A stretch of DNA of 49,006 bases, taken from a virus. Positions within the stretch are counted from its first letter, which is position 1. Every line of letters starts with the position of its first letter. The DNA is taken from IMG/VR virus record IMGVR_UViG_3300030117_000100, positions 1 through 49,006 of that record; one strand, 5' to 3'. Under the pieces are notes generated by a model. It searched no databases. It was not told where the DNA came from and saw nothing but the letters and a program-made list of their open reading frames with translations. Positions 1 through 49,006 of the stretch are shown here, one piece after another. Position numbers and translations under genes: made by a program.

Positions 1-1
1 G

Positions 2-427
2 CTAAACTTTTTTACAAACCAGTACGACAACCTGATGGAAAAGATAGGTAAAGAAGAACTGACAGAAGAGGACTACGAGCTAGAAGAAATCAAATACCAC
101 ATTATGACCTGCATGAAGCAAGCACTTAACAGTGCAAGACCTAGAGGCGGTGTCATTGATGAAGGTAACATGATCTATTTGTTTGACTTAGGTATCAACG
201 CAGCACAGGCACAGGCTGAAGTGTTTGCTTATCTAGAGTGGGAAAACAAGATAATACAAGAAGGTAAAGCACCAGAGCATCAACACACAGTACAATGGCT
301 AGAAGCTTGTGCAGATAAGTGGGCACACTGTCCAGGTGACTTTGCTAACAGTCGTGGCTTTAACATATTAGATAAAACATCTTTAACTAATACACCTCAG
401 TTGGAGGACAAAACAAAGGAGAAATAA
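2..427 (+). CDS. Conserved phage protein of unknown function, 5' end outside window
   Basis: The frame is open from the first bases of the window. A Met codon lies at 35, but no ribosome-binding site precedes it and the frame continues upstream, so the gene probably begins outside. The product is acidic and mostly helical in appearance, with no signal peptide or membrane segment. A central stretch with GVIDEGNMIYLFDLGINAAQ is the most family-like part. I recognise the style from marine phage genomes but know no function. It sits one base before the next gene, in a rightward run of virion-type genes, so a virion or accessory role is possible. Confidence 0.7.
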   Translation, partial: LNFFTNQYDNLMEKIGKEELTEEDYELEEIKYHIMTCMKQALNSARPRGGVIDEGNMIYLFDLGINAAQAQAEVFAYLEWENKIIQEGKAPEHQHTVQWLEACADKWAHCPGDFANSRGFNILDKTSLTNTPQLEDKTKEK

Positions 428-428
428 A

Positions 429-638
429 ATGGGAAAAGATAAAAAGACCCCAATAGTTATTAACAACAAAGAATATTTTGCAGAAGACTTAACAGATCAA
501 CAAAAGAGTATGTTGAATCATATACAAGACTTAGACCGTAAATTAAAAAGTGCTAAGTTTAATGTTGATCAACTCAATGTAGGACGAGAAGCATTTATAA
601 GTATGCTATCTAAATCACTAGAGAATGTAGATGAGTGA
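429..638 (+). CDS. Small acidic helical protein (DUF6447-like by memory)
   Basis: The product has 69 aa. It opens with a short beta-like part (PIVINNKEYFAEDL), followed by a predicted coiled-coil helix (SMLNHIQDLDRKLKSAKFNVDQL). The layout resembles a small family I remember as DUF6447, though this is not verified. It starts one base after the previous stop, after a GGAG-type site, and overlaps the next gene by eight bases, so all three are probably translated together. Function unknown. A chaperone or assembly role would fit its position before large virion proteins, but that is inference. Confidence 0.7.
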   Translation: MGKDKKTPIVINNKEYFAEDLTDQQKSMLNHIQDLDRKLKSAKFNVDQLNVGREAFISMLSKSLENVDE

Positions 639-885
639 CATCAAACTTACCCCAGAAGATCTAGAAGAGATGCTAGACAATGCAGCTAGACGTGGTGCTA
701 AAGAGGCACTACGTTCTATTGGGTTACTTGATGATGATGCAGCTAAAGATATCATAGAGATGCGTAGTCTTCTGGAGGCATGGAGAGACACAAGAAAGTC
801 TGTCTGGTCAACAATAGTAAAAGTAACCACTGTCGCACTGCTAACATTTATTGCAGGTGCAGTGTGGATGACAATGGGTAAATAA
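631..885 (+). CDS. DUF6127-like small membrane protein
   Basis: The product has 84 aa. The N-terminus is soluble (LTPEDLEEMLDNAARRGAKEA), followed by a conserved-looking middle (DDDAAKDIIEMRSLLEAWRD) and one C-terminal membrane span (about residues 61-80). This order matches a family I remember as DUF6127, common in alphaproteobacterial phages and prophages near tail genes. It starts within the end of the previous gene. A single-span protein beside tail and ejection genes could be virion-associated or holin-like, and the sequence cannot decide between these. Confidence 0.75.
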   Translation: MSDIKLTPEDLEEMLDNAARRGAKEALRSIGLLDDDAAKDIIEMRSLLEAWRDTRKSVWSTIVKVTTVALLTFIAGAVWMTMGK

Positions 886-895
886 GGAATAAGAT

Positions 896-3800
896 ATGAG
901 TATTACACAAGTAACAGATGTATATGGCAATGTTCGAACTTTTGGTAGTAGTGGGGAAGATCAAAGAGATGCTAGAGCTTATCAAGCTGGTGTAGATAGA
1001 GATGCAGCTTTACTAGAAGCTGCTAAAACTGGTGATTACTCTAATATTCCAGGTTATAGTAATATGTCTGGTCGTGATAGGGCTGAGATTGAACAGAAAG
1101 GTGCTAACATATTACGACAAAGTAATATGATGCAAGGGCAACTTACTGGTGATTATAGTGGTGCTAGTAAATATGCTCCTGTACTATTAGAAGGAAGTAG
1201 CCTTCAAAGATTTAATGAAGGTAAAGGTTATGCTGTTTATGACTCTTTTACAGCCGCAGACGGAACACAGTATCTAGCTGTAGCAGGTAAAAACTCTAGT
1301 TTTATTCAAAAAGTAAATCCCGATGGTACTACTGAAAGAGTAGCGGCTCCACCTAAAGTAAGTAGTATGGGGGTAAATATTAGTAAGAACACTGTTAGAG
1401 GTGTTTCGCCAGGTAAATATGGAAGTATTAAAGGTGGTACTAGAAGTAAAAATGTTAATAGAGTTTTAGATGCATTTGGAGATTTTACTTCTAATCTTGA
1501 TATTACAACGGACACTATTACAGATGACACTACAGATACTACAGATGACACTACAGATACTACAGATGACACTACAGCAAACACTGGTGTAGGTGTAGGT
1601 GGAGCACCAGCTGGAGATATTGATTTAGATTCTACTTTTTCAAGCGCAGACTTTACTTCTGTAACTCCTCCTACTGATGTAATAAATGTAGGTGCAGGTG
1701 AAGTTGCTCCAATAGATCCTAACGTTTCTCAGACAGTAAATCAAGCTGTTAGTGGTGTTAATTATCAACCTATAACTCCTAGTGATTTTACCGTTACTCA
1801 GACCACTGGAACTCCAGGTTCTATAACATCTCCTACCACAGGTTATGTTGGGGGTAATGTATCACCTCAAGCAAACGTTACTGGTACATTTACACAACCT
1901 GTATCAACTGCAGGAATGTCTGCGGTGCCAGGATCTATAATGTACAAAACACAGTATGCAGGTACACAAGGTGCCGTACCACAAGGCACTGTTGCAACTG
2001 CTCCTGCAACTGGTCAAAATATACAAACAGGTTATGAACAACATCCATATATAAATAGACAAACTACTCAGGAAATAATGGTAACAGAGTTTAACGGTCA
2101 GCCTGTTACATATGTACCACCAGGATTTGTTAGAAAATTTCCTAGAAAAGCACTTTCTACTCAAGCAACATCAGTAGATAAAAATATAACTGGTGTAACT
2201 AATATGGCTGAAGGTGGTGATGTAAATAAAGACGCTATGTTAGCTACAAGATTATTAGGTTTTGAAGGACAACCTAATGAGCTAGAAAAATTTCTAGAAG
2301 AAAATCCAAATGCATCTGCTCGTATGAATTTATATAAAGATGCTATGAATAGTATGAATACAAATATAGTTCCTAAACAAGCTACCATAGCAGGACAACC
2401 CCATAGGCTTGCTTATGTAAATCCTCAAGAAGAACAAATGTTAAAAAATGCAGGTGGTTCAGGACAACCTTCTTTTGGAGGCATCCCTGCTTTTTTTACC
2501 ATAGGTAAAGGAACCACAGTAGGTGAAGTAATTACAGATCCTATAGCAAAAGTTACGTATACTTGGAATGGAAATAGTTGGGATATGGTAGATGAGACAG
2601 GTAGATCTCTAGGTTCAACTCCAGGTCTCGGACCTTCACCAGGTGGTGATGTAAACAAAGATGCTATTGTCGATACTTTCCCATCGGCTGCAGGACAAGG
2701 TGTAAATACAGATCAGTTTAGAGCTATGCAGCAAGGTCTTATTACTCAGACTATGCAACCAAGACAGGCTACAGTTGCAGGTATGATACCTAATGCATAT
2801 GACTTTATACCTGTAGATGCAGGTATGGCTGTGCCACAAGCACCATTTGCAGAAGCTGCTACTGCAGGTACAACATCTGTAGCAGGTCAGCCTATCTTAC
2901 CTAATGTACAAACTGCAAGTACAACTGCAACTCAACCTGATGTTGAAAGGCAAACTGATGCTTTAACAGCTCAAACTTTAAGTACTTTAACAAGAGATAT
3001 TACTGGTCAAACTCAAGATACAAGTTCTGTTTCAGGATTAGGTCCAGTAACAGGTACAGCTCAAACAGTTCAAAGTGTTGCAGCACAGGCAGGAGATCCT
3101 GTTCCTACAAGAACTGTAGATCTTACCCCAGGTGCTGAAGAACTTGTAAGAGGTACTGGTGTTGATCAAGCTAGAGTAGGTCAAGCTTTTGGAACTGGTG
3201 AAATACAAGCTGCATCTGTACAAACTGAACTAGCAAATCTTATGTCTCAGTTTGATGATGGTCAAACTCCTGCATGGGCTGCAGGGTCTATGCGCAGAGC
3301 TACTGCAGTAATGGCACAAAGAGGACTTGGTGCTTCATCTCTTGCAGGTCAGGCTATTGTACAAGCAGCTATGGAAGCTGCACTACCCATTGCACAGATT
3401 GATGCAAGTAACAAACAACAAGTAGCTTTGTTTAAAGCTGAACAAAGAGCCAAGTTTTTACAGATAGACTTTGATCAGGCTTTTCAAGCTAAGGTTATAA
3501 ATGCAGCAAGAGTATCTGAGATAGCTAACATGAATTTTAATGCAGATCAACAGATTGCATTAGAGAACTCAAGAGCTGCAAATACTGTAAATCTTGCTAA
3601 CTTAAATAATAGACAAGCTCTATTATTATCTGAAGCTGCTGCACTTGCTAATCTAGACATGGCAAATTTAAGCAACTTACAACAAGCTCAAGTACAGAAT
3701 GCACAAAACTTTTTGCAGATGGATATGGCTAATTTAAATAATAGTCAACAAACTGAGATATTTAAAACACAACAAAATATAGCCTCAGTGCTTAGTGATG

Positions 3801-4348
3801 CTGCTGCTGAAAATGCTGCAGAGCAGTTTAATGCACAGAGTGAGAATCAGAGAAACCAGTTCTTTTCTAACTTGTCGTCTATTGTGTCGCAGTTCAATGC
3901 GTCTCAGTCAAATGCTATGGATCAGTTTAATTTAAATAACGTTAACTCTTTGAGAAAATTTAACTCTGAGGTACAGCAACAACGGGATTTATTTAACGCT
4001 CAAAATGGTTTAGTGATAGCTCAAGCTAATGCTAAATGGAGACAAAATATTGCAACTTTAAATACTGCTGCTCAAAATGAAAGTAACATGGATTTTGCTA
4101 AAACTATAAATGCTTTGTCAGCTAAGAATCTAGATGAGATATGGCAGAGAGAACGTGATATAATGAGTAATGCTTTTATTTCTTCTGAGTCAGCAATGGA
4201 TAGAGCACTTCAAATTATTCTGGGAGATAAATCTTTAGAGTCTGTTAGATTACAACTAGAAGCTAAAGAAGATATAGCTGATACAGAACTTCTTAGTAGA
4301 TTTTTATTCGGAGGCTCTGGTGACGGTGGTTTTAGTTTATTTCCGTAA
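896..4348 (+). CDS. Very large Q/N- and T-rich virion-type protein (1150 aa)
   Basis: The N-terminal part is followed by a Thr/Asp repeat (residues about 205-228). A long low-complexity middle rich in T, G, P and Q comes next, holding GG elements in AEGGDVNKDA and PGGDVNKDA. The last third (about residues 790-1120) is an Ala/Asn/Gln-rich helical region with recurring ANLN- and NAQNFLQMDMANL-type units, likely a long coiled coil. No enzyme motif is visible. Size, composition and position next to another giant gene suggest an internal virion or tail-associated protein. Start: ATG after AAGGAATAAGAT. The role is inferred from context only. Confidence 0.75.
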   Translation: MSITQVTDVYGNVRTFGSSGEDQRDARAYQAGVDRDAALLEAAKTGDYSNIPGYSNMSGRDRAEIEQKGANILRQSNMMQGQLTGDYSGASKYAPVLLEGSSLQRFNEGKGYAVYDSFTAADGTQYLAVAGKNSSFIQKVNPDGTTERVAAPPKVSSMGVNISKNTVRGVSPGKYGSIKGGTRSKNVNRVLDAFGDFTSNLDITTDTITDDTTDTTDDTTDTTDDTTANTGVGVGGAPAGDIDLDSTFSSADFTSVTPPTDVINVGAGEVAPIDPNVSQTVNQAVSGVNYQPITPSDFTVTQTTGTPGSITSPTTGYVGGNVSPQANVTGTFTQPVSTAGMSAVPGSIMYKTQYAGTQGAVPQGTVATAPATGQNIQTGYEQHPYINRQTTQEIMVTEFNGQPVTYVPPGFVRKFPRKALSTQATSVDKNITGVTNMAEGGDVNKDAMLATRLLGFEGQPNELEKFLEENPNASARMNLYKDAMNSMNTNIVPKQATIAGQPHRLAYVNPQEEQMLKNAGGSGQPSFGGIPAFFTIGKGTTVGEVITDPIAKVTYTWNGNSWDMVDETGRSLGSTPGLGPSPGGDVNKDAIVDTFPSAAGQGVNTDQFRAMQQGLITQTMQPRQATVAGMIPNAYDFIPVDAGMAVPQAPFAEAATAGTTSVAGQPILPNVQTASTTATQPDVERQTDALTAQTLSTLTRDITGQTQDTSSVSGLGPVTGTAQTVQSVAAQAGDPVPTRTVDLTPGAEELVRGTGVDQARVGQAFGTGEIQAASVQTELANLMSQFDDGQTPAWAAGSMRRATAVMAQRGLGASSLAGQAIVQAAMEAALPIAQIDASNKQQVALFKAEQRAKFLQIDFDQAFQAKVINAARVSEIANMNFNADQQIALENSRAANTVNLANLNNRQALLLSEAAALANLDMANLSNLQQAQVQNAQNFLQMDMANLNNSQQTEIFKTQQNIASVLSDAAAENAAEQFNAQSENQRNQFFSNLSSIVSQFNASQSNAMDQFNLNNVNSLRKFNSEVQQQRDLFNAQNGLVIAQANAKWRQNIATLNTAAQNESNMDFAKTINALSAKNLDEIWQRERDIMSNAFISSESAMDRALQIILGDKSLESVRLQLEAKEDIADTELLSRFLFGGSGDGGFSLFP
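1520..1577 (+). repeat. 21-bp in-frame tandem repeat, about 2.75 copies
   Basis: The unit starting acagatgacactacagatac is repeated at 1520, 1541 and 1562 (the last copy partial). It encodes TDDTTDT-type heptads inside the 1150-aa protein. The copies are nearly identical at DNA level, so the tract is recent or maintained and may vary in length between relatives. Confidence 0.9.
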
Positions 4349-4375
4349 TAAAATATTAATTAAGGATATATAGAT

Positions 4376-4651
4376 ATGAGTTTTAATTATAGAAAAGCAT
4401 ATGCAGATTTACACGAAGCTATTAAAGCAGGTGGTTTAACTGCAGTAAAAGCTTCTAAAAGTGTACGAGAGTCAAGGCAAGGTTTGATGAGTTCTAATGC
4501 ATCTAAAGTAGAAGAAATGATAGAGGATGATTACTCTGATGATACTCGTGTATTAAGAAAGTTTAATGATGTTAAAGAGTCTAATGAAAGACTAATAGAA
4601 AGAATTAAAGCTGAAATAGAAGTTGAAGGGGATAAAGATGAAGATAACTGA
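4376..4651 (+). CDS. Small helical hypothetical protein (91 aa)
   Basis: The product is charged and fully helical-looking, with a basic N-terminal half and an acidic end (EVEGDKDEDN). It follows the 1150-aa gene after a 27-base gap containing AAGGATATA before the ATG. It overlaps the next gene's start by 14 bases. I do not recognise it. Its place between large virion genes suggests a small structural or assembly factor. Confidence 0.65.
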   Translation: MSFNYRKAYADLHEAIKAGGLTAVKASKSVRESRQGLMSSNASKVEEMIEDDYSDDTRVLRKFNDVKESNERLIERIKAEIEVEGDKDEDN

Positions 4652-5132
4652 TAGACCAATACCAGGTCAATCTTTAACGGCTGAACCAAGAAGTCAGCCT
4701 TTTGAAAGACCCCCTGAAATAGTTGATCCGATAGAAGCTATAGATGCACATATAGATAACCTTTCTAATAAAGGTGCAGTAGAAGATTTAATTTATTTTG
4801 CTGAGTTTGGTGTAGATCTAGTTACCTTAGTTCAAGGCATACTTAGAAGTGCTGTCATGGAAGGTATACATAGTATTGATGTAAGTTTAATAATTGCACC
4901 TGTTTTACATGAACATATCAAAGGTATACTAGATGCTTCTGGAGTAGAGTACGAAGAAGGTTTTGAGGATAAAGAAGGTGAAAAAGTTTTAAACTATAAA
5001 CGTGATGTAGAACGTGCAAAGAGAATGTTGGGTCAATTAGATCCTGAACCAGAGGTTGTAGAAGAAAAAGAAGAACCTATGGAAGTAATAAAAGAGCCAG
5101 AAGCTAAAACTGGTCTAATGGCGAGGATGTAA
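4638..5132 (+). CDS. Conserved marine-phage structural-module protein (164 aa)
   Basis: I chose the ATG at 4638, which follows AAGGGGATAAAG, rather than the in-frame TTG at 4623. The N-terminus (ITDRPIPGQSLTAEPRSQPF ERPPE) is proline-rich. The middle has a hydrophobic helical domain (YFAEFGVDLVTLVQGILRSA, then SLIIAPVLHEHIKGILDASG), and the C-terminus is acidic (about residues 130-155). This pattern recurs in uncultured marine podophages in my memory, always near large internal proteins. Function is not known to me. It overlaps the previous gene and is three bases from the next, so it belongs to the same transcript. Confidence 0.75.
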   Translation: MKITDRPIPGQSLTAEPRSQPFERPPEIVDPIEAIDAHIDNLSNKGAVEDLIYFAEFGVDLVTLVQGILRSAVMEGIHSIDVSLIIAPVLHEHIKGILDASGVEYEEGFEDKEGEKVLNYKRDVERAKRMLGQLDPEPEVVEEKEEPMEVIKEPEAKTGLMARM

Positions 5133-5134
5133 TC

Positions 5135-5992
5135 ATGGGTTGGAACTCTCAAGGAGCACTTAACTATCTAAAAGATCGGGATCTTAGAAGAGAGAAGGAA
5201 GAAGAAAGAGCACTAGAAAGAGAAAACGCATTGTTTGCTCTGACTCTTGAAAGCATGAAAGCTAGAAATAAATATCGTACTGGTGAAAAATATACCTCAG
5301 CTGTAAGTGCAAATAAAACTTTACGTACCAATCTTATGAATGCTGATTTAACTCCAGAAGATTTAGCTTTCTATGAGCCTATACTAGAAGATCCTTTTGC
5401 TTCAAAATTTGTAGAAGATTTTATAGCAGAACGTGCAGATCAAGGTTTAAATATAACATACTCTATGATACCTAGTATGTTAAATGTTGTATCATCTGAT
5501 GCACCTGAAACTGAAAAGATAGATTTTATAGAAAGAATTACAGGAGCAGATCTTACAGGAAAAGAAGGTAAAGAACTTTATAGAAAGTTGGCAACAGAAA
5601 TAGTCTCTGCTCCAACTGAGATTCAATCAACACTTCTTATTAGTCCAAAACCAGGTATGAATATAAACGTAAAGAACAGAGATGCCTACAATAAAGAGAT
5701 GGTTAAGAAAGTTGAAGCTCAAGTAATGCCTTTAGCTAGAACTATGCGAAATAATTTATTATCAGAGAGGGGCACATCAGACTCTGAGGTGCAAAGATTA
5801 ACAAGACTTATAGAACAAGTTGAATCTGCTGGATCTGGATCAGAAGTTGCATTACAACAATTAATACAAGCAGTTGAATATGATAAAAACTCTTTCAATG
5901 AACTTGTAAGACTATATCCAATGGATTTTGTAAGTTGGGAAACAAATCCATTTTTATCAAGTATACCTGAATTATTTCCAGATTTAGATTAG
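5135..5992 (+). CDS. Hypothetical structural-module protein (285 aa)
   Basis: A strongly charged N-terminal helix (residues about 11-40, many Arg and Glu) leads into a mostly helical soluble protein with no membrane segment or enzyme motif. It has tight spacing on both sides within the rightward module. The charged N-terminal helix suggests coiled-coil packing with another protein. I would place it as a minor virion or ejection-apparatus component, but that rests on context only. Confidence 0.7.
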   Translation: MGWNSQGALNYLKDRDLRREKEEERALERENALFALTLESMKARNKYRTGEKYTSAVSANKTLRTNLMNADLTPEDLAFYEPILEDPFASKFVEDFIAERADQGLNITYSMIPSMLNVVSSDAPETEKIDFIERITGADLTGKEGKELYRKLATEIVSAPTEIQSTLLISPKPGMNINVKNRDAYNKEMVKKVEAQVMPLARTMRNNLLSERGTSDSEVQRLTRLIEQVESAGSGSEVALQQLIQAVEYDKNSFNELVRLYPMDFVSWETNPFLSSIPELFPDLD

Positions 5993-6003
5993 AAGAGTAT
6001 TAA

Positions 6004-9000
6004 ATGGCTCAAGTTACAATACAAGATCTGAGAGATAATTATCCTCAGTATATAGATCTAACAGACGATCAGTTAGCAGAAAAGTATTCTGCAAAGACTG
6101 GTATACAGGTTATGTTTCCTGATTCTGAGATAACTACAGTTCAGGGTCTATTACCTGAAGCTGGGACATATTCTCAAAATGATATGGTTAATGATTCTAT
6201 CTATCCAATTATTGAAGACTATATGTTAGACAGATACGGAACTCAATCTGTAGAAGGTAGATCAAGAGAAGATGTTGTAGATATGTATCTCAACAATCGA
6301 AGAGGTGTGTCTGTAGGAAATACTGTACGTGGTCTATCTGAGATGGACTATATAAATAATATACAAGAAGACAAAGATAAGGTAGCCAGAGCTGCTGCTG
6401 CTTATCAACTGTATGAAAACATGGCAGGTTTGTATAGTAAAGAAACTGATCTAGGTGAAAGAGTAGAAGGCACTGTAGATTTTATAAGAAGTGCTATACT
6501 TGATCCATCAAATTTATTAGCTGGGTTTTTAGGTAGAGCTGCTGCAGGTGGCTCTCTTCGTGTTGGTACAGAGGTAGCTAAAAGAAATGCTTTAAACGAA
6601 ATGAAAAAGCAGCCCACTAAACAGCTAGAAAAAAAAGTTGGTAAAAAAGTATTTGCTGACGGTTTAGAGACTGCACGTAAGGCAGCTAGACAAAAAGTAA
6701 ATGACTATGCTCAAAAAACTTTAGGTAAAACTGCCAAGCAACGTTTACTAACTAAGTCAGCAATCGCAGAGGTAGTTACTGTTGCATCTGTAGATGCTGC
6801 AATAGGTACTGGTATGGAATATCTATACCAAGATGGTCTTGTTGATGTTGATGCACAAGACGATATAAACTATTTTGCAGTTGGTATAGCTGCACTTGGT
6901 GGTATAGTTCTTGGTGGATTACAGGTAGGTTTTATTGCAAGACGTGGTAAATCAGATACCGCAGTACAAACAGCAGAAATACCTGAACCAGAAACTGAAG
7001 GTTTTCTTTCTGAGGCATCACAAGCTATAGGTAAATATCTTGAGCAAGACATTGTGCCTATTTCTAGAGATTGGAAAACAAAAATAAAAGGTGGTGCAGT
7101 ATTATCTAAAGATAGCTTAGATTTTAGCACTGATTTTTTTAAGACATTGTTATTAGGTCATACAAAAGATGATAAGGTTGTTTTTAAAGGTATGACACAG
7201 ATTGCCTACGAGAGAGGTTTTGTTTGGGCAAGACGTTTTGAAGGTGATCGGTTTACCAACTGGATGGCTGATATAATTTCAAGTGTAAGTGATAAAGAAG
7301 CTAGAGCTTATTTAAAAGCTATAGAAAAAGCAACTGGAAATAAAATTATTGTAAAGGATGATGCAGGTAAAGTTATACCTCGTAATAAAGTTACTGGTAA
7401 AGACATAGGAGATATACTTGCATACAAAATGTCAGAGGCAGGTGCAACACTTGGGGCAGCAGGGCAGTCAGCAAAACAACTGGGATTATCTATAAGTGAT
7501 CTAGAGTTAAAAGATTTATATGAGTCTGCTATTGATGCAGGTTTTGTAAAAGACAAAAAGAAACCTAAAGAACCAAGCATAGTGGCAGAATCCTTTGCAA
7601 AAAATCAAAACAGACTAATTAGACTTTTAGTTTCTCACCCATCTACAAGTGCTCTTAACGTTATTGGTTGGGGTGCCAATACAACACTGCAAAGCATGTC
7701 TGATATAACTTTATCTTTGTTATTAGCAGGTAGAGGAACCATACAAAAACTTTTAGGTGATGTAGAGAAAGGTGCTAAGACTCAAAAGTTAGCTGCAAAT
7801 TTAATTAAGTCAAATGCACAAAGAGTTTCTTTTTTATTTGACCCTGACATGACCTACACAGCTTTTGAGTCTGCCCTACAAAGAAACTCTGCTGCTTTAG
7901 AAAGATTAAACAGTGTTCTTCCTGGGGGTGTAGAGGGAACTAATAGATTATTAACAGATGGTAAGTTCAGTGTTGATCAAAAACTTTTAGGTATGAAGAC
8001 TGATGCAAAGATTGATTTTATACAGAAGCTAACTCTCGTACAAGCTCAAGATCTTTATACTAAGTCACAAGAATTTTTGTTTCAGATGGATAAAAAACTT
8101 AGGATGACTACAGGTAAAGGTTGGAATGAATTTTATAGATCACCCGATGCTGCTCAGTATATGGCTACTAAAGAGTATCGTAACATTGAAGCCAGTGCAG
8201 TTGATGATACATTAGAAGCTATATTTTCTAAGTCTTATAAAGGAAGAGACACAATAGGAACTCTAGCAGGATATTTAGAAGATGCTAGGAATATACCTGG
8301 ATTAGGTATGGCAGTACCCTTTGGTAGATTTTTTAACAACACTATAGCTTTTATGGGAAAGAACACTCCTGGCTTAAACATGGTGCTAAGAGGAGCTGGA
8401 TACTATGATAGTATGCCAAAAGGTGAAGCATTTTCTAGGAGTCTAGTTACCGCAGGTATTTTATATACACTATCTGATCAAGAGATAGAAAATGTTAAAC
8501 AAGGACTTCCTGTTTATACTGCTGTAGATCCAATATCAGGACAACTGGTGGATCAGAAGTATGACTTTCCAGTATCAGCGTACAGGATGGGTGCTAGGAT
8601 TGTTGCGTTAAGTCGTATGGGAGAAAGCCAACAGGCAATGTCTATGTTTGGTCAGTTCAGTCAGGACTTTGGTGCCTCTGGTTTATTAAGAAACTTAGAT
8701 ACAGCTCAGAGAGATACACTAGAGGCTATAAAATTTATGGTTGATCCTGAAAGACGTGACATAGTTAAAGGTGCAGAAATTGCTAGTATAACTCTTGCAA
8801 GTCAATTTATAAACCCATTGATAAGACCTTTAGAACCTATAAATATTGCTGTTGGAATTGTAGCAGGACCAGATGCAGCTCCTATAGATAGAAAACAAAA
8901 CAATAGATTAGTTAATAGTGCTTTTAGATATATAGATAATATTTTACCACTATTTATGGGTGAACTAGCAGAACCTAAGCAGACTGCTGCAGGTGGTAAA

Positions 9001-9513
9001 GCTGATATACAAACTACAAAAGTATTAGGTGCAAGAACTATTAGTTTAACTGATACTAAAAGAGTTATGGCTAGGATGGGTTTGAGAGACTTTACATTAG
9101 ATCTAGATAAGAAAGTAAAAGATCTAGCTCCAGCTGCAGCTAATGCTTATCATGGTATCTTTCATGATGTAATAGAGGCTGAGTCTAGTTTACTGCTAGA
9201 GTCCACATGGTTTGAGAGTTTATCTCCAGAGGAAAAGCTTAGGCATTGGAGATCAGAAGTTTTACCTAGAGCAAGAGATTTATCTAAATCTTTTTTAAGA
9301 CTTCAATCTTCTGGACCTGATGATGTTACAAACCAACAGTTTGAAATAGCTAGTAAGTATAATAAAAAAGATATTACAAAAGGTTTAAAAGAATTAAACT
9401 TAGGTGACTTTGATGAGTTAGAATACGAAGAATTATTTATATTGGAGAGGTTCTTGGAGACGCAGGAAGATTTGCAAAATCTTTCGATAGAGATGCAGAG
9501 ATTCGGAGGTTAA
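6004..9513 (+). CDS. Giant putative internal virion / DNA-ejection protein (1169 aa)
   Basis: Last gene of this rightward block, ending 7 bases before a terminator hairpin. The N-terminus (residues 1-50, DLRDNYPQYIDLTDDQLAEK) is a short helical module often seen at the start of large marine-phage virion proteins. A hydrophobic, Gly-rich segment at about residues 295-315 (FAVGIAALGGIVLGGLQVGF) could cross a membrane. The rest is long helical sequence. T7-like phages place very large core proteins here that form the trans-envelope ejection channel, so that role is the best inference. No lysozyme or transglycosylase signature was found by eye. Confidence 0.7.
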   Translation: MAQVTIQDLRDNYPQYIDLTDDQLAEKYSAKTGIQVMFPDSEITTVQGLLPEAGTYSQNDMVNDSIYPIIEDYMLDRYGTQSVEGRSREDVVDMYLNNRRGVSVGNTVRGLSEMDYINNIQEDKDKVARAAAAYQLYENMAGLYSKETDLGERVEGTVDFIRSAILDPSNLLAGFLGRAAAGGSLRVGTEVAKRNALNEMKKQPTKQLEKKVGKKVFADGLETARKAARQKVNDYAQKTLGKTAKQRLLTKSAIAEVVTVASVDAAIGTGMEYLYQDGLVDVDAQDDINYFAVGIAALGGIVLGGLQVGFIARRGKSDTAVQTAEIPEPETEGFLSEASQAIGKYLEQDIVPISRDWKTKIKGGAVLSKDSLDFSTDFFKTLLLGHTKDDKVVFKGMTQIAYERGFVWARRFEGDRFTNWMADIISSVSDKEARAYLKAIEKATGNKIIVKDDAGKVIPRNKVTGKDIGDILAYKMSEAGATLGAAGQSAKQLGLSISDLELKDLYESAIDAGFVKDKKKPKEPSIVAESFAKNQNRLIRLLVSHPSTSALNVIGWGANTTLQSMSDITLSLLLAGRGTIQKLLGDVEKGAKTQKLAANLIKSNAQRVSFLFDPDMTYTAFESALQRNSAALERLNSVLPGGVEGTNRLLTDGKFSVDQKLLGMKTDAKIDFIQKLTLVQAQDLYTKSQEFLFQMDKKLRMTTGKGWNEFYRSPDAAQYMATKEYRNIEASAVDDTLEAIFSKSYKGRDTIGTLAGYLEDARNIPGLGMAVPFGRFFNNTIAFMGKNTPGLNMVLRGAGYYDSMPKGEAFSRSLVTAGILYTLSDQEIENVKQGLPVYTAVDPISGQLVDQKYDFPVSAYRMGARIVALSRMGESQQAMSMFGQFSQDFGASGLLRNLDTAQRDTLEAIKFMVDPERRDIVKGAEIASITLASQFINPLIRPLEPINIAVGIVAGPDAAPIDRKQNNRLVNSAFRYIDNILPLFMGELAEPKQTAAGGKADIQTTKVLGARTISLTDTKRVMARMGLRDFTLDLDKKVKDLAPAAANAYHGIFHDVIEAESSLLLESTWFESLSPEEKLRHWRSEVLPRARDLSKSFLRLQSSGPDDVTNQQFEIASKYNKKDITKGLKELNLGDFDELEYEELFILERFLETQEDLQNLSIEMQRFGG

Positions 9514-9519
9514 AACAAA

Positions 9520-9543
9520 GGGGGCTAAACGCCCCCTCTTTTT
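9520..9543. terminator. Bidirectional rho-independent terminator between convergent operons
   Basis: GGGGGC (9520-9525), loop TAAAC, GCCCCC (9531-9536), then a T-rich tail for rightward RNA. The left flank aaaacaaa gives a weaker T-rich tail for leftward RNA. It sits exactly where the rightward and leftward operons meet. Confidence 0.9.
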
Positions 9544-9748
9544 ATGTGTCATCTTCTAACATGTAATCTGCCCAATCGAAAGATGCTTTTCGTATTTCTT
9601 CCATTCGCCAAGGTTGTCTACCTGTTGCAATAAAGCCACACATAGCTTGACCTGCTAAGTATAATCGAGGTGTTAGTTCTTTTATCTTAGCAGGTTTACG
9701 TTTTTGTTGAGCAAACTTTTTAGCTTCTTCTTCGAGACTCTTTGTCAA
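9542..9748 (-). CDS. Small hypothetical protein, TTG start (68 aa)
   Basis: This is the last gene of the leftward operon. I prefer the TTG at 9748 because AAGGAG lies seven bases before it; a longer frame opens at 9790 without such a site. The product begins basic (TKSLEEEAKKFAQQKRKPAK) and ends with an acidic tail. The centre (LYLAGQAMCGFIATGRQPWR) is conserved-looking. It overlaps the end of the Rmf-like gene by 29 bases. No function recognised. Confidence 0.6.
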   Translation of the reverse strand: MTKSLEEEAKKFAQQKRKPAKIKELTPRLYLAGQAMCGFIATGRQPWRMEEIRKASFDWADYMLEDDT

Positions 9749-9926
9749 GTACTTGCTCCTTGTTTTTGAAGTAGGCTTTGTTAAAGCCAAACTCCCAGTC
9801 CCTATAATCTTTAGTATTTTGAGGATAGGGATTAGTTAGGTTTCCTACTAAGAAACCTCTGTAGCCTTGATTAAACGGCTTGGCTACTTTCGCTTTTGCA
9901 ATTGGACTAGTGCGCTTAGATACCAT
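9720..9926 (-). CDS. Rmf/CrpP-like small protein
   Basis: The product has 68 aa. The core GYRGFLVGNLTNPYPQNTKD followed by YRDWEFGFNKAYF matches the pattern of the ribosome modulation factor/CrpP fold as I know it: a Gly-rich first helix (GxxGxxxGxxxNPYP) and a second helix (YxxWxxGF). Rmf binds 70S ribosomes and promotes dimerisation into inactive particles; CrpP-like phage relatives are poorly understood. The N-terminus is basic (SKRTSPIAKAKVAK). Sitting at the end of the nucleotide-metabolism genes, it could touch host ribosomes or simply be a nucleic-acid-binding accessory. Family assignment is by motif only. Confidence 0.6.
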   Translation of the reverse strand: MVSKRTSPIAKAKVAKPFNQGYRGFLVGNLTNPYPQNTKDYRDWEFGFNKAYFKNKEQVLDKESRRRS

Positions 9927-10192
9927 TGTGCTTTCTCCAAATCTTGTACACCATTTTTATATCGCCATCTGTGGAGATACTTTGCAATATTACCTCTATA
10001 ATAACCCGTTAACTCCTCATCTGTCAAGAAATCTTCTATATATTTAATACACTCTATCGTGCCTTGACCATAGTGTTGAGGCTTTTTTACTGGATCGTAG
10101 TCATTACCCATAGTCAGTGTTGTAGGACTATCGTCAGTTATGGTTATAGTATCTTTAGATAACTCTGCTATTGCATCATCAAAATTTATCAT
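9884..10192 (-). CDS. DUF3310 domain protein
   Basis: The product has 102 aa. After an acidic N-terminus comes the DUF3310 signature: DPVKKPQHYGQGTIECIKYI, then GYYRGNIAKYLHRWRYKNG and DLEKAQWYLSALVQ. The family is common in phages beside nucleotide-metabolism genes, often loosely labelled nucleotide kinase-like, but its activity is not established. It overlaps the genes on both sides, showing translation coupling. Its company here (RNR, MazG, nucleases) supports a role in nucleotide or DNA metabolism. Confidence 0.85.
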   Translation of the reverse strand: MINFDDAIAELSKDTITITDDSPTTLTMGNDYDPVKKPQHYGQGTIECIKYIEDFLTDEELTGYYRGNIAKYLHRWRYKNGVQDLEKAQWYLSALVQLQKRK

Positions 10193-10635
10193 AAGTTTAT
10201 TAACTCCGCTTCTTGATATGGAATGTGAAAGAATGTCTCACCTTTTGGGATTCTCCTGCCGACAGCAACCTTGAGTGTGTCATCTGTCATAAGAGTATCT
10301 TTTATACGCCATGCTTTGTCCATAAATTTATTTAAAACGTAAAAGTTTAACACTCCGTTTTGATCTTTATACTTTTCAACAAGTCTCCTTTTTCTTCCTG
10401 GGATTCTAATCTCCGCCCAATGCTCAGGCCATTCATCTTTCCAAGATGATTTAACTTCTACTTCATTAAAATAGGTAAACCCATCTTTTGTAGAAACTAT
10501 ATCAGCATCAAAAGTTTCTTTATCTTTAACGATGGTATGTCCTTTTGATATTAGATAATCTGATAGAGTTTTCTTTGATGGCTCATCCACCAGATCATAG
10601 ATATCTTTTCTAAAAGGTCTAACGTGAACTTGCAT
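10189..10635 (-). CDS. PD-(D/E)XK nuclease-like protein (148 aa)
   Basis: Asp45 (in DADIVSTKDG), followed by Glu60-Val61-Lys62 at the end of a beta strand (YFNEVEVKSSW), gives the D...E-x-K pattern of the PD-(D/E)XK nuclease fold. An alpha helix before it (SKKTLSDYLISKGHTI) fits the usual fold order. The substrate is unknown. It lies directly downstream of the RNR gene with a one-base gap. It could act in host DNA breakdown or recombination. The fold call is moderately supported by the motif; the role is inference. Confidence 0.6.
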   Translation of the reverse strand: MQVHVRPFRKDIYDLVDEPSKKTLSDYLISKGHTIVKDKETFDADIVSTKDGFTYFNEVEVKSSWKDEWPEHWAEIRIPGRKRRLVEKYKDQNGVLNFYVLNKFMDKAWRIKDTLMTDDTLKVAVGRRIPKGETFFHIPYQEAELINL

Positions 10636-10636
10636 A

Positions 10637-12538
10637 TTATGCTCCTATATCTACTATTTCACAAACGTCACCAGTACAAGCAAAGGTTTGGCTGCTTGCA
10701 GTAGTATCTTCTTTTTCATACTCTGAAAGCTTTGCCCAGTCAATACTTTTTGGCATTATTTTTGATAATTTTTTATAATCGTCTTTTGTGCAACTCTGGT
10801 ATGGAGCTTGTTGATAAGTATGTTCGTTGTAAGGTAAGAAACTTACTCCAGACATCTCATCAAAATGCTCGTAAACAAATGCACCTACTTCAAACCATTC
10901 ATCCTTTCTTACATTAATTGTTACACTAGGTTTATGCTCACACCAATGTCTTTGATATACTAACCAAGTTTTTAATTGTTGGATAGCTGAGACATTGTCA
11001 GTGACTATTGCTCCTTGAGGAGCTTTAACTGGAAATGAAAACACAGTTGTTTGATCTGGCTTCATGAAGTCAGCTTCATTAGGGATGCCTTGATCTTTCA
11101 TAAACTGTGTAAGTGGGTCTTTGTTATCTCCTCTAACGGTTCTAATGTAATGATGTGAGTGACGTGCATGGATTCCAGAGGCAGAGTCAACTAATTGTGA
11201 TACTGTGCCTGATGGTTTAACACACGTGATTGCTGTGCTTGGTGTAATGCCAAGGCGGTCAGCCCAATTAGTATTAGTAGAAATAGCAACTTCTCGTAAA
11301 TGTTCAAGAGTACTCTCCAATCCTTTGTTTTTAAGTGTTAGTAGTTGGTTATCCATTATCCCTGTGAGAGACACACCGAGCAATCGTTCTTCTTCGGTAT
11401 TTCGCTGCCACACCTTTCGCAGATACGGAAATTTTGTGAATGTGCTTTGGATCGTCCCAAGTATTGTGGCACATCTGACTTTTCGCTCCAAGTCTTCAAT
11501 CGTGTCAGTGGCTCGTACAACAACCTCTGTAAGATTACAGAATTGATAAGGTCTAAGAATAATCTCGCTGCACGGATTGGTGCCAAAGTCATAGTCAGGA
11601 TCACGCCTCCCACTTTTTGCAGCTTGATTTTTAGATGCTTCTCTATTAAATACACCTCGTTCTCCACTTCCTGATTCTACTAGTGCCATCCACTCACGCA
11701 TGAATGATACACTGTCTGGTTTCTCTGTGTAAGCTACAGAGTTATTTGCTAAAGCTCTTTGTGGATTGTTGTCCCACCAGTTGCCTGATTTAGCATGACG
11801 CATTCTGTCATCTGATAGGTTAGATAAACTTATCATTGCAGATCTTCTAACACCACCAACAACAACAACCTCACCAATCTTACACATTAGATCGTGACAC
11901 TCAATTGATGATAGCCTACGTCCTTGTGCCTCCTTGAATATTGTAACTGCAAAGTTAAATAAGTCAACTAATGGTGCTGGACCTGATGCTCTACCACCAA
12001 AGGTCTTTAGTCTTGCACCTGCAGGACGAACTTTAGAGACATCCCACTTAGGAATCTCTCCTGCCCATAGAAGAGCTAGCAATTGTCTAAACGCCTTAGC
12101 CCACCCTTCCTTGCTGTCCTTTACCACAATGGTAGTATCACTCTCGAACAGTTCAGGCACTTCAGGAAGCTTGCTAATGAACTGCCTCTCGACACTGAAT
12201 CCGACACCAGTGCCACAGAGGAGAATGAACATAGCCTCATCGAAGGACTTTGGATCATCTACAGGTAAGTAGCTGCAGTTATACCCTGCTGTATTATCTC
12301 TTTCTAAAGCTGGACCTGCAGTCATCATGGCTCGCATCGAAGGCATGACCTCTAGCCCTAGTATAGAGGCTCTTATTTCGTTGTAAGTGTCATGGTCTAT
12401 GTCGTAACCTACAACGTTACCCATGTAGCGATCTACTGTTTCTGACCAAGACTCTCGTCTTCCTTCGTTTTCAAGCCAACGAGCATACCTTGAGGTGTGT
12501 ATGAAAGCTTGATAGTCAGTTGGTAAATAGTTATTCAT
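10637..12538 (-). CDS. nrdJ: Adenosylcobalamin-dependent (class II) ribonucleoside-triphosphate reductase
   Basis: It reduces ribonucleotides to deoxyribonucleotides for phage DNA synthesis. The 633-aa protein carries every key residue of the monomeric class II family: Cys88 (NCSY) and Cys334 as the reducible pair, Asn321-Pro-Cys323-Ser-Glu325 as the active-site strand with the thiyl cysteine, and C-terminal Cys621/Cys626 (ACTGDVCE) as the shuttle pair. The 11-residue spacing from Cys323 to Cys334 equals that of the Lactobacillus enzyme. It needs host vitamin B12 and no oxygen. The frame is uninterrupted, without intein or intron. MazG lies immediately upstream with a four-base overlap. Confidence 0.95.
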   Translation of the reverse strand: MNNYLPTDYQAFIHTSRYARWLENEGRRESWSETVDRYMGNVVGYDIDHDTYNEIRASILGLEVMPSMRAMMTAGPALERDNTAGYNCSYLPVDDPKSFDEAMFILLCGTGVGFSVERQFISKLPEVPELFESDTTIVVKDSKEGWAKAFRQLLALLWAGEIPKWDVSKVRPAGARLKTFGGRASGPAPLVDLFNFAVTIFKEAQGRRLSSIECHDLMCKIGEVVVVGGVRRSAMISLSNLSDDRMRHAKSGNWWDNNPQRALANNSVAYTEKPDSVSFMREWMALVESGSGERGVFNREASKNQAAKSGRRDPDYDFGTNPCSEIILRPYQFCNLTEVVVRATDTIEDLERKVRCATILGTIQSTFTKFPYLRKVWQRNTEEERLLGVSLTGIMDNQLLTLKNKGLESTLEHLREVAISTNTNWADRLGITPSTAITCVKPSGTVSQLVDSASGIHARHSHHYIRTVRGDNKDPLTQFMKDQGIPNEADFMKPDQTTVFSFPVKAPQGAIVTDNVSAIQQLKTWLVYQRHWCEHKPSVTINVRKDEWFEVGAFVYEHFDEMSGVSFLPYNEHTYQQAPYQSCTKDDYKKLSKIMPKSIDWAKLSEYEKEDTTASSQTFACTGDVCEIVDIGA

Positions 12539-12891
12539 CTGTTGTCTCCTGATCCAGATATTACACCACGTTTTTGTCTGTCTTGTAACTTAAAGAGATT
12601 TGTTTTAGCTACATCATTCATATTTACATTTAAATCTCTACATAATGCGGCAATGTACCACAGACAATCTCCAATCTCATCGGCTATAGCTTTACGATCA
12701 AAGTCACCATCACGTAAGATCTTTTTTACTTTGTTTGCAACTTCACCTGCTTCTGCAGCTAATCCAAGTGCAGGATAAATAACAGCATGTTTATTACTGT
12801 AAATGGCAGTCTCAGCAGCACTCTTTTGATAATCATCCATATCCATTGAATTGTAATATTTAAAAGCTTCTATATCAGTTTCATTAATCAC
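12535..12891 (-). CDS. MazG-like nucleotide pyrophosphohydrolase
   Basis: The product has 118 aa. The metal-binding signature is complete: Glu47-x-x-Glu50 (AAEAGEV) and Glu72-x-x-Asp75 (ADEIGDCLWY). Such all-alpha NTP pyrophosphohydrolases hydrolyse (d)NTPs. In marine phages they have been proposed to lower (p)ppGpp or to clear host nucleotides, with a preference for GC-type dNTPs reported in cyanophages. The start is GTG at 12891, overlapping the end of the small gene upstream; no ATG suits. It overlaps the RNR start by four bases, so dosage of the two is probably linked. Confidence 0.88.
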   Translation of the reverse strand: MINETDIEAFKYYNSMDMDDYQKSAAETAIYSNKHAVIYPALGLAAEAGEVANKVKKILRDGDFDRKAIADEIGDCLWYIAALCRDLNVNMNDVAKTNLFKLQDRQKRGVISGSGDNR

Positions 12892-13042
12892 GGTTTACCT
12901 CACACTCTTCTACTATAATATCATCTATGTCATACAAACTTGTCATAAGTAAATCTTGTATGACCTCACAATTGTCTCCGAACGTTTCTAAAAAGTTGGC
13001 ATCAGGATCAACTTTTATTCTTAAAGATATCTCAAACTCCAT
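12884..13042 (-). CDS. Small acidic protein (52 aa)
   Basis: The frame starts MEFEISLRIKVDPDANFLET and ends EECEVNRD, just overlapping the GTG start of the MazG gene. A purine-rich stretch precedes the ATG. The first strand looks like the edge of a small alpha/beta domain. The gene follows a good promoter at 13057-13085 and would be the first gene of that transcript. Function unknown. Its compact operon placement and coding-like composition support it. Confidence 0.6.
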   Translation of the reverse strand: MEFEISLRIKVDPDANFLETFGDNCEVIQDLLMTSLYDIDDIIVEECEVNRD

Positions 13043-13053
13043 CGGAAAGACCC

Positions 13054-13293
13054 CTAGTTATACTCGGAAGTATCGGGCATGTCAACAACTAATGGTTCGA
13101 TACTCTTCATAAAATGTTTTTTCCATTCGTATGCAGAATCAAAATCTTCAAACCAAAAATTATCTTCACCCATTACGCCATCTATCTCTGATTTACAGAC
13201 AAGAAAATAATTAGATCCTATCGGTACATCACTATCTTCTACATCCTCTACTGCTATTGGACCCTCCATAACGCCCCATACTTTTACTTTCAT
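13054..13293 (-). CDS. Hypothetical acidic protein (79 aa)
   Basis: Alternating hydrophobic and acidic residues (KVKVWGVMEGPIAVEDVEDS, then a FWFEDFDSAYEWKKHF-type helix) suggest a compact alpha/beta fold. No known motif is seen. It starts one base after the resolvase-like gene's stop. Its last codons also carry a promoter for the genes downstream, a double use of sequence. Function unknown. Confidence 0.65.
   Translation of the reverse strand: MKVKVWGVMEGPIAVEDVEDSDVPIGSNYFLVCKSEIDGVMGEDNFWFEDFDSAYEWKKHFMKSIEPLVVDMPDTSEYN
13057..13085 (-). promoter_or_regulatory. Internal promoter, TTGACA-17-TATAAC
   Basis: On the minus strand, TTGACA (13085-13080), 17 bases, then TATAAC (13062-13057) followed by TA. 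It lies inside the end of the 79-aa gene and would give separate transcription of the 52-aa gene, MazG, RNR and downstream genes. The GTATAACTA -10 is identical to three rightward promoters and to the integrase promoter in this window. Confidence 0.7.
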
Positions 13294-13294
13294 A

Positions 13295-13636
13295 TTATTT
13301 CCAATTTCTTAATAAGTCCATGTAGTGCTCAAGACTTATCATTGTTATCCAGGACTTTCTATCAGCTCGAAAGAACACTACTGGTTCACCTTTACCATGC
13401 TTACTGGCTTGCTCTATGTAATCGTAGGCTGTTTTCATACCAGACTTTCTACGTTTAACTTCGATAGTTATTGGTAACTTTTTTCTGGCTGCAGGAGATA
13501 GTTGAATATCTTCACCTGTGTCTCCCATAGTTGTAGACTTGATGTCATCTTCTTCAAACTCTGGAAATACTTCCAATAGTTTATCTCTGATTTCATTCTG
13601 TCCAGTTCTACCTTTTGCTTTAGCTGCTCTTGACAT
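13295..13636 (-). CDS. PD-(D/E)XK endonuclease, Holliday-junction-resolvase-like
   Basis: The product has 113 aa. A basic start (RAAKAKGRTGQNEIRDKL, with Glu15 in the first helix) is followed by Asp43 (GEDIQLS) and Glu59-Val60-Lys61 (ITIEVKRRK). This E...D...E-x-K order is that of small resolvase-type PD-(D/E)XK nucleases. It would cut branched DNA formed in replication or recombination. It sits three bases after the RecE-like exonuclease and in the same operon as SSB and polymerase, the place where T7 encodes its own junction nuclease. Confidence 0.75.
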   Translation of the reverse strand: MSRAAKAKGRTGQNEIRDKLLEVFPEFEEDDIKSTTMGDTGEDIQLSPAARKKLPITIEVKRRKSGMKTAYDYIEQASKHGKGEPVVFFRADRKSWITMISLEHYMDLLRNWK

Positions 13637-13639
13637 GAC

Positions 13640-14419
13640 TCATTGTAACCAAGATGGTTTCTCCATAACAGTATAGTCACCCCAGTTTGTACCATAATCA
13701 GATTGTTTTTCTGCATTTGCAATAGTGGCTAAGGTTTTATGTAAATGTTTCATACCCCAATGCATAATCTCATTACCCATAATATGTAGGTGTGAGACAT
13801 ACGGTGCAGTCTTTTCACAAGCTATAAAAGAGAACTTCTTTATATCATATCCAGCTAGCTTGCATGTATAAACATAGTGAGCACCTTGTAAAAAATATCC
13901 ATACTTTATACACTCTTTTAAAAAACCTTTGGGACTAGCATCCTGAGTTGTCTTAACATCAAACACTGTCTGCTCTGATTCAATCATCAAGTCAGGTCTT
14001 GTTTTAAGAGTGAGACCTGAGATAGGATCTTCTGCAAAAATACTTACCTCATTTAATCTATCTGGATGATTTAAATAAGATGCACAAATTGAATTTTCTA
14101 ATGCACCTCTAGTTATACAGCTAGCTACATTGTATTCTACCTCTGTTAGAAGTATTTGATCCTCAGTAAGATTTGCTTTTAAATTTTTATATGCAATACT
14201 AGACTTAGTCTTTGGACCTTTTACAACTAGATCACGTTCTTTTTCTAGGAGATTAGCATGTACTGCACTACCCAATGCAAAGGCAGGGTTGTTTGAATTA
14301 CGCTTCTCACCCTTCCAATGTGCTAGTGACTTCTTAAAAACAGCTTTAACTGCACTGGAAGATATACCATCTCGCATATGGTATTCTTGGTTAGACATAT
14401 TTTCTATTACATTTTTCAT
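13640..14419 (-). CDS. RecE-like / PDDEXK exonuclease
   Basis: The product has 259 aa. The start (MSNQEYHMRDGISSSAVKAV) is typical of phage exodeoxyribonuclease VIII-like proteins. Candidate catalytic residues in order are His54 and Glu59 (GSAVHANLLEKE), Asp143 (KTRPDLM), Asp154-Val-Lys156 (FDVKTT) and Gln178/Tyr182 in the following helix. The family degrades one strand of duplex DNA to start strand-annealing recombination or recycles DNA. No RecT-like annealing protein is nearby, but the gp2.5-like SSB immediately upstream could serve. A GAAGGGAGCC-type hairpin precedes its ribosome-binding site. Confidence 0.85.
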   Translation of the reverse strand: MKNVIENMSNQEYHMRDGISSSAVKAVFKKSLAHWKGEKRNSNNPAFALGSAVHANLLEKERDLVVKGPKTKSSIAYKNLKANLTEDQILLTEVEYNVASCITRGALENSICASYLNHPDRLNEVSIFAEDPISGLTLKTRPDLMIESEQTVFDVKTTQDASPKGFLKECIKYGYFLQGAHYVYTCKLAGYDIKKFSFIACEKTAPYVSHLHIMGNEIMHWGMKHLHKTLATIANAEKQSDYGTNWGDYTVMEKPSWLQ

Positions 14420-14437
14420 TCTTTATCCTTAAAAGGT

Positions 14438-14455
14438 GGCTCCCCGAAGGGAGCC
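14438..14455 (-). terminator. UUCG hairpin between SSB and exonuclease genes
   Basis: On the minus strand GGCTCCC-TTCG-GGGAGCC, a seven-pair stem with the extra-stable C(UUCG)G loop, followed by ACCTTTTAAGG. It could be a partial terminator or an RNA-stability element that sets the SSB to exonuclease ratio. The T run is short, so full termination is doubtful. Confidence 0.75.
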
Positions 14456-14473
14456 TAGTTGTTTTGGAGGAGA

Positions 14474-14980
14474 TTAAAACAACACTTCGCTTTGTTTTTC
14501 TTCTTGAGCTACAGGTGGTGGCGAAGTATCATCCCCTGCAGTATCTGCTATATAGGTAACGTGATCAATAACTTTGACCTTGTCTAACCTAGTGCCGACA
14601 ATATTAGGTCGGCTTGTGTCGTAAACGGATAGCTCTACCTCTACAGTAGACCCATTACCAATGGTACCATCAGTACTAAGATCCCAAGTAGAACCATCAG
14701 ACTTTTGAACAATAGGTGCACCACTGTCCCAATCTTTTCCTGTATTAAATTTACGTATGAACTTTACTTTAGTTCCACGTCCTTCTGCATCTGGCGTACC
14801 CTTCTTCATTGAACGTGAAGCTTTTAGGGTAGCTAGATTGTCATCATCCATAATGATATCAATAGTGCAAGCACCATCATGGTCTCTATAGACTCCGTCA
14901 AAACCGTCCATGTCACGGTTGATTTCAAATACTCTTGCCCATTCGGCAATACCAGTTAGTTTAATTTTACGTGTAGCCAT
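14474..14980 (-). CDS. T7 gp2.5-like single-stranded DNA-binding protein
   Basis: The product has 168 aa. A beta-rich body (KLTGIAEWARVFEINRDMDG, KVKFIRKFNTGKDWDSGAPI, DKVKVIDHVTYIA) fits an OB-fold. It ends in a proline spacer, an acidic tail and a terminal aromatic residue (EEKQSEVLF), the signature of gp2.5-type SSBs, whose last residues bind polymerase and helicase. It follows the DNA polymerase gene by 14 bases with a GGAGGCC site. It coats ssDNA at the fork and helps strand annealing. Confidence 0.85.
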   Translation of the reverse strand: MATRKIKLTGIAEWARVFEINRDMDGFDGVYRDHDGACTIDIIMDDDNLATLKASRSMKKGTPDAEGRGTKVKFIRKFNTGKDWDSGAPIVQKSDGSTWDLSTDGTIGNGSTVEVELSVYDTSRPNIVGTRLDKVKVIDHVTYIADTAGDDTSPPPVAQEEKQSEVLF

Positions 14981-14994
14981 GTTGGCCTCCTTTA

Positions 14995-16872
14995 TTAATG
15001 CACGTCACTATAACGCTGACCATACTGTATGTCAATACCTAAGTCAACATTTAATTTAAGTTCTTGGTTAAGTTTTTTTATAGCCCAGTTTAATGCGTCA
15101 CTATGTTCATTCTGTTCTCCTTCTTTTACTAGGTTAATAGATTCATCATGGAACTGACCGATAATATTTGGTCTACGTGTTCGGTAATAAGCAACCCACT
15201 TATCAAAACAATATACACCAGTAGATTGATTGAGTGTTGAAAACATATCTTTTTTATAGCGAAGTAAATGCCAGAAATTACTAACAGGATTTTGCACCCA
15301 CATATCACCGTTGATTTGTCTTACCTTTCTCTTTGAGCTATTGCAAAAGGCTCTAACCGACCAGTTACGTCTCCAATAAGCATCTAGTAATGCAGCTGCA
15401 CCTGTCTCACTAATACCTGAAGTTCTTGATAATTTGGTTGCGCCAACGCCATACGTTGCAGAATAGTTTACAACTTTAAAGTTCTTACGTAGATCTTTTA
15501 ACTCTGGTTTTAGTCCTCTGTTGTAAGCATCAATGTCAGACTGCTCTATTGCTCCTGCATGTTTAGCTAAGTCAAGATGTGGGTCAAAGTCTGCTTGAGA
15601 CATTTCATGCACGTAGTCGGGATCGTAAGGCTGCATGTAGTGTCTCTTAGTTGTATCCTCAAGAGAGGTCATATCCGCACCACAAAGAACATAACCAGTT
15701 GGTGCTGTTAAGCAGCCACGTATCTCTTTGCCCCACGGCTTGTCAACTCCTGGAAGATTAACCAAAGGTTTCTTATGCTTAAATCGTAAGGTGTTAGTAA
15801 GACCATCAACCTCAGCTTTAACATACCCGTCCTGTTCACAATCAAGAAAGCCTTGAAAGATTCCAAGTCGATGTTGCATAACTGTTAAGCCCTCTAGAAC
15901 CTGCACTTCAGGATTCTTTTCTGCCAATAGTTTAACTGATTCAGTAAGCTCACCTTCCTTACGAACTTGAGGTATTGCACGTTCTGATCGAGTGATGAAT
16001 ATAGTTCCCTCAACTTCATTAATTTCTTTTACATACTTAAACGTACAAGGTTTCCACCCTAAAGAGTAGAGCCAATCTTTTACTTGGTCTGTAGAGTTAG
16101 GATTTGGATCTTCCCACTTCTTGATAACTTCGACTTCCTTATCAAAGTGTAAAGGCAAACCATGCTCTTGTAGGAGATCAAACCAACGTTGTCCATGAGC
16201 TGATGCAGTACCATCTTTTCTAAAACAATTCTTGGGTCTACTCTTTTTGGTGGTCACTTTCCGCTTTGGCATTACGCTAATTAGTTCAGCTTCCTTGTCA
16301 GCTTTCTGCTTTGTAAGGTCAGCAACACACTTCTCTGCTAACTCTACATCTAACTTCCAACCAACTTTCTCAGCTGCTGCTGCGCAATCCATTTTAAATT
16401 CTAGATAGCGGAAAAACTTATCTAGTTCTGATTTACTTTTGTATAGAAACATAAATCTTTTTAGTAGGTCTTGCCATAGGCACCAGTTTATCTTTACATC
16501 CTCTGTGCATCTGTGAGCATACTCCTCCTCAGTTAGGTTTTGCCAATCATTAATCTGTGGTTTGGGAATACCGAAGTCCTCACCAAATGATTCCAGACCA
16601 TGCTTGGAACGGTTTAAGTTAAGCACCCAAGACATAGGTAGTGTATCAAACAAGCGAGCCTTGATCTTGATACCCAGTATCTTTTCTATAAGCGGTACAT
16701 CATATCTAACAATATTGTGACCAACCAACCCATACTGAGACAGTATAAGATCACGCATGTCAGAATAATTGAAGATAGTTTTATAATCTTTACCATCATC
16801 AGTATAAGACAGACAGTGTATTTTAGTTGCTTTGTCCAACAATCCGTTAGCTTCTACATCAAATACAATCAT
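14995..16872 (-). CDS. Family A DNA polymerase with 3'-5' exonuclease (T7 gp5-like)
   Basis: The product has 625 aa. The exonuclease domain shows Asp5/Glu7 (FDVEANGL), Asp58 and Asp125. Polymerase motif A is divergent: Asp400 and Glu405 in GADMTSLEDTTKRHY. Motif B is RKNFKVVNYSATYG (Arg462, Lys466, Tyr470, Tyr474-Gly475), and motif C is His575-Asp-Glu577. The residue equivalent to E. coli Phe762 is Tyr470, the same choice as in T7. It overlaps the primase-helicase gene by four bases. It replicates the phage genome with the helicase and SSB. The family match is clear; motif A is unusual enough to note. Confidence 0.95.
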   Translation of the reverse strand: MIVFDVEANGLLDKATKIHCLSYTDDGKDYKTIFNYSDMRDLILSQYGLVGHNIVRYDVPLIEKILGIKIKARLFDTLPMSWVLNLNRSKHGLESFGEDFGIPKPQINDWQNLTEEEYAHRCTEDVKINWCLWQDLLKRFMFLYKSKSELDKFFRYLEFKMDCAAAAEKVGWKLDVELAEKCVADLTKQKADKEAELISVMPKRKVTTKKSRPKNCFRKDGTASAHGQRWFDLLQEHGLPLHFDKEVEVIKKWEDPNPNSTDQVKDWLYSLGWKPCTFKYVKEINEVEGTIFITRSERAIPQVRKEGELTESVKLLAEKNPEVQVLEGLTVMQHRLGIFQGFLDCEQDGYVKAEVDGLTNTLRFKHKKPLVNLPGVDKPWGKEIRGCLTAPTGYVLCGADMTSLEDTTKRHYMQPYDPDYVHEMSQADFDPHLDLAKHAGAIEQSDIDAYNRGLKPELKDLRKNFKVVNYSATYGVGATKLSRTSGISETGAAALLDAYWRRNWSVRAFCNSSKRKVRQINGDMWVQNPVSNFWHLLRYKKDMFSTLNQSTGVYCFDKWVAYYRTRRPNIIGQFHDESINLVKEGEQNEHSDALNWAIKKLNQELKLNVDLGIDIQYGQRYSDVH

Positions 16873-18482
16873 GCTGCCATATCACTCCTTTCATATGGAA
16901 TCTCTTCGGATAAGATCGTAGTCTCTGGGTCGTAGTAAACTGAACCTGCTCTACCAAGTTTAGCAAAAGGTCGGTTCTTATCAACTATAAACTCAGTTGT
17001 ATTCTGTAAGACTTCATCCTCTGATTCTACATCTCTTTCTATCTTTATACATATTATTGCTTCCTCTTCAAGAGAGGCTGCGTATTTTGTCCTACCATCG
17101 TCATTAACCTGTGATATAAATACTACACCTATGTTTAGCTCCTTGGCTAGTTGAGCCATGCGTGAGCCAAGTGTGGTCAGTGTGCTAGTAGCACCATCAA
17201 CACCAGTGTTAGATAGATATGCTAGTCTCTGGACATGGTCTACAAAAATATAGTCTGCACCAAAAGATGTTACAGCCATTCGAGTATAGTCCAGTAGGCT
17301 CAGGGGATCGTCATGAGATTGCATCTCAAAGATAATCGTTCTGTTGTTCTCTGAGTCAGCAATCTTGTTTGCTGCTTCTTCTACTTGATCTAGGGTATAG
17401 CCATTACGGTTAGCATCCTCATGAGTCCTGACATTGCAGCCAAGGTGGTAGGTAGCCATAGCTCGAAGAGTTGTAGACTTCATCTCTTCCATATGTAGAA
17501 GAGCTATCTTTACATCCTCGTTTTGAAGTAGCCCAGTCTCGAAGTATCTAATCACCTCAGTCTTACCAGTGCCACGAGGTGCCTTGATAAATGTAAGTCC
17601 ACCTTTAACCATGCCACGGATCTTCTCATCAAGTCCTGCATGACCAGTGGATACATACTCGTATGGACTCTCGTTACGTAAGGCAAGGGAGAAGTCATCA
17701 CGAGAACAGAAGAAGTTCTCAGGGCTGTATCGTTGAGGCTTCTTAGCTGCCCACATTAAGTCTTTACCATCACCTGCCTGTAAGAAGTCATTGGCATCCT
17801 TGTGCTTAGACATAGGCACATACCAGAACTTATCTGGAAAGGCTTGATACAACTTGTCTGCTGCCCTACGTCCTGCATGGTCTAGTTCACCTGCATATAT
17901 AATCTCTTTAAAAGACGACAGATAAAGGTAGTTGTGTTTAATAAACTTCTCACCGATACTAGCAGATGGTAATGACTTTACAGGAAATGTCTTACCAAGT
18001 ATCTGGTATAGTGATGCAGCATCAAACTCACCCTCAGTAATGTAGATGCGTTGGCTTGTCCCTGCGTTAAACTCAGGACCAAACAGATGGTTCATACCCA
18101 TGCCACGATCTTTTGTCCAAGACTTTGACTTGTCATCTACCAGTCGATACTTGACTGTGTGTGGGTATTTATATGCATACCTAACTGGTCTACCATCGTC
18201 ACCAATCTGCAAGGCAATGCCATACAGTTCAGCAACGTCAGTATCTAGTCCACGTATACCCTCGTGCGTCTGGGACGCAATTGTTATATCCATAGGGTTT
18301 CTCCTCTCCTTTAATGGATACTCACTCTTTACCCAATCGAATACCTGTGGCATATCTTTCATTGGGTAAGACCTAGAACAGGAGTGACAGTGACCGTAGC
18401 CATCATCGTTCCAGTTAAATGCATCACTTGATCCACACTCAACATACGGACATGCCAGATGTGGATTGTCATTACTCGCCAT
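16869..18482 (-). CDS. T7 gp4-like primase-helicase
   Basis: The product has 537 aa. An N-terminal zinc ribbon (Cys11, Cys16, Cys32, Cys35) recognises the priming site. A TOPRIM-type primase core follows, with Glu150-Gly-x-x-Asp154 (ITEGEFDAAS) and Asp201 (AGELDHAGRR). The C-terminal RecA-like helicase has a Walker A (APRGTGKTEV, residues 301-310), a Walker B (YIFVDHVQRL) and the DnaB-type FISQVNDDGRTKYAASLEEE segment. It unwinds DNA 5'-3' and makes primers for the polymerase encoded directly downstream. The start ATG follows GAGGAGGCTAATA. Confidence 0.95.
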   Translation of the reverse strand: MASNDNPHLACPYVECGSSDAFNWNDDGYGHCHSCSRSYPMKDMPQVFDWVKSEYPLKERRNPMDITIASQTHEGIRGLDTDVAELYGIALQIGDDGRPVRYAYKYPHTVKYRLVDDKSKSWTKDRGMGMNHLFGPEFNAGTSQRIYITEGEFDAASLYQILGKTFPVKSLPSASIGEKFIKHNYLYLSSFKEIIYAGELDHAGRRAADKLYQAFPDKFWYVPMSKHKDANDFLQAGDGKDLMWAAKKPQRYSPENFFCSRDDFSLALRNESPYEYVSTGHAGLDEKIRGMVKGGLTFIKAPRGTGKTEVIRYFETGLLQNEDVKIALLHMEEMKSTTLRAMATYHLGCNVRTHEDANRNGYTLDQVEEAANKIADSENNRTIIFEMQSHDDPLSLLDYTRMAVTSFGADYIFVDHVQRLAYLSNTGVDGATSTLTTLGSRMAQLAKELNIGVVFISQVNDDGRTKYAASLEEEAIICIKIERDVESEDEVLQNTTEFIVDKNRPFAKLGRAGSVYYDPETTILSEEIPYERSDMAA

Positions 18483-18600
18483 TATTAGCCTCCTCTCGTT
18501 CCTTGGCTCTCTGTCTCTCTTCTTTAGTCATAGGGCGTATCTCTTTTGATATACCCTTTCTGCGATCAACGTGCCATTCTTGTGGTTCTTGCTTTACCAT
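18472..18600 (-). CDS. Small charged protein (42 aa)
   Basis: The frame MVKQEPQEWHVDRRKGISKE...GE ends inside the primase-helicase start (11-base overlap), and its own ATG overlaps the end of the gene before it. It is highly charged, with Lys, Arg and Glu alternating in the last half and likely a single helix. Its final codons also supply the primase ribosome-binding site, so it may function partly as a coupling cistron. No known family. Confidence 0.55.
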   Translation of the reverse strand: MVKQEPQEWHVDRRKGISKEIRPMTKEERQRAKEREEANNGE

Positions 18601-18743
18601 AGTGGATTCATCATGTCAAACAATTTATACCAAGATGACCCCTCTAGTGCTAGCCACATAAGGATCGGTACACCAATTAGAAAGAAGACGCAAGCTAAAA
18701 ATGCCCACATGAGACCTTTTGTCGTACAATAGTTTTCTGTCAT
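18594..18743 (-). CDS. Single-span membrane mini-protein (49 aa)
   Basis: The frame starts MTENYCTTKG, then runs into a clear membrane helix (LMWAFLACVFFLIGVPILMW, residues 11-30) and a short tail ending FDMMNPLW. The ATG overlaps the previous stop as ATGA, and the stop overlaps the next ATG. A holin or envelope-interaction role is possible given the SleB hydrolase two genes upstream. One span with short tails would suit a small holin or antiholin, but nothing confirms it. Confidence 0.6.
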   Translation of the reverse strand: MTENYCTTKGLMWAFLACVFFLIGVPILMWLALEGSSWYKLFDMMNPLW

Positions 18744-18955
18744 GCATATTTTCTCCTTGCTTTGGGTGGAAAGTTTTCACGATTCCATCCATTGTTTATT
18801 TGTTCTACTGCCCAAGAATAATTAATCTTCCAGTGTCTAGCTGCTTCTGCCATGTTAATAAAATCTTTACCGTACAACCTACACTCTCTTTGTAATTGTT
18901 TTTGTGTAGGCTCATGTTTAATACGGATGTGACATGGTACGTTCTTTGGTTGCAT
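18740..18955 (-). CDS. Small basic DNA-binding-like protein (71 aa)
   Basis: The product is rich in Lys and Arg, with a possible helix-turn-helix (FINMAEAARHWKINYSWAVE, about residues 32-51) like the MerR/phage-regulator type that reads a pattern of short helices, followed by NNGWNRENFPPKARRKYA. It follows the SleB gene by three bases. It could be a small regulator; the helix call is by eye only. Confidence 0.6.
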   Translation of the reverse strand: MQPKNVPCHIRIKHEPTQKQLQRECRLYGKDFINMAEAARHWKINYSWAVEQINNGWNRENFPPKARRKYA

Positions 18956-18958
18956 AAT

Positions 18959-19354
18959 CTACTCCTTATAAAATATGTGTGATCCTAAAGTTACAGTATG
19001 TTTATAATGTTTACTCCAAAAAGGTTTAACATAGTTTGCATGGTAGTAGACAGATCCTTCTGTATTATCCTTGACATAGCCATAGACTACCTTGTGTGCT
19101 ACAATTTGAGAGTCTAGCCATGCTCGTCTTTCTCTTGGTTTATCTGATTTACCATCACAATACCAACTGAACTGACATCTACCTATACCTTTCTCTAAAC
19201 CCTGATACACCACTTTACACGCATCGTTAGGAAACTTATCATCAGCTACACGATTAAGCACAACGTGAGCTACTGCATACTGTCCCTCTAATGGTTCACT
19301 ACGTGCCTCGTAGTACACGTTAAGTGCAATGCATGTAAGCATCTCAGCTATCAT
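18959..19354 (-). CDS. SleB-type cell wall hydrolase (endolysin candidate)
   Basis: The product has 131 aa. It matches the Hydrolase_2/SleB pattern: NVYYEARSEPLEGQYAVAHV with the catalytic-type Glu16, then VLNRVADDKFP, CQFSWYCDGK and a C-terminal VYYHANYVKPFW strand set. These enzymes cleave peptidoglycan glycan strands. There is no signal peptide beyond a weak N-terminal hydrophobic run (MLTCIALNVYY). It lies in the replication operon rather than with the late M15 enzyme, right after a 26-aa membrane peptide. It could aid lysis or act on the wall earlier. Confidence 0.88.
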   Translation of the reverse strand: MIAEMLTCIALNVYYEARSEPLEGQYAVAHVVLNRVADDKFPNDACKVVYQGLEKGIGRCQFSWYCDGKSDKPRERRAWLDSQIVAHKVVYGYVKDNTEGSVYYHANYVKPFWSKHYKHTVTLGSHIFYKE

Positions 19355-19435
19355 TTAAATACCCTCAACGAGCATATACAAAAATGGAGATGCTGCTACA
19401 AACATTAAAAACAAAACAGTTAATGTTAATTTCAT
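19355..19435 (-). CDS. 26-aa membrane peptide upstream of SleB hydrolase
   Basis: MKLTLTVLFLMFVAASPFLY MLVEGI: one hydrophobic helix from residue 3 to about 24 with a single Lys before and Glu after. The stop codon abuts the hydrolase ATG (TAAATG). Size and position fit a minimal pinholin-like or leader peptide. Peptides this short can be spurious, but the exact junctions on both sides argue for translation. Confidence 0.5.
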   Translation of the reverse strand: MKLTLTVLFLMFVAASPFLYMLVEGI

Positions 19436-19439
19436 TTTT

Positions 19440-19643
19440 TTATTTTTCCCCCATGTTCATCGGTGCATAGACTTCACCATTGTATTGGCTACCAGTCTCA
19501 GTATCAGTACCAAAGTTACACCATGCTAGTATAACTAGGATTGCCATGATCCAGTAAAATGAAACCTTCAACCACTTGATAAAGCCTTCGAATGTTTTCT
19601 TTGCTTCTATCTCTGCCAGTTCGTTTGGTGCTTTTCCCTTCAT
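19440..19643 (-). CDS. Single-span membrane protein (67 aa)
   Basis: I chose the ATG at 19643, which overlaps the previous stop (ATGA), over a TTG at 19667. An N-terminal amphipathic helix (NELAEIEAKKTFEGFIKWLK) is followed by a membrane span (VSFYWIMAILVILAWCNFG, about residues 28-46) and a polar tail. Topology resembles small phage inner-membrane proteins. It lies upstream of the 26-aa peptide and hydrolase, forming a four-gene membrane/wall cluster. Function unknown. Confidence 0.65.
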   Translation of the reverse strand: MKGKAPNELAEIEAKKTFEGFIKWLKVSFYWIMAILVILAWCNFGTDTETGSQYNGEVYAPMNMGEK

Positions 19644-19813
19644 TGTTGTACATCCACTTCTAGACAAGCCACTGTCTCTGACTTGTGTGTTATCATCTTA
19701 GCTGCTTTACTTAGTTCAATCTGACACTCTTCCAGTGTGGCATACGTGCCAAGTTGGTAGTGGTCAACAGACTGTGTGCTAAACAGTTGCATCCATACTA
19801 ATACATACATCAT
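19640..19813 (-). CDS. Small exported-type protein with Cys pair (57 aa)
   Basis: The start at 19813 uses the ATG in TAATG after GAGGAG, rather than an upstream TTG frame. The hydrophobic N-terminus (MMYVLVWMQLFSTQSV) leads into YATLEECQIELSKAAKM...VACLEV with two cysteines. This layout (short hydrophobic start, F/Y-x-T/P-x-E-x-C, about 20-25 residues, Cys) recurs in two rightward genes at 28508 and 30033. It could be a periplasmic disulfide peptide. No function known. Confidence 0.6.
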   Translation of the reverse strand: MMYVLVWMQLFSTQSVDHYQLGTYATLEECQIELSKAAKMITHKSETVACLEVDVQQ

Positions 19814-20001
19814 TATGTATACTCCTCTATATGACAATCTATAACTTCCCAATTGATACCAATGGTAGCATCGTGACGGTTCTTAATTGTATGTAGTACG
19901 TCCAATGCTTTGTCTCTACTCATTGTTATACCCAACTCTTTACACCTTTCTAACACGTCATTTACGTGCCAAACTATTTCAATCTGTTCTGATAAACTCA
20001 C
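19813..20001 (-). CDS. Small hypothetical protein, GTG start (62 aa)
   Basis: The GTG at 20001 overlaps the previous stop (GTGA). The product is a soluble, helical, acidic protein (SLSEQIEIVWHVNDVLERCK, RDKALDVLHTIKNRHDATIG). Its last codons contain the GAGGAG ribosome-binding site of the next gene. There is no recognisable domain. The chain of one- to four-base overlaps on both sides supports a real cistron. Confidence 0.6.
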   Translation of the reverse strand: MSLSEQIEIVWHVNDVLERCKELGITMSRDKALDVLHTIKNRHDATIGINWEVIDCHIEEYT

Positions 20002-20108
20002 TCTTCTATCTCCTTTCCTTTATGCTTCTTCTTTCTAGGCACTACACCTTTCTTTCGATCAGGTATAGCTTTCTGTTTATACTTTGGTTGCCGAAGGTCT
20101 TTTGCCAT
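19998..20108 (-). CDS. Basic mini-protein (36 aa)
   Basis: MAKDLRQPKYKQKAIPDRKK followed by GVVPRKKKHKGKEIEE. More than a third of the residues are Lys or Arg. The beginning resembles tiny basic phage proteins I have seen, with unknown function. The stop overlaps the GTG of the next gene. Nucleic-acid binding is plausible from charge alone. Confidence 0.55.
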   Translation of the reverse strand: MAKDLRQPKYKQKAIPDRKKGVVPRKKKHKGKEIEE

Positions 20109-20115
20109 CGGGTTT

Positions 20116-20310
20116 TTAATGTATCGGTCCTTCATACCAGTCATCCCAGTTTACCTCAAGTTCTTTGTGAAATCTAATATCGGCTGCCATTAAAAAGAAC
20201 AAGGCAGCAAGTTCCATTGCGTACTCATCTTGAATTACGCCATCTGCAAATAACCTACCATACTTCTCAAAAGTTTCTATAGGTATTTCTCTATCTTTTT
20301 TCTTCTTCAT
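20116..20310 (-). CDS. Small acidic protein coupled to integrase (64 aa)
   Basis: The ATG overlaps the integrase stop (ATGA). The product begins MKKKKDREIPIETFEKYGRL, then is helical and acidic with a hydrophobic core (EYAMELAALFFLMAADIRFH) and an aromatic tail (NWDDWYEGPIH). It is too polar for a membrane protein. Being co-translated with the integrase, it could be an accessory factor such as an excisionase, but no helix-turn-helix or winged-helix pattern is evident. Function is open. Confidence 0.6.
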   Translation of the reverse strand: MKKKKDREIPIETFEKYGRLFADGVIQDEYAMELAALFFLMAADIRFHKELEVNWDDWYEGPIH

Positions 20311-21191
20311 TCCCTTTGTCTCCTCTCCAATGCAGACTTTGCAGTTTTTAAACTAAATTTATTATACGGATTTAGACTGCTGACATTCTTGTGTCCAGTC
20401 ACAGATTGAATAGCTAGATGGTCTACATCACTCTCAATCATCTGGACAATGGCAGTCTTACGCAGATCACCTACTCTCAGCTCGTCAGGAAGGCAAGCAA
20501 TAGCTTTTACCTCTGCCAGTAGTCCAGTCATCTGAGAAACTGTTAGCGGTCTGTAGGCACCGTCTGAGGCTCTGTGATGAGGCACTACATACGGTTGAAA
20601 GTCCCAGTCACCCTTCTGATCGGTGAGCATGGCAATTAAGTTAGGTGGTATCGGTAATTCTACCTCAGCTCCACGTTTAGTTTGTTTGATTTGTACAACT
20701 CCCTCATCAAGGTCAACGTTGTCCCAAGTTAGGTTGCGTATATCTATTGGGCGTTGACCCCACTCATAGCACATCAGTACGATCAGCCCGATGTTACGCC
20801 ATTCAAATTTAGTAAAGGCGGTATCGAGAAATGATAGTACCTGATCATGTGTCCATACGACAGAACGTGGTTCACTGCTACGTTTCTTAACTCTAGCCAT
20901 TGGATTAGTCACCATTATCTCCATTGATATGAGATAGTTGATGAGAACTGAAAACACCCTAGCGTTATGGTTTGCATTCGAGGTGGATGTTTCCAGCTCC
21001 CATGTATCGTATATCTCAGAACACATCGGTACGGTCAGCTTGTTTAGCTGCACGTTACCAAGTCGCCTTCCCATAACAGACATACGACAGAAAGCTAGTA
21101 GACAACACTCGTAGTTCTTTTGGGAGGAACTAGAGAGAGAGCAGAACTGGCGAGTGTGGAGATAATTGTCTACAGCTTTATTAAATTTCAT
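20307..21191 (-). CDS. int: Tyrosine recombinase (phage integrase)
   Basis: The protein has 294 aa from the ATG at 21191; a TTG five codons upstream is also in frame. I prefer the ATG because a 17-codon leader frame ends on it (ATGA). The N-terminal core-binding helices are followed by a catalytic domain with Arg147 (WGQRPIDI), Lys172 (QTKRG), Arg244 in GDLRKTA, His267 (TGHK) and Tyr276 (NPYNKFS). The usual first His of HxxR is Gly here. It would integrate phage DNA at a host site. It is preceded by a promoter overlapped by phased repeats. No att site is recognisable by eye. Confidence 0.9.
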   Translation of the reverse strand: MKFNKAVDNYLHTRQFCSLSSSSQKNYECCLLAFCRMSVMGRRLGNVQLNKLTVPMCSEIYDTWELETSTSNANHNARVFSVLINYLISMEIMVTNPMARVKKRSSEPRSVVWTHDQVLSFLDTAFTKFEWRNIGLIVLMCYEWGQRPIDIRNLTWDNVDLDEGVVQIKQTKRGAEVELPIPPNLIAMLTDQKGDWDFQPYVVPHHRASDGAYRPLTVSQMTGLLAEVKAIACLPDELRVGDLRKTAIVQMIESDVDHLAIQSVTGHKNVSSLNPYNKFSLKTAKSALERRQRE

Positions 21192-21241
21192 ATCTTTCCT
21201 ATCCAATGTGAGCAGTCATCATGTGGGTCATCTACTTCCAT
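21188..21241 (-). CDS. 17-codon leader peptide coupled to integrase
   Basis: The strong site AGGAGG precedes an ATG at 21241. The frame reads MEVDDPHDDCSHWIGKI and stops on ATGA, overlapping the integrase ATG. The integrase itself has no good ribosome-binding site of its own, so its translation would depend on this leader. It is rich in Asp and His. It may be a control cistron rather than a functional peptide. Confidence 0.5.
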   Translation of the reverse strand: MEVDDPHDDCSHWIGKI

Positions 21242-21269
21242 AGGCACCTCCTACATTAAGGAACCTATA

Positions 21270-21275
21270 GTTATA
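21270..21275 (-). promoter_or_regulatory. Probable integrase promoter -10
   Basis: On the minus strand GTATAACTA (21276-21268), the same -10 block as the other promoters here, lies 29 bases upstream of the leader ATG. No good -35 is visible in the AT-rich upstream DNA, which instead holds the ACTTWAAGT array; one copy overlaps this -10. Activation or repression by an array-binding protein is likely. Confidence 0.5.
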
Positions 21276-21344
21276 CTTAAAGTTTATAATAATACTACTA
21301 TTAATATTAAAAAACTTTAAGTTTACTTTAAGTATACTTAAAAT
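21275..21344. repeat. Phased ACTTWAAGT operator-like array A (integrase)
   Basis: Copies at 21275-21283, 21314-21322, 21325-21333 and a weaker one at 21336-21344. The right three are spaced 11 bp, one helical turn. They flank an AT core containing ATACTACT and TTAATATTAA. The same arrangement exists at 27272-27366. Confidence 0.8.
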
Positions 21345-21368
21345 ACACTATTTTACTAATTAATCAAG

Positions 21369-21385
21369 TGTGACATGTCGTCACA
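21369..21385. promoter_or_regulatory. Inverted repeat TGTGAC-N5-GTCACA
   Basis: A perfect six-base inverted repeat overlaps the stop of the peptidase gene and lies just upstream of array A. It may be a small RNA hairpin ending the peptidase transcript or a protein site. No T run follows, so a strong terminator is unlikely. Confidence 0.55.
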
Positions 21386-22349
21386 TATATTTCTTCCAAT
21401 ACTTATCATTGCCATAATTGTCTGAATAATTGTAATACCTAGACATATCATCAATATGGCACTCCTCCATGAGAGTGTGTGGGTTAAAGCCATACTGGTC
21501 AAGTAGCTCTGCAACCCTAGTTGGGTAGTCAATAATAATCTGCTCAAGAGCATAAGTATTATCATCATCGTAATCATACTTGTAACCATACTTGTCATTG
21601 CGTTGCCACAAGTCCTCAACCTTGGATGCATCACGCTCGAACACCAGACCAGACCAGTCAGCCTGACACAGTGCGATTAGTAATTCATCAGCATAATCAA
21701 GGTCTTGCACCTCATTCTTAGTGTGCTGATTGTAGTAGCCAACACTGATATTAGTACACTCAGATACTATTGAAGCATACTCATTGCTATCAGTATAAGA
21801 GCCAGTATTGTCTGGCTGTAATAGTGGCATATTTACAACATCTGCAAAAGATTTTGCAAAGGCATCTGATGCAGTACGTAGTCCCATCTGGTGTGTGATC
21901 ACAGAGTTCTGACCCTTGCGATCAAAAGATATTACTGCGTCAATATAACTCAACCATTTAGGTTCAGATGCTACAAGCTGCTGACTACCCTGACACCCAG
22001 ACTCCTCTGCTGCATGGATAACATACACACCTTGTACACCGAACTCAATCATGCCAAGGATCAACCATACACCAGTGGTACAGTCAGCACCTAGACAGTT
22101 AGAGTCAGCATGGTTGGATATAGATACTACATCATTCATGATGATCAGCTTTTGAAAGCCATCTTTGATATGTACAGTGTCATGGTGTGCAGTAAAGCAT
22201 ACATTAGGTTTGTCACCTATGATCTTGATATAGTTACCAAACTTGTCAGGCTTACCGAACGTAGGTTCGAGAAACCTCTTACAAAAAGCTCGCTGCGTAG
22301 CACTACCCTCTGGTCGTTTGTAACGCAACATTTCTACTAGACTATGCAT
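21381..22349 (-). CDS. M20/M28-type dizinc peptidase
   Basis: The start at 22349 is chosen because AGGAGG precedes it and it overlaps the previous stop (TAATG). The protein has 322 aa. The full cocatalytic zinc set is visible: His55-x-Asp57 (HHDTVH), Asp89 (GADCTTG), Glu115-Glu116 (AAEESG), Asp143 (SFDRKG) and His209 (YYNQHTKNE). Family members are aminopeptidases, carboxypeptidases or deacylases. The C-terminal part is acidic and Tyr-rich. A cytosolic peptidase in a phage replication operon is unusual. It could recycle peptides or process a specific host or phage protein. Substrate unknown. Confidence 0.85.
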   Translation of the reverse strand: MHSLVEMLRYKRPEGSATQRAFCKRFLEPTFGKPDKFGNYIKIIGDKPNVCFTAHHDTVHIKDGFQKLIIMNDVVSISNHADSNCLGADCTTGVWLILGMIEFGVQGVYVIHAAEESGCQGSQQLVASEPKWLSYIDAVISFDRKGQNSVITHQMGLRTASDAFAKSFADVVNMPLLQPDNTGSYTDSNEYASIVSECTNISVGYYNQHTKNEVQDLDYADELLIALCQADWSGLVFERDASKVEDLWQRNDKYGYKYDYDDDNTYALEQIIIDYPTRVAELLDQYGFNPHTLMEECHIDDMSRYYNYSDNYGNDKYWKKYM

Positions 22350-23971
22350 TAGTCTTCCTCCTCTTTTATATTCCATATATTATTTGTTTCATCATATTCA
22401 AGGTCAGCATGTTTTGCTTCCTCAATAGATATGGTATCACCAGTATCTGTAGTAGCCATCTGATCGTCAGGATATACCTCACCATCCCAGTCAGATATGA
22501 AGTAAGTACCTGCATCAATACCACGTTGACTGATGTAACAATCCTCATGCTCACAGTAGTAGGCTAGGTCAACATGCCAATACTCATCATCATTGTCACA
22601 GTACATGAAGTAATCACCATACTCAACAGCCCAGTCACTGACACGCTCCTCAGTGTAGCCATTCCTATTACCGTAAGGTATATAGACCATGTAAGACTGA
22701 TCAATGTGGTAGTCTGCATCTGCATACTCGCAATAGAAATGCTCTTCATAGTAGCAGTCATTGCAGTAACGGCACTCAGTGTACTCACTAAAGTAATAAT
22801 CATCATCGCTCAAACCACAATTACAATTCTCACAGTGACAATCGTTGGCATTGAGTACACCTTGATAGCCACTAGCATCAATCTCACCGTCACAAGAAAT
22901 AACAAGATACTTACCATCGTCATACAATCTACGTGGCTCAGGATCAAGATACGGTGCATAGAAAGCATCGGGATCATCTTGTGTGGGTTGACGTAGCAAC
23001 CTAGCACCTTCCCACGCATCGTCAGCACCATACTCACCATTGGGTGTAGACTTAATGTGATGCTCTAGCATATCTATTGCTTGCTCTGACACACCATATA
23101 TCGGACCGCCTCTGTATTGTCCGTCAGGCATGACACGAACCACACAACGAGATGCGATCTTACCGTCTTGGTCTTCTGTCCATAGCATCTTGAAGTCACC
23201 ACTTGCGTATGCTGTGACTGGATGTACAGGCAAGTGATCGAAGTCATACCGCATACATGATGATGCACTAGACTTGCGTTGATAAGTGGTGCTGATGTTG
23301 TCAGTAGGGGCTTGCGTCCATGAATATGCTTTGACAAAGTCTTTGGCATCTGTACCCTCCTTGAGAAATAGCTTACGTTTAGCAAACCTGTCAAGGTACT
23401 CGTCAGTAAGCTGAATAATTTGTTTATGTTCTAGCTCAGGAAACATTAGAGAGAATGCACGAGCTGGCTTCATGGCAACCTCACGATCACGCTCAAAGCG
23501 ATCACGAGCCGATTGATACATGGTGATCTTAGGTGCAAACCGTTTTGATCTGCGAGGTGCAAAGCATCGTAAACGAATTGAACCTCTCATGTTTGGTTGA
23601 TGGGTTGTGCAAGTATTACCAGTCACTCGTAAAAATGCACGATCCCACCACGCAATAAATGTATCATCACGACTGCGAAACATATCTACCTCATCATAGT
23701 TACCCCATGCCTTGAGTATAGGGTCAACCTCATCTGGTGCAGACCAGTCACGCTTTACTACAAAGCCAACCTCTGATGGATAAGACACCAAGTAACGAAA
23801 CTCACCTACATAGATAACAGCACCACGCAGTTCTTTGGTATTGTCATGGTGTACATTTATCTCAGGGTTAGATACATCATAGTTCTTGTATAACTCAACC
23901 TGTTCGGCAAGGTGTGCATTGTATGCAGCAACCTTGTCCATATCATTAGGCATAATCCAATATTTAGCCAT
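22349..23971 (-). CDS. Large Cys-rich acidic protein with zinc-finger-like array (540 aa)
   Basis: The N-terminal 300 residues form a soluble domain (MAKYWIMPNDMDKVAAYNAH..., RLRCFAPRRSKRFAPKI). The last third is strikingly rich in Cys, Tyr and Asp: CHCENCNCGLSDDDYYFSEY then TECRYCNDCYYEEHFYCEYA, with later YCEHEDCY. At least four C-x2-C or C-x-C pairs could bind zinc, like LIM or RING-type treble clefs. Start: GGAGGAACGAGT then ATG. The next gene overlaps its stop by one base. I recall similar proteins in marine phages, without known function. Binding to host proteins or nucleic acid is inferred. Confidence 0.75.
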   Translation of the reverse strand: MAKYWIMPNDMDKVAAYNAHLAEQVELYKNYDVSNPEINVHHDNTKELRGAVIYVGEFRYLVSYPSEVGFVVKRDWSAPDEVDPILKAWGNYDEVDMFRSRDDTFIAWWDRAFLRVTGNTCTTHQPNMRGSIRLRCFAPRRSKRFAPKITMYQSARDRFERDREVAMKPARAFSLMFPELEHKQIIQLTDEYLDRFAKRKLFLKEGTDAKDFVKAYSWTQAPTDNISTTYQRKSSASSCMRYDFDHLPVHPVTAYASGDFKMLWTEDQDGKIASRCVVRVMPDGQYRGGPIYGVSEQAIDMLEHHIKSTPNGEYGADDAWEGARLLRQPTQDDPDAFYAPYLDPEPRRLYDDGKYLVISCDGEIDASGYQGVLNANDCHCENCNCGLSDDDYYFSEYTECRYCNDCYYEEHFYCEYADADYHIDQSYMVYIPYGNRNGYTEERVSDWAVEYGDYFMYCDNDDEYWHVDLAYYCEHEDCYISQRGIDAGTYFISDWDGEVYPDDQMATTDTGDTISIEEAKHADLEYDETNNIWNIKEEED

Positions 23972-24464
23972 ACTCGTTCCTCCATTCTGGCTCTCTACCC
24001 CAACGCCATGTCAAGGTAATATTGTTTTCTTTCCAACGATCATTCATATACATACGGTATGCTTCATGCACATCTGGATGTTCTGAATAATCAACTCCAC
24101 GTTCTAAATTCCTAGCACAGTTAGCAAACGGTGTCAAGCCCTCACTAGGAAAATATCCAGTAAAACTATATTGATCCAAGTCTGGTATGAGTTTACCAGA
24201 TTTATGATTGCCACCTTTCTGTAAATACAGATGTGCCATATGACTGAGCAACCACTTGAAGTTTTCTCGTGATTGCCTAGCCCAGATTGTACAAGGGTGG
24301 TTCAAGTACGCAACCTTGTACACTGATAGGTCAGTATCTGGACACAGTACACGCACTGCGGTAGACAACATTTGCGCAGATTCCAATATCATTTTGTTCT
24401 TGCGAATGTCGTCTAACCACTGTGCAGACTGCATCGGACACTTATCCAATGCAAATATATTCAT
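23964..24464 (-). CDS. Conserved phage protein, MNIFxLD...KMILExAQxLST family (166 aa)
   Basis: The N-terminus (MNIFALDKCPMQSAQWLDDI followed by RKNKMILESAQMLSTAVRVL) and the segment NHPCTIWARQSRENFKWLLS match a widespread phage protein I recognise by pattern. Relatives have been given uncertain nuclease or glycosylase names. In the usual form HVVKMILE, the His is replaced here by RKNKMILE. The C-terminal part (VHEAYRMYMNDRW, then WRWGREPEWRNEYG) is also typical. It overlaps the next gene by eight bases. A DNA-modification or repair role is possible but unproven. Confidence 0.7.
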   Translation of the reverse strand: MNIFALDKCPMQSAQWLDDIRKNKMILESAQMLSTAVRVLCPDTDLSVYKVAYLNHPCTIWARQSRENFKWLLSHMAHLYLQKGGNHKSGKLIPDLDQYSFTGYFPSEGLTPFANCARNLERGVDYSEHPDVHEAYRMYMNDRWKENNITLTWRWGREPEWRNEYG

Positions 24465-24467
24465 GTA

Positions 24468-24809
24468 TTAATTACTCCCTTTTGATAATGCCTCTACTTG
24501 ATTGATAACATAATGACTAGTATCACTCACAGCTTTCCTAAACTGAGCATACTCAGCCACAACTCTATTGTGCTCAGTCTTTAGCACCTTGAAGTTCTTG
24601 GCTATTCTCTCAGCCTTAGTGGGCATAGGTAGACGCCTTGCAACTTTTAAAGAGAAGCCATGCTTTCTAAGCCATAGAGTAAGCGCAGATCTGTGCATAC
24701 CGAAGTGGTCACAGACCTCCTGTTGTGTAATAGACGGATTGCCCATGTACATCTGACAAGCTGCAATTTGAACTTCTACATCGAAACGATTACCATTTGA
24801 ATTACCCAT
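24468..24809 (-). CDS. Helix-turn-helix protein (113 aa)
   Basis: Residues about 13-52 read as a transposase/Sigma70-like helix-turn-helix: VQIAACQMYMGNPSITQQEV, then CDHFGMHRSALTLWLRKHGF, with the turn at FGMHRS. A basic linker and a coiled-coil tail (NFKVLKTEHNRVVAEYAQFR) suggest dimerisation. It is the only evident DNA-binding regulator in the leftward operon and so a candidate for binding the ACTTWAAGT arrays. It starts nine bases after the 44-aa gene. Regulator role is inferred. Confidence 0.75.
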   Translation of the reverse strand: MGNSNGNRFDVEVQIAACQMYMGNPSITQQEVCDHFGMHRSALTLWLRKHGFSLKVARRLPMPTKAERIAKNFKVLKTEHNRVVAEYAQFRKAVSDTSHYVINQVEALSKGSN

Positions 24810-24818
24810 AATGATCTC

Positions 24819-24953
24819 CTATAATTTGGGTTTCACTTCTACCTTAAATCCCTTGGACTTAAGCACTCTTACGGTCTTATCGACCTCACGCAATGGGAAT
24901 GAGCAAATGCACTTCCCATCTACATACAACCAGACGTAACGTGAATATATCAT
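24819..24953 (-). CDS. Small protein coupled by ATGA (44 aa)
   Basis: The frame reads MIYSRYVWLYVDGKCICSFP LREVDKTVRVLKSKG... and ends EVKPKL. Its ATG overlaps the previous stop. A beta hairpin followed by a Lys-rich helix and strand gives a compact alpha/beta look, similar to small HicA-like folds (VLKSKGFKVEVK), but it lacks the usual His. Function unknown. Good coupling and coding-like sequence support it. Confidence 0.6.
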   Translation of the reverse strand: MIYSRYVWLYVDGKCICSFPLREVDKTVRVLKSKGFKVEVKPKL

Positions 24954-25174
24954 TCGTTAGACACAATACGGCTGACAGTATCCTCTGCAAACTTTATAGT
25001 ACCATCGGGTAGATGCACCTCAAGCTCCATATCGGTATGCCCGAAGTCACTATCCCTGCGTTGCAATCTACACACGATTTCATTTAGACTACTACCTGTT
25101 TCATCTAACATTACTGGTTTTTCTGCACCCATTGGGTAATACCAACCAGTTAAAATTACACTATGATTTTCCAT
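24950..25174 (-). CDS. Small acidic hypothetical protein (74 aa)
   Basis: A beta-rich, acidic protein (NHSVILTGWYYPMGAEKPVM, DMELEVHLPDGTIKFAEDTV). There are no Cys pairs or membrane segments, except a possible surface patch. Its start overlaps the preceding 38-aa frame by 14 bases, and its stop forms ATGA with the next gene. No family recognised. Confidence 0.6.
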   Translation of the reverse strand: MENHSVILTGWYYPMGAEKPVMLDETGSSLNEIVCRLQRRDSDFGHTDMELEVHLPDGTIKFAEDTVSRIVSNE

Positions 25175-25277
25175 TATTCATTATCCTTTCACAGATTGAT
25201 CGGATGCGTGTGATGACAATAACTTTACCATTGTCACCATACAACACCCACTTTTTACCATTATACACTAACTGCAT
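25161..25277 (-). CDS. Small basic protein (38 aa)
   Basis: MQLVYNGKKWVLYGDNGKVI followed by VITRIRSICERIMNNGKS. It starts two bases after the previous stop and runs into the next gene. The first half is a typical beta hairpin with Gly turns, the second a basic helix. It is likely a true mini-gene in this tightly packed set. Function unknown. Confidence 0.55.
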   Translation of the reverse strand: MQLVYNGKKWVLYGDNGKVIVITRIRSICERIMNNGKS

Positions 25278-25279
25278 AA

Positions 25280-25576
25280 CTACCAAACCCACTTTAATTC
25301 AGATGGTTTATGCAAGCTATAATATTGCGCACCATCAGCCCATGCGTAGTAGTCACGTTCAAATCGCATTACTTCCATGACTGACGCATTGATGATAAAA
25401 GAACGATTGAACTTTTGCCCATCGCAGTCACTTCCCCAAGTAAACACACCTATCTCACCATGCTCTGCATACGCATTGAGCTTGTTCAATAGACGCAGTC
25501 TACCTACTAACCAGTCACCATTACCGTAGCTTTTACACTGCTTGCGTAATGATCTTTTCATAAGTTTCGTTATCAT
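25280..25576 (-). CDS. Hypothetical protein (98 aa)
   Basis: The start ATG follows GAGAGAGGAGTATAAC, a strong ribosome-binding site. A basic N-terminus (MKRSLRKQCKSYGNGDWLVG) is followed by an aromatic-rich body with EIGVFTWGSDCDGQKFNRSF and DYYAWADGAQYYS. No known motif or membrane segment. It is the first gene after a terminator-like hairpin, so expression may need read-through or an unseen promoter. Function unknown. Confidence 0.65.
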   Translation of the reverse strand: MITKLMKRSLRKQCKSYGNGDWLVGRLRLLNKLNAYAEHGEIGVFTWGSDCDGQKFNRSFIINASVMEVMRFERDYYAWADGAQYYSLHKPSELKWVW

Positions 25577-25613
25577 GTTATACTCCTCTCTCTCTCAGAT
25601 TAACATGAGAAAA

Positions 25614-25637
25614 CACCCGACAGAATACTATCGGGTG
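25614..25637 (-). terminator. Terminator after first leftward gene
   Basis: On the minus strand CACCCGA (25637-25631), ten-base loop, TCGGGTG (25620-25614), then TTTTCTC. It would end or attenuate transcription after the 171-aa gene and so separate that gene's level from the long downstream operon. Confidence 0.75.
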
Positions 25638-25658
25638 CTTATCTAATATTAAACAAAG

Positions 25659-25673
25659 TGTTATATTATAACA
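25659..25673. promoter_or_regulatory. Palindrome TGTTATA-T-TATAACA
   Basis: A perfect 15-base odd palindrome lies directly after the stop of the 171-aa gene. Related half sites TGTTATA recur near 26974 and as ATGTTATAACAT at 27052-27063, so it may be an operator. Confidence 0.55.
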
Positions 25674-26189
25674 TTACGCTGCTGCTGTAATGCCTTTTTT
25701 GTCCATAATCTTTTTGTTGTTTAATTCTTTTTGAACCACTTGCAATGCTGCTATCATAGCGCCAATACGCTCTGGATTGCGTTTAGCAACGCCTTGAGCA
25801 TACTTGACTGGATCAAAGTCTACTACTTCTGCTTCTGTTCTAAATGCAATAGACCATTTAGACCCCCGCATTGAAATGCCATCGGCAACTAACTGGTTGA
25901 GTGTATCAACTGCACTATTCGTTAGCGTAGCATTTTTAGTTTTAATACGATGTTGATTAGTCTTTTTATCAATATTAATACTAACTCCAGACCATATTGC
26001 TCTAATGGTTAATTCAAAATTATTAGCACCATCTCTTTTAGATTTAATCTTATCTAACATCATAGCGATAATAGATGTGTCACCAGTTTTGATAGCATGG
26101 TTTACAGCGTCAAGAGTATTTTGACCCATTGCAATACCATTGCCTAAGTTACGTGAAAAGCTACCAACGAATTTTTTAATATCTTGCAT
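25674..26189 (-). CDS. First leftward gene, conserved unknown protein (171 aa)
   Basis: A soluble helical protein: MQDIKKFVGSFSRNLGNGIA, NHAIKTGDTSIIAMMLDKIK, KSKRDGANNFELTIRAIWSG, and an end rich in Lys and Ala. It is moderately basic. The Ser/Asn-rich segment around KKTNQHRIKTKNATLTNSAV could touch nucleic acid. It is closest to the leftward promoter and followed by its own terminator, as expected for a highly expressed early protein. No family recognised; an early host-interaction or DNA-binding role is inferred from position only. Confidence 0.7.
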   Translation of the reverse strand: MQDIKKFVGSFSRNLGNGIAMGQNTLDAVNHAIKTGDTSIIAMMLDKIKSKRDGANNFELTIRAIWSGVSINIDKKTNQHRIKTKNATLTNSAVDTLNQLVADGISMRGSKWSIAFRTEAEVVDFDPVKYAQGVAKRNPERIGAMIAALQVVQKELNNKKIMDKKGITAAA

Positions 26190-26235
26190 TGTATATCTCC
26201 TATTAATGCAATTACTGTTATCGGCATAACCTAAT

Positions 26236-26268
26236 ATTATACCGTCAATGTACTACGTGAATACATTG
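26236..26268 (-). promoter_or_regulatory. Leftward promoter with overlapping palindrome
   Basis: On the minus strand TATAAT (26241-26236) lies about 47 bases before the ATG of the 171-aa gene. The -35 area is weak but is covered by a perfect inverted repeat CAATGTA-N9-TACATTG (26246-26268), a good operator candidate for control of the leftward operon. Confidence 0.55.
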
Positions 26269-26280
26269 AAAGTATAACAT

Positions 26281-26309
26281 AGGGCATCAAGTATAAAACC
26301 TGATGCCCT
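26281..26309. other. Strong hairpin AGGGCATCA-N11-TGATGCCCT
   Basis: A perfect nine-pair stem lies between the leftward promoter and the structured region. For leftward RNA it would form near the 3' end of the candidate noncoding RNA; no clean T run follows on either strand, so it may be a processing or protecting structure rather than a terminator. Confidence 0.65.
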
Positions 26310-26319
26310 AAAACCTTTT

Positions 26320-26820
26320 AACATTCTGGCGATATCCCCTAATGTTTTTAACCGTAGTTAGCGGCTAAAAATAAATATCCGATTGATATGTAGAACTGTA
26401 TACATACCGCACAAAATACTTGGGACTGTTACCCTTTTTCATTTTCGAGTTTTGCGTTTGCTGCTCGTTACCCTTTATCAACCTATTATCTATACTGAGG
26501 CATCTCAAATACTGAGGACTGCTTCTATATGAAGCTACGCTTTTCACTTAGACATAATCTAAGCTAGTTTGAGCTATACCCTAAGACACTATTTGAATAC
26601 CTACCTTTGGAGTAGGCAACAACTAGAATTGTTTTAGCTGAGTATCGGTAAATGTAACGTTACCATAATTACATATCGGTTTACGAATATGGATAGATCT
26701 ACTAGTTAAACCACCGATTGAGAATAACCGTTCAGTGTAGATCTAAAATGTCAAATATCGTGGGCTTACAAGTGAGGGCTAAAACTCCGACTACTGCTTT
26801 GCCATGACCCTTAAATAAAG
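26320..26820 (-). ncRNA. Candidate large structured noncoding RNA
   Basis: There is no credible coding frame on either strand, yet the stretch is packed with perfect short stems on the minus strand: TAGATCTAC/GTAGATCTA, CCATA/TATGG, AACAA/TTGTT, CCTAC/GTAGG, CTTAGA/TCTAAG (5-base loop), GCTTC/GAAGC (5-base loop), CTCA/TGAG, CGAG/CTCG and GATAT/ATATC. It also has direct repeats CCTCAGTAT (two) and AAAGGGTAAC (two, flanking the CGAG stem). A TTGACT (26839-26834) could start leftward transcription. Strand choice and limits are inference. Giant phage RNAs such as GOLLD or ROOL are the nearest concept; I cannot match it to either. Confidence 0.4.
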
Positions 26821-26849
26821 CAATAATCCGTATAGTCAAGAAAAAATAT

Positions 26850-27235
26850 TAATCAGCCAGATAGGTATAAAAAAATCAGTCGGTAAATCAGATATGGTGT
26901 ACATAACTTTTCTGTAACTGATAATCATTCGCAATTATCATGTCATAACAGCCAGAATAGCCGCTATGTAATGTTATATTGTATAAAATTGTAAGTATTA
27001 TCAGTTAGTTACTTTAAAATTATGATAGTTTCTACAAACTGGCTAAACGCAATGTTATAACATAACAGCCGCATGGGTCATGGGGGGTATGCCCGTAGCT
27101 ATATATGGTTAATGACAGAGATGTGATTTTTTAGTTTGGACAAAATGTCGCACCTTTTACTAAAAACTGGCTGTTAACCTTAATTTTGTGATCACAAATA
27201 TAAAAACGCAACGTATTTAAAATAAAATTAAAAAA
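26850..27235. other. AT-rich noncoding control region, possible replication origin
   Basis: No gene is seen. It contains two CATAACAGCC direct repeats (near 26944 and 27061), two AATGTTATA repeats, the palindrome ATGTTATAACAT (27052-27063), a G-run element with TATGCCC downstream (about 27072-27095) and the palindrome TTTGTGATCACAAA (27185-27198). It lies at the divergence point of the two transcription units, where origins are often found. Origin function is inference. Confidence 0.4.
27185..27198. promoter_or_regulatory. Palindromic site TTTGTGATCACAAA
   Basis: A perfect 14-base palindrome 41 bases upstream of the -35 of the rightward promoter. It has TGTGA/TCACA arms like CRP sites but without the six-base spacer, so a CRP match is not claimed. 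It probably binds a dimeric regulator. Confidence 0.5.
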
Positions 27236-27239
27236 GTAG

Positions 27240-27268
27240 TTGACTTCGGAGGCAACATACATTATAAT
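27240..27268 (+). promoter_or_regulatory. Main rightward promoter TTGACT-17-TATAAT
   Basis: TTGACT (27240-27245), 17 bases, TATAAT (27263-27268): a near-consensus sigma70 promoter. The expected start falls inside the first ACTTWAAGT-like copy (27272-27280), so a protein bound there would block it. The leader RNA to the first gene would be about 190 nt. Confidence 0.85.
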
Positions 27269-27271
27269 TAT

Positions 27272-27366
27272 ACTTAATGTATACTTAAAGTAACCTTAAG
27301 TTTATTAATTACTACTAATATTAATAGTTATTATATACTTTAAGTAACTTTAAGTATACTTTAGTC
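27272..27366. repeat. Phased ACTTWAAGT operator-like array B (rightward operon)
   Basis: Left half copies at 27272-27280, 27283-27291 and 27293-27301. Right half copies at 27337-27345, 27347-27355 and 27358-27366, the last degenerate. Spacing is 10-11 bp, one helical turn, on both sides of an AT core containing TACTACTAATATTAATAG. It closely mirrors array A at the integrase promoter. Confidence 0.85.
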
Positions 27367-27427
27367 ATTACTAGAAACGATAAGAAGTAAAAATTATAAC
27401 TTTTTTTGTCGTAGCACATAAAAAGTG

Positions 27428-27456
27428 TTGACTTTACCAAAAAATTTAGGTATAAC
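27428..27456 (+). promoter_or_regulatory. Second rightward promoter TTGACT-17-TATAAC
   Basis: TTGACT (27428-27433), 17 bases, TATAAC (27451-27456) followed by TA. It is so close to the first ATG (27460) that a transcript from here would begin at or after that codon, implying leaderless translation or use of the Met codon at 27475. Confidence 0.7.
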
Positions 27457-27459
27457 TAG

Positions 27460-27714
27460 ATGAAGAAACCAGTAATGTATTCTTCTGACAATGTTGTGGA
27501 AGAATTTTACAGGGCATTAGCTTCAGAAGATGAAGGTAAACTACGTAGAGTACACATTCCTAGATCCGATGTATTCTACATTAGAGAAAAAATACGAAAT
27601 GATACAGGTATAAAGTACTCTCTAGACAGGGTAGAGAGAGCTATGTACCTTGAAGGCTATTTAAAAGCACGAGATGTGTTAGATCCTAGAAGAAAACGAG
27701 ATTGGGAAGACTAA
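27460..27714 (+). CDS. First rightward gene, unknown protein (84 aa)
   Basis: A charged, helical, slightly basic protein (VHIPRSDVFYIREKIRNDTG, RVERAMYLEGYLKARDVLDP). No ribosome-binding site precedes the ATG at 27460; a second Met is at 27475. The promoter at 27428-27456 almost abuts it, so the true start depends on which promoter is used. The stop touches the next ATG. It is conserved-looking but has no known domain to me. Position suggests an early-expressed rightward gene, possibly regulatory. Confidence 0.65.
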   Translation: MKKPVMYSSDNVVEEFYRALASEDEGKLRRVHIPRSDVFYIREKIRNDTGIKYSLDRVERAMYLEGYLKARDVLDPRRKRDWED

Positions 27715-28044
27715 ATGGTAGTAGACTTTGACATTGATGGTGATGGAAAGATTACAGAACAAGAAGTAGCTATGAAAGAGCGTATGCTCGAAGTAGAACT
27801 ACGAGAAGAAAAGGCAGAATCTCAGAAAAAAATGGCTTGGATAGCCATGGTGATGATGATTGGCTTTACAGTTGTTCTATTTACACCTCTAATGTCAGAT
27901 ACACGAGTAGCAGCCCTTGCAGATTTGCTTGGGTTGTTTTATATTGCACAAACTGGTATAGTAGCAGCATATATGGGTGCTACAGCATACATGGCAGGTA
28001 AGCCAATGGGCAATAGGGTAGCAATGCAGAAGGATATGAGATGA
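27715..28044 (+). CDS. EF-hand plus two-span membrane protein (holin candidate)
   Basis: The product has 109 aa. A canonical 12-residue EF-hand loop DIDGDGKITEQE lies at the N-terminus. A charged coiled helix (MKERMLEVELREEKAESQKK) follows, then two membrane spans (about residues 42-61 and 70-90: AWIAMVMMIGFTVVLFTPLM; LLGLFYIAQTGIVAAYMG). It overlaps the M15 endolysin gene by four bases. Two spans with charged ends, next to an endolysin, fit a class II holin. A calcium-type loop on such a protein is unusual. Holin function is inferred from context. Confidence 0.65.
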   Translation: MVVDFDIDGDGKITEQEVAMKERMLEVELREEKAESQKKMAWIAMVMMIGFTVVLFTPLMSDTRVAALADLLGLFYIAQTGIVAAYMGATAYMAGKPMGNRVAMQKDMR

Positions 28045-28508
28045 GTTTTAGATTAAGTCAGAGATCAATGGACAAATTAGAGGGTGTACATCCAGCTATG
28101 ACTGGAGTTGTAGAAAGAGCTATACAACTTACAGATGTAGACTTTGGAGTTACACAGGGTATACGTACCTTTGAAGAACAGCAAGCTAATGTAGCTGCAG
28201 GAAGATCTCAGACTATGAAATCTAAACACCTACTACAGGATGATGGCTTTAGCCATGCAGTTGATGTAGTAGCTTATGTAGGACCAGATGTATCCTGGGA
28301 GTTAAATTTATACGATAACATCTGCGATGCTTTTAAACAAGCAGCAGAAGAGACTGGTGCAGCCGTAAAGTGGGGAGCTGCCTGGTCTGAGGGAGATATT
28401 AGGTCGTATCCTGGCACAGCAGAGGATGCTATGATGGCATATGTAGACTTACGTAGGTCACAGGGACGTAGACCTTTCATTGATGCGCCTCACTTTGAGT
28501 TAATGTAG
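28041..28508 (+). CDS. M15-family L,D-/D,D-peptidase endolysin
   Basis: The product has 155 aa. The zinc motif is SxH...GxxHAxD: Ser61-Lys-His63, then a longer loop LLQDDGFS, then His72-Ala-Val-Asp75, with the third ligand His151 in DAPHFEL. The N-terminus (SQRSMDKLEGVHPAMTGVVE) is standard for phage M15C peptidases that cut peptidoglycan peptides. The loop between the first His and Asp is about five residues longer than usual. No signal peptide, so it needs a holin; the EF-hand membrane protein precedes it. Lysis at the end of infection. Confidence 0.88.
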   Translation: MSFRLSQRSMDKLEGVHPAMTGVVERAIQLTDVDFGVTQGIRTFEEQQANVAAGRSQTMKSKHLLQDDGFSHAVDVVAYVGPDVSWELNLYDNICDAFKQAAEETGAAVKWGAAWSEGDIRSYPGTAEDAMMAYVDLRRSQGRRPFIDAPHFELM

Positions 28509-28717
28509 TGAAAGAATTTATATTGGTTATAAGTATGTGGGGCAACACTGGTGAAGAGTGGGTCTACACAGGTAATCAATATATTATGCAGGAGCTGTTT
28601 ACTAAACAACAGTGTGAAGTAATTGCTCAAAATGCAAACTGGGAAAAGTATGAAGAGAATGAATACTTAGGTTTGCAGTTTGATTGTTTTAACAAAGCTG
28701 ATAGAGAGTGGAAGTAA
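28508..28717 (+). CDS. Small exported-type protein with Cys pair, GTG start (69 aa)
   Basis: The GTG overlaps the endolysin stop region. A hydrophobic start (MKEFILVISMWG) is followed by ELFTKQQCEVIAQNANWEKY...LQFDCFNKADR. The F-x-T-x-x-x-C ... Cys layout matches genes at 19640 and 30033. It is likely exported and disulfide-bonded. Placed between endolysin and spanin-like genes, it could belong to the lysis set. Function unknown. Confidence 0.65.
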   Translation: MKEFILVISMWGNTGEEWVYTGNQYIMQELFTKQQCEVIAQNANWEKYEENEYLGLQFDCFNKADREWK

Positions 28718-29101
28718 ATGAGATGGTTACTGGTCGTGCTATTTTTATCTTCTTGTGGTTTGAGTACTCTGCTACCGCTAGGCGGATCAGGCGGGCCTAC
28801 AGTAAATTCTAATGCACAGATAGGTGCAGAGAATAGACAGGCAGTAATGAGTGTCGAGCAGACTGAAGAGGTTACTGCAGGTAGAGACGTTATACAAACT
28901 GAAGTTACAAAAGAAGTAGAGACAGGCAAAGTGGAAAACTTAGATATTATAAATACTAACATACCTCCTTGGGTAATGTTACTTCTAATACTTGGTTGGT
29001 TATTACCAACTCCAACAGAGATAGCTAGAGGTTTTATGAATTTTGTACTTACGTTATTTGGAAGAAAAGATAACCCAAAGTACGAAAGATATAAAACATG
29101 A
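28718..29101 (+). CDS. Candidate unimolecular spanin (lipoprotein with C-terminal span)
   Basis: The product has 127 aa. The N-terminus MRWLLVVLFLSSCGLSTLLP ends in a lipobox (FLSSC), with lipidation expected at Cys13. A polar, Gln/Glu/Thr-rich middle (residues about 30-85) is followed by a membrane span (PPWVMLLLILGWLLP, about residues 87-102) and a basic end. Outer-membrane lipid anchor plus inner-membrane span is the layout of T1-type u-spanins, which fuse the membranes at lysis. It lies directly after the endolysin genes. This role is inferred from topology. Confidence 0.65.
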   Translation: MRWLLVVLFLSSCGLSTLLPLGGSGGPTVNSNAQIGAENRQAVMSVEQTEEVTAGRDVIQTEVTKEVETGKVENLDIINTNIPPWVMLLLILGWLLPTPTEIARGFMNFVLTLFGRKDNPKYERYKT

Positions 29102-29340
29102 GAAACTATAGAAGTGAGTATAAGAAGTATCAAGGTACGGCTACACAAAAAAAGAATAGAGCTTCACGTAATGCAGCTCGCAATACGTTGAAGAAAGTAG
29201 GAGTAGTAAAAAAAGGCGATGGTAAGGACGTAAACCATCGTAATGGTAATCCTAGAGACAATAGGACAAAGAATCTGTCAGTTACAACTAAACGTGCTAA
29301 CAGATCTTTTCCTAGAAATAGTAGAGCAGGAAAGAAGTAA
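29098..29340 (+). CDS. Basic HNH-like mini-protein (80 aa)
   Basis: Very rich in Lys, Arg and Asn. The segment KDVNHRNGNPRDNRTKNLSV followed by TTKRANRSF resembles the first half of an HNH motif (H-x-N-G-x3-DNR-x2-NL-x7-N), but the final His is absent, so nuclease activity is doubtful. Related small proteins are common in marine phages. First of five consecutive basic genes. ATGA overlap with the spanin gene. Confidence 0.7.
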   Translation: MRNYRSEYKKYQGTATQKKNRASRNAARNTLKKVGVVKKGDGKDVNHRNGNPRDNRTKNLSVTTKRANRSFPRNSRAGKK

Positions 29341-29630
29341 TGGCTGCAAAAAAAGGTTCTATGAAAGGTCACACTATAAAAGGAGGTCACAAACGCCCCA
29401 CTAAAAAGGGTGCAGGTATGACAGCTAAGGGTGTGGCAAAGTACCGAAGAGATAATCCTGGATCTAAACTTAAAACAGCCGTTACCGAAGATAAACCAAG
29501 AAGCAAAGCTAGAGCTGCAAGACGTAAGTCTTTCTGTGCTAGATCTGCAGGACAAATGAAAAAATTTCCAAAAGCGGCTAAGAATCCTAATTCAAGATTA
29601 AGACAAGCTCGCAGAAGATGGAAGTGTTAG
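29340..29630 (+). CDS. Basic conserved protein, DUF6321-like (96 aa)
   Basis: The pattern KKGAGMTAKGVAKYRRDNPG, SKLKTAVTE, RRKSFCARSAGQMKKFPKAA and RLRQARRRWKC matches a marine-phage family I remember as DUF6321 (not verified). A conserved Cys sits in SFCARS and one at the very C-terminus. Net charge is strongly positive, fitting DNA or RNA binding, perhaps packaged with the genome. Function unknown. Confidence 0.75.
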   Translation: MAAKKGSMKGHTIKGGHKRPTKKGAGMTAKGVAKYRRDNPGSKLKTAVTEDKPRSKARAARRKSFCARSAGQMKKFPKAAKNPNSRLRQARRRWKC

Positions 29631-29646
29631 ATATAAGGAATTAAAA

Positions 29647-30033
29647 ATGAAGACAACTACAATGGTAATAACCATTGCTGCTGCAATGGGTTTTCTTGCA
29701 ATAGCAGCAACTAAAGCAGCATCTATGGATTTTTCTGTCGCAGGGCAGACAGTATCTATCGGTGCAGACTCTGACATGAACTATACCACTGGTGTAGAAG
29801 AATGGGAGTGGGAACTAACACCATCAGCAGGATTAACTGCTATGGGTATTGGACTAAGTGTAGCTACTGACATTGATATGCTAGAGCTAGACGAGGGAGA
29901 CATCTTTCAAGGTCTAGACTTTACTGCAGACTATACTGTACCAAACACAAATATTAGTTTATATACTGAAGTATCTACCGACTCAGACTTAGAGTTTGGT
30001 GATGTAACAGTAGGAGCTATGGTTAGCTTCTAA
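29647..30033 (+). CDS. Secreted beta-rich porin-like mini-protein (128 aa)
   Basis: A clear signal peptide (MKTTTMVITIAAAMGFLAIA ATKAAS, cleavage near residue 26) is followed by about 100 residues of alternating beta strands with many Asp, Thr and Gly, e.g. LTPSAGLTAMGIGLSVATDI and PNTNISLYTEVSTDSDLEFG. It ends VTVGAMVSF, with a terminal Phe as in outer-membrane barrel proteins. It is too short for a full porin, so it may be a half-barrel, a mini-barrel or a periplasmic protein. Possible roles are superinfection exclusion or envelope change. Unique among its basic neighbours. Confidence 0.7.
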   Translation: MKTTTMVITIAAAMGFLAIAATKAASMDFSVAGQTVSIGADSDMNYTTGVEEWEWELTPSAGLTAMGIGLSVATDIDMLELDEGDIFQGLDFTADYTVPNTNISLYTEVSTDSDLEFGDVTVGAMVSF

Positions 30034-30227
30034 TGTGGATAGCATTTATGCTTCTCTGTAGTACACCTGCAGCATTGTCTTGTGAAATTATGGTAAAAAA
30101 AGCTGCAACATTTCCTACAGAAGAAGCATGTGTTCAAGAAGCATTAACAGTGGCTAGGTACTTTCAACAACGAGGGTATTTAGCAATACCTGATTGTCAA
30201 GAAATTAAAATGGGAGTTTCATTATGA
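30033..30227 (+). CDS. Small exported-type protein with Cys pairs (64 aa)
   Basis: The hydrophobic start MWIAFMLLCSTPAALSCEIM is signal-like. It continues TFPTEEACVQEALTVARYFQ and ends AIPDCQEIKMGVSL. The F-P-T-E-E-x-C ... C pattern matches genes at 19640 and 28508. Start overlaps the porin-like gene's stop (TAATG), so both may be exported together. Function unknown. Confidence 0.65.
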   Translation: MWIAFMLLCSTPAALSCEIMVKKAATFPTEEACVQEALTVARYFQQRGYLAIPDCQEIKMGVSL

Positions 30228-30319
30228 GAATAATTAAATGGTTTTGGAGATACTTTAAAAGAATAGGATGTGCAATTCTAAATAAAAATTGTGGACCTGA
30301 GTGCAACTGTAAGGCGTAG
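30224..30319 (+). CDS. Cys-rich mini-peptide (31 aa)
   Basis: MRIIKWFWRYFKRIGCAILN KNCGPECNCKA. A strongly basic amphipathic helix (Lys, Arg with Trp, Phe) is followed by a cluster CGPECNC. ATGA overlap with the previous gene. It resembles membrane-active or metal-binding peptides in composition. Not recognised; the tight junction is the main support. Confidence 0.5.
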   Translation: MRIIKWFWRYFKRIGCAILNKNCGPECNCKA

Positions 30320-30323
30320 TAAC

Positions 30324-30614
30324 ATGGCTTTATCAAAACAAAATAAAACTAAAGTAAAAAAAGTAATTAAAGGTTTAAGCAAAGCCTCTAAAACTCATGC
30401 AGGTCAAGCAAAGACTTTAAAAAAAGCAGTAGGAATGTCTAAAGGTGGTAGTACGGTCAACAAAGCAGGTAACTATACCAAACCTGGGATGCGCAAGAGT
30501 TTATTCAACTCAATCAAGGCTGGAGGTAAGGGCGGCAACCCAGGCCAATGGTCAGCCAGAAAAGCTCAGATGTTGGCTAAACAATACAAAGCAAAAGGCG
30601 GAGGCTACAAGTAG
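30324..30614 (+). CDS. Basic conserved protein with GQWSARKAQ motif (96 aa)
   Basis: The start at 30324 (MALSKQNKTKV) is chosen over an upstream in-frame ATG at 30291 that lies inside the previous gene. It is Lys-rich throughout, with YTKPGMRKSLFNSIKAGGKG and PGQWSARKAQMLAKQYKAKG, a pattern typical of a small marine-phage/bacterial family (I recall DUF5872, unverified). It has a GG element (MSKGGSTVNKAG). Probable nucleic-acid binder. Its stop overlaps the next gene's GTG. Confidence 0.75.
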   Translation: MALSKQNKTKVKKVIKGLSKASKTHAGQAKTLKKAVGMSKGGSTVNKAGNYTKPGMRKSLFNSIKAGGKGGNPGQWSARKAQMLAKQYKAKGGGYK

Positions 30615-30850
30615 TGAAGGCTCCTCAAAAGTCCCTAAAAAAATGGACAAAACAAAAGTGGCGTACAAAGAGTGGCAAGCCTAGTTCTAAGACTGGTGAG
30701 CGTTATCTACCTACTGCGGCTATTAAGTCTCTTAGCAGCGCTGAGTATGCCGCTACAACCAGAGCTAAACGAAAAGGCAAGGCGGCAGGTAAGCAGCATG
30801 TGGCTCAACCTAAGAAGATCGCAAAAAAGACCAGAGCCTTTAGGAAATAA
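30614..30850 (+). CDS. Basic conserved protein, GTG start (78 aa)
   Basis: The GTG at 30614 overlaps the previous stop by one base. Motifs are KQKWRTKSGKPSSKTGERYL, PTAAIKSLSSAEYAATTRAK and QHVAQPKKIAKKTRAFRK. About a third of the residues are Lys/Arg. The same pair of families is commonly adjacent in marine phages by my memory. No enzyme motif. A virion DNA-binding role is possible. Confidence 0.75.
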   Translation: MKAPQKSLKKWTKQKWRTKSGKPSSKTGERYLPTAAIKSLSSAEYAATTRAKRKGKAAGKQHVAQPKKIAKKTRAFRK

Positions 30851-30852
30851 AC

Positions 30853-31152
30853 ATGGCTAAAGATCCAAAAGTAGGAACAGGTAAAAAACCTAAAGGGTCT
30901 GGACGCAGACTATATACGGATGAAAATCCAAAAGATACGGTGCCAATTAAGTTTGCTACCATGGCTGATGCAAAAGCTACATCGGCAAAAGTAAAAAGAA
31001 TAAAAAAACCTTACGCAAGAAAGATTCAGATCTTGACAGTTGGTGAACAACGTGCTAAAGTTATGGGAAAGACAGCAATAGCAAATGTCTTTAAACAAGC
31101 TAAAGCAGACTTGCGAAGGAAACATAAAAAAGATGCCGTATCTACAAAGTAG
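30853..31152 (+). CDS. Basic conserved protein MAKDPKVGTGKKPKGSGRRL family (99 aa)
   Basis: The N-terminus GTGKKPKGSGRRLYTDENPK is family-typical, followed by an alpha/beta body (KFATMADAKATSAKVKRIKK, IQILTVGEQRAKVMGKTAIA). Lys-rich. Frequently seen next to the other basic families and before a roughly 225-aa unknown gene, as here. Function unknown. The last 20 bases overlap the next gene. Confidence 0.78.
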   Translation: MAKDPKVGTGKKPKGSGRRLYTDENPKDTVPIKFATMADAKATSAKVKRIKKPYARKIQILTVGEQRAKVMGKTAIANVFKQAKADLRRKHKKDAVSTK

Positions 31153-31810
31153 CATACCCTATTTTAAAGCATGGGTAAGAAGAGAATACACAAAAAATTT
31201 GGAAGAGTATCATGGCGAGTTCTTACATTGCATGGTCATTGGTGTTACTACTATGCCAAACAGGACTCTCAGCTTTCAAGTTATTTTTACAGGCTGCGAG
31301 TCTGATCATGATGATAGCCCCAATATACATGGTGGTGCGATGTGGGCTAGATTACCTCTTGTAGCACTCGTGGCAGATACCCCCCTAGAAGAATGGCCTA
31401 CAGAGTTACCACCATACTTAGCACAACCCTGGGATTGTATGTCGCATACACACTCAGTATATAAGTTAGAAAGAGCTACACCTGCTCCTTGGATAGCCAA
31501 AGTAGATGGTGAGTTCTATCCTGCAAAGTACTACTTTACAGTAGACTACACTGACAATGAAGTAGCAGACGATCCTGCTCAACACAAGCAGTCCCACGTC
31601 TTAGAGTTGTTAGATGCAGGAGAATACACAGGTAACATAGTTGCGTTGCCCAATAACAGAGTGAGAGTAACTCACCCAGCTTGGTTTGAAACTGGCGAAG
31701 GTGCTCCAGACTTTAGACCTAACCAACATATTTATAACTCGAAAGAAAACGTAGACTATGTATGGGATACGCAACGAGTCTTTAATAATTTATATAGTGA
31801 GGATCAATAA
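31133..31810 (+). CDS. Conserved marine-phage protein MPYLQSSIPYFKAWVRREYT family (225 aa)
   Basis: I chose the ATG at 31133 over one at 31085, since the conserved start is MPYLQSSIPYFKAWVRREYT and GGAAAC precedes it. It is rich in Trp, His and Tyr; typical segments are HGGAMWARLPLVALVADTPL, QPWDCMSHTHSVYKLERATP and DDPAQHKQSHVLELLDAGEY. I recognise it as strongly conserved in marine T7-like and related phages. The several His and Cys could bind metal, but no known enzyme signature fits. High conservation suggests an essential virion or morphogenesis role. Confidence 0.82.
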   Translation: MPYLQSSIPYFKAWVRREYTKNLEEYHGEFLHCMVIGVTTMPNRTLSFQVIFTGCESDHDDSPNIHGGAMWARLPLVALVADTPLEEWPTELPPYLAQPWDCMSHTHSVYKLERATPAPWIAKVDGEFYPAKYYFTVDYTDNEVADDPAQHKQSHVLELLDAGEYTGNIVALPNNRVRVTHPAWFETGEGAPDFRPNQHIYNSKENVDYVWDTQRVFNNLYSEDQ

Positions 31811-32136
31811 TGAAACATGGAATGAAGAAAAAAGGTTACGCCAAAGGCGGTATGAAAAAGAAGGGCTACGCAGCAGGTGGAGCAGCAAAACCAGATTTTT
31901 TAGATATTGATGGAGACGGTAATAAAACTGAATCTATGAAAGCTGCATCAGCTGATAGAAAAGGTATGAAAAAAGGCGGCATGGCTAAAAAAGGTTATGC
32001 TAAAGGTGGAATGAAAAAGAAAGCTTATACCAAAGGTGGTAAGGTTGCCATGTATAACGTAGGTGGAATGGTTAAATCTTCTGGTGCTATGAATACTGGA
32101 ATTAAAAAAGCTCCTAATACTTATAAGAAAGGTTAA
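31810..32136 (+). CDS. Lys/Gly-rich repeat protein with KKGYAKGG units (108 aa)
   Basis: The ATG overlaps the previous stop. It is built of KKGYAKGGMKKK units (four or more) around a conserved PDFLDIDGDGNKTESMKAA segment that looks like a degenerate EF-hand loop (DxDGDG). It ends with MYNVGGMVKSSGAMNTG. Extremely basic. Similar proteins are common and unexplained in marine phages. The GG elements recur in other proteins here, suggesting a shared processing or targeting signal. Confidence 0.8.
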   Translation: MKHGMKKKGYAKGGMKKKGYAAGGAAKPDFLDIDGDGNKTESMKAASADRKGMKKGGMAKKGYAKGGMKKKAYTKGGKVAMYNVGGMVKSSGAMNTGIKKAPNTYKKG

Positions 32137-32141
32137 GTACA

Positions 32142-32723
32142 ATGGCAGGTAAATATGATAATATGACTTTTAAGAAAGCTTTTGTAGCTGCACGTAAAGC
32201 AAAAGGTGCAGGTAAAGTTTTTACTTGGAAAGGTAAAAGATATACCACTAATACAAAAGAAGATGAAAAGAAGATTACAAGACGTAAATCAGGTGCTGTT
32301 AAAAAATCTCTTAAACCTAAAACACGTCCAGGTTCAGGTGGTGTATCTGTAGAAAAAATTACGGTCACAAAATTACTTCCTGTTAATTCTAAAAAACGTA
32401 CCCCCTCTTTTAGAGATAGAACTTTAAAAATACCTGCTGCTGTTACAAATAAAATAAAAAGGATTGACTCCGATATAAAAAAGATAAGTATTGGTGAACG
32501 TGAAGCTGCAAGTAAAAAGTTAGAAGCTACTAAGAAAAAATTAGAACAATTAAGAAATCAAAAAGTAGATAAAAACCCAGGTTCTAAAATAGATGAAATC
32601 TTAGATGCATTAACTAAGTTAGGTCTTTATGTTAAAGATTTAAGTAAAGGTGGTGGAGTTCCTGGAGTTAGAAAAAGAAGAAATAAAAAACCAACAATTA
32701 AATTTGGTAGTGGTGGTAGATAA
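32142..32723 (+). CDS. Lys-rich protein with FTWKGKRYTT motif (193 aa)
   Basis: The N-terminus MAGKYDNMTFKKAFVAARKA then KGAGKVFTWKGKRYTTNTKE is a known recurrent motif in phage structural and small proteins. The middle is basic and coiled (residues about 110-145, ERE and KK pairs). The C-terminus has DLSKGGGVPGVRKRRNKKPT. Possibly an assembly or nucleic-acid-binding protein. No function established. Closely packed before an acidic/basic 84-aa gene. Confidence 0.7.
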   Translation: MAGKYDNMTFKKAFVAARKAKGAGKVFTWKGKRYTTNTKEDEKKITRRKSGAVKKSLKPKTRPGSGGVSVEKITVTKLLPVNSKKRTPSFRDRTLKIPAAVTNKIKRIDSDIKKISIGEREAASKKLEATKKKLEQLRNQKVDKNPGSKIDEILDALTKLGLYVKDLSKGGGVPGVRKRRNKKPTIKFGSGGR

Positions 32724-32977
32724 TGAAAATAGAGAATGATAAAGTAATAGATCAATACGGTGCTGTTTTAGCAGAGTATGTTCATGGAGAGTGGCACTCT
32801 AAAGACCCTGCTGTTCTAGAGTTTATAAATAGTGAGTATACAGAACCTAAAACAGAAACTAAAAAAGTTCGTGCTAGAAATGCAGATGGGACATTAAAAG
32901 GTGATGATCCATCTACCCCTGATGTAAATGAAGCTTGGACTACTAAAGTAGTTAAAAAGGCTACAGGAAAGTCATAA
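32723..32977 (+). CDS. Small hypothetical protein (84 aa)
   Basis: The ATG overlaps the previous stop (TAATG). The beta-hairpin start (MKIENDKVIDQYGAVLAEYV) is followed by a linker with VRARNADGTLKGDDPSTPDV (a common tail motif in phage small proteins) and NEAWTTKVVKKATGKS. No known function. It is the last gene before the regulatory hairpin at 33020-33059. Confidence 0.7.
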   Translation: MKIENDKVIDQYGAVLAEYVHGEWHSKDPAVLEFINSEYTEPKTETKKVRARNADGTLKGDDPSTPDVNEAWTTKVVKKATGKS

Positions 32978-33019
32978 CGGGTTTGCATTTTTATCTGTAG
33001 TAACTTACTGTAAAATATA

Positions 33020-33059
33020 GTATAACTACTCCTGCCAGTTAGGGCTAACACAGGAGTAG
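33020..33059 (+). promoter_or_regulatory. Promoter -10 inside a hairpin that hides the next ribosome-binding site
   Basis: GTATAACTA (33020-33028) is the shared -10 block. CTACTCCTG (33026-33034) pairs perfectly with CAGGAGTAG (33051-33059), with an inner GTTA/TAAC stem. The right arm contains the AGGAG site four bases before the ATG at 33063. RNA read through from upstream would hide the site. RNA started about 33033 would lack the left arm and expose it. The -35 is weak (perhaps TTGCAT at 32983 paired with a different -10). Confidence 0.65.
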
Positions 33060-33062
33060 AAA

Positions 33063-33227
33063 ATGATTAAACGTTTATTTAATAGGATAATAGAAGCGAG
33101 AGCAGAATCAGCTAGACGTAAGATTGCAAAAATGCAACTCTACAAGATGACTGACCGAGAGCTACGAGACTTAGGAATAGGTAGATGTGATATAGAAAGG
33201 GTTGTGTTTACAGGTAAAGCCCTTTGA
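33063..33227 (+). CDS. DUF1127 mini-protein (54 aa)
   Basis: MIKRLFNRIIEARAESARRK followed by IAKMQLYKMTDRELRDLGIG and RCDIERVV. The LYKMTDRELRDLGIGRCDIE part is the DUF1127/YjiS signature (usual form L..LdDreLrDiGisR.di). Bacterial DUF1127 proteins are abundant in alphaproteobacteria. Some bind RNA and affect small-RNA turnover or phosphate and stress responses. A phage copy could alter host RNA decay or regulation. Its strong AGGAG site is caught in a hairpin, implying timed expression. Confidence 0.85.
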   Translation: MIKRLFNRIIEARAESARRKIAKMQLYKMTDRELRDLGIGRCDIERVVFTGKAL

Positions 33228-33278
33228 AAAGCACAATAACTTCTTTAATGATTCTAGGAGTACTTTGGGAGGAGGCTC

Positions 33279-33737
33279 GTGGACCCAGTTACAATAATCG
33301 GTGGAGCTACCGTAGCATTCAATGCTTTGAAGAAAGGCTTTCAAGTAGGTAAAGACCTACAAGATATGTCAGGACAGTTGACCCAATGGGCAGGTGCTAT
33401 GAGTGACCTGTCCTTTATGGAACAGAAAAATAAAAATCCTCCTTGGTGGAAAGCACTTAACGGACAATCTGTTGAAGCTGAAGCCTTAGAGATTTTTACA
33501 GCTAAGAAAAAAGCTGAAGCCATGAGAAAAGAACTTAAAGATTGGATCAGCTTTAGTATGGGGCCATCTGCTTGGGATGAGCTTGTAGCTACTGAAGGTA
33601 GAATACGTAAACAAAAGAAAGAACAAGAATACCGTAAAGCCGAAATGCAAGAAGCTATTGTAACTTGGGGCGTAACAGGTTTGCTTTTAACTGCAGGAAT
33701 TGGTGTATTCGGGTTTGTAATTTACATGGTGACATAA
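33279..33737 (+). CDS. Membrane-anchored hypothetical protein, GTG start (152 aa)
   Basis: The GTG start follows a very strong GGGAGGAGG site. The N-terminal hydrophobic Gly-rich segment (PVTIIGGATVAFNALKKGFQ) is followed by a helical charged body (residues about 60-125) and a C-terminal membrane span (VTWGVTGLLLTAGIGVFGFV IYMV). Similar proteins commonly precede terminase genes in marine phages. Possible lysis or envelope role. It overlaps the small terminase start (TAATG). Confidence 0.7.
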   Translation: MDPVTIIGGATVAFNALKKGFQVGKDLQDMSGQLTQWAGAMSDLSFMEQKNKNPPWWKALNGQSVEAEALEIFTAKKKAEAMRKELKDWISFSMGPSAWDELVATEGRIRKQKKEQEYRKAEMQEAIVTWGVTGLLLTAGIGVFGFVIYMVT

Positions 33738-34105
33738 TGGCAAGAAACCTAACAGAAAAACAACAGAAGTTCTTAGATGTACTGTTTGAAGAAGCTGGAG
33801 GTAATTTATCTACAGCTAGAAAACTTGCAGGTTATGCAGATGGTGTATCTTCAAAAGCAATTGCAGAGTCTTTATCTGAAGAGATTGCAGATCTAACTAA
33901 AAAGTTTATTAGTTCATCGGCTGTAAAAGCTGCATACTCAATGTTTGAGGTTATGAACAATCCTACAGACTTAGGTAATAAAGAAAAGATGGCAGCAGCT
34001 AAAGATGTTTTAGACCGTAGTGGTTTTATTAAGACAGAAAAAGTAGAAGTATCTGCAGCTAATCCATTATTTATTTTACCGCAGAAAGCTGATGAAGACG
34101 AATAA
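33737..34105 (+). CDS. Putative small terminase subunit (122 aa)
   Basis: The start at 33737 uses ATG in TAATG. The N-terminal MARNLTEKQQKFLDVLFEEA GGNLSTARKLAGYADGVSSK is like the helix-turn-helix of small terminases (LTEKQQKFLD...A...AGYA). A helical middle and tail (NPTDLGNKEKMAAAKDVLDR) match the same family. It would recognise the packaging site and load the large subunit, encoded 264 bases downstream. The 14-base overlap with the next gene fits the packaging operon. Confidence 0.75.
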   Translation: MARNLTEKQQKFLDVLFEEAGGNLSTARKLAGYADGVSSKAIAESLSEEIADLTKKFISSSAVKAAYSMFEVMNNPTDLGNKEKMAAAKDVLDRSGFIKTEKVEVSAANPLFILPQKADEDE

Positions 34106-34511
34106 AACTTGGAAGCTACCCAAACCTGTAGAGGTAGATGGTAAGTATGAGTGGAGACCAGTTGTAAGAGTTGGAACTCACGTACCGTTTGGATATAAAC
34201 AAGATCCTAATGATGAAGATATACTATTACCAATCCCAGAAGAACTAGAGTTATTTGAAAAAGCTAAAAAGTTTCTAAAACAATATAGTTACAGAGAAGT
34301 TGCAGCTTGGCTCAGTACTCAATCAGAACGATACATTTCCCATGTAGGTTTATATAAGAGGGTAAAAATTGAGCAACAACGTAAGAACGAAGCTTCAACT
34401 CAACGCTACCTTGCCAAAAGGTACAAAGAAGCGTTACAAAAAGCGGAAAAGCTCGAAACCCAAAGACTTGGTTACAGAGAAAGAGTTAGCTCCAGCCCAA
34501 CCGAAGCCTGA
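34092..34511 (+). CDS. Conserved pre-terminase protein with helix-turn-helix (139 aa)
   Basis: The product starts MKTNKTWKLPKPVEVDGKYE and WRPVVRVGTHVPFGYKQDPN. A helix-turn-helix follows, YSYREVAAWLSTQSERYISH VGLYKRVK, then a basic helical tail (EQQRKNEASTQRYLAKRYKE). The HTH resembles that of serine-recombinase N-terminal parts or terminase-associated proteins. Its last 143 bases overlap the large terminase in another frame, and both frames look like real coding sequence. May help the packaging complex bind DNA. Confidence 0.75.
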   Translation: MKTNKTWKLPKPVEVDGKYEWRPVVRVGTHVPFGYKQDPNDEDILLPIPEELELFEKAKKFLKQYSYREVAAWLSTQSERYISHVGLYKRVKIEQQRKNEASTQRYLAKRYKEALQKAEKLETQRLGYRERVSSSPTEA

Positions 34512-35931
34512 AGAAATAGACTTTGAAAAAGCCAGAGAGATTATCTTTGAACCTAATCCTGGACCTCAGACTAATTTTCTAGCAGCAACAGAACAAGAAG
34601 TTTTATACGGAGGAGCAGCAGGTGGTGGTAAGTCTTATGCGATGGTTGCAGACCCAGTGCGGTACTTGGGGAATCCAAATGCACGAATGCTACTTGTTCG
34701 TAGGAGTACAGAAGAGCTTAGAGAGCTTATATCAGTAAGCAAACAACTTTATCCCAAAGCTATTCCTGGAATAAAGTTTATGGAAAGAGATAAAACTTGG
34801 GTAGCTCCATCAGGTGCTACATTGTGGATGTCCTACCTCGACAGAGAGGATGACGTTATGAGATACCAAGGTCAAGCCTTTAACTGGATTGGCTTTGACG
34901 AACTTACACAATGGCCTTCACCTTATGCATGGAACTATATGAGATCACGTCTCCGTACAACAAGGGCTTCAGGTTTGCCACTGTATATGAGAGCGACTAG
35001 CAACCCTGGAGGTCCAGGTCATCAGTGGGTAAAGAGGACATTTATTGATCCTCAAGTACCTGATAAATCTTTTGATGCTACTGATGAAAACGGAGAGGTG
35101 ATAAAGTGGCCTAAAGGTCATAGTCGGGAGGGTGAGCCTCTGTTTAAACGTAAGTTCATCCCTGCCACCCTCTTCGACAATCCGTACTTAGCAGACGATG
35201 GTTTATACGAAGCTAATCTTCTCTCGCTACCTGAACATCAACGTAGGCAACTACTTGAAGGTGACTGGGATATAAATGAAGGTGCAGCTTTTCCTGAGTT
35301 TAACAGGAAAATACATGTAGTAGATCCTTACGACATACCCTCTAGTTGGATTAAGTTTAGAGCTTGCGACTATGGTTATGGTTCTTATACTGGTGTTCTT
35401 TGGTTTACTATGGTTCCTGGTTCTGAGCAACTTGTAGTATATAGGGAACTGTATGTATCAAAGGTCACAGCTACTGACTTAGCTGATATGATACTGGAAA
35501 TAGAAAATGAGTCAGGGGAAAACATTCGTTATGGTGTGCTTGACTCATCACTTTGGCACAAACGTGGTGATACAGGCCCAAGTTTAGCTGAACAAATGAT
35601 TATGAAAGGTTGTAGGTGGAGACCTTCAGATAGATCAAAAGGTTCTCGTGTAGCAGGTAAAAACGAGTTACACAGACGATTGCAGGTAGATGAATTTACA
35701 GAAGAACCCAGATTAGTATTTTTTAGTAATTGTACAAATACTATATCTCAAATACCAGGTTTACCTCTTGATAAAAATAATCCAGAAGATGTAAACACAC
35801 ATGCAGAAGATCACCTATACGATGCATTAAGATATGGTATAATGACTAGACCACGAAGTAACATATTTGATTTTGACCCTGCAGCACAACGTACAGGTTT
35901 TCAAGCATCAGACCCCACATTTGGATACTAA
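34369..35931 (+). CDS. terL: Large terminase subunit (packaging ATPase-nuclease)
   Basis: The best start is TTG at 34369 (MSNNVRTKLQL, 520 aa); no ATG lies before the ATPase core. Walker A is YGGAAGGGKS (residues about 80-89), Walker B is FNWIGFDEL, and the nuclease part includes FRACDYGYGSYTGVLWFTMV and YGVLDSSLW as likely metal-ligand strands, ending in DHLYDALRYG. It cuts and pumps DNA into the prohead through the portal. The long overlap with the previous gene is unusual, and true start could be a later TTG. Family assignment is secure. Confidence 0.93.
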   Translation: MSNNVRTKLQLNATLPKGTKKRYKKRKSSKPKDLVTEKELAPAQPKPEEIDFEKAREIIFEPNPGPQTNFLAATEQEVLYGGAAGGGKSYAMVADPVRYLGNPNARMLLVRRSTEELRELISVSKQLYPKAIPGIKFMERDKTWVAPSGATLWMSYLDREDDVMRYQGQAFNWIGFDELTQWPSPYAWNYMRSRLRTTRASGLPLYMRATSNPGGPGHQWVKRTFIDPQVPDKSFDATDENGEVIKWPKGHSREGEPLFKRKFIPATLFDNPYLADDGLYEANLLSLPEHQRRQLLEGDWDINEGAAFPEFNRKIHVVDPYDIPSSWIKFRACDYGYGSYTGVLWFTMVPGSEQLVVYRELYVSKVTATDLADMILEIENESGENIRYGVLDSSLWHKRGDTGPSLAEQMIMKGCRWRPSDRSKGSRVAGKNELHRRLQVDEFTEEPRLVFFSNCTNTISQIPGLPLDKNNPEDVNTHAEDHLYDALRYGIMTRPRSNIFDFDPAAQRTGFQASDPTFGY

Positions 35932-35940
35932 GGAAATAAA

Positions 35941-38037
35941 ATGGCAGAAGAAGATTTTGAAGAAATGATCATGGACATGGAAGAAACCTCTTCAATAGAG
36001 GATGTTTCCGAAGAAGACTACTCAGATCCACTTGCAGGTCAAATTGTTGATTTTGTAAAAGATAAATATAGTAAATCTGAAACAGCTAGACAGATAGATG
36101 AAGAACGTTGGATTCAAGCATACAGAAACTATCGTGGTATTTATGGACCTAATGTACAATTTACTTCATCAGAAAAATCTCGTGTATTTGTAAAAGTAAC
36201 TAAAACAAAAGTTCTTGCAGCATACGGTCAAATTGCAGAAGTATTATTTGGTAGTAACAGATTTCCAATAAGTATTGACCCCACAGTTTTACCTGATGGT
36301 ATAGAAGACACTGTTAGTTTTGAAACTAACCCTGAAGTAAAAAAAGCTATTACCCCAGAGATGGCTGAGTTACTTCCAGGTGAAACACTACCAGAGTTTA
36401 AAGAAAGACTCGGTGCTTTATCTGGTGTGTTAGAGCCTGTCATTGATGATGTAAAACCTGGTCCAGGTAAGACTCCTACATCTGTACAATTTCATCCTGC
36501 AGAAGTTGCAGCTAAAAAGATGGAAAAGAAAATACATGATCAGTTAGAAGAATCTCATGCAAAAAAACACCTACGTGCCGCTGCATTTGAGACAGCACTC
36601 TTTGGCACAGGAATTATGAAGGGTCCGTTTGCCGTAGATAAAGAATACCCAAACTGGGATGATGAGGGTAATTACTCCCCTAAATATAAAACAATTCCAC
36701 AAACTACTTCTGTATCTATTTGGAACTTTTATCCAGATCCCGATGCAGCTACTATGGAAGAAGCAGAGTATATTATAGAAAGACACAAGATGTCACGTTC
36801 TCAACTACGTGGCTTAAAAAATCGTCCATACTTCCGTGAAAATGCTGTGGACAATGCTTTACGACTTGGTGAAAGTTATCGTAAAGAGTGGTGGGAACAC
36901 ATCATGGAAGATAACTCAGAAGAAGATAGAGCTGCACGTTTTGAGGTTCTAGAGTTCTGGGGTTTTGTAGATAAAGAAGTAATAAAAGATCAAGGGGTAG
37001 ACATCCCTAAAGATTTAGAAGATGCAGATCAACTAAGTGTAAATATCTGGATTTGTAATGGGCAAGTATTAAGACTTGTAATGAATCCATTTACTCCAGC
37101 TTATATTCCTTATTTTGTCGCACCTTATGAAATGAATCCGTACAGCATTTTTGGCGTAGGTATTGCTGAGAATATGGACGATACACAAACACTTATGAAT
37201 GGCTTTATGCGAATGGCAGTAGATAACGCAGCATTGTCTGGTAATCTATTGATTGAGGTAGACGAGACTAATCTCGTCCCAGGGCAAGACCTCTCCGTGT
37301 ATCCAGGAAAAGTGTTTAGGAGACAGGGAGGGGCACCTGGTCAAGCTATCTTTGGAACTAAGTTTCCAAATGTAAGTAACGAGAACATGCAGATGTTCGA
37401 TAAAGCAAGGGTATTAGCAGATGAATCAACTGGTTTTCCATCTTTCGCTCATGGTCAGACAGGTGTTAGCGGAGTTGGTCGTACTGCTTCTGGCATTTCT
37501 ATGCTTATGTCTGCCGCTAATGGTAGCATACGGAATGTGGTAAAAAATATAGATGACTATCTATTAGCACCATTAGGTAAAGCCTTCTTTGGTTTTAACA
37601 TGCAGTTTGATTTTGATAAAGAAATTAAAGGTGACTTGGAGATAAAAGCTCGTGGTACAGAAAGTCTTATGGCTAACGAAGTACGTAGCCAACGCCTTAT
37701 GCAATTTATGCAAGTGGTATCAAACCCTGCACTCGCTCCATTCGCACGTATGGACTATATTGTACGTGAAATTGCTAAGTCAATGGATCTTGATCCAGAT
37801 AAAGTTGGAAACAATATGGGGCAAGCTGCGATACAAGCTGAGATTTTAAGACAGTTTAGAGAGGCTAATCCACCTCCAGCACCACCTCCAGGAGTAAATC
37901 CCCCTCAGACTGCACCTGCTGGCGCACAAGTGCAGGATACCCAAGGTAGTGGGGGTGGTACTATAGGAACTGGAACAGCCCCTCAGCCAGGAGAACAGGG
38001 CTTCTCAGGTAATACTGGTCAACAACAGATACAATGA
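35941..38037 (+). CDS. Portal protein (698 aa)
   Basis: An acidic N-terminus (EEDFEEMIMDMEETSSIEDV), then long portal-type body with ERWIQAYRNYRGIYGPNVQF, GTGIMKGPFAVDKEYPNWDD, and FWGFVDKEVI. The middle contains PYFVAPYEMNPYSIFGVGIA and GFMRMAVDNAALSGNLLIEV, typical of podophage portals. A Pro/Gly-rich C-terminal tail (PPPAPPPGVNPPQTAPAGAQ) is flexible. It forms the ring through which DNA passes, directly after terL. The tail length is unusual but not unique. Confidence 0.9.
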   Translation: MAEEDFEEMIMDMEETSSIEDVSEEDYSDPLAGQIVDFVKDKYSKSETARQIDEERWIQAYRNYRGIYGPNVQFTSSEKSRVFVKVTKTKVLAAYGQIAEVLFGSNRFPISIDPTVLPDGIEDTVSFETNPEVKKAITPEMAELLPGETLPEFKERLGALSGVLEPVIDDVKPGPGKTPTSVQFHPAEVAAKKMEKKIHDQLEESHAKKHLRAAAFETALFGTGIMKGPFAVDKEYPNWDDEGNYSPKYKTIPQTTSVSIWNFYPDPDAATMEEAEYIIERHKMSRSQLRGLKNRPYFRENAVDNALRLGESYRKEWWEHIMEDNSEEDRAARFEVLEFWGFVDKEVIKDQGVDIPKDLEDADQLSVNIWICNGQVLRLVMNPFTPAYIPYFVAPYEMNPYSIFGVGIAENMDDTQTLMNGFMRMAVDNAALSGNLLIEVDETNLVPGQDLSVYPGKVFRRQGGAPGQAIFGTKFPNVSNENMQMFDKARVLADESTGFPSFAHGQTGVSGVGRTASGISMLMSAANGSIRNVVKNIDDYLLAPLGKAFFGFNMQFDFDKEIKGDLEIKARGTESLMANEVRSQRLMQFMQVVSNPALAPFARMDYIVREIAKSMDLDPDKVGNNMGQAAIQAEILRQFREANPPPAPPPGVNPPQTAPAGAQVQDTQGSGGGTIGTGTAPQPGEQGFSGNTGQQQIQ

Positions 38038-38240
38038 AACTAGTCGTGAACAATACTTTAAAACCTTTCGTAAACAATCCAGAGTTGTATAATCCATTTC
38101 TGGAAGAGATAGTTACTAGAATAGATAAAGTTCATAAACGTCTTGAGCAGCTTAACGATATAGAAGAAGTATATCGTGCTCAAGGTGAGATACGTATGCT
38201 TAGAGCAATGTTAAGACTTCGGGAAGATATTAATGGCTAA
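38034..38240 (+). CDS. Small helical protein (68 aa)
   Basis: ATGA overlap with the portal stop and an eight-base overlap with the next start. Two helices with a coiled-coil pattern: NPELYNPFLEEIVTRIDKVH and KRLEQLNDIEEVYRAQGEIR MLRAMLRLRED. Probably a small accessory of the head module. Typical of short genes after portal in marine phages. Function unknown. Confidence 0.7.
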   Translation: MKLVVNNTLKPFVNNPELYNPFLEEIVTRIDKVHKRLEQLNDIEEVYRAQGEIRMLRAMLRLREDING

Positions 38241-41200
38241 TACAGCAGAACAGATGGAATCTATGCTACCATCTGCAGATAATGAATATCTGCCAACTCC
38301 AGAAAAAGATTTTACTGCATCAGATTTTGCCTCCGATACATGGGAACAAGCTAAAAAAAGGTTTATGAATGCAGGTATAATTAATACAGACCCTAACGAT
38401 CCTAAATTACTTACAGCTTATAATAGATCAATGGACTATCTTAAAGATGTGGGTCTTAGTGGTTTGTTAGCAACTCAAGCTGCATATGAATTTGCTGTTG
38501 GATCTGCGGCAGACTCTGTGCCTTTTATGTCAGAAAGTAATAAAGGCCGTCTTGCTAGAGATTTAGCTGCTATGCCAGAAGCTTTTGTAGGTGGTGGTAC
38601 TAGAAGTTTAAGTCAGTTAGATGATCTAGCAGATTTAGCAGCACCTACTATAAAACAAACAATATCTAAATCTGTAGATTTTGCAGATAGGATTCATGTA
38701 AGTCCAAGTGCATTAGGCACTATTGGGGGAAACTTTGCGTTAAGAACTCCTGGAGAAACTGGTAACTTTAAAAGAGCTATAGATTTTTTTAAGAAAAAAG
38801 GTGGTACTGATCCTAATAATTTTAAAGATATAAATAGAAAAATGTACGATAAATTTGGTTGGTACATTAACCCTTCTGATGGACAATGGCGTTATCAGAT
38901 ATCAGATAAAAATTCTAAATTAGACCTTAAAAATTTTAAAGTACAAATTAGAAATTTAGATATTAATAAAACTAAAACTTTAAAACTATCTGATATTTTA
39001 ACACATGATCAGTTATTTAAAAGATATCCTCATTTAAAAAATATTAACGTTGAATTTGAAAATAGATTAACAAACCCGACTACTGGTGGTATACCAGCTT
39101 TAGGATCTTTTTATGGGGGTGATAATCTAATAAAAATAAATGTAAATAAAGATAGAGGAGTTGATGTATCTAATCTAGGAAATAGTGCAAGTTTTAAAGC
39201 TACTTTATTTCATGAAATACAACATGCAATACAAGAGTATGAAGGTTTTATTCCAGGTGCAAGTACTTCAAATATACCTATTGAAGTAACAAAAAAACAT
39301 TCAAATATGTTAGCTAATAATCTTGATTTTAGTAGAAATCAAAGAAAGAAAATATTTGAGGAGATTGAGGGTTCTGCTTTAGAACATAAAATTAATACTG
39401 ATACTTTATTATCAGATTTTTTACAGGATAAATACCTTAAAACAGGGGTAGTATTATTTACAAGTGAAGATGAAGTATTTAAAAAATTTGACGATGCAGT
39501 TAAAAAAGTAGGTTTACCTCCTAATATATTTGATGTTCCACCAGGATCTAGTAAAGCATTTTTAGATTTAAGTGATGATTTAAATAGATTAAGAAATAGT
39601 TTTTTAGATGATGTAAAAACAAAAACAGCAATAGGTTATATTGAAGATAGAATTTATAGAGGAGTACGTGGAGAGTTAGAAAGCACTGGAGTAGAAGTAC
39701 AACTTGAGAATGCTCAAAAAGATTTACGTTACCCTTTAGATGTAGAACAAGATATAATCAAAGTAAGAGAACTTGAAGATTTTACAGACAGTTTAGATGA
39801 AACAGCACAACAAGCTTTAATTGAAGAAGACCCTGGCTATCGCAGAAGACAAACGTATAGAAAAGTTGATCCAGGTGTAGTTGATGCAAAAATTGATATT
39901 GATTTAAGTAAATTTAAATATCATTTATTAGATAAGATGAAACCTGCAAAAGATTTGAGTGACCCAGAATATTTAGCTTTTTTAAAATTAAAAGAAAAAG
40001 GAATTAGTCAAGCAAAAATTCAAGATGAAAAAACTAAATTTCTTTTAGATAACATTGCTAAAAATAACTCTCAATTAAAAAAGATAAAAAATCTTAAACG
40101 TGGAGATACTTTTTCTTATACACTTCCAAACGGAAAAACTGTAAAAGTAAAATTAGCTTTTGTAAAAACACAAAAAGTTAAACGTAGTGATTTAAATAAA
40201 ACAGACGATACACTTGTTATTAAAGATACTAGACCTAATAAGTCTAACGAAGAAATGAGTGATTTTAACATACCATATGCATATCTTGAAATTATTAGTC
40301 CTACAGTTAATGACCCAGTCTTAAAAAAATCTATACCTGATCTTATAAAAAATAGTAATTTAGTTAAAGACGGTAAAAATTTTAATATATTAGATTTAGG
40401 AGATACTAGACCCGAAGAAGGTGCTTTTAACAAAATAAAAAAATTATTTGGATTTGCCGAAGGAGGCGACACAGTGAGACCAGAACCAAGACCAGAAGCA
40501 GAGATAGATGTATCTCCTAGAGCAGAAGCAGGAGATCAATTTTTTGTAAAACAAGCTGAGAGAGAAAAGGCATTTAAAACTAAACCAAAGCCTAGACCAT
40601 CTATGGACAAATCATTTCCTAATGTTAAGCCAAAACCTAGGCCAGGCTCTGAAATGAGAACTGATGTAGTATCAGAAGAATATGAAATTGATGGTTCTTT
40701 ATATGACATACCTGTGCTTATATTTAAAAGTGGCGAAAAGATTGCTTTTGGAAAAGTCCTTCAGAATATAGTTGAAAAAGGAGGATCAGAAGAAACCAAT
40801 ATTTTAGCCCAAGAAGATGATGGGACTATGCCTGGGATAGATAATTTGGCTGACAGAGTAAAAAAATTTATTAGGCAAAATAACCCTACAAGAGAAGAGT
40901 TTGAAACTTATTGGTATAATCCACGAGTAAATAAAGGTGGACTGATAGGAGATCAAATGCAGATGGCTTTTATGAATGAGGGTGGTCTAACAGATGACGG
41001 TATGGATGTAGACCCAGTATCAGGTAATGATATACCTTCAGGTTCTATGGCAGAAGAAGTGCGAGATGATATACCTGCACAGTTGTCTGATGGTGAATAT
41101 GTAGTTCCTGCTGATGTTGTTCGTTATTATGGTGTAAAGTTTTTTGAGGATCTACGAGATCAAGCTAAGATGGGTCTAGCTCGAATGGAAGCTAATGGTC

Positions 41201-42363
41201 GTATAGGTGGTGAGCCTGTACCTGACGGTGGCCCAATGAATACTCAAGAGTTATCTCCAGAAGAGATGCAAGCTATACAAGAAATAATGGGTATGTCTTT
41301 AGGTGGCTCCGTTGAGGCTGATATGTTAGATGGACAGACATCAGCTCAAGTTGAACAAGGTATGTTAACTCGGGGAAGTGCTGCTATGAATCAAAACTAT
41401 ACAGGTATTCCATTAGGCTCTACGATATTTGATTCTCCTAATACTGAAGTTCAAACTGCTAGTTTACAGGGTGTACAGCAAACTGATGCTAAGGCTTTTA
41501 CTCCTATAGTATTGTATAATACAGCTGGTCAAACTAGAACTGTAAATAGTGCAAAAGAAAAAACAAAAGCAATAGCTGAAGGTTACACCATGACTTTAGA
41601 TGAGTACAATATGTACAGATCTAAAAGAGGTGGATCAGGTGGAGCTGGTGGAGGCTCAGGTATAATTACACCTCCAGGTCAAGAAGATAAAGAAAAGAAA
41701 CCTTGGGGAGAAGGTATTGATTGGAATAATGAAGACTCAATTAGAAAATTTGTAAAAGAAGCTCAAGAAGGTAATATAGAAGGTGCATCAGGTAGATTTT
41801 TAAGAGGTGCAGGTTTTGCTTTATTTGGTTTACCTGGAGCTTTATTAGCAGGTGCATTTCAAACGTTTCAAGCAAAACAAACTTTAGCAGATATGCAAAC
41901 AGCTCAAGAGATTGCTAGAGCTAATGGATTTGATGACTTAGCAAAAGAGATTGAAGGTGATATAAATAGTTATTTAAAAACTGCAGGTGACGCTGTAAAC
42001 TTTATTAATGATGTTTTTGGTCCAAGTACTTCTCAAGCAGATAGATGGGCAAGAACACAGGGTTTTGATACCTTAGAAGATTATGCTGCAGCACAAGAAG
42101 ATAAGAGATCAAAAACTCCTGTCACTAAAAAAACAGCTAATATAATTGCCTCTGAAAAACAAGCTAGCAAAGGGACATCATCAGGTAGAGCAAAAGCAAT
42201 ATTAAAAGCTAAAGCTTCAGGTGTTAGCACTGAAACAGCTAAAAAACTTTCTGGTTCACAAATGAAAGCTGGATCTGATGTAGGTGCAGGTCCAGGAGGA
42301 TCAGATATTACTGGTCCAATGAATAAAGGTGGTCTAATGACCAAAGGCAAAAAGAAAAAATAA
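38233..42363 (+). CDS. Giant multidomain protein with HExxH metallopeptidase-like domain (1376 aa)
   Basis: Residues about 205-345 resemble the large-polyvalent-protein LPD23-type domain: WYINPSDGQWRYQISD, LSDILTHDQLFKRYPHLKNI, IPALGSFYGGDNLIKINV, then LFHEIQHAIQEYEGF with His327-Glu328-x-x-His331 and Glu337. This is a zincin-like site. A charged middle follows, then Pro-rich EPRPEAE and KPKPRP spacers. The C-terminal part has a marine-phage motif IPAQLSDGEYVVPADVVRYY, several GG elements (AEGGD, NEGGL, NKGGL), and a membrane-like Gly/Ala stretch (FALFGLPGALLAGAFQ). Between portal and scaffold, it may be a virion or maturation protein. Role is inferred. Confidence 0.8.
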   Translation: MANTAEQMESMLPSADNEYLPTPEKDFTASDFASDTWEQAKKRFMNAGIINTDPNDPKLLTAYNRSMDYLKDVGLSGLLATQAAYEFAVGSAADSVPFMSESNKGRLARDLAAMPEAFVGGGTRSLSQLDDLADLAAPTIKQTISKSVDFADRIHVSPSALGTIGGNFALRTPGETGNFKRAIDFFKKKGGTDPNNFKDINRKMYDKFGWYINPSDGQWRYQISDKNSKLDLKNFKVQIRNLDINKTKTLKLSDILTHDQLFKRYPHLKNINVEFENRLTNPTTGGIPALGSFYGGDNLIKINVNKDRGVDVSNLGNSASFKATLFHEIQHAIQEYEGFIPGASTSNIPIEVTKKHSNMLANNLDFSRNQRKKIFEEIEGSALEHKINTDTLLSDFLQDKYLKTGVVLFTSEDEVFKKFDDAVKKVGLPPNIFDVPPGSSKAFLDLSDDLNRLRNSFLDDVKTKTAIGYIEDRIYRGVRGELESTGVEVQLENAQKDLRYPLDVEQDIIKVRELEDFTDSLDETAQQALIEEDPGYRRRQTYRKVDPGVVDAKIDIDLSKFKYHLLDKMKPAKDLSDPEYLAFLKLKEKGISQAKIQDEKTKFLLDNIAKNNSQLKKIKNLKRGDTFSYTLPNGKTVKVKLAFVKTQKVKRSDLNKTDDTLVIKDTRPNKSNEEMSDFNIPYAYLEIISPTVNDPVLKKSIPDLIKNSNLVKDGKNFNILDLGDTRPEEGAFNKIKKLFGFAEGGDTVRPEPRPEAEIDVSPRAEAGDQFFVKQAEREKAFKTKPKPRPSMDKSFPNVKPKPRPGSEMRTDVVSEEYEIDGSLYDIPVLIFKSGEKIAFGKVLQNIVEKGGSEETNILAQEDDGTMPGIDNLADRVKKFIRQNNPTREEFETYWYNPRVNKGGLIGDQMQMAFMNEGGLTDDGMDVDPVSGNDIPSGSMAEEVRDDIPAQLSDGEYVVPADVVRYYGVKFFEDLRDQAKMGLARMEANGRIGGEPVPDGGPMNTQELSPEEMQAIQEIMGMSLGGSVEADMLDGQTSAQVEQGMLTRGSAAMNQNYTGIPLGSTIFDSPNTEVQTASLQGVQQTDAKAFTPIVLYNTAGQTRTVNSAKEKTKAIAEGYTMTLDEYNMYRSKRGGSGGAGGGSGIITPPGQEDKEKKPWGEGIDWNNEDSIRKFVKEAQEGNIEGASGRFLRGAGFALFGLPGALLAGAFQTFQAKQTLADMQTAQEIARANGFDDLAKEIEGDINSYLKTAGDAVNFINDVFGPSTSQADRWARTQGFDTLEDYAAAQEDKRSKTPVTKKTANIIASEKQASKGTSSGRAKAILKAKASGVSTETAKKLSGSQMKAGSDVGAGPGGSDITGPMNKGGLMTKGKKKK

Positions 42364-42372
42364 TAAGGCTAC

Positions 42373-42386
42373 TCAGCTTCGGCTGA
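42373..42386 (+). other. Short UUCG hairpin TCAGC-TTCG-GCTGA
   Basis: A perfect five-pair stem with UUCG loop lies between the giant gene and the scaffold gene, without a T run. It is likely an RNA-stability or processing element at the boundary before the highly expressed head genes. Confidence 0.65.
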
Positions 42387-42410
42387 CCCCAACATAAAAA
42401 GGAGAACAAT

Positions 42411-43322
42411 ATGCCTGAATTAACAGCAGTAGAAAAACCAAAAACAGCAGGGTTTGTTGATAGAGGTTATAACTACGAGAAAAAGCGTAAGCGAATGGAA
42501 GCTGAAGAAGAGGAGATTCGTAAACTTGAAGCTGAAGCACGTGGAGAAACAAACGAAGAACAGCAACCAGAAGAAGATCCTAAAGAAGAAGCTACCGAAG
42601 AGAAAAAGGCCGATACAGAAACTAAAGAAGAAACGTTATCTGCTGAAGAAAAATCGTTTAAAAAACGCTATGGTGATTTAAGACGGCATATGCAAGAAAA
42701 AGAAAAGGAGTGGGACGATAAGTTCAAAGCCTTTGAGAAACGATTAGAAAAAGAATCTATTGTACCACCTAAGTCTGATGAAGATATAGAAGAGTGGTCT
42801 AAAGAGTATCCAGACGTAGCAGGTATAGTAGAAACTATTGCTGCTAAAAAAGCTCAAGAGATGTTTAGTAAAGCTGAAGCTCGTATGCAAGAGTTTGATA
42901 AGATTCAAACAGAAGCTGAAAGAACTAAAGCTGAAACTATGATACGTAAATCACATGAAGACTTTGATGATCTACGTGCATCTGATGAGTTTCACAACTG
43001 GGTTGAAGAACAACCTAAGTGGGTACAAGATGCACTATACGAAAACTCAGATGATCCAGCTTCTGTAGTTCGTGTTATAGATCTCTACAAAGTAGATAAA
43101 GGTCTAACTAAGAGTGCAAAGAAAGCAAAAGCTAAAGATGCAGCTTCTACTGTAACTAAACGTAGTAAAACAGAAATAGATGTAGAAGATGCAAATGACG
43201 TAATTCGTGAGTCAGAGGTTGCTAAAATGTCCGACAAGGAGTTTGAAGCAAATTCTGATGAAATAAACAAAGCTATCCGTTCGGGTAAGTTTGTTTACGA
43301 TGTATCTGGTAAAGCCAGATAA
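42411..43322 (+). CDS. Scaffolding protein (303 aa)
   Basis: A highly charged, Glu/Lys-rich helical protein: EAEEEEIRKLEAEARGETNE, KRYGDLRRHMQEKEKEWDDK and a long coiled coil to residue about 190, then an amphipathic C-terminal part (SKTEIDVEDANDVIRESEVA). This composition, length and place just before the major capsid gene match podophage scaffolds, which organise coat subunits and leave the prohead. It starts after AAAAAGGAGAACAAT. Confidence 0.85.
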   Translation: MPELTAVEKPKTAGFVDRGYNYEKKRKRMEAEEEEIRKLEAEARGETNEEQQPEEDPKEEATEEKKADTETKEETLSAEEKSFKKRYGDLRRHMQEKEKEWDDKFKAFEKRLEKESIVPPKSDEDIEEWSKEYPDVAGIVETIAAKKAQEMFSKAEARMQEFDKIQTEAERTKAETMIRKSHEDFDDLRASDEFHNWVEEQPKWVQDALYENSDDPASVVRVIDLYKVDKGLTKSAKKAKAKDAASTVTKRSKTEIDVEDANDVIRESEVAKMSDKEFEANSDEINKAIRSGKFVYDVSGKAR

Positions 43323-43325
43323 CTG

Positions 43326-43353
43326 TTGACAAATAAAAATTCAGCAGTATAAC
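43326..43353 (+). promoter_or_regulatory. Capsid promoter TTGACA-16-TATAAC
   Basis: TTGACA (43326-43331), 16 bases, TATAAC (43348-43353) followed by TA, in the 239-base gap before the major capsid gene. The GTATAACTA block is the same as at other operon starts. The remainder of the gap (to 43561) holds a leader with an AGGAGGATTTAATT ribosome-binding site but no gene. Confidence 0.8.
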
Positions 43354-43561
43354 TATGGGTATGTTGACAAAAGCCTCTTTTTGACTACCTTTTGTCGCAC
43401 CCAAATCTACAAAAAAGTCTAAACTAAGAAGAACTACCTGGACAAGTATAGGCCCAGTGGTATTCGGTAGCGCAACCTAATGCTAACTGCACCCTAGAAA
43501 ACGTACAGCCCCTTTTAGATGTTTAAGCTTAATTCAAGCCAAATATCAGGAGGATTTAATT

Positions 43562-44635
43562 ATGGCTTTTACAACCGCATCGGGTTACGGTAATTTACCT
43601 AATGGTAATTTTAGTCCCGTAATCTATTCCAAGAAGGTACAGCTTGCGTTTCGTAAAGCTGCTACCGTGGGGGATATCACCAATTCAGACTATTTTGGTG
43701 AAATTGCCTCACAAGGCGACACAGTTCGCATAATCAAAGAACCTGAAATCTCAGTTCAGTCTTATGCACGTGGCACAACAGTCACAGCACAAGATCTTGA
43801 CGATGAAGATTTTAATCTAGTAGTGGATAAAGCTAACTACTTTGCGTTCAAAATGGACGATATCGAAGAAGCTCATTCACACGTAAACTTCATGGATCTT
43901 GCAACAGATCGTGCAGCTTACAGACTAGCTGATCAGTATGACCAAGAAGTTCTTGGTTATCTGTCAGGTTATAAGCAAACTTCTTTACATGCACAAGCAG
44001 ATACAGTTAATGACAGTGTAAACGGTTCAAAGGCTGTAACTACCGCAGGTTCAGACGAATTGCTTACAAGCATGAAACTCCGTAAGGATTCATTCGGTAA
44101 CATCACAACAAGCTCTGCAGGAGATCACTCAATTCCTGTGGTAGCACGTTTACCAGGTGCAACTGCTTTGCCAACAGCTACAGCTTCACCTGCAATGGTT
44201 GTTGCAAGAATGAAACGATTGCTTGATCAACAACAAGTCGATACACAAGGAAGATGGCTCGTCATTGACCCTGTGTTTATGGAGATCTTATCAGACGAAG
44301 ATAGCCGCTTCATGAATGGAGACTACGGTGAGTCTGGTGGACTTCGTAACGGTCTTGTAATCAACAACTTTCATGGCTTCCGTATGTACGTGTCCTCAAA
44401 CCTACCTGCTGTAGGTACAGGCCCAGGTACAACAGGATCAGCAAACCAAAATGCAAACTTTGGTGTGATTGTTGCTGGACATGATTCTGCTGTAGCAACT
44501 GCAGAGCAGATCAACAAGACAGAAACATATCGTGACCCTGACAGCTTTGCTGACATTGTTCGTGGTATGCATCTATATGGCAGAAAGATTCTTCGTCCAG
44601 AAGCTCTCGTAACTGCTAAATACAACGCTGCGTAA
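43562..44635 (+). CDS. Major capsid protein (357 aa)
   Basis: A strong AGGAGG site and its own promoter suggest high expression. The N-terminus (MAFTTASGYGNLPNGNFSPV IYSKKVQLAFRKAATVGDIT) and the body (EIASQGDTVRIIKEPEISVQ SYARG, FKMDDIEEAHSHVNFMDLAT) are those of HK97-fold coats of marine podophages, with a basic/hydrophobic N-arm. The end (GMHLYGRKILRPEALVTAKY) is also typical. It assembles the icosahedral shell on the scaffold encoded upstream. Confidence 0.92.
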   Translation: MAFTTASGYGNLPNGNFSPVIYSKKVQLAFRKAATVGDITNSDYFGEIASQGDTVRIIKEPEISVQSYARGTTVTAQDLDDEDFNLVVDKANYFAFKMDDIEEAHSHVNFMDLATDRAAYRLADQYDQEVLGYLSGYKQTSLHAQADTVNDSVNGSKAVTTAGSDELLTSMKLRKDSFGNITTSSAGDHSIPVVARLPGATALPTATASPAMVVARMKRLLDQQQVDTQGRWLVIDPVFMEILSDEDSRFMNGDYGESGGLRNGLVINNFHGFRMYVSSNLPAVGTGPGTTGSANQNANFGVIVAGHDSAVATAEQINKTETYRDPDSFADIVRGMHLYGRKILRPEALVTAKYNAA

Positions 44636-44651
44636 GAAGGGAGATTGAACA

Positions 44652-45188
44652 ATGGCTACTATTACAATGAGCACGAACTCAGCCTCTACTTCCAACAATG
44701 GCGGTACTGGCAACAAGCAGCTTCGTGGCAGCTTAGTTACTTTACAAAATGATATAGATCTTGCAGATGCTATATTACAAAACGGTGGTACTGCACTAGC
44801 AGCCAATGATATCATTGAGGCTATTGCCGTTCCTGCCAACACTTTGATACTACATGCAGGTTTTGAAGTTGTAACTGCAATGGCAGGTACTACTACAGAC
44901 TCTTCAATTCACGTTGGTATCACAGGAACAGACGTAGACATTTTTGCTACGGCATTTGACTTAGATGGTGCATCAGTAGGGGATCACACTCCTGCTATTA
45001 CATCTTCAGGTGTATGTTCTAACTTACCAGTGTTTACTGCATCAGCAGACACTATTGACGTAGAAATTCATGCGTCAGGTGGAACTATAACTGGTGGTAT
45101 TATTCGTGTATACGCTGTATGCGTAATGATGGATGATATAACACAGTCCAAATCTGCTAATGAAGTAGATCGTGATCTACTAGCATAA
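44652..45188 (+). CDS. Putative head decoration or minor capsid protein (178 aa)
   Basis: A beta-rich protein: ASTSNNGGTGNKQLRGSLVT, IIEAIAVPANTLILHAGFEV, and TDSSIHVGITGTDVDIFATA then IRVYAVCVMMDD. It lies 16 bases after the capsid and before a terminator, so probably produced in high amounts. Similar proteins follow coat genes in marine podophages; decoration or head-vertex protein fits. No enzyme motif. Confidence 0.75.
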   Translation: MATITMSTNSASTSNNGGTGNKQLRGSLVTLQNDIDLADAILQNGGTALAANDIIEAIAVPANTLILHAGFEVVTAMAGTTTDSSIHVGITGTDVDIFATAFDLDGASVGDHTPAITSSGVCSNLPVFTASADTIDVEIHASGGTITGGIIRVYAVCVMMDDITQSKSANEVDRDLLA

Positions 45189-45197
45189 AATAACTTT

Positions 45198-45221
45198 AGG
45201 GGCTGACTTAGGTTGGCCCCT
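45198..45221 (+). terminator. Terminator after capsid operon
   Basis: AGGGGC (45198-45203), 12-base loop, GCCCCT (45216-45221), then TTAGCTT. It would reduce transcription into the tail genes, in line with capsid being needed in greater amount. Confidence 0.75.
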
Positions 45222-45243
45222 TTAGCTTATCTAAGGAAAAATT

Positions 45244-46188
45244 ATGGCTCTAACATTTCTCTCTTTGACTAACGATGTAATTACAAGAATGAACGAAGTA
45301 ACACTTACTTCTACTACTTTTGCTAGCGCAAGGGGTGTTCAGGTACAATGTCAAAATGCTGTTAATGAAGCCATCAGATATATAAATCAAAGAGAGTTTG
45401 GGTATTCTTTTAACCATGCACAGAACAGCTCTACTTTGACTCCAGGTGTGTGTAGATACACTGCACCAACAGATACTAAATCAATAGACTATGCTACTGC
45501 TAGAATTAAAAAAGATGATGATGTTAATGCTGCAGGAAATAATTTAGTGCTTCTCAACTATAACGAGTACATAGAAAAGGGATATCCTAACGAAGAAGAT
45601 CAAGTTAAGACAACAACTGTCAATGCAACGGATGGGTTGTCTGCATCTGTAACAACAATAACTGTTGCATCTACAACAGACTTTAGTTCAACAGGAACTC
45701 TGTACATAGGTGGAGAACAGATAACTTATACAGGTATATCAGGTAATGATTTTACAGGATGCACCAGAGGTGCAAATAGCACCACAGCAGCAGCAATAGC
45801 TAATAGCACTACGGTAACACAGTTTGATGGTGGTGGTGTTCCTAGAAACATAGTTAGAACTCCCGACAATAACTATCTACTATATCCTTATCCAGATAAA
45901 CAATACACACTTATATTTGACTACTTTACATTTCCATCTGACTTGTCAGCACATGGAGACACTACAAGCATTCCAGATAGATTTGCACCTGTAATTGTAG
46001 ATGGTGCTGCTGCTTTTGTTTATCAATACAGAGGTGAAACACAACAGTATCAATTAAACTTTGCTAGGTTTGAACAAGGTATTAAAAATATGCAAAGTCT
46101 ACTTATTAACAAATATGAGTATGTGCGATCCACAGTCATCATTGCCCCTAGAGGTTCAGCTAACTTTATGGGTGGAGTTGTTTCCTAA
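45244..46188 (+). CDS. Tail tubular protein A-like head-tail adaptor with inserted beta module (314 aa)
   Basis: The helical N-terminus (LSLTNDVITRMNEVTLTSTT, VQCQNAVNEAIRYINQREFG) and C-terminal part (PVIVDGAAAFVYQYRGETQQ YQLNF) fit adaptor/gp11-like proteins. Between them (about residues 130-195) is a beta module: TITVASTTDFSSTGTLYIGG, EQITYTGISGN, FTGCTRGANSTTAA. The same module is in the next gene. It would connect the portal vertex to the tail tube. Its stop overlaps the next ATG. Confidence 0.8.
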   Translation: MALTFLSLTNDVITRMNEVTLTSTTFASARGVQVQCQNAVNEAIRYINQREFGYSFNHAQNSSTLTPGVCRYTAPTDTKSIDYATARIKKDDDVNAAGNNLVLLNYNEYIEKGYPNEEDQVKTTTVNATDGLSASVTTITVASTTDFSSTGTLYIGGEQITYTGISGNDFTGCTRGANSTTAAAIANSTTVTQFDGGGVPRNIVRTPDNNYLLYPYPDKQYTLIFDYFTFPSDLSAHGDTTSIPDRFAPVIVDGAAAFVYQYRGETQQYQLNFARFEQGIKNMQSLLINKYEYVRSTVIIAPRGSANFMGGVVS

Positions 46189-47927
46189 TGCCAGATCTAT
46201 CTCAAGCACAACCTGCAGCATTTAACTGTGAGGGTGGCTTAGTTTTAAATCGTTCTACATTTCTAATGCAACCTGGCGAAGCATTAGAATTAGAAAACTT
46301 TGAGCCTGACATTGAGGGCGGTTATAGAAGAATAAATGGTTTTCGTAAATATGTAAATCATCAAATACCTCAAACATCTGACTCTAGTGAAAAAGTTCTT
46401 ATGGTTGCTACCTTTGCAGATAAAGTGTTAGCAGCTAGAGGTGAGAAAATATTTAGTTCTGCGTCTACTGAACTTGCAGTTAAAATTGTTTCTACTACAG
46501 GTATGACAGGTTCTGGAACTATAACTGTAGACTCTACAACAGGATTTTCTTCTAGTGGAACATTACAAATTAACAGTGAGATATTTACATATACTGGTGT
46601 TACTTCTACTACCTTTACAGGTGTAACTCGTGCTGCATCAAGTACAACTGCTGCTAATCATGCTCTTGATGATGTAGTGTCAGAGTCTTGGACTGAAAGA
46701 GATACTGGTAGAACTAGTGCAGGTAAGTATAGTTTTGAAAGATATAACTTTGATGGTAACGAAAAAATTATAGTTGTCGATGGTACAAATGCCCCAACTA
46801 TATTTAATTCTTCTTTATCCGCAACAGATGTTAGTGAAAGTTCTGTAGCAGGATCAACAATAGTTGTAGCTTTTAAATCTCACATGTTTTATGCAGGTAA
46901 GTCTAGCACACCACAGACACTAGTATTTAGTGAACCTTTTGATGAAGATGGTTTTCAATCTGCTGATGGTGCAGGAACTATTAAAGTAGATGATAACATT
47001 GTTGGTCTAAAAGTATTTAGGGATTCTTTATTTATATTTTGTGAAAACAGAATATTTAAAATGACAGGATCTACTCTTAGTGACTTTGCTATACAACCAG
47101 TTACTAGAGATATTGGATGTGTAAATAAAGATACTATACAGGAATTTGCAGGTGACTTACTATTCCTTGGTCCTGATGGACTTAGAACTGTTGCTGCTAC
47201 TGCAAGAATTGGTGATACGGCTCTTGGTGCTATTACACAGAACGTACAGTCTATATTTGATGCTAACATTAAAGACTCAACAGTGTTTGAAAGTGTAGTA
47301 ATACCAGATAAAACACAATATAGAATATTCTTTTCAAAAGCAGGGCAAGGTGAAGTTTTAACAAGAGGTATTATCTGTGTTAGAAGAGCAGATAAGTTTG
47401 AGTTTTCTGAAATACGTGGAGTAAAACCTGCAGCTACAGATGCCCTAGTTGTTGATGGAGATGTTATAGTATTACATGGTGATTTTTCAGGTTATATTCA
47501 CAGACAAGAAGAAGGTAATACTTTTGATGGCACAGCAATATTAGCTAGATACAGAAGTCCTGATTTAAGTTTTGGAGATACTGGTGTTAGAAAACACATG
47601 CAAAGAGTTATCCTTAACTATAAACCTGAATCAGCTATTGATGCAGATTTGTTTGTTCGTTATGACAATGAAGCATCTGACTCTGCAAGACCTGCAGCAT
47701 ATCCTTTAGACAGTTCTCAGGTTGCAGCACAGTTTGGTTCTGCAACTTTTAGTACATCTAGCAGTGCTGCACAGTTTGTTTTTGGTGGTCCTTCACAGCC
47801 GCTTGTTAGACAGTCGGTAGAAGGATCAGGTTTTTCTGTAGCTTTACGAATCAATGATGGTGGGGAGACAGCACCATATTCCCTAAAAGGGTTTCAATTA
47901 GAATATCAAGTAGGAGCAAGACGTTAG
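46188..47927 (+). CDS. Tail tubular protein B-like nozzle protein with the same beta module (579 aa)
   Basis: Starts SQAQPAAFNCEGGLVLNRST and MQPGEALELENFEPDIEGGY, the typical start of marine podophage tail-tube/nozzle proteins. A module (about residues 100-165: TITVDSTTGFSSSGTLQINS, EIFTYTGVTSTTFTGVTRAA) repeats that in the adaptor. The long rest is a beta-propeller-like sequence (KSHMFYAGKSSTPQTLVFSE, LLFLGPDGLRTVAATARIGD). It likely forms the nozzle of the short tail. Ends just before the fibre ATG. Confidence 0.82.
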   Translation: MPDLSQAQPAAFNCEGGLVLNRSTFLMQPGEALELENFEPDIEGGYRRINGFRKYVNHQIPQTSDSSEKVLMVATFADKVLAARGEKIFSSASTELAVKIVSTTGMTGSGTITVDSTTGFSSSGTLQINSEIFTYTGVTSTTFTGVTRAASSTTAANHALDDVVSESWTERDTGRTSAGKYSFERYNFDGNEKIIVVDGTNAPTIFNSSLSATDVSESSVAGSTIVVAFKSHMFYAGKSSTPQTLVFSEPFDEDGFQSADGAGTIKVDDNIVGLKVFRDSLFIFCENRIFKMTGSTLSDFAIQPVTRDIGCVNKDTIQEFAGDLLFLGPDGLRTVAATARIGDTALGAITQNVQSIFDANIKDSTVFESVVIPDKTQYRIFFSKAGQGEVLTRGIICVRRADKFEFSEIRGVKPAATDALVVDGDVIVLHGDFSGYIHRQEEGNTFDGTAILARYRSPDLSFGDTGVRKHMQRVILNYKPESAIDADLFVRYDNEASDSARPAAYPLDSSQVAAQFGSATFSTSSSAAQFVFGGPSQPLVRQSVEGSGFSVALRINDGGETAPYSLKGFQLEYQVGARR

Positions 47928-49006
47928 ATGGGTAATACATACACGAGACAATCTAGTTTTACAGACGGTGATGTTATTACTGCTGATCTGTTCAACAATG
48001 AATACGATCAACTCTTAGCTGCTTTTGCAGCAAGCACAGGACACACTCACGATGGTACTGCTGCAGAAGGTGGACCTATTACTAAATTATTAGGAACAGG
48101 TATTACTATTGGTGATGGTACAGCAGGTACAGATATTACAGTAACTTTTGATGGCGAGAGTAACGATGGTGAACTTAAATGGATGGAGGATGAAGACTAC
48201 TTTGAGTTTTCTGATGATATCCTTATTGCCTCTACAGAAAAGATACAGTTTCGTGACACTGCTATTTATATTAACTCTAGCACTGACGGTCAACTTGATC
48301 TTGTTGCAGATACAGAAATACAGATTGCTGCTACCACTGTTGACATAAATGGTAACGTAGATGTATCAGGAACACTTACCGTTGCAGGTGCTGTAGACTT
48401 TGGTGATGCTGCTTTATCAAATGTAGGTGCAGTACAACTAGATAGTATTGCAGGTGATGCTGACTCTAACACAAGCATAGAGTTTAGTGGCTCTGACGTA
48501 ATTACAATTACTGCAGGTGGTGAGACACAGGTTACGTTTAATAACGGATCAATACTACCTACAACAGATGACGATGTAGATTTAGGTTCTAGCTCTTTTG
48601 AATTTAAAGATGGTTACTTTGACGGTACACTTCACGCAGATGCAATAAACTTTAACGGTACAGCTATAAGTGCAACTGCTGCTGAACTTAACATTATGGA
48701 TGGTGTTACTGCTACCACTGCAGAGCTAAATACTTTAGATGGTATTACAGCAGTTGTAGGAGAACTTAACGCTCTTGACTTAGGGTCTACAGGTACAGGC
48801 ACAGCTATTAACTCTAAAGCAGTTATATTAGATGCTAACAAAGACTACACTGGTATAAGAAACCTTACACTTACAGGTGATCTTACTATTGGTGGTGATG
48901 ATCTTACTATGGCTACCAATACTTCAGGACACATACTTGTAGCAGACGGTACAAACTTTAATCCTACGGCTGTAGGTGATTTATCTGAGATTAGTACAGT
49001 TGCTAA
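47928..49006 (+). CDS. Tail fibre / receptor-binding protein, 3' end outside window
   Basis: The ATG follows the previous stop directly (TAGATG). It reads MGNTYTRQSSFTDGDVITAD LFNNEYDQLLAAFAA..., a typical fibre N-terminus for attachment, then THDGTAAEGG and long beta-helix repeats with DVDLGSSSFEFKDGYFDGTL and TAAELNIMDGVTATTAELNT, LDGITAVVGELNALD. These AELNxxDG units are common in marine fibre genes. The frame is open at the window end (about 359 codons seen). It should bind the host surface. Confidence 0.88.
   Translation, partial: MGNTYTRQSSFTDGDVITADLFNNEYDQLLAAFAASTGHTHDGTAAEGGPITKLLGTGITIGDGTAGTDITVTFDGESNDGELKWMEDEDYFEFSDDILIASTEKIQFRDTAIYINSSTDGQLDLVADTEIQIAATTVDINGNVDVSGTLTVAGAVDFGDAALSNVGAVQLDSIAGDADSNTSIEFSGSDVITITAGGETQVTFNNGSILPTTDDDVDLGSSSFEFKDGYFDGTLHADAINFNGTAISATAAELNIMDGVTATTAELNTLDGITAVVGELNALDLGSTGTGTAINSKAVILDANKDYTGIRNLTLTGDLTIGGDDLTMATNTSGHILVADGTNFNPTAVGDLSEISTVA

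Follow-up and report, generated by a model that had tools for sequence, protein, structure and literature searches.

An apparently undescribed large structured RNA at the head of the replication operon in HMO-2011-type marine phages

The minus strand of positions 26279-26800 in an uncultured marine phage genome carries an evolutionarily conserved RNA structure of many helices; its transcription is inferred. The RNA is almost certainly real, and it apparently forms a class of large structured RNA not described before in phages, with transcription, ends and role all resting on inference. The element lies in IMG/VR virus record IMGVR_UViG_3300030117_000100 (49,006 bp), the whole of which is called the window here. 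Very few phage RNAs of such size and complexity are known, and the functions of GOLLD and ROOL are still open. This RNA heads a replication operon, its fold is backed by covariation, its gene partner, p171, is fixed, and its length allows direct synthesis and testing. In the absence of binding data, RNA and p171 form a defined RNA-protein pair with which to ask experimentally what large phage RNAs do. The RNA is a candidate new class of viral RNA machine or switch, its role being inferred.

Genomic setting and map of the RNA

The terminase and portal regions of the window match Roseobacter phages CRP-1, CRP-9 and CRP-13 and Puniceispirillum phage HMO-2011, and the window is therefore assigned to an HMO-2011-type marine phage. 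The cultured members of this group have SAR116 and Roseobacter RCA bacteria as hosts. The largest ORF-free gap, 26190-27459 (1,270 bp), is a divergent control region between the leftward 171-aa gene p171 and a rightward 84-aa gene (27460-27714). p171 is the first gene of a leftward operon that includes genes for a DNA-binding protein, integrase, primase-helicase, DNA polymerase, exonuclease, MazG and ribonucleotide reductase. ARAGORN found no tRNA or tmRNA gene in the window.

A first-pass annotation had suggested that this control region holds a structured RNA of about 500 nt, so far undescribed, within the largest noncoding stretch. Both claims held, the first in substance (through covariation and the lack of an Rfam match, transcription remaining inferred) and the second because the tract falls within the ORF-free gap. 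Corrections are needed: the RNA is on the minus strand, and it is placed as the leader of the leftward operon and not as an isolated element. The features are as follows, in the order of the leftward transcript after the overall RNA and its domains.

26279-26800, minus: large structured RNA of about 520 nt (model matches, covariation in both domains, conserved 5' motifs; exact ends inferred)
26279-26476, minus: conserved 3' domain (R1/R2 covariance model matches)
26477-26800, minus: more variable 5' domain (covariation, conserved motifs)
26834-26839, minus: TTGACT, putative -35 element of a leftward promoter (inferred from sequence)
26785-26795, minus: 5'-terminal motif AGTAGTCGGAG, part of a hairpin (motif conservation)
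26745-26760, minus: near-invariant motif CGATATTTGACATTTT (CGNTATTTGAMA), common even to the otherwise different leaders of L120, L157 and L087
26645-26675, minus: covarying 5'-domain hairpin with conserved TTATGGTAAC loop region, followed by ACCGA (two-sided changes in 7/7 pairs)
26600-26616, minus: hairpin CCTACTCCAAAGGTAGG, CTTACTCCGAAGGTAAG in L071 (compensatory C-G to T-A change)
26499-26580, minus: long-range helix GGTATAGCTCA (26570-26580) / TTGAGATGCC (26499-26508), enclosing hairpin 26516-26540 (5'-domain covariation, helices 2-4)
26446-26467, minus: helix A, C-G rich stem around GCAAAYGCAAA (3'-domain alignment, helices 1-2)
26383-26412, minus: helix B, within motif TGCGGTAT...ATATCAA (3'-domain alignment, helix 5)
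26345-26371, minus: helix C, TTTTTAGCC...GGTTAAAAA (3'-domain alignment, helix 6, strong covariation)
26280-26310, minus: helix D, 3'-terminal hairpin of the RNA (99.5% of cells paired; two-sided changes in 8/9 pairs)
26246-26268, minus: dyad CAATGTA...TACATTG between RNA and p171 (arms change together in relatives, judged by eye)
25674-26189, minus: p171, 171 aa, no known family, first gene of the leftward replication operon

At the 5' end, TTGACT is replaced at the same place by TTGACG, TTGTCT or TTGACA in several relatives, and the -10 element is poorly conserved. In the AGTAGTCGGAG hairpin, the part better kept among relatives is a loop of the GGAGTGA type. The hairpin at 26600-26616 is missing in several relatives and is regarded as an accessory helix. 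Helix B is extended in two relatives (L012/L100/L233; L067/L101/L220), where about 76 bases (GAAAACAGATATGC...GATATGCGTGTCGTTC) follow TGCGGTATTG and form a long extension arm. In the window, about 90 nt separate the 3' end of the RNA from the p171 start codon. The sequence contains no intrinsic terminator between helix D and that codon, and helix D is not followed by a U-tract, so that it is not an obvious terminator.

Relatives and covariance model

Homologous gaps were gathered by way of p171, a 109-aa neighbour, the 84-aa protein, DNA patterns and a p171 profile; for contigs with the 84-aa gene, the best 80 of 417 found were taken. Close relatives align across the entire gap, with segments replaced in a mosaic manner. 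Distant relatives, in which p171 is only about 40% identical, still have in common, on the minus strand ahead of p171, a series of motifs and hairpins.

The 3'-domain covariance model scores the window copy (26279-26476) at 148 bits and matches 23 other IMG/VR contigs, all uncultured virus sequences. Seven matches lie outside the training set and score about 65-136 bits: L230 at 136, L221, L217, L222 and L219 at 110-115, L207 at 108, and L130, a truncated copy, at 65. L194 also matches, but its core scores the same as that of training member L128, and it is not counted among the seven. On other lineages the second model, R2, gave marginal matches only.

Covariation, strand and the case against DNA sites alone

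RNAalifold assigns 49 pairs to the 3' domain (26278-26473, 13 sequences), of which 32 show two-sided compensatory changes. In a 24-row alignment of this domain, 96.1% of pair cells are standard, against 75.7% after shuffling, and compensatory double changes occupy 209 cells against 58 (0/500 shuffles). Moving the pairing partners by 1-3 columns leaves only 17-31 double-change cells, and two-sided changes are seen in 37 of the 49 pairs. This alignment was fitted to the model and is biased towards it.

The alignment of the 5' domain was made with MAFFT and not fitted, with the caution that the structure was predicted from the same alignment. For 11 sequences RNAalifold gives 26 pairs, 22 of them compensatory, including the long-range helix GGTATAGCTCA / TTGAGATGCC. 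The outcome resembles that for the 3' domain: 97.5% of cells are paired, and double-change cells number 61, compared with 18.8 after shuffling and at most 9 in slid controls. When seven relatives are aligned over about 510-535 nt, the joint structure contains 142 consensus pairs at -166 kcal/mol, 55 of which are compensatory.

Pairing is strand-specific. G-U cells number 119 and A-C cells 6, and the RNA is therefore a minus-strand product. The proposal of a structured RNA is strongly upheld by this covariation among homologues.

One alternative is that there is no functional RNA and that the conservation reflects only DNA sites or an unrecognised small protein. In its favour, a role as DNA sites is probable both for the dyad at 26246-26268 and for the palindromes at 27275-27363, and the RNA region of the window contains a 60-aa ORF on the minus strand. 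Against it, the strand-specific excess of G-U over A-C cells is not expected of DNA dyads, and the long-range helices covary. No conserved ORF was found in the RNA; the 60-aa frame is not kept in relatives, and a coding explanation for the region was rejected. Unless the alignments are artefacts, covariation contradicts this alternative, which is all but excluded.

The evidence from the window alone is much weaker. The first-pass annotation had pointed to two pairs of direct repeats, short perfect stems and a nine-pair hairpin that it placed at the border of the element. All of the named repeats and the hairpin are present where it located them, but the repeats and short stems fail as evidence. 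ATACTGAGG (= CCTCAGTAT) occurs at 26492-26500 and 26509-26517, and GTTACCCTTT (= AAAGGGTAAC) at 26428-26437 and 26467-26476; two direct repeats of at least 9 bp arise in 17% of dinucleotide shuffles of 26320-26820. Stems of 6 bp are not in excess in that segment (6, against 4.0 in shuffles, with 25% of shuffles reaching 6), and neither the AAAGGGTAAC repeat nor its CGAG/CTCG stem is conserved as such in relatives. These cues are at chance level and unconserved; the evidence for the RNA is comparative. The claim of a bordering hairpin failed, since the hairpin at 26280-26310 is the 3'-terminal helix and lies inside the RNA. Adding 26190-26320 raises the stem count to 14, against 5.7 in shuffles, an excess reached by 2% of them. 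The sole strong single-sequence fold signal is on the minus strand of 26221-26340 (-45.7 kcal/mol, z = -6.9) and corresponds to this supposed border hairpin. Across 59 leaders, single-sequence folding z-scores reveal strong hairpins beside the gene in many lineages; such scores separate the strands poorly.

Absence from known families and collections

At gathering scores, Rfam 15 yields no family match for the window or for eight relatives. Lax E-values returned snoU43, MIR7996, algC, Diantho_3_UTR and malK-II, all of which are at chance level, far below gathering scores, and were rejected; the Rfam screen is thus counted as giving no match at either setting. GOLLD, ROOL and OLE are absent from the window and the eight relatives at gathering scores and do not appear even at lax E-values, and no riboswitch or other Rfam cis-regulatory class matches the window or its relatives.

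Searches of other collections were likewise negative. The cultured relatives CRP-9, CRP-207, CRP-13, CRP-2 and HMO-2011 contain no covariance model match of note, the best being 12.8 bits in CRP-9. Three members of the RNA had no blastn match in a phage collection of 50,697 records. One DNA-pattern scan gave five hits in cellular genome contigs, none supported by the covariance model. No description of the RNA was found in the open-access literature searched; subscription papers and preprints were outside the scope of that search.

p171 and its association with the RNA

In every member whose sequence includes the gene, the RNA lies directly upstream of a p171-family gene on the same strand, with about 50-110 nt between the RNA end and the start codon. 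The association extends to members reached by a DNA pattern that is blind to the gene. A p171-like gene without a convincing RNA match is found in L223, L225, L227, L228 and L231. In a further p171 relative, L229, a marginal match of 19 bits is in the right place and is the best placed of the R2 matches.

p171 is a conserved, mostly helical protein with an SMRG..W..AF motif. Sequence comparisons with Pfam, PHROG and the PDB gave no family match of weight; the leading PDB profile match (E = 0.003) covers 56 residues of a ribosomal protein L23 and is disregarded. AlphaFold2 gives a good model (pLDDT 87), and structural comparisons with it are weak throughout: Foldseek against the PDB gives E above 0.5, the best viral match (E = 0.014) is an uncharacterised Sphingomonas phage protein, and VIA-align reaches Z of up to 5.2 to unrelated helical chains. 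p171 has no known family and, judged by this predicted structure, lacks a clear structural relative.

A cis-acting leader as the favoured mechanism

The most likely mechanism is control of p171 and the replication genes in cis, with the RNA as their leader, an inference that is as apt to be wrong as right. It is favoured by the position and strand of the RNA and the absence of a terminator. Transcription would start about 30-40 nt behind TTGACT (26834-26839), and the RNA would fold during its synthesis. It would then stay joined to the operon mRNA or be cut off later, as is suggested by the lack of an intrinsic terminator between the last hairpin and the p171 start codon. In this scheme the RNA would set expression of p171 and the replication genes in cis by one of two routes, between which the data do not choose. 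The first is feedback, in which p171 or another phage product would bind the RNA; there are no binding data. In the second, the RNA would modify access by RNA polymerase or the ribosome.

In several relatives a promoter-like TTGACN element at the 5' end of the RNA supports the cis leader; the promoter is only partly consensus. Against it, there are no transcript data and the -10 element is poor. Some relatives bearing p171 lack a convincing RNA match, and covarying leaders with the 5' motif precede unrelated genes.

Like riboswitches, protein-binding leaders and put-type antiterminators, the element consists of a promoter-like sequence and then an RNA whose end lies within about 50-110 nt of the start codon that opens an early operon in the same direction. 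Unlike them, it has no Rfam riboswitch or leader match and no identified terminator or ligand. It is also several times longer than a typical cis leader and much more elaborate than known ones usually are, which counts against the reading.

A possible free large RNA, and leaders before other genes

The main rival likens the RNA to GOLLD and ROOL, as a large phage RNA that is free and acts in trans; this seems the less probable of the two and is doubted more than it is believed. Such an RNA would use the same promoter, be cleaved or terminate near helix D, and act during infection as an RNA or ribonucleoprotein particle; p171 would be merely the next gene, or a protein partner. GOLLD, whose function is unknown, is a large, elaborately folded phage RNA in which the 3' region is conserved and the 5' region varies, and it has marine examples (PMC12286853). 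GOLLD, ROOL and OLE form ordered homo-oligomeric RNA particles, and GOLLD and ROOL are often located near phage tRNA genes.

The trans reading is supported by the size of about 520 nt and the density of helices in the seven-relative structure. This RNA resembles GOLLD in being large and elaborately folded, with a conserved 3' and a variable 5' domain. It differs in length (GOLLD exceeds 800 nt), in having neither an Rfam match nor tRNA neighbours, and in standing directly before a protein gene that heads a replication operon. With ROOL it has in common its size class (one solved example is 659 nt) and its phage origin; it differs in the lack of an Rfam match and in location, and nothing points to a free RNA or to multimers. 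Further points against the trans reading are that no terminator or cleavage site was recognised and that the RNA, where the sequence includes the gene, is always directly before p171-family genes.

Leaders before unrelated genes also bear on this reading, to which they lend support. Within 600 nt upstream of the left gene, L120, L157 and L087 possess long covarying leaders of their own (100 pairs in three sequences, 33 of them compensatory), with different downstream genes and the common motif CGNTATTTGAMA. In 45 other lineages CGNTATTTGAMA occurs 3 times on the leader strand and never on the opposite strand, compared with 1 occurrence in ten shuffled sets. These leaders hint at a possibly wider RNA group, and since they carry the common 5' motif before unrelated genes, the RNA is perhaps not tied to p171. 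A bolder reading, no more than possible, is that of a new class of large phage RNA machine that would act in trans, alone or with p171, in early infection of marine bacteria. The RNA would then belong, as one branch, to a broader group of structured RNAs in the same control region of HMO-2011-type phages, with different downstream genes and a common CGNTATTTGAMA 5' element.

A possible role in replication start, and other features of the control region

A transcript of the control region might instead prime or regulate DNA synthesis at an origin in the gap. The cumulative GC skew minimum falls at this divergent gap, at the head of the replication operon. Skew also flips with gene direction, however, and so is no proof of an origin. 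Neither iterons of the origin type nor an initiator gene were identified, and nothing links the RNA to DNA synthesis. This explanation is considered unlikely.

On the side of the gap opposite the RNA, L067, L071, L017 and L013 have a further segment, several hundred bases long and strongly conserved (CTCTCAGGAAACTTT...CAGAGGAAACATGATAGTATTCACGGT), which is missing from the window, L005 and L012. The records of the cultured relatives CRP-9, CRP-207, CRP-13 and CRP-2 (L182-L184, L186) start or stop inside the control region and have 0.9-1.5 kb unannotated before the homologue of the 84-aa gene.

Imperfect large palindromes of TTAAGTATACTT units occur at 27275-27363, between sigma-70-like rightward promoters at 27240-27268 and 27428-27456, and at 21274-21341, upstream of the integrase gene. 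The former is kept in most lineages that have the 84-aa gene, and the palindromes are likely operators of a phage regulator. At 27428-27460, the near-consensus promoter TTGACT-17-TATAAC stops 3 bases short of the ATG that starts the 84-aa gene, and the transcript of that gene may therefore be leaderless.
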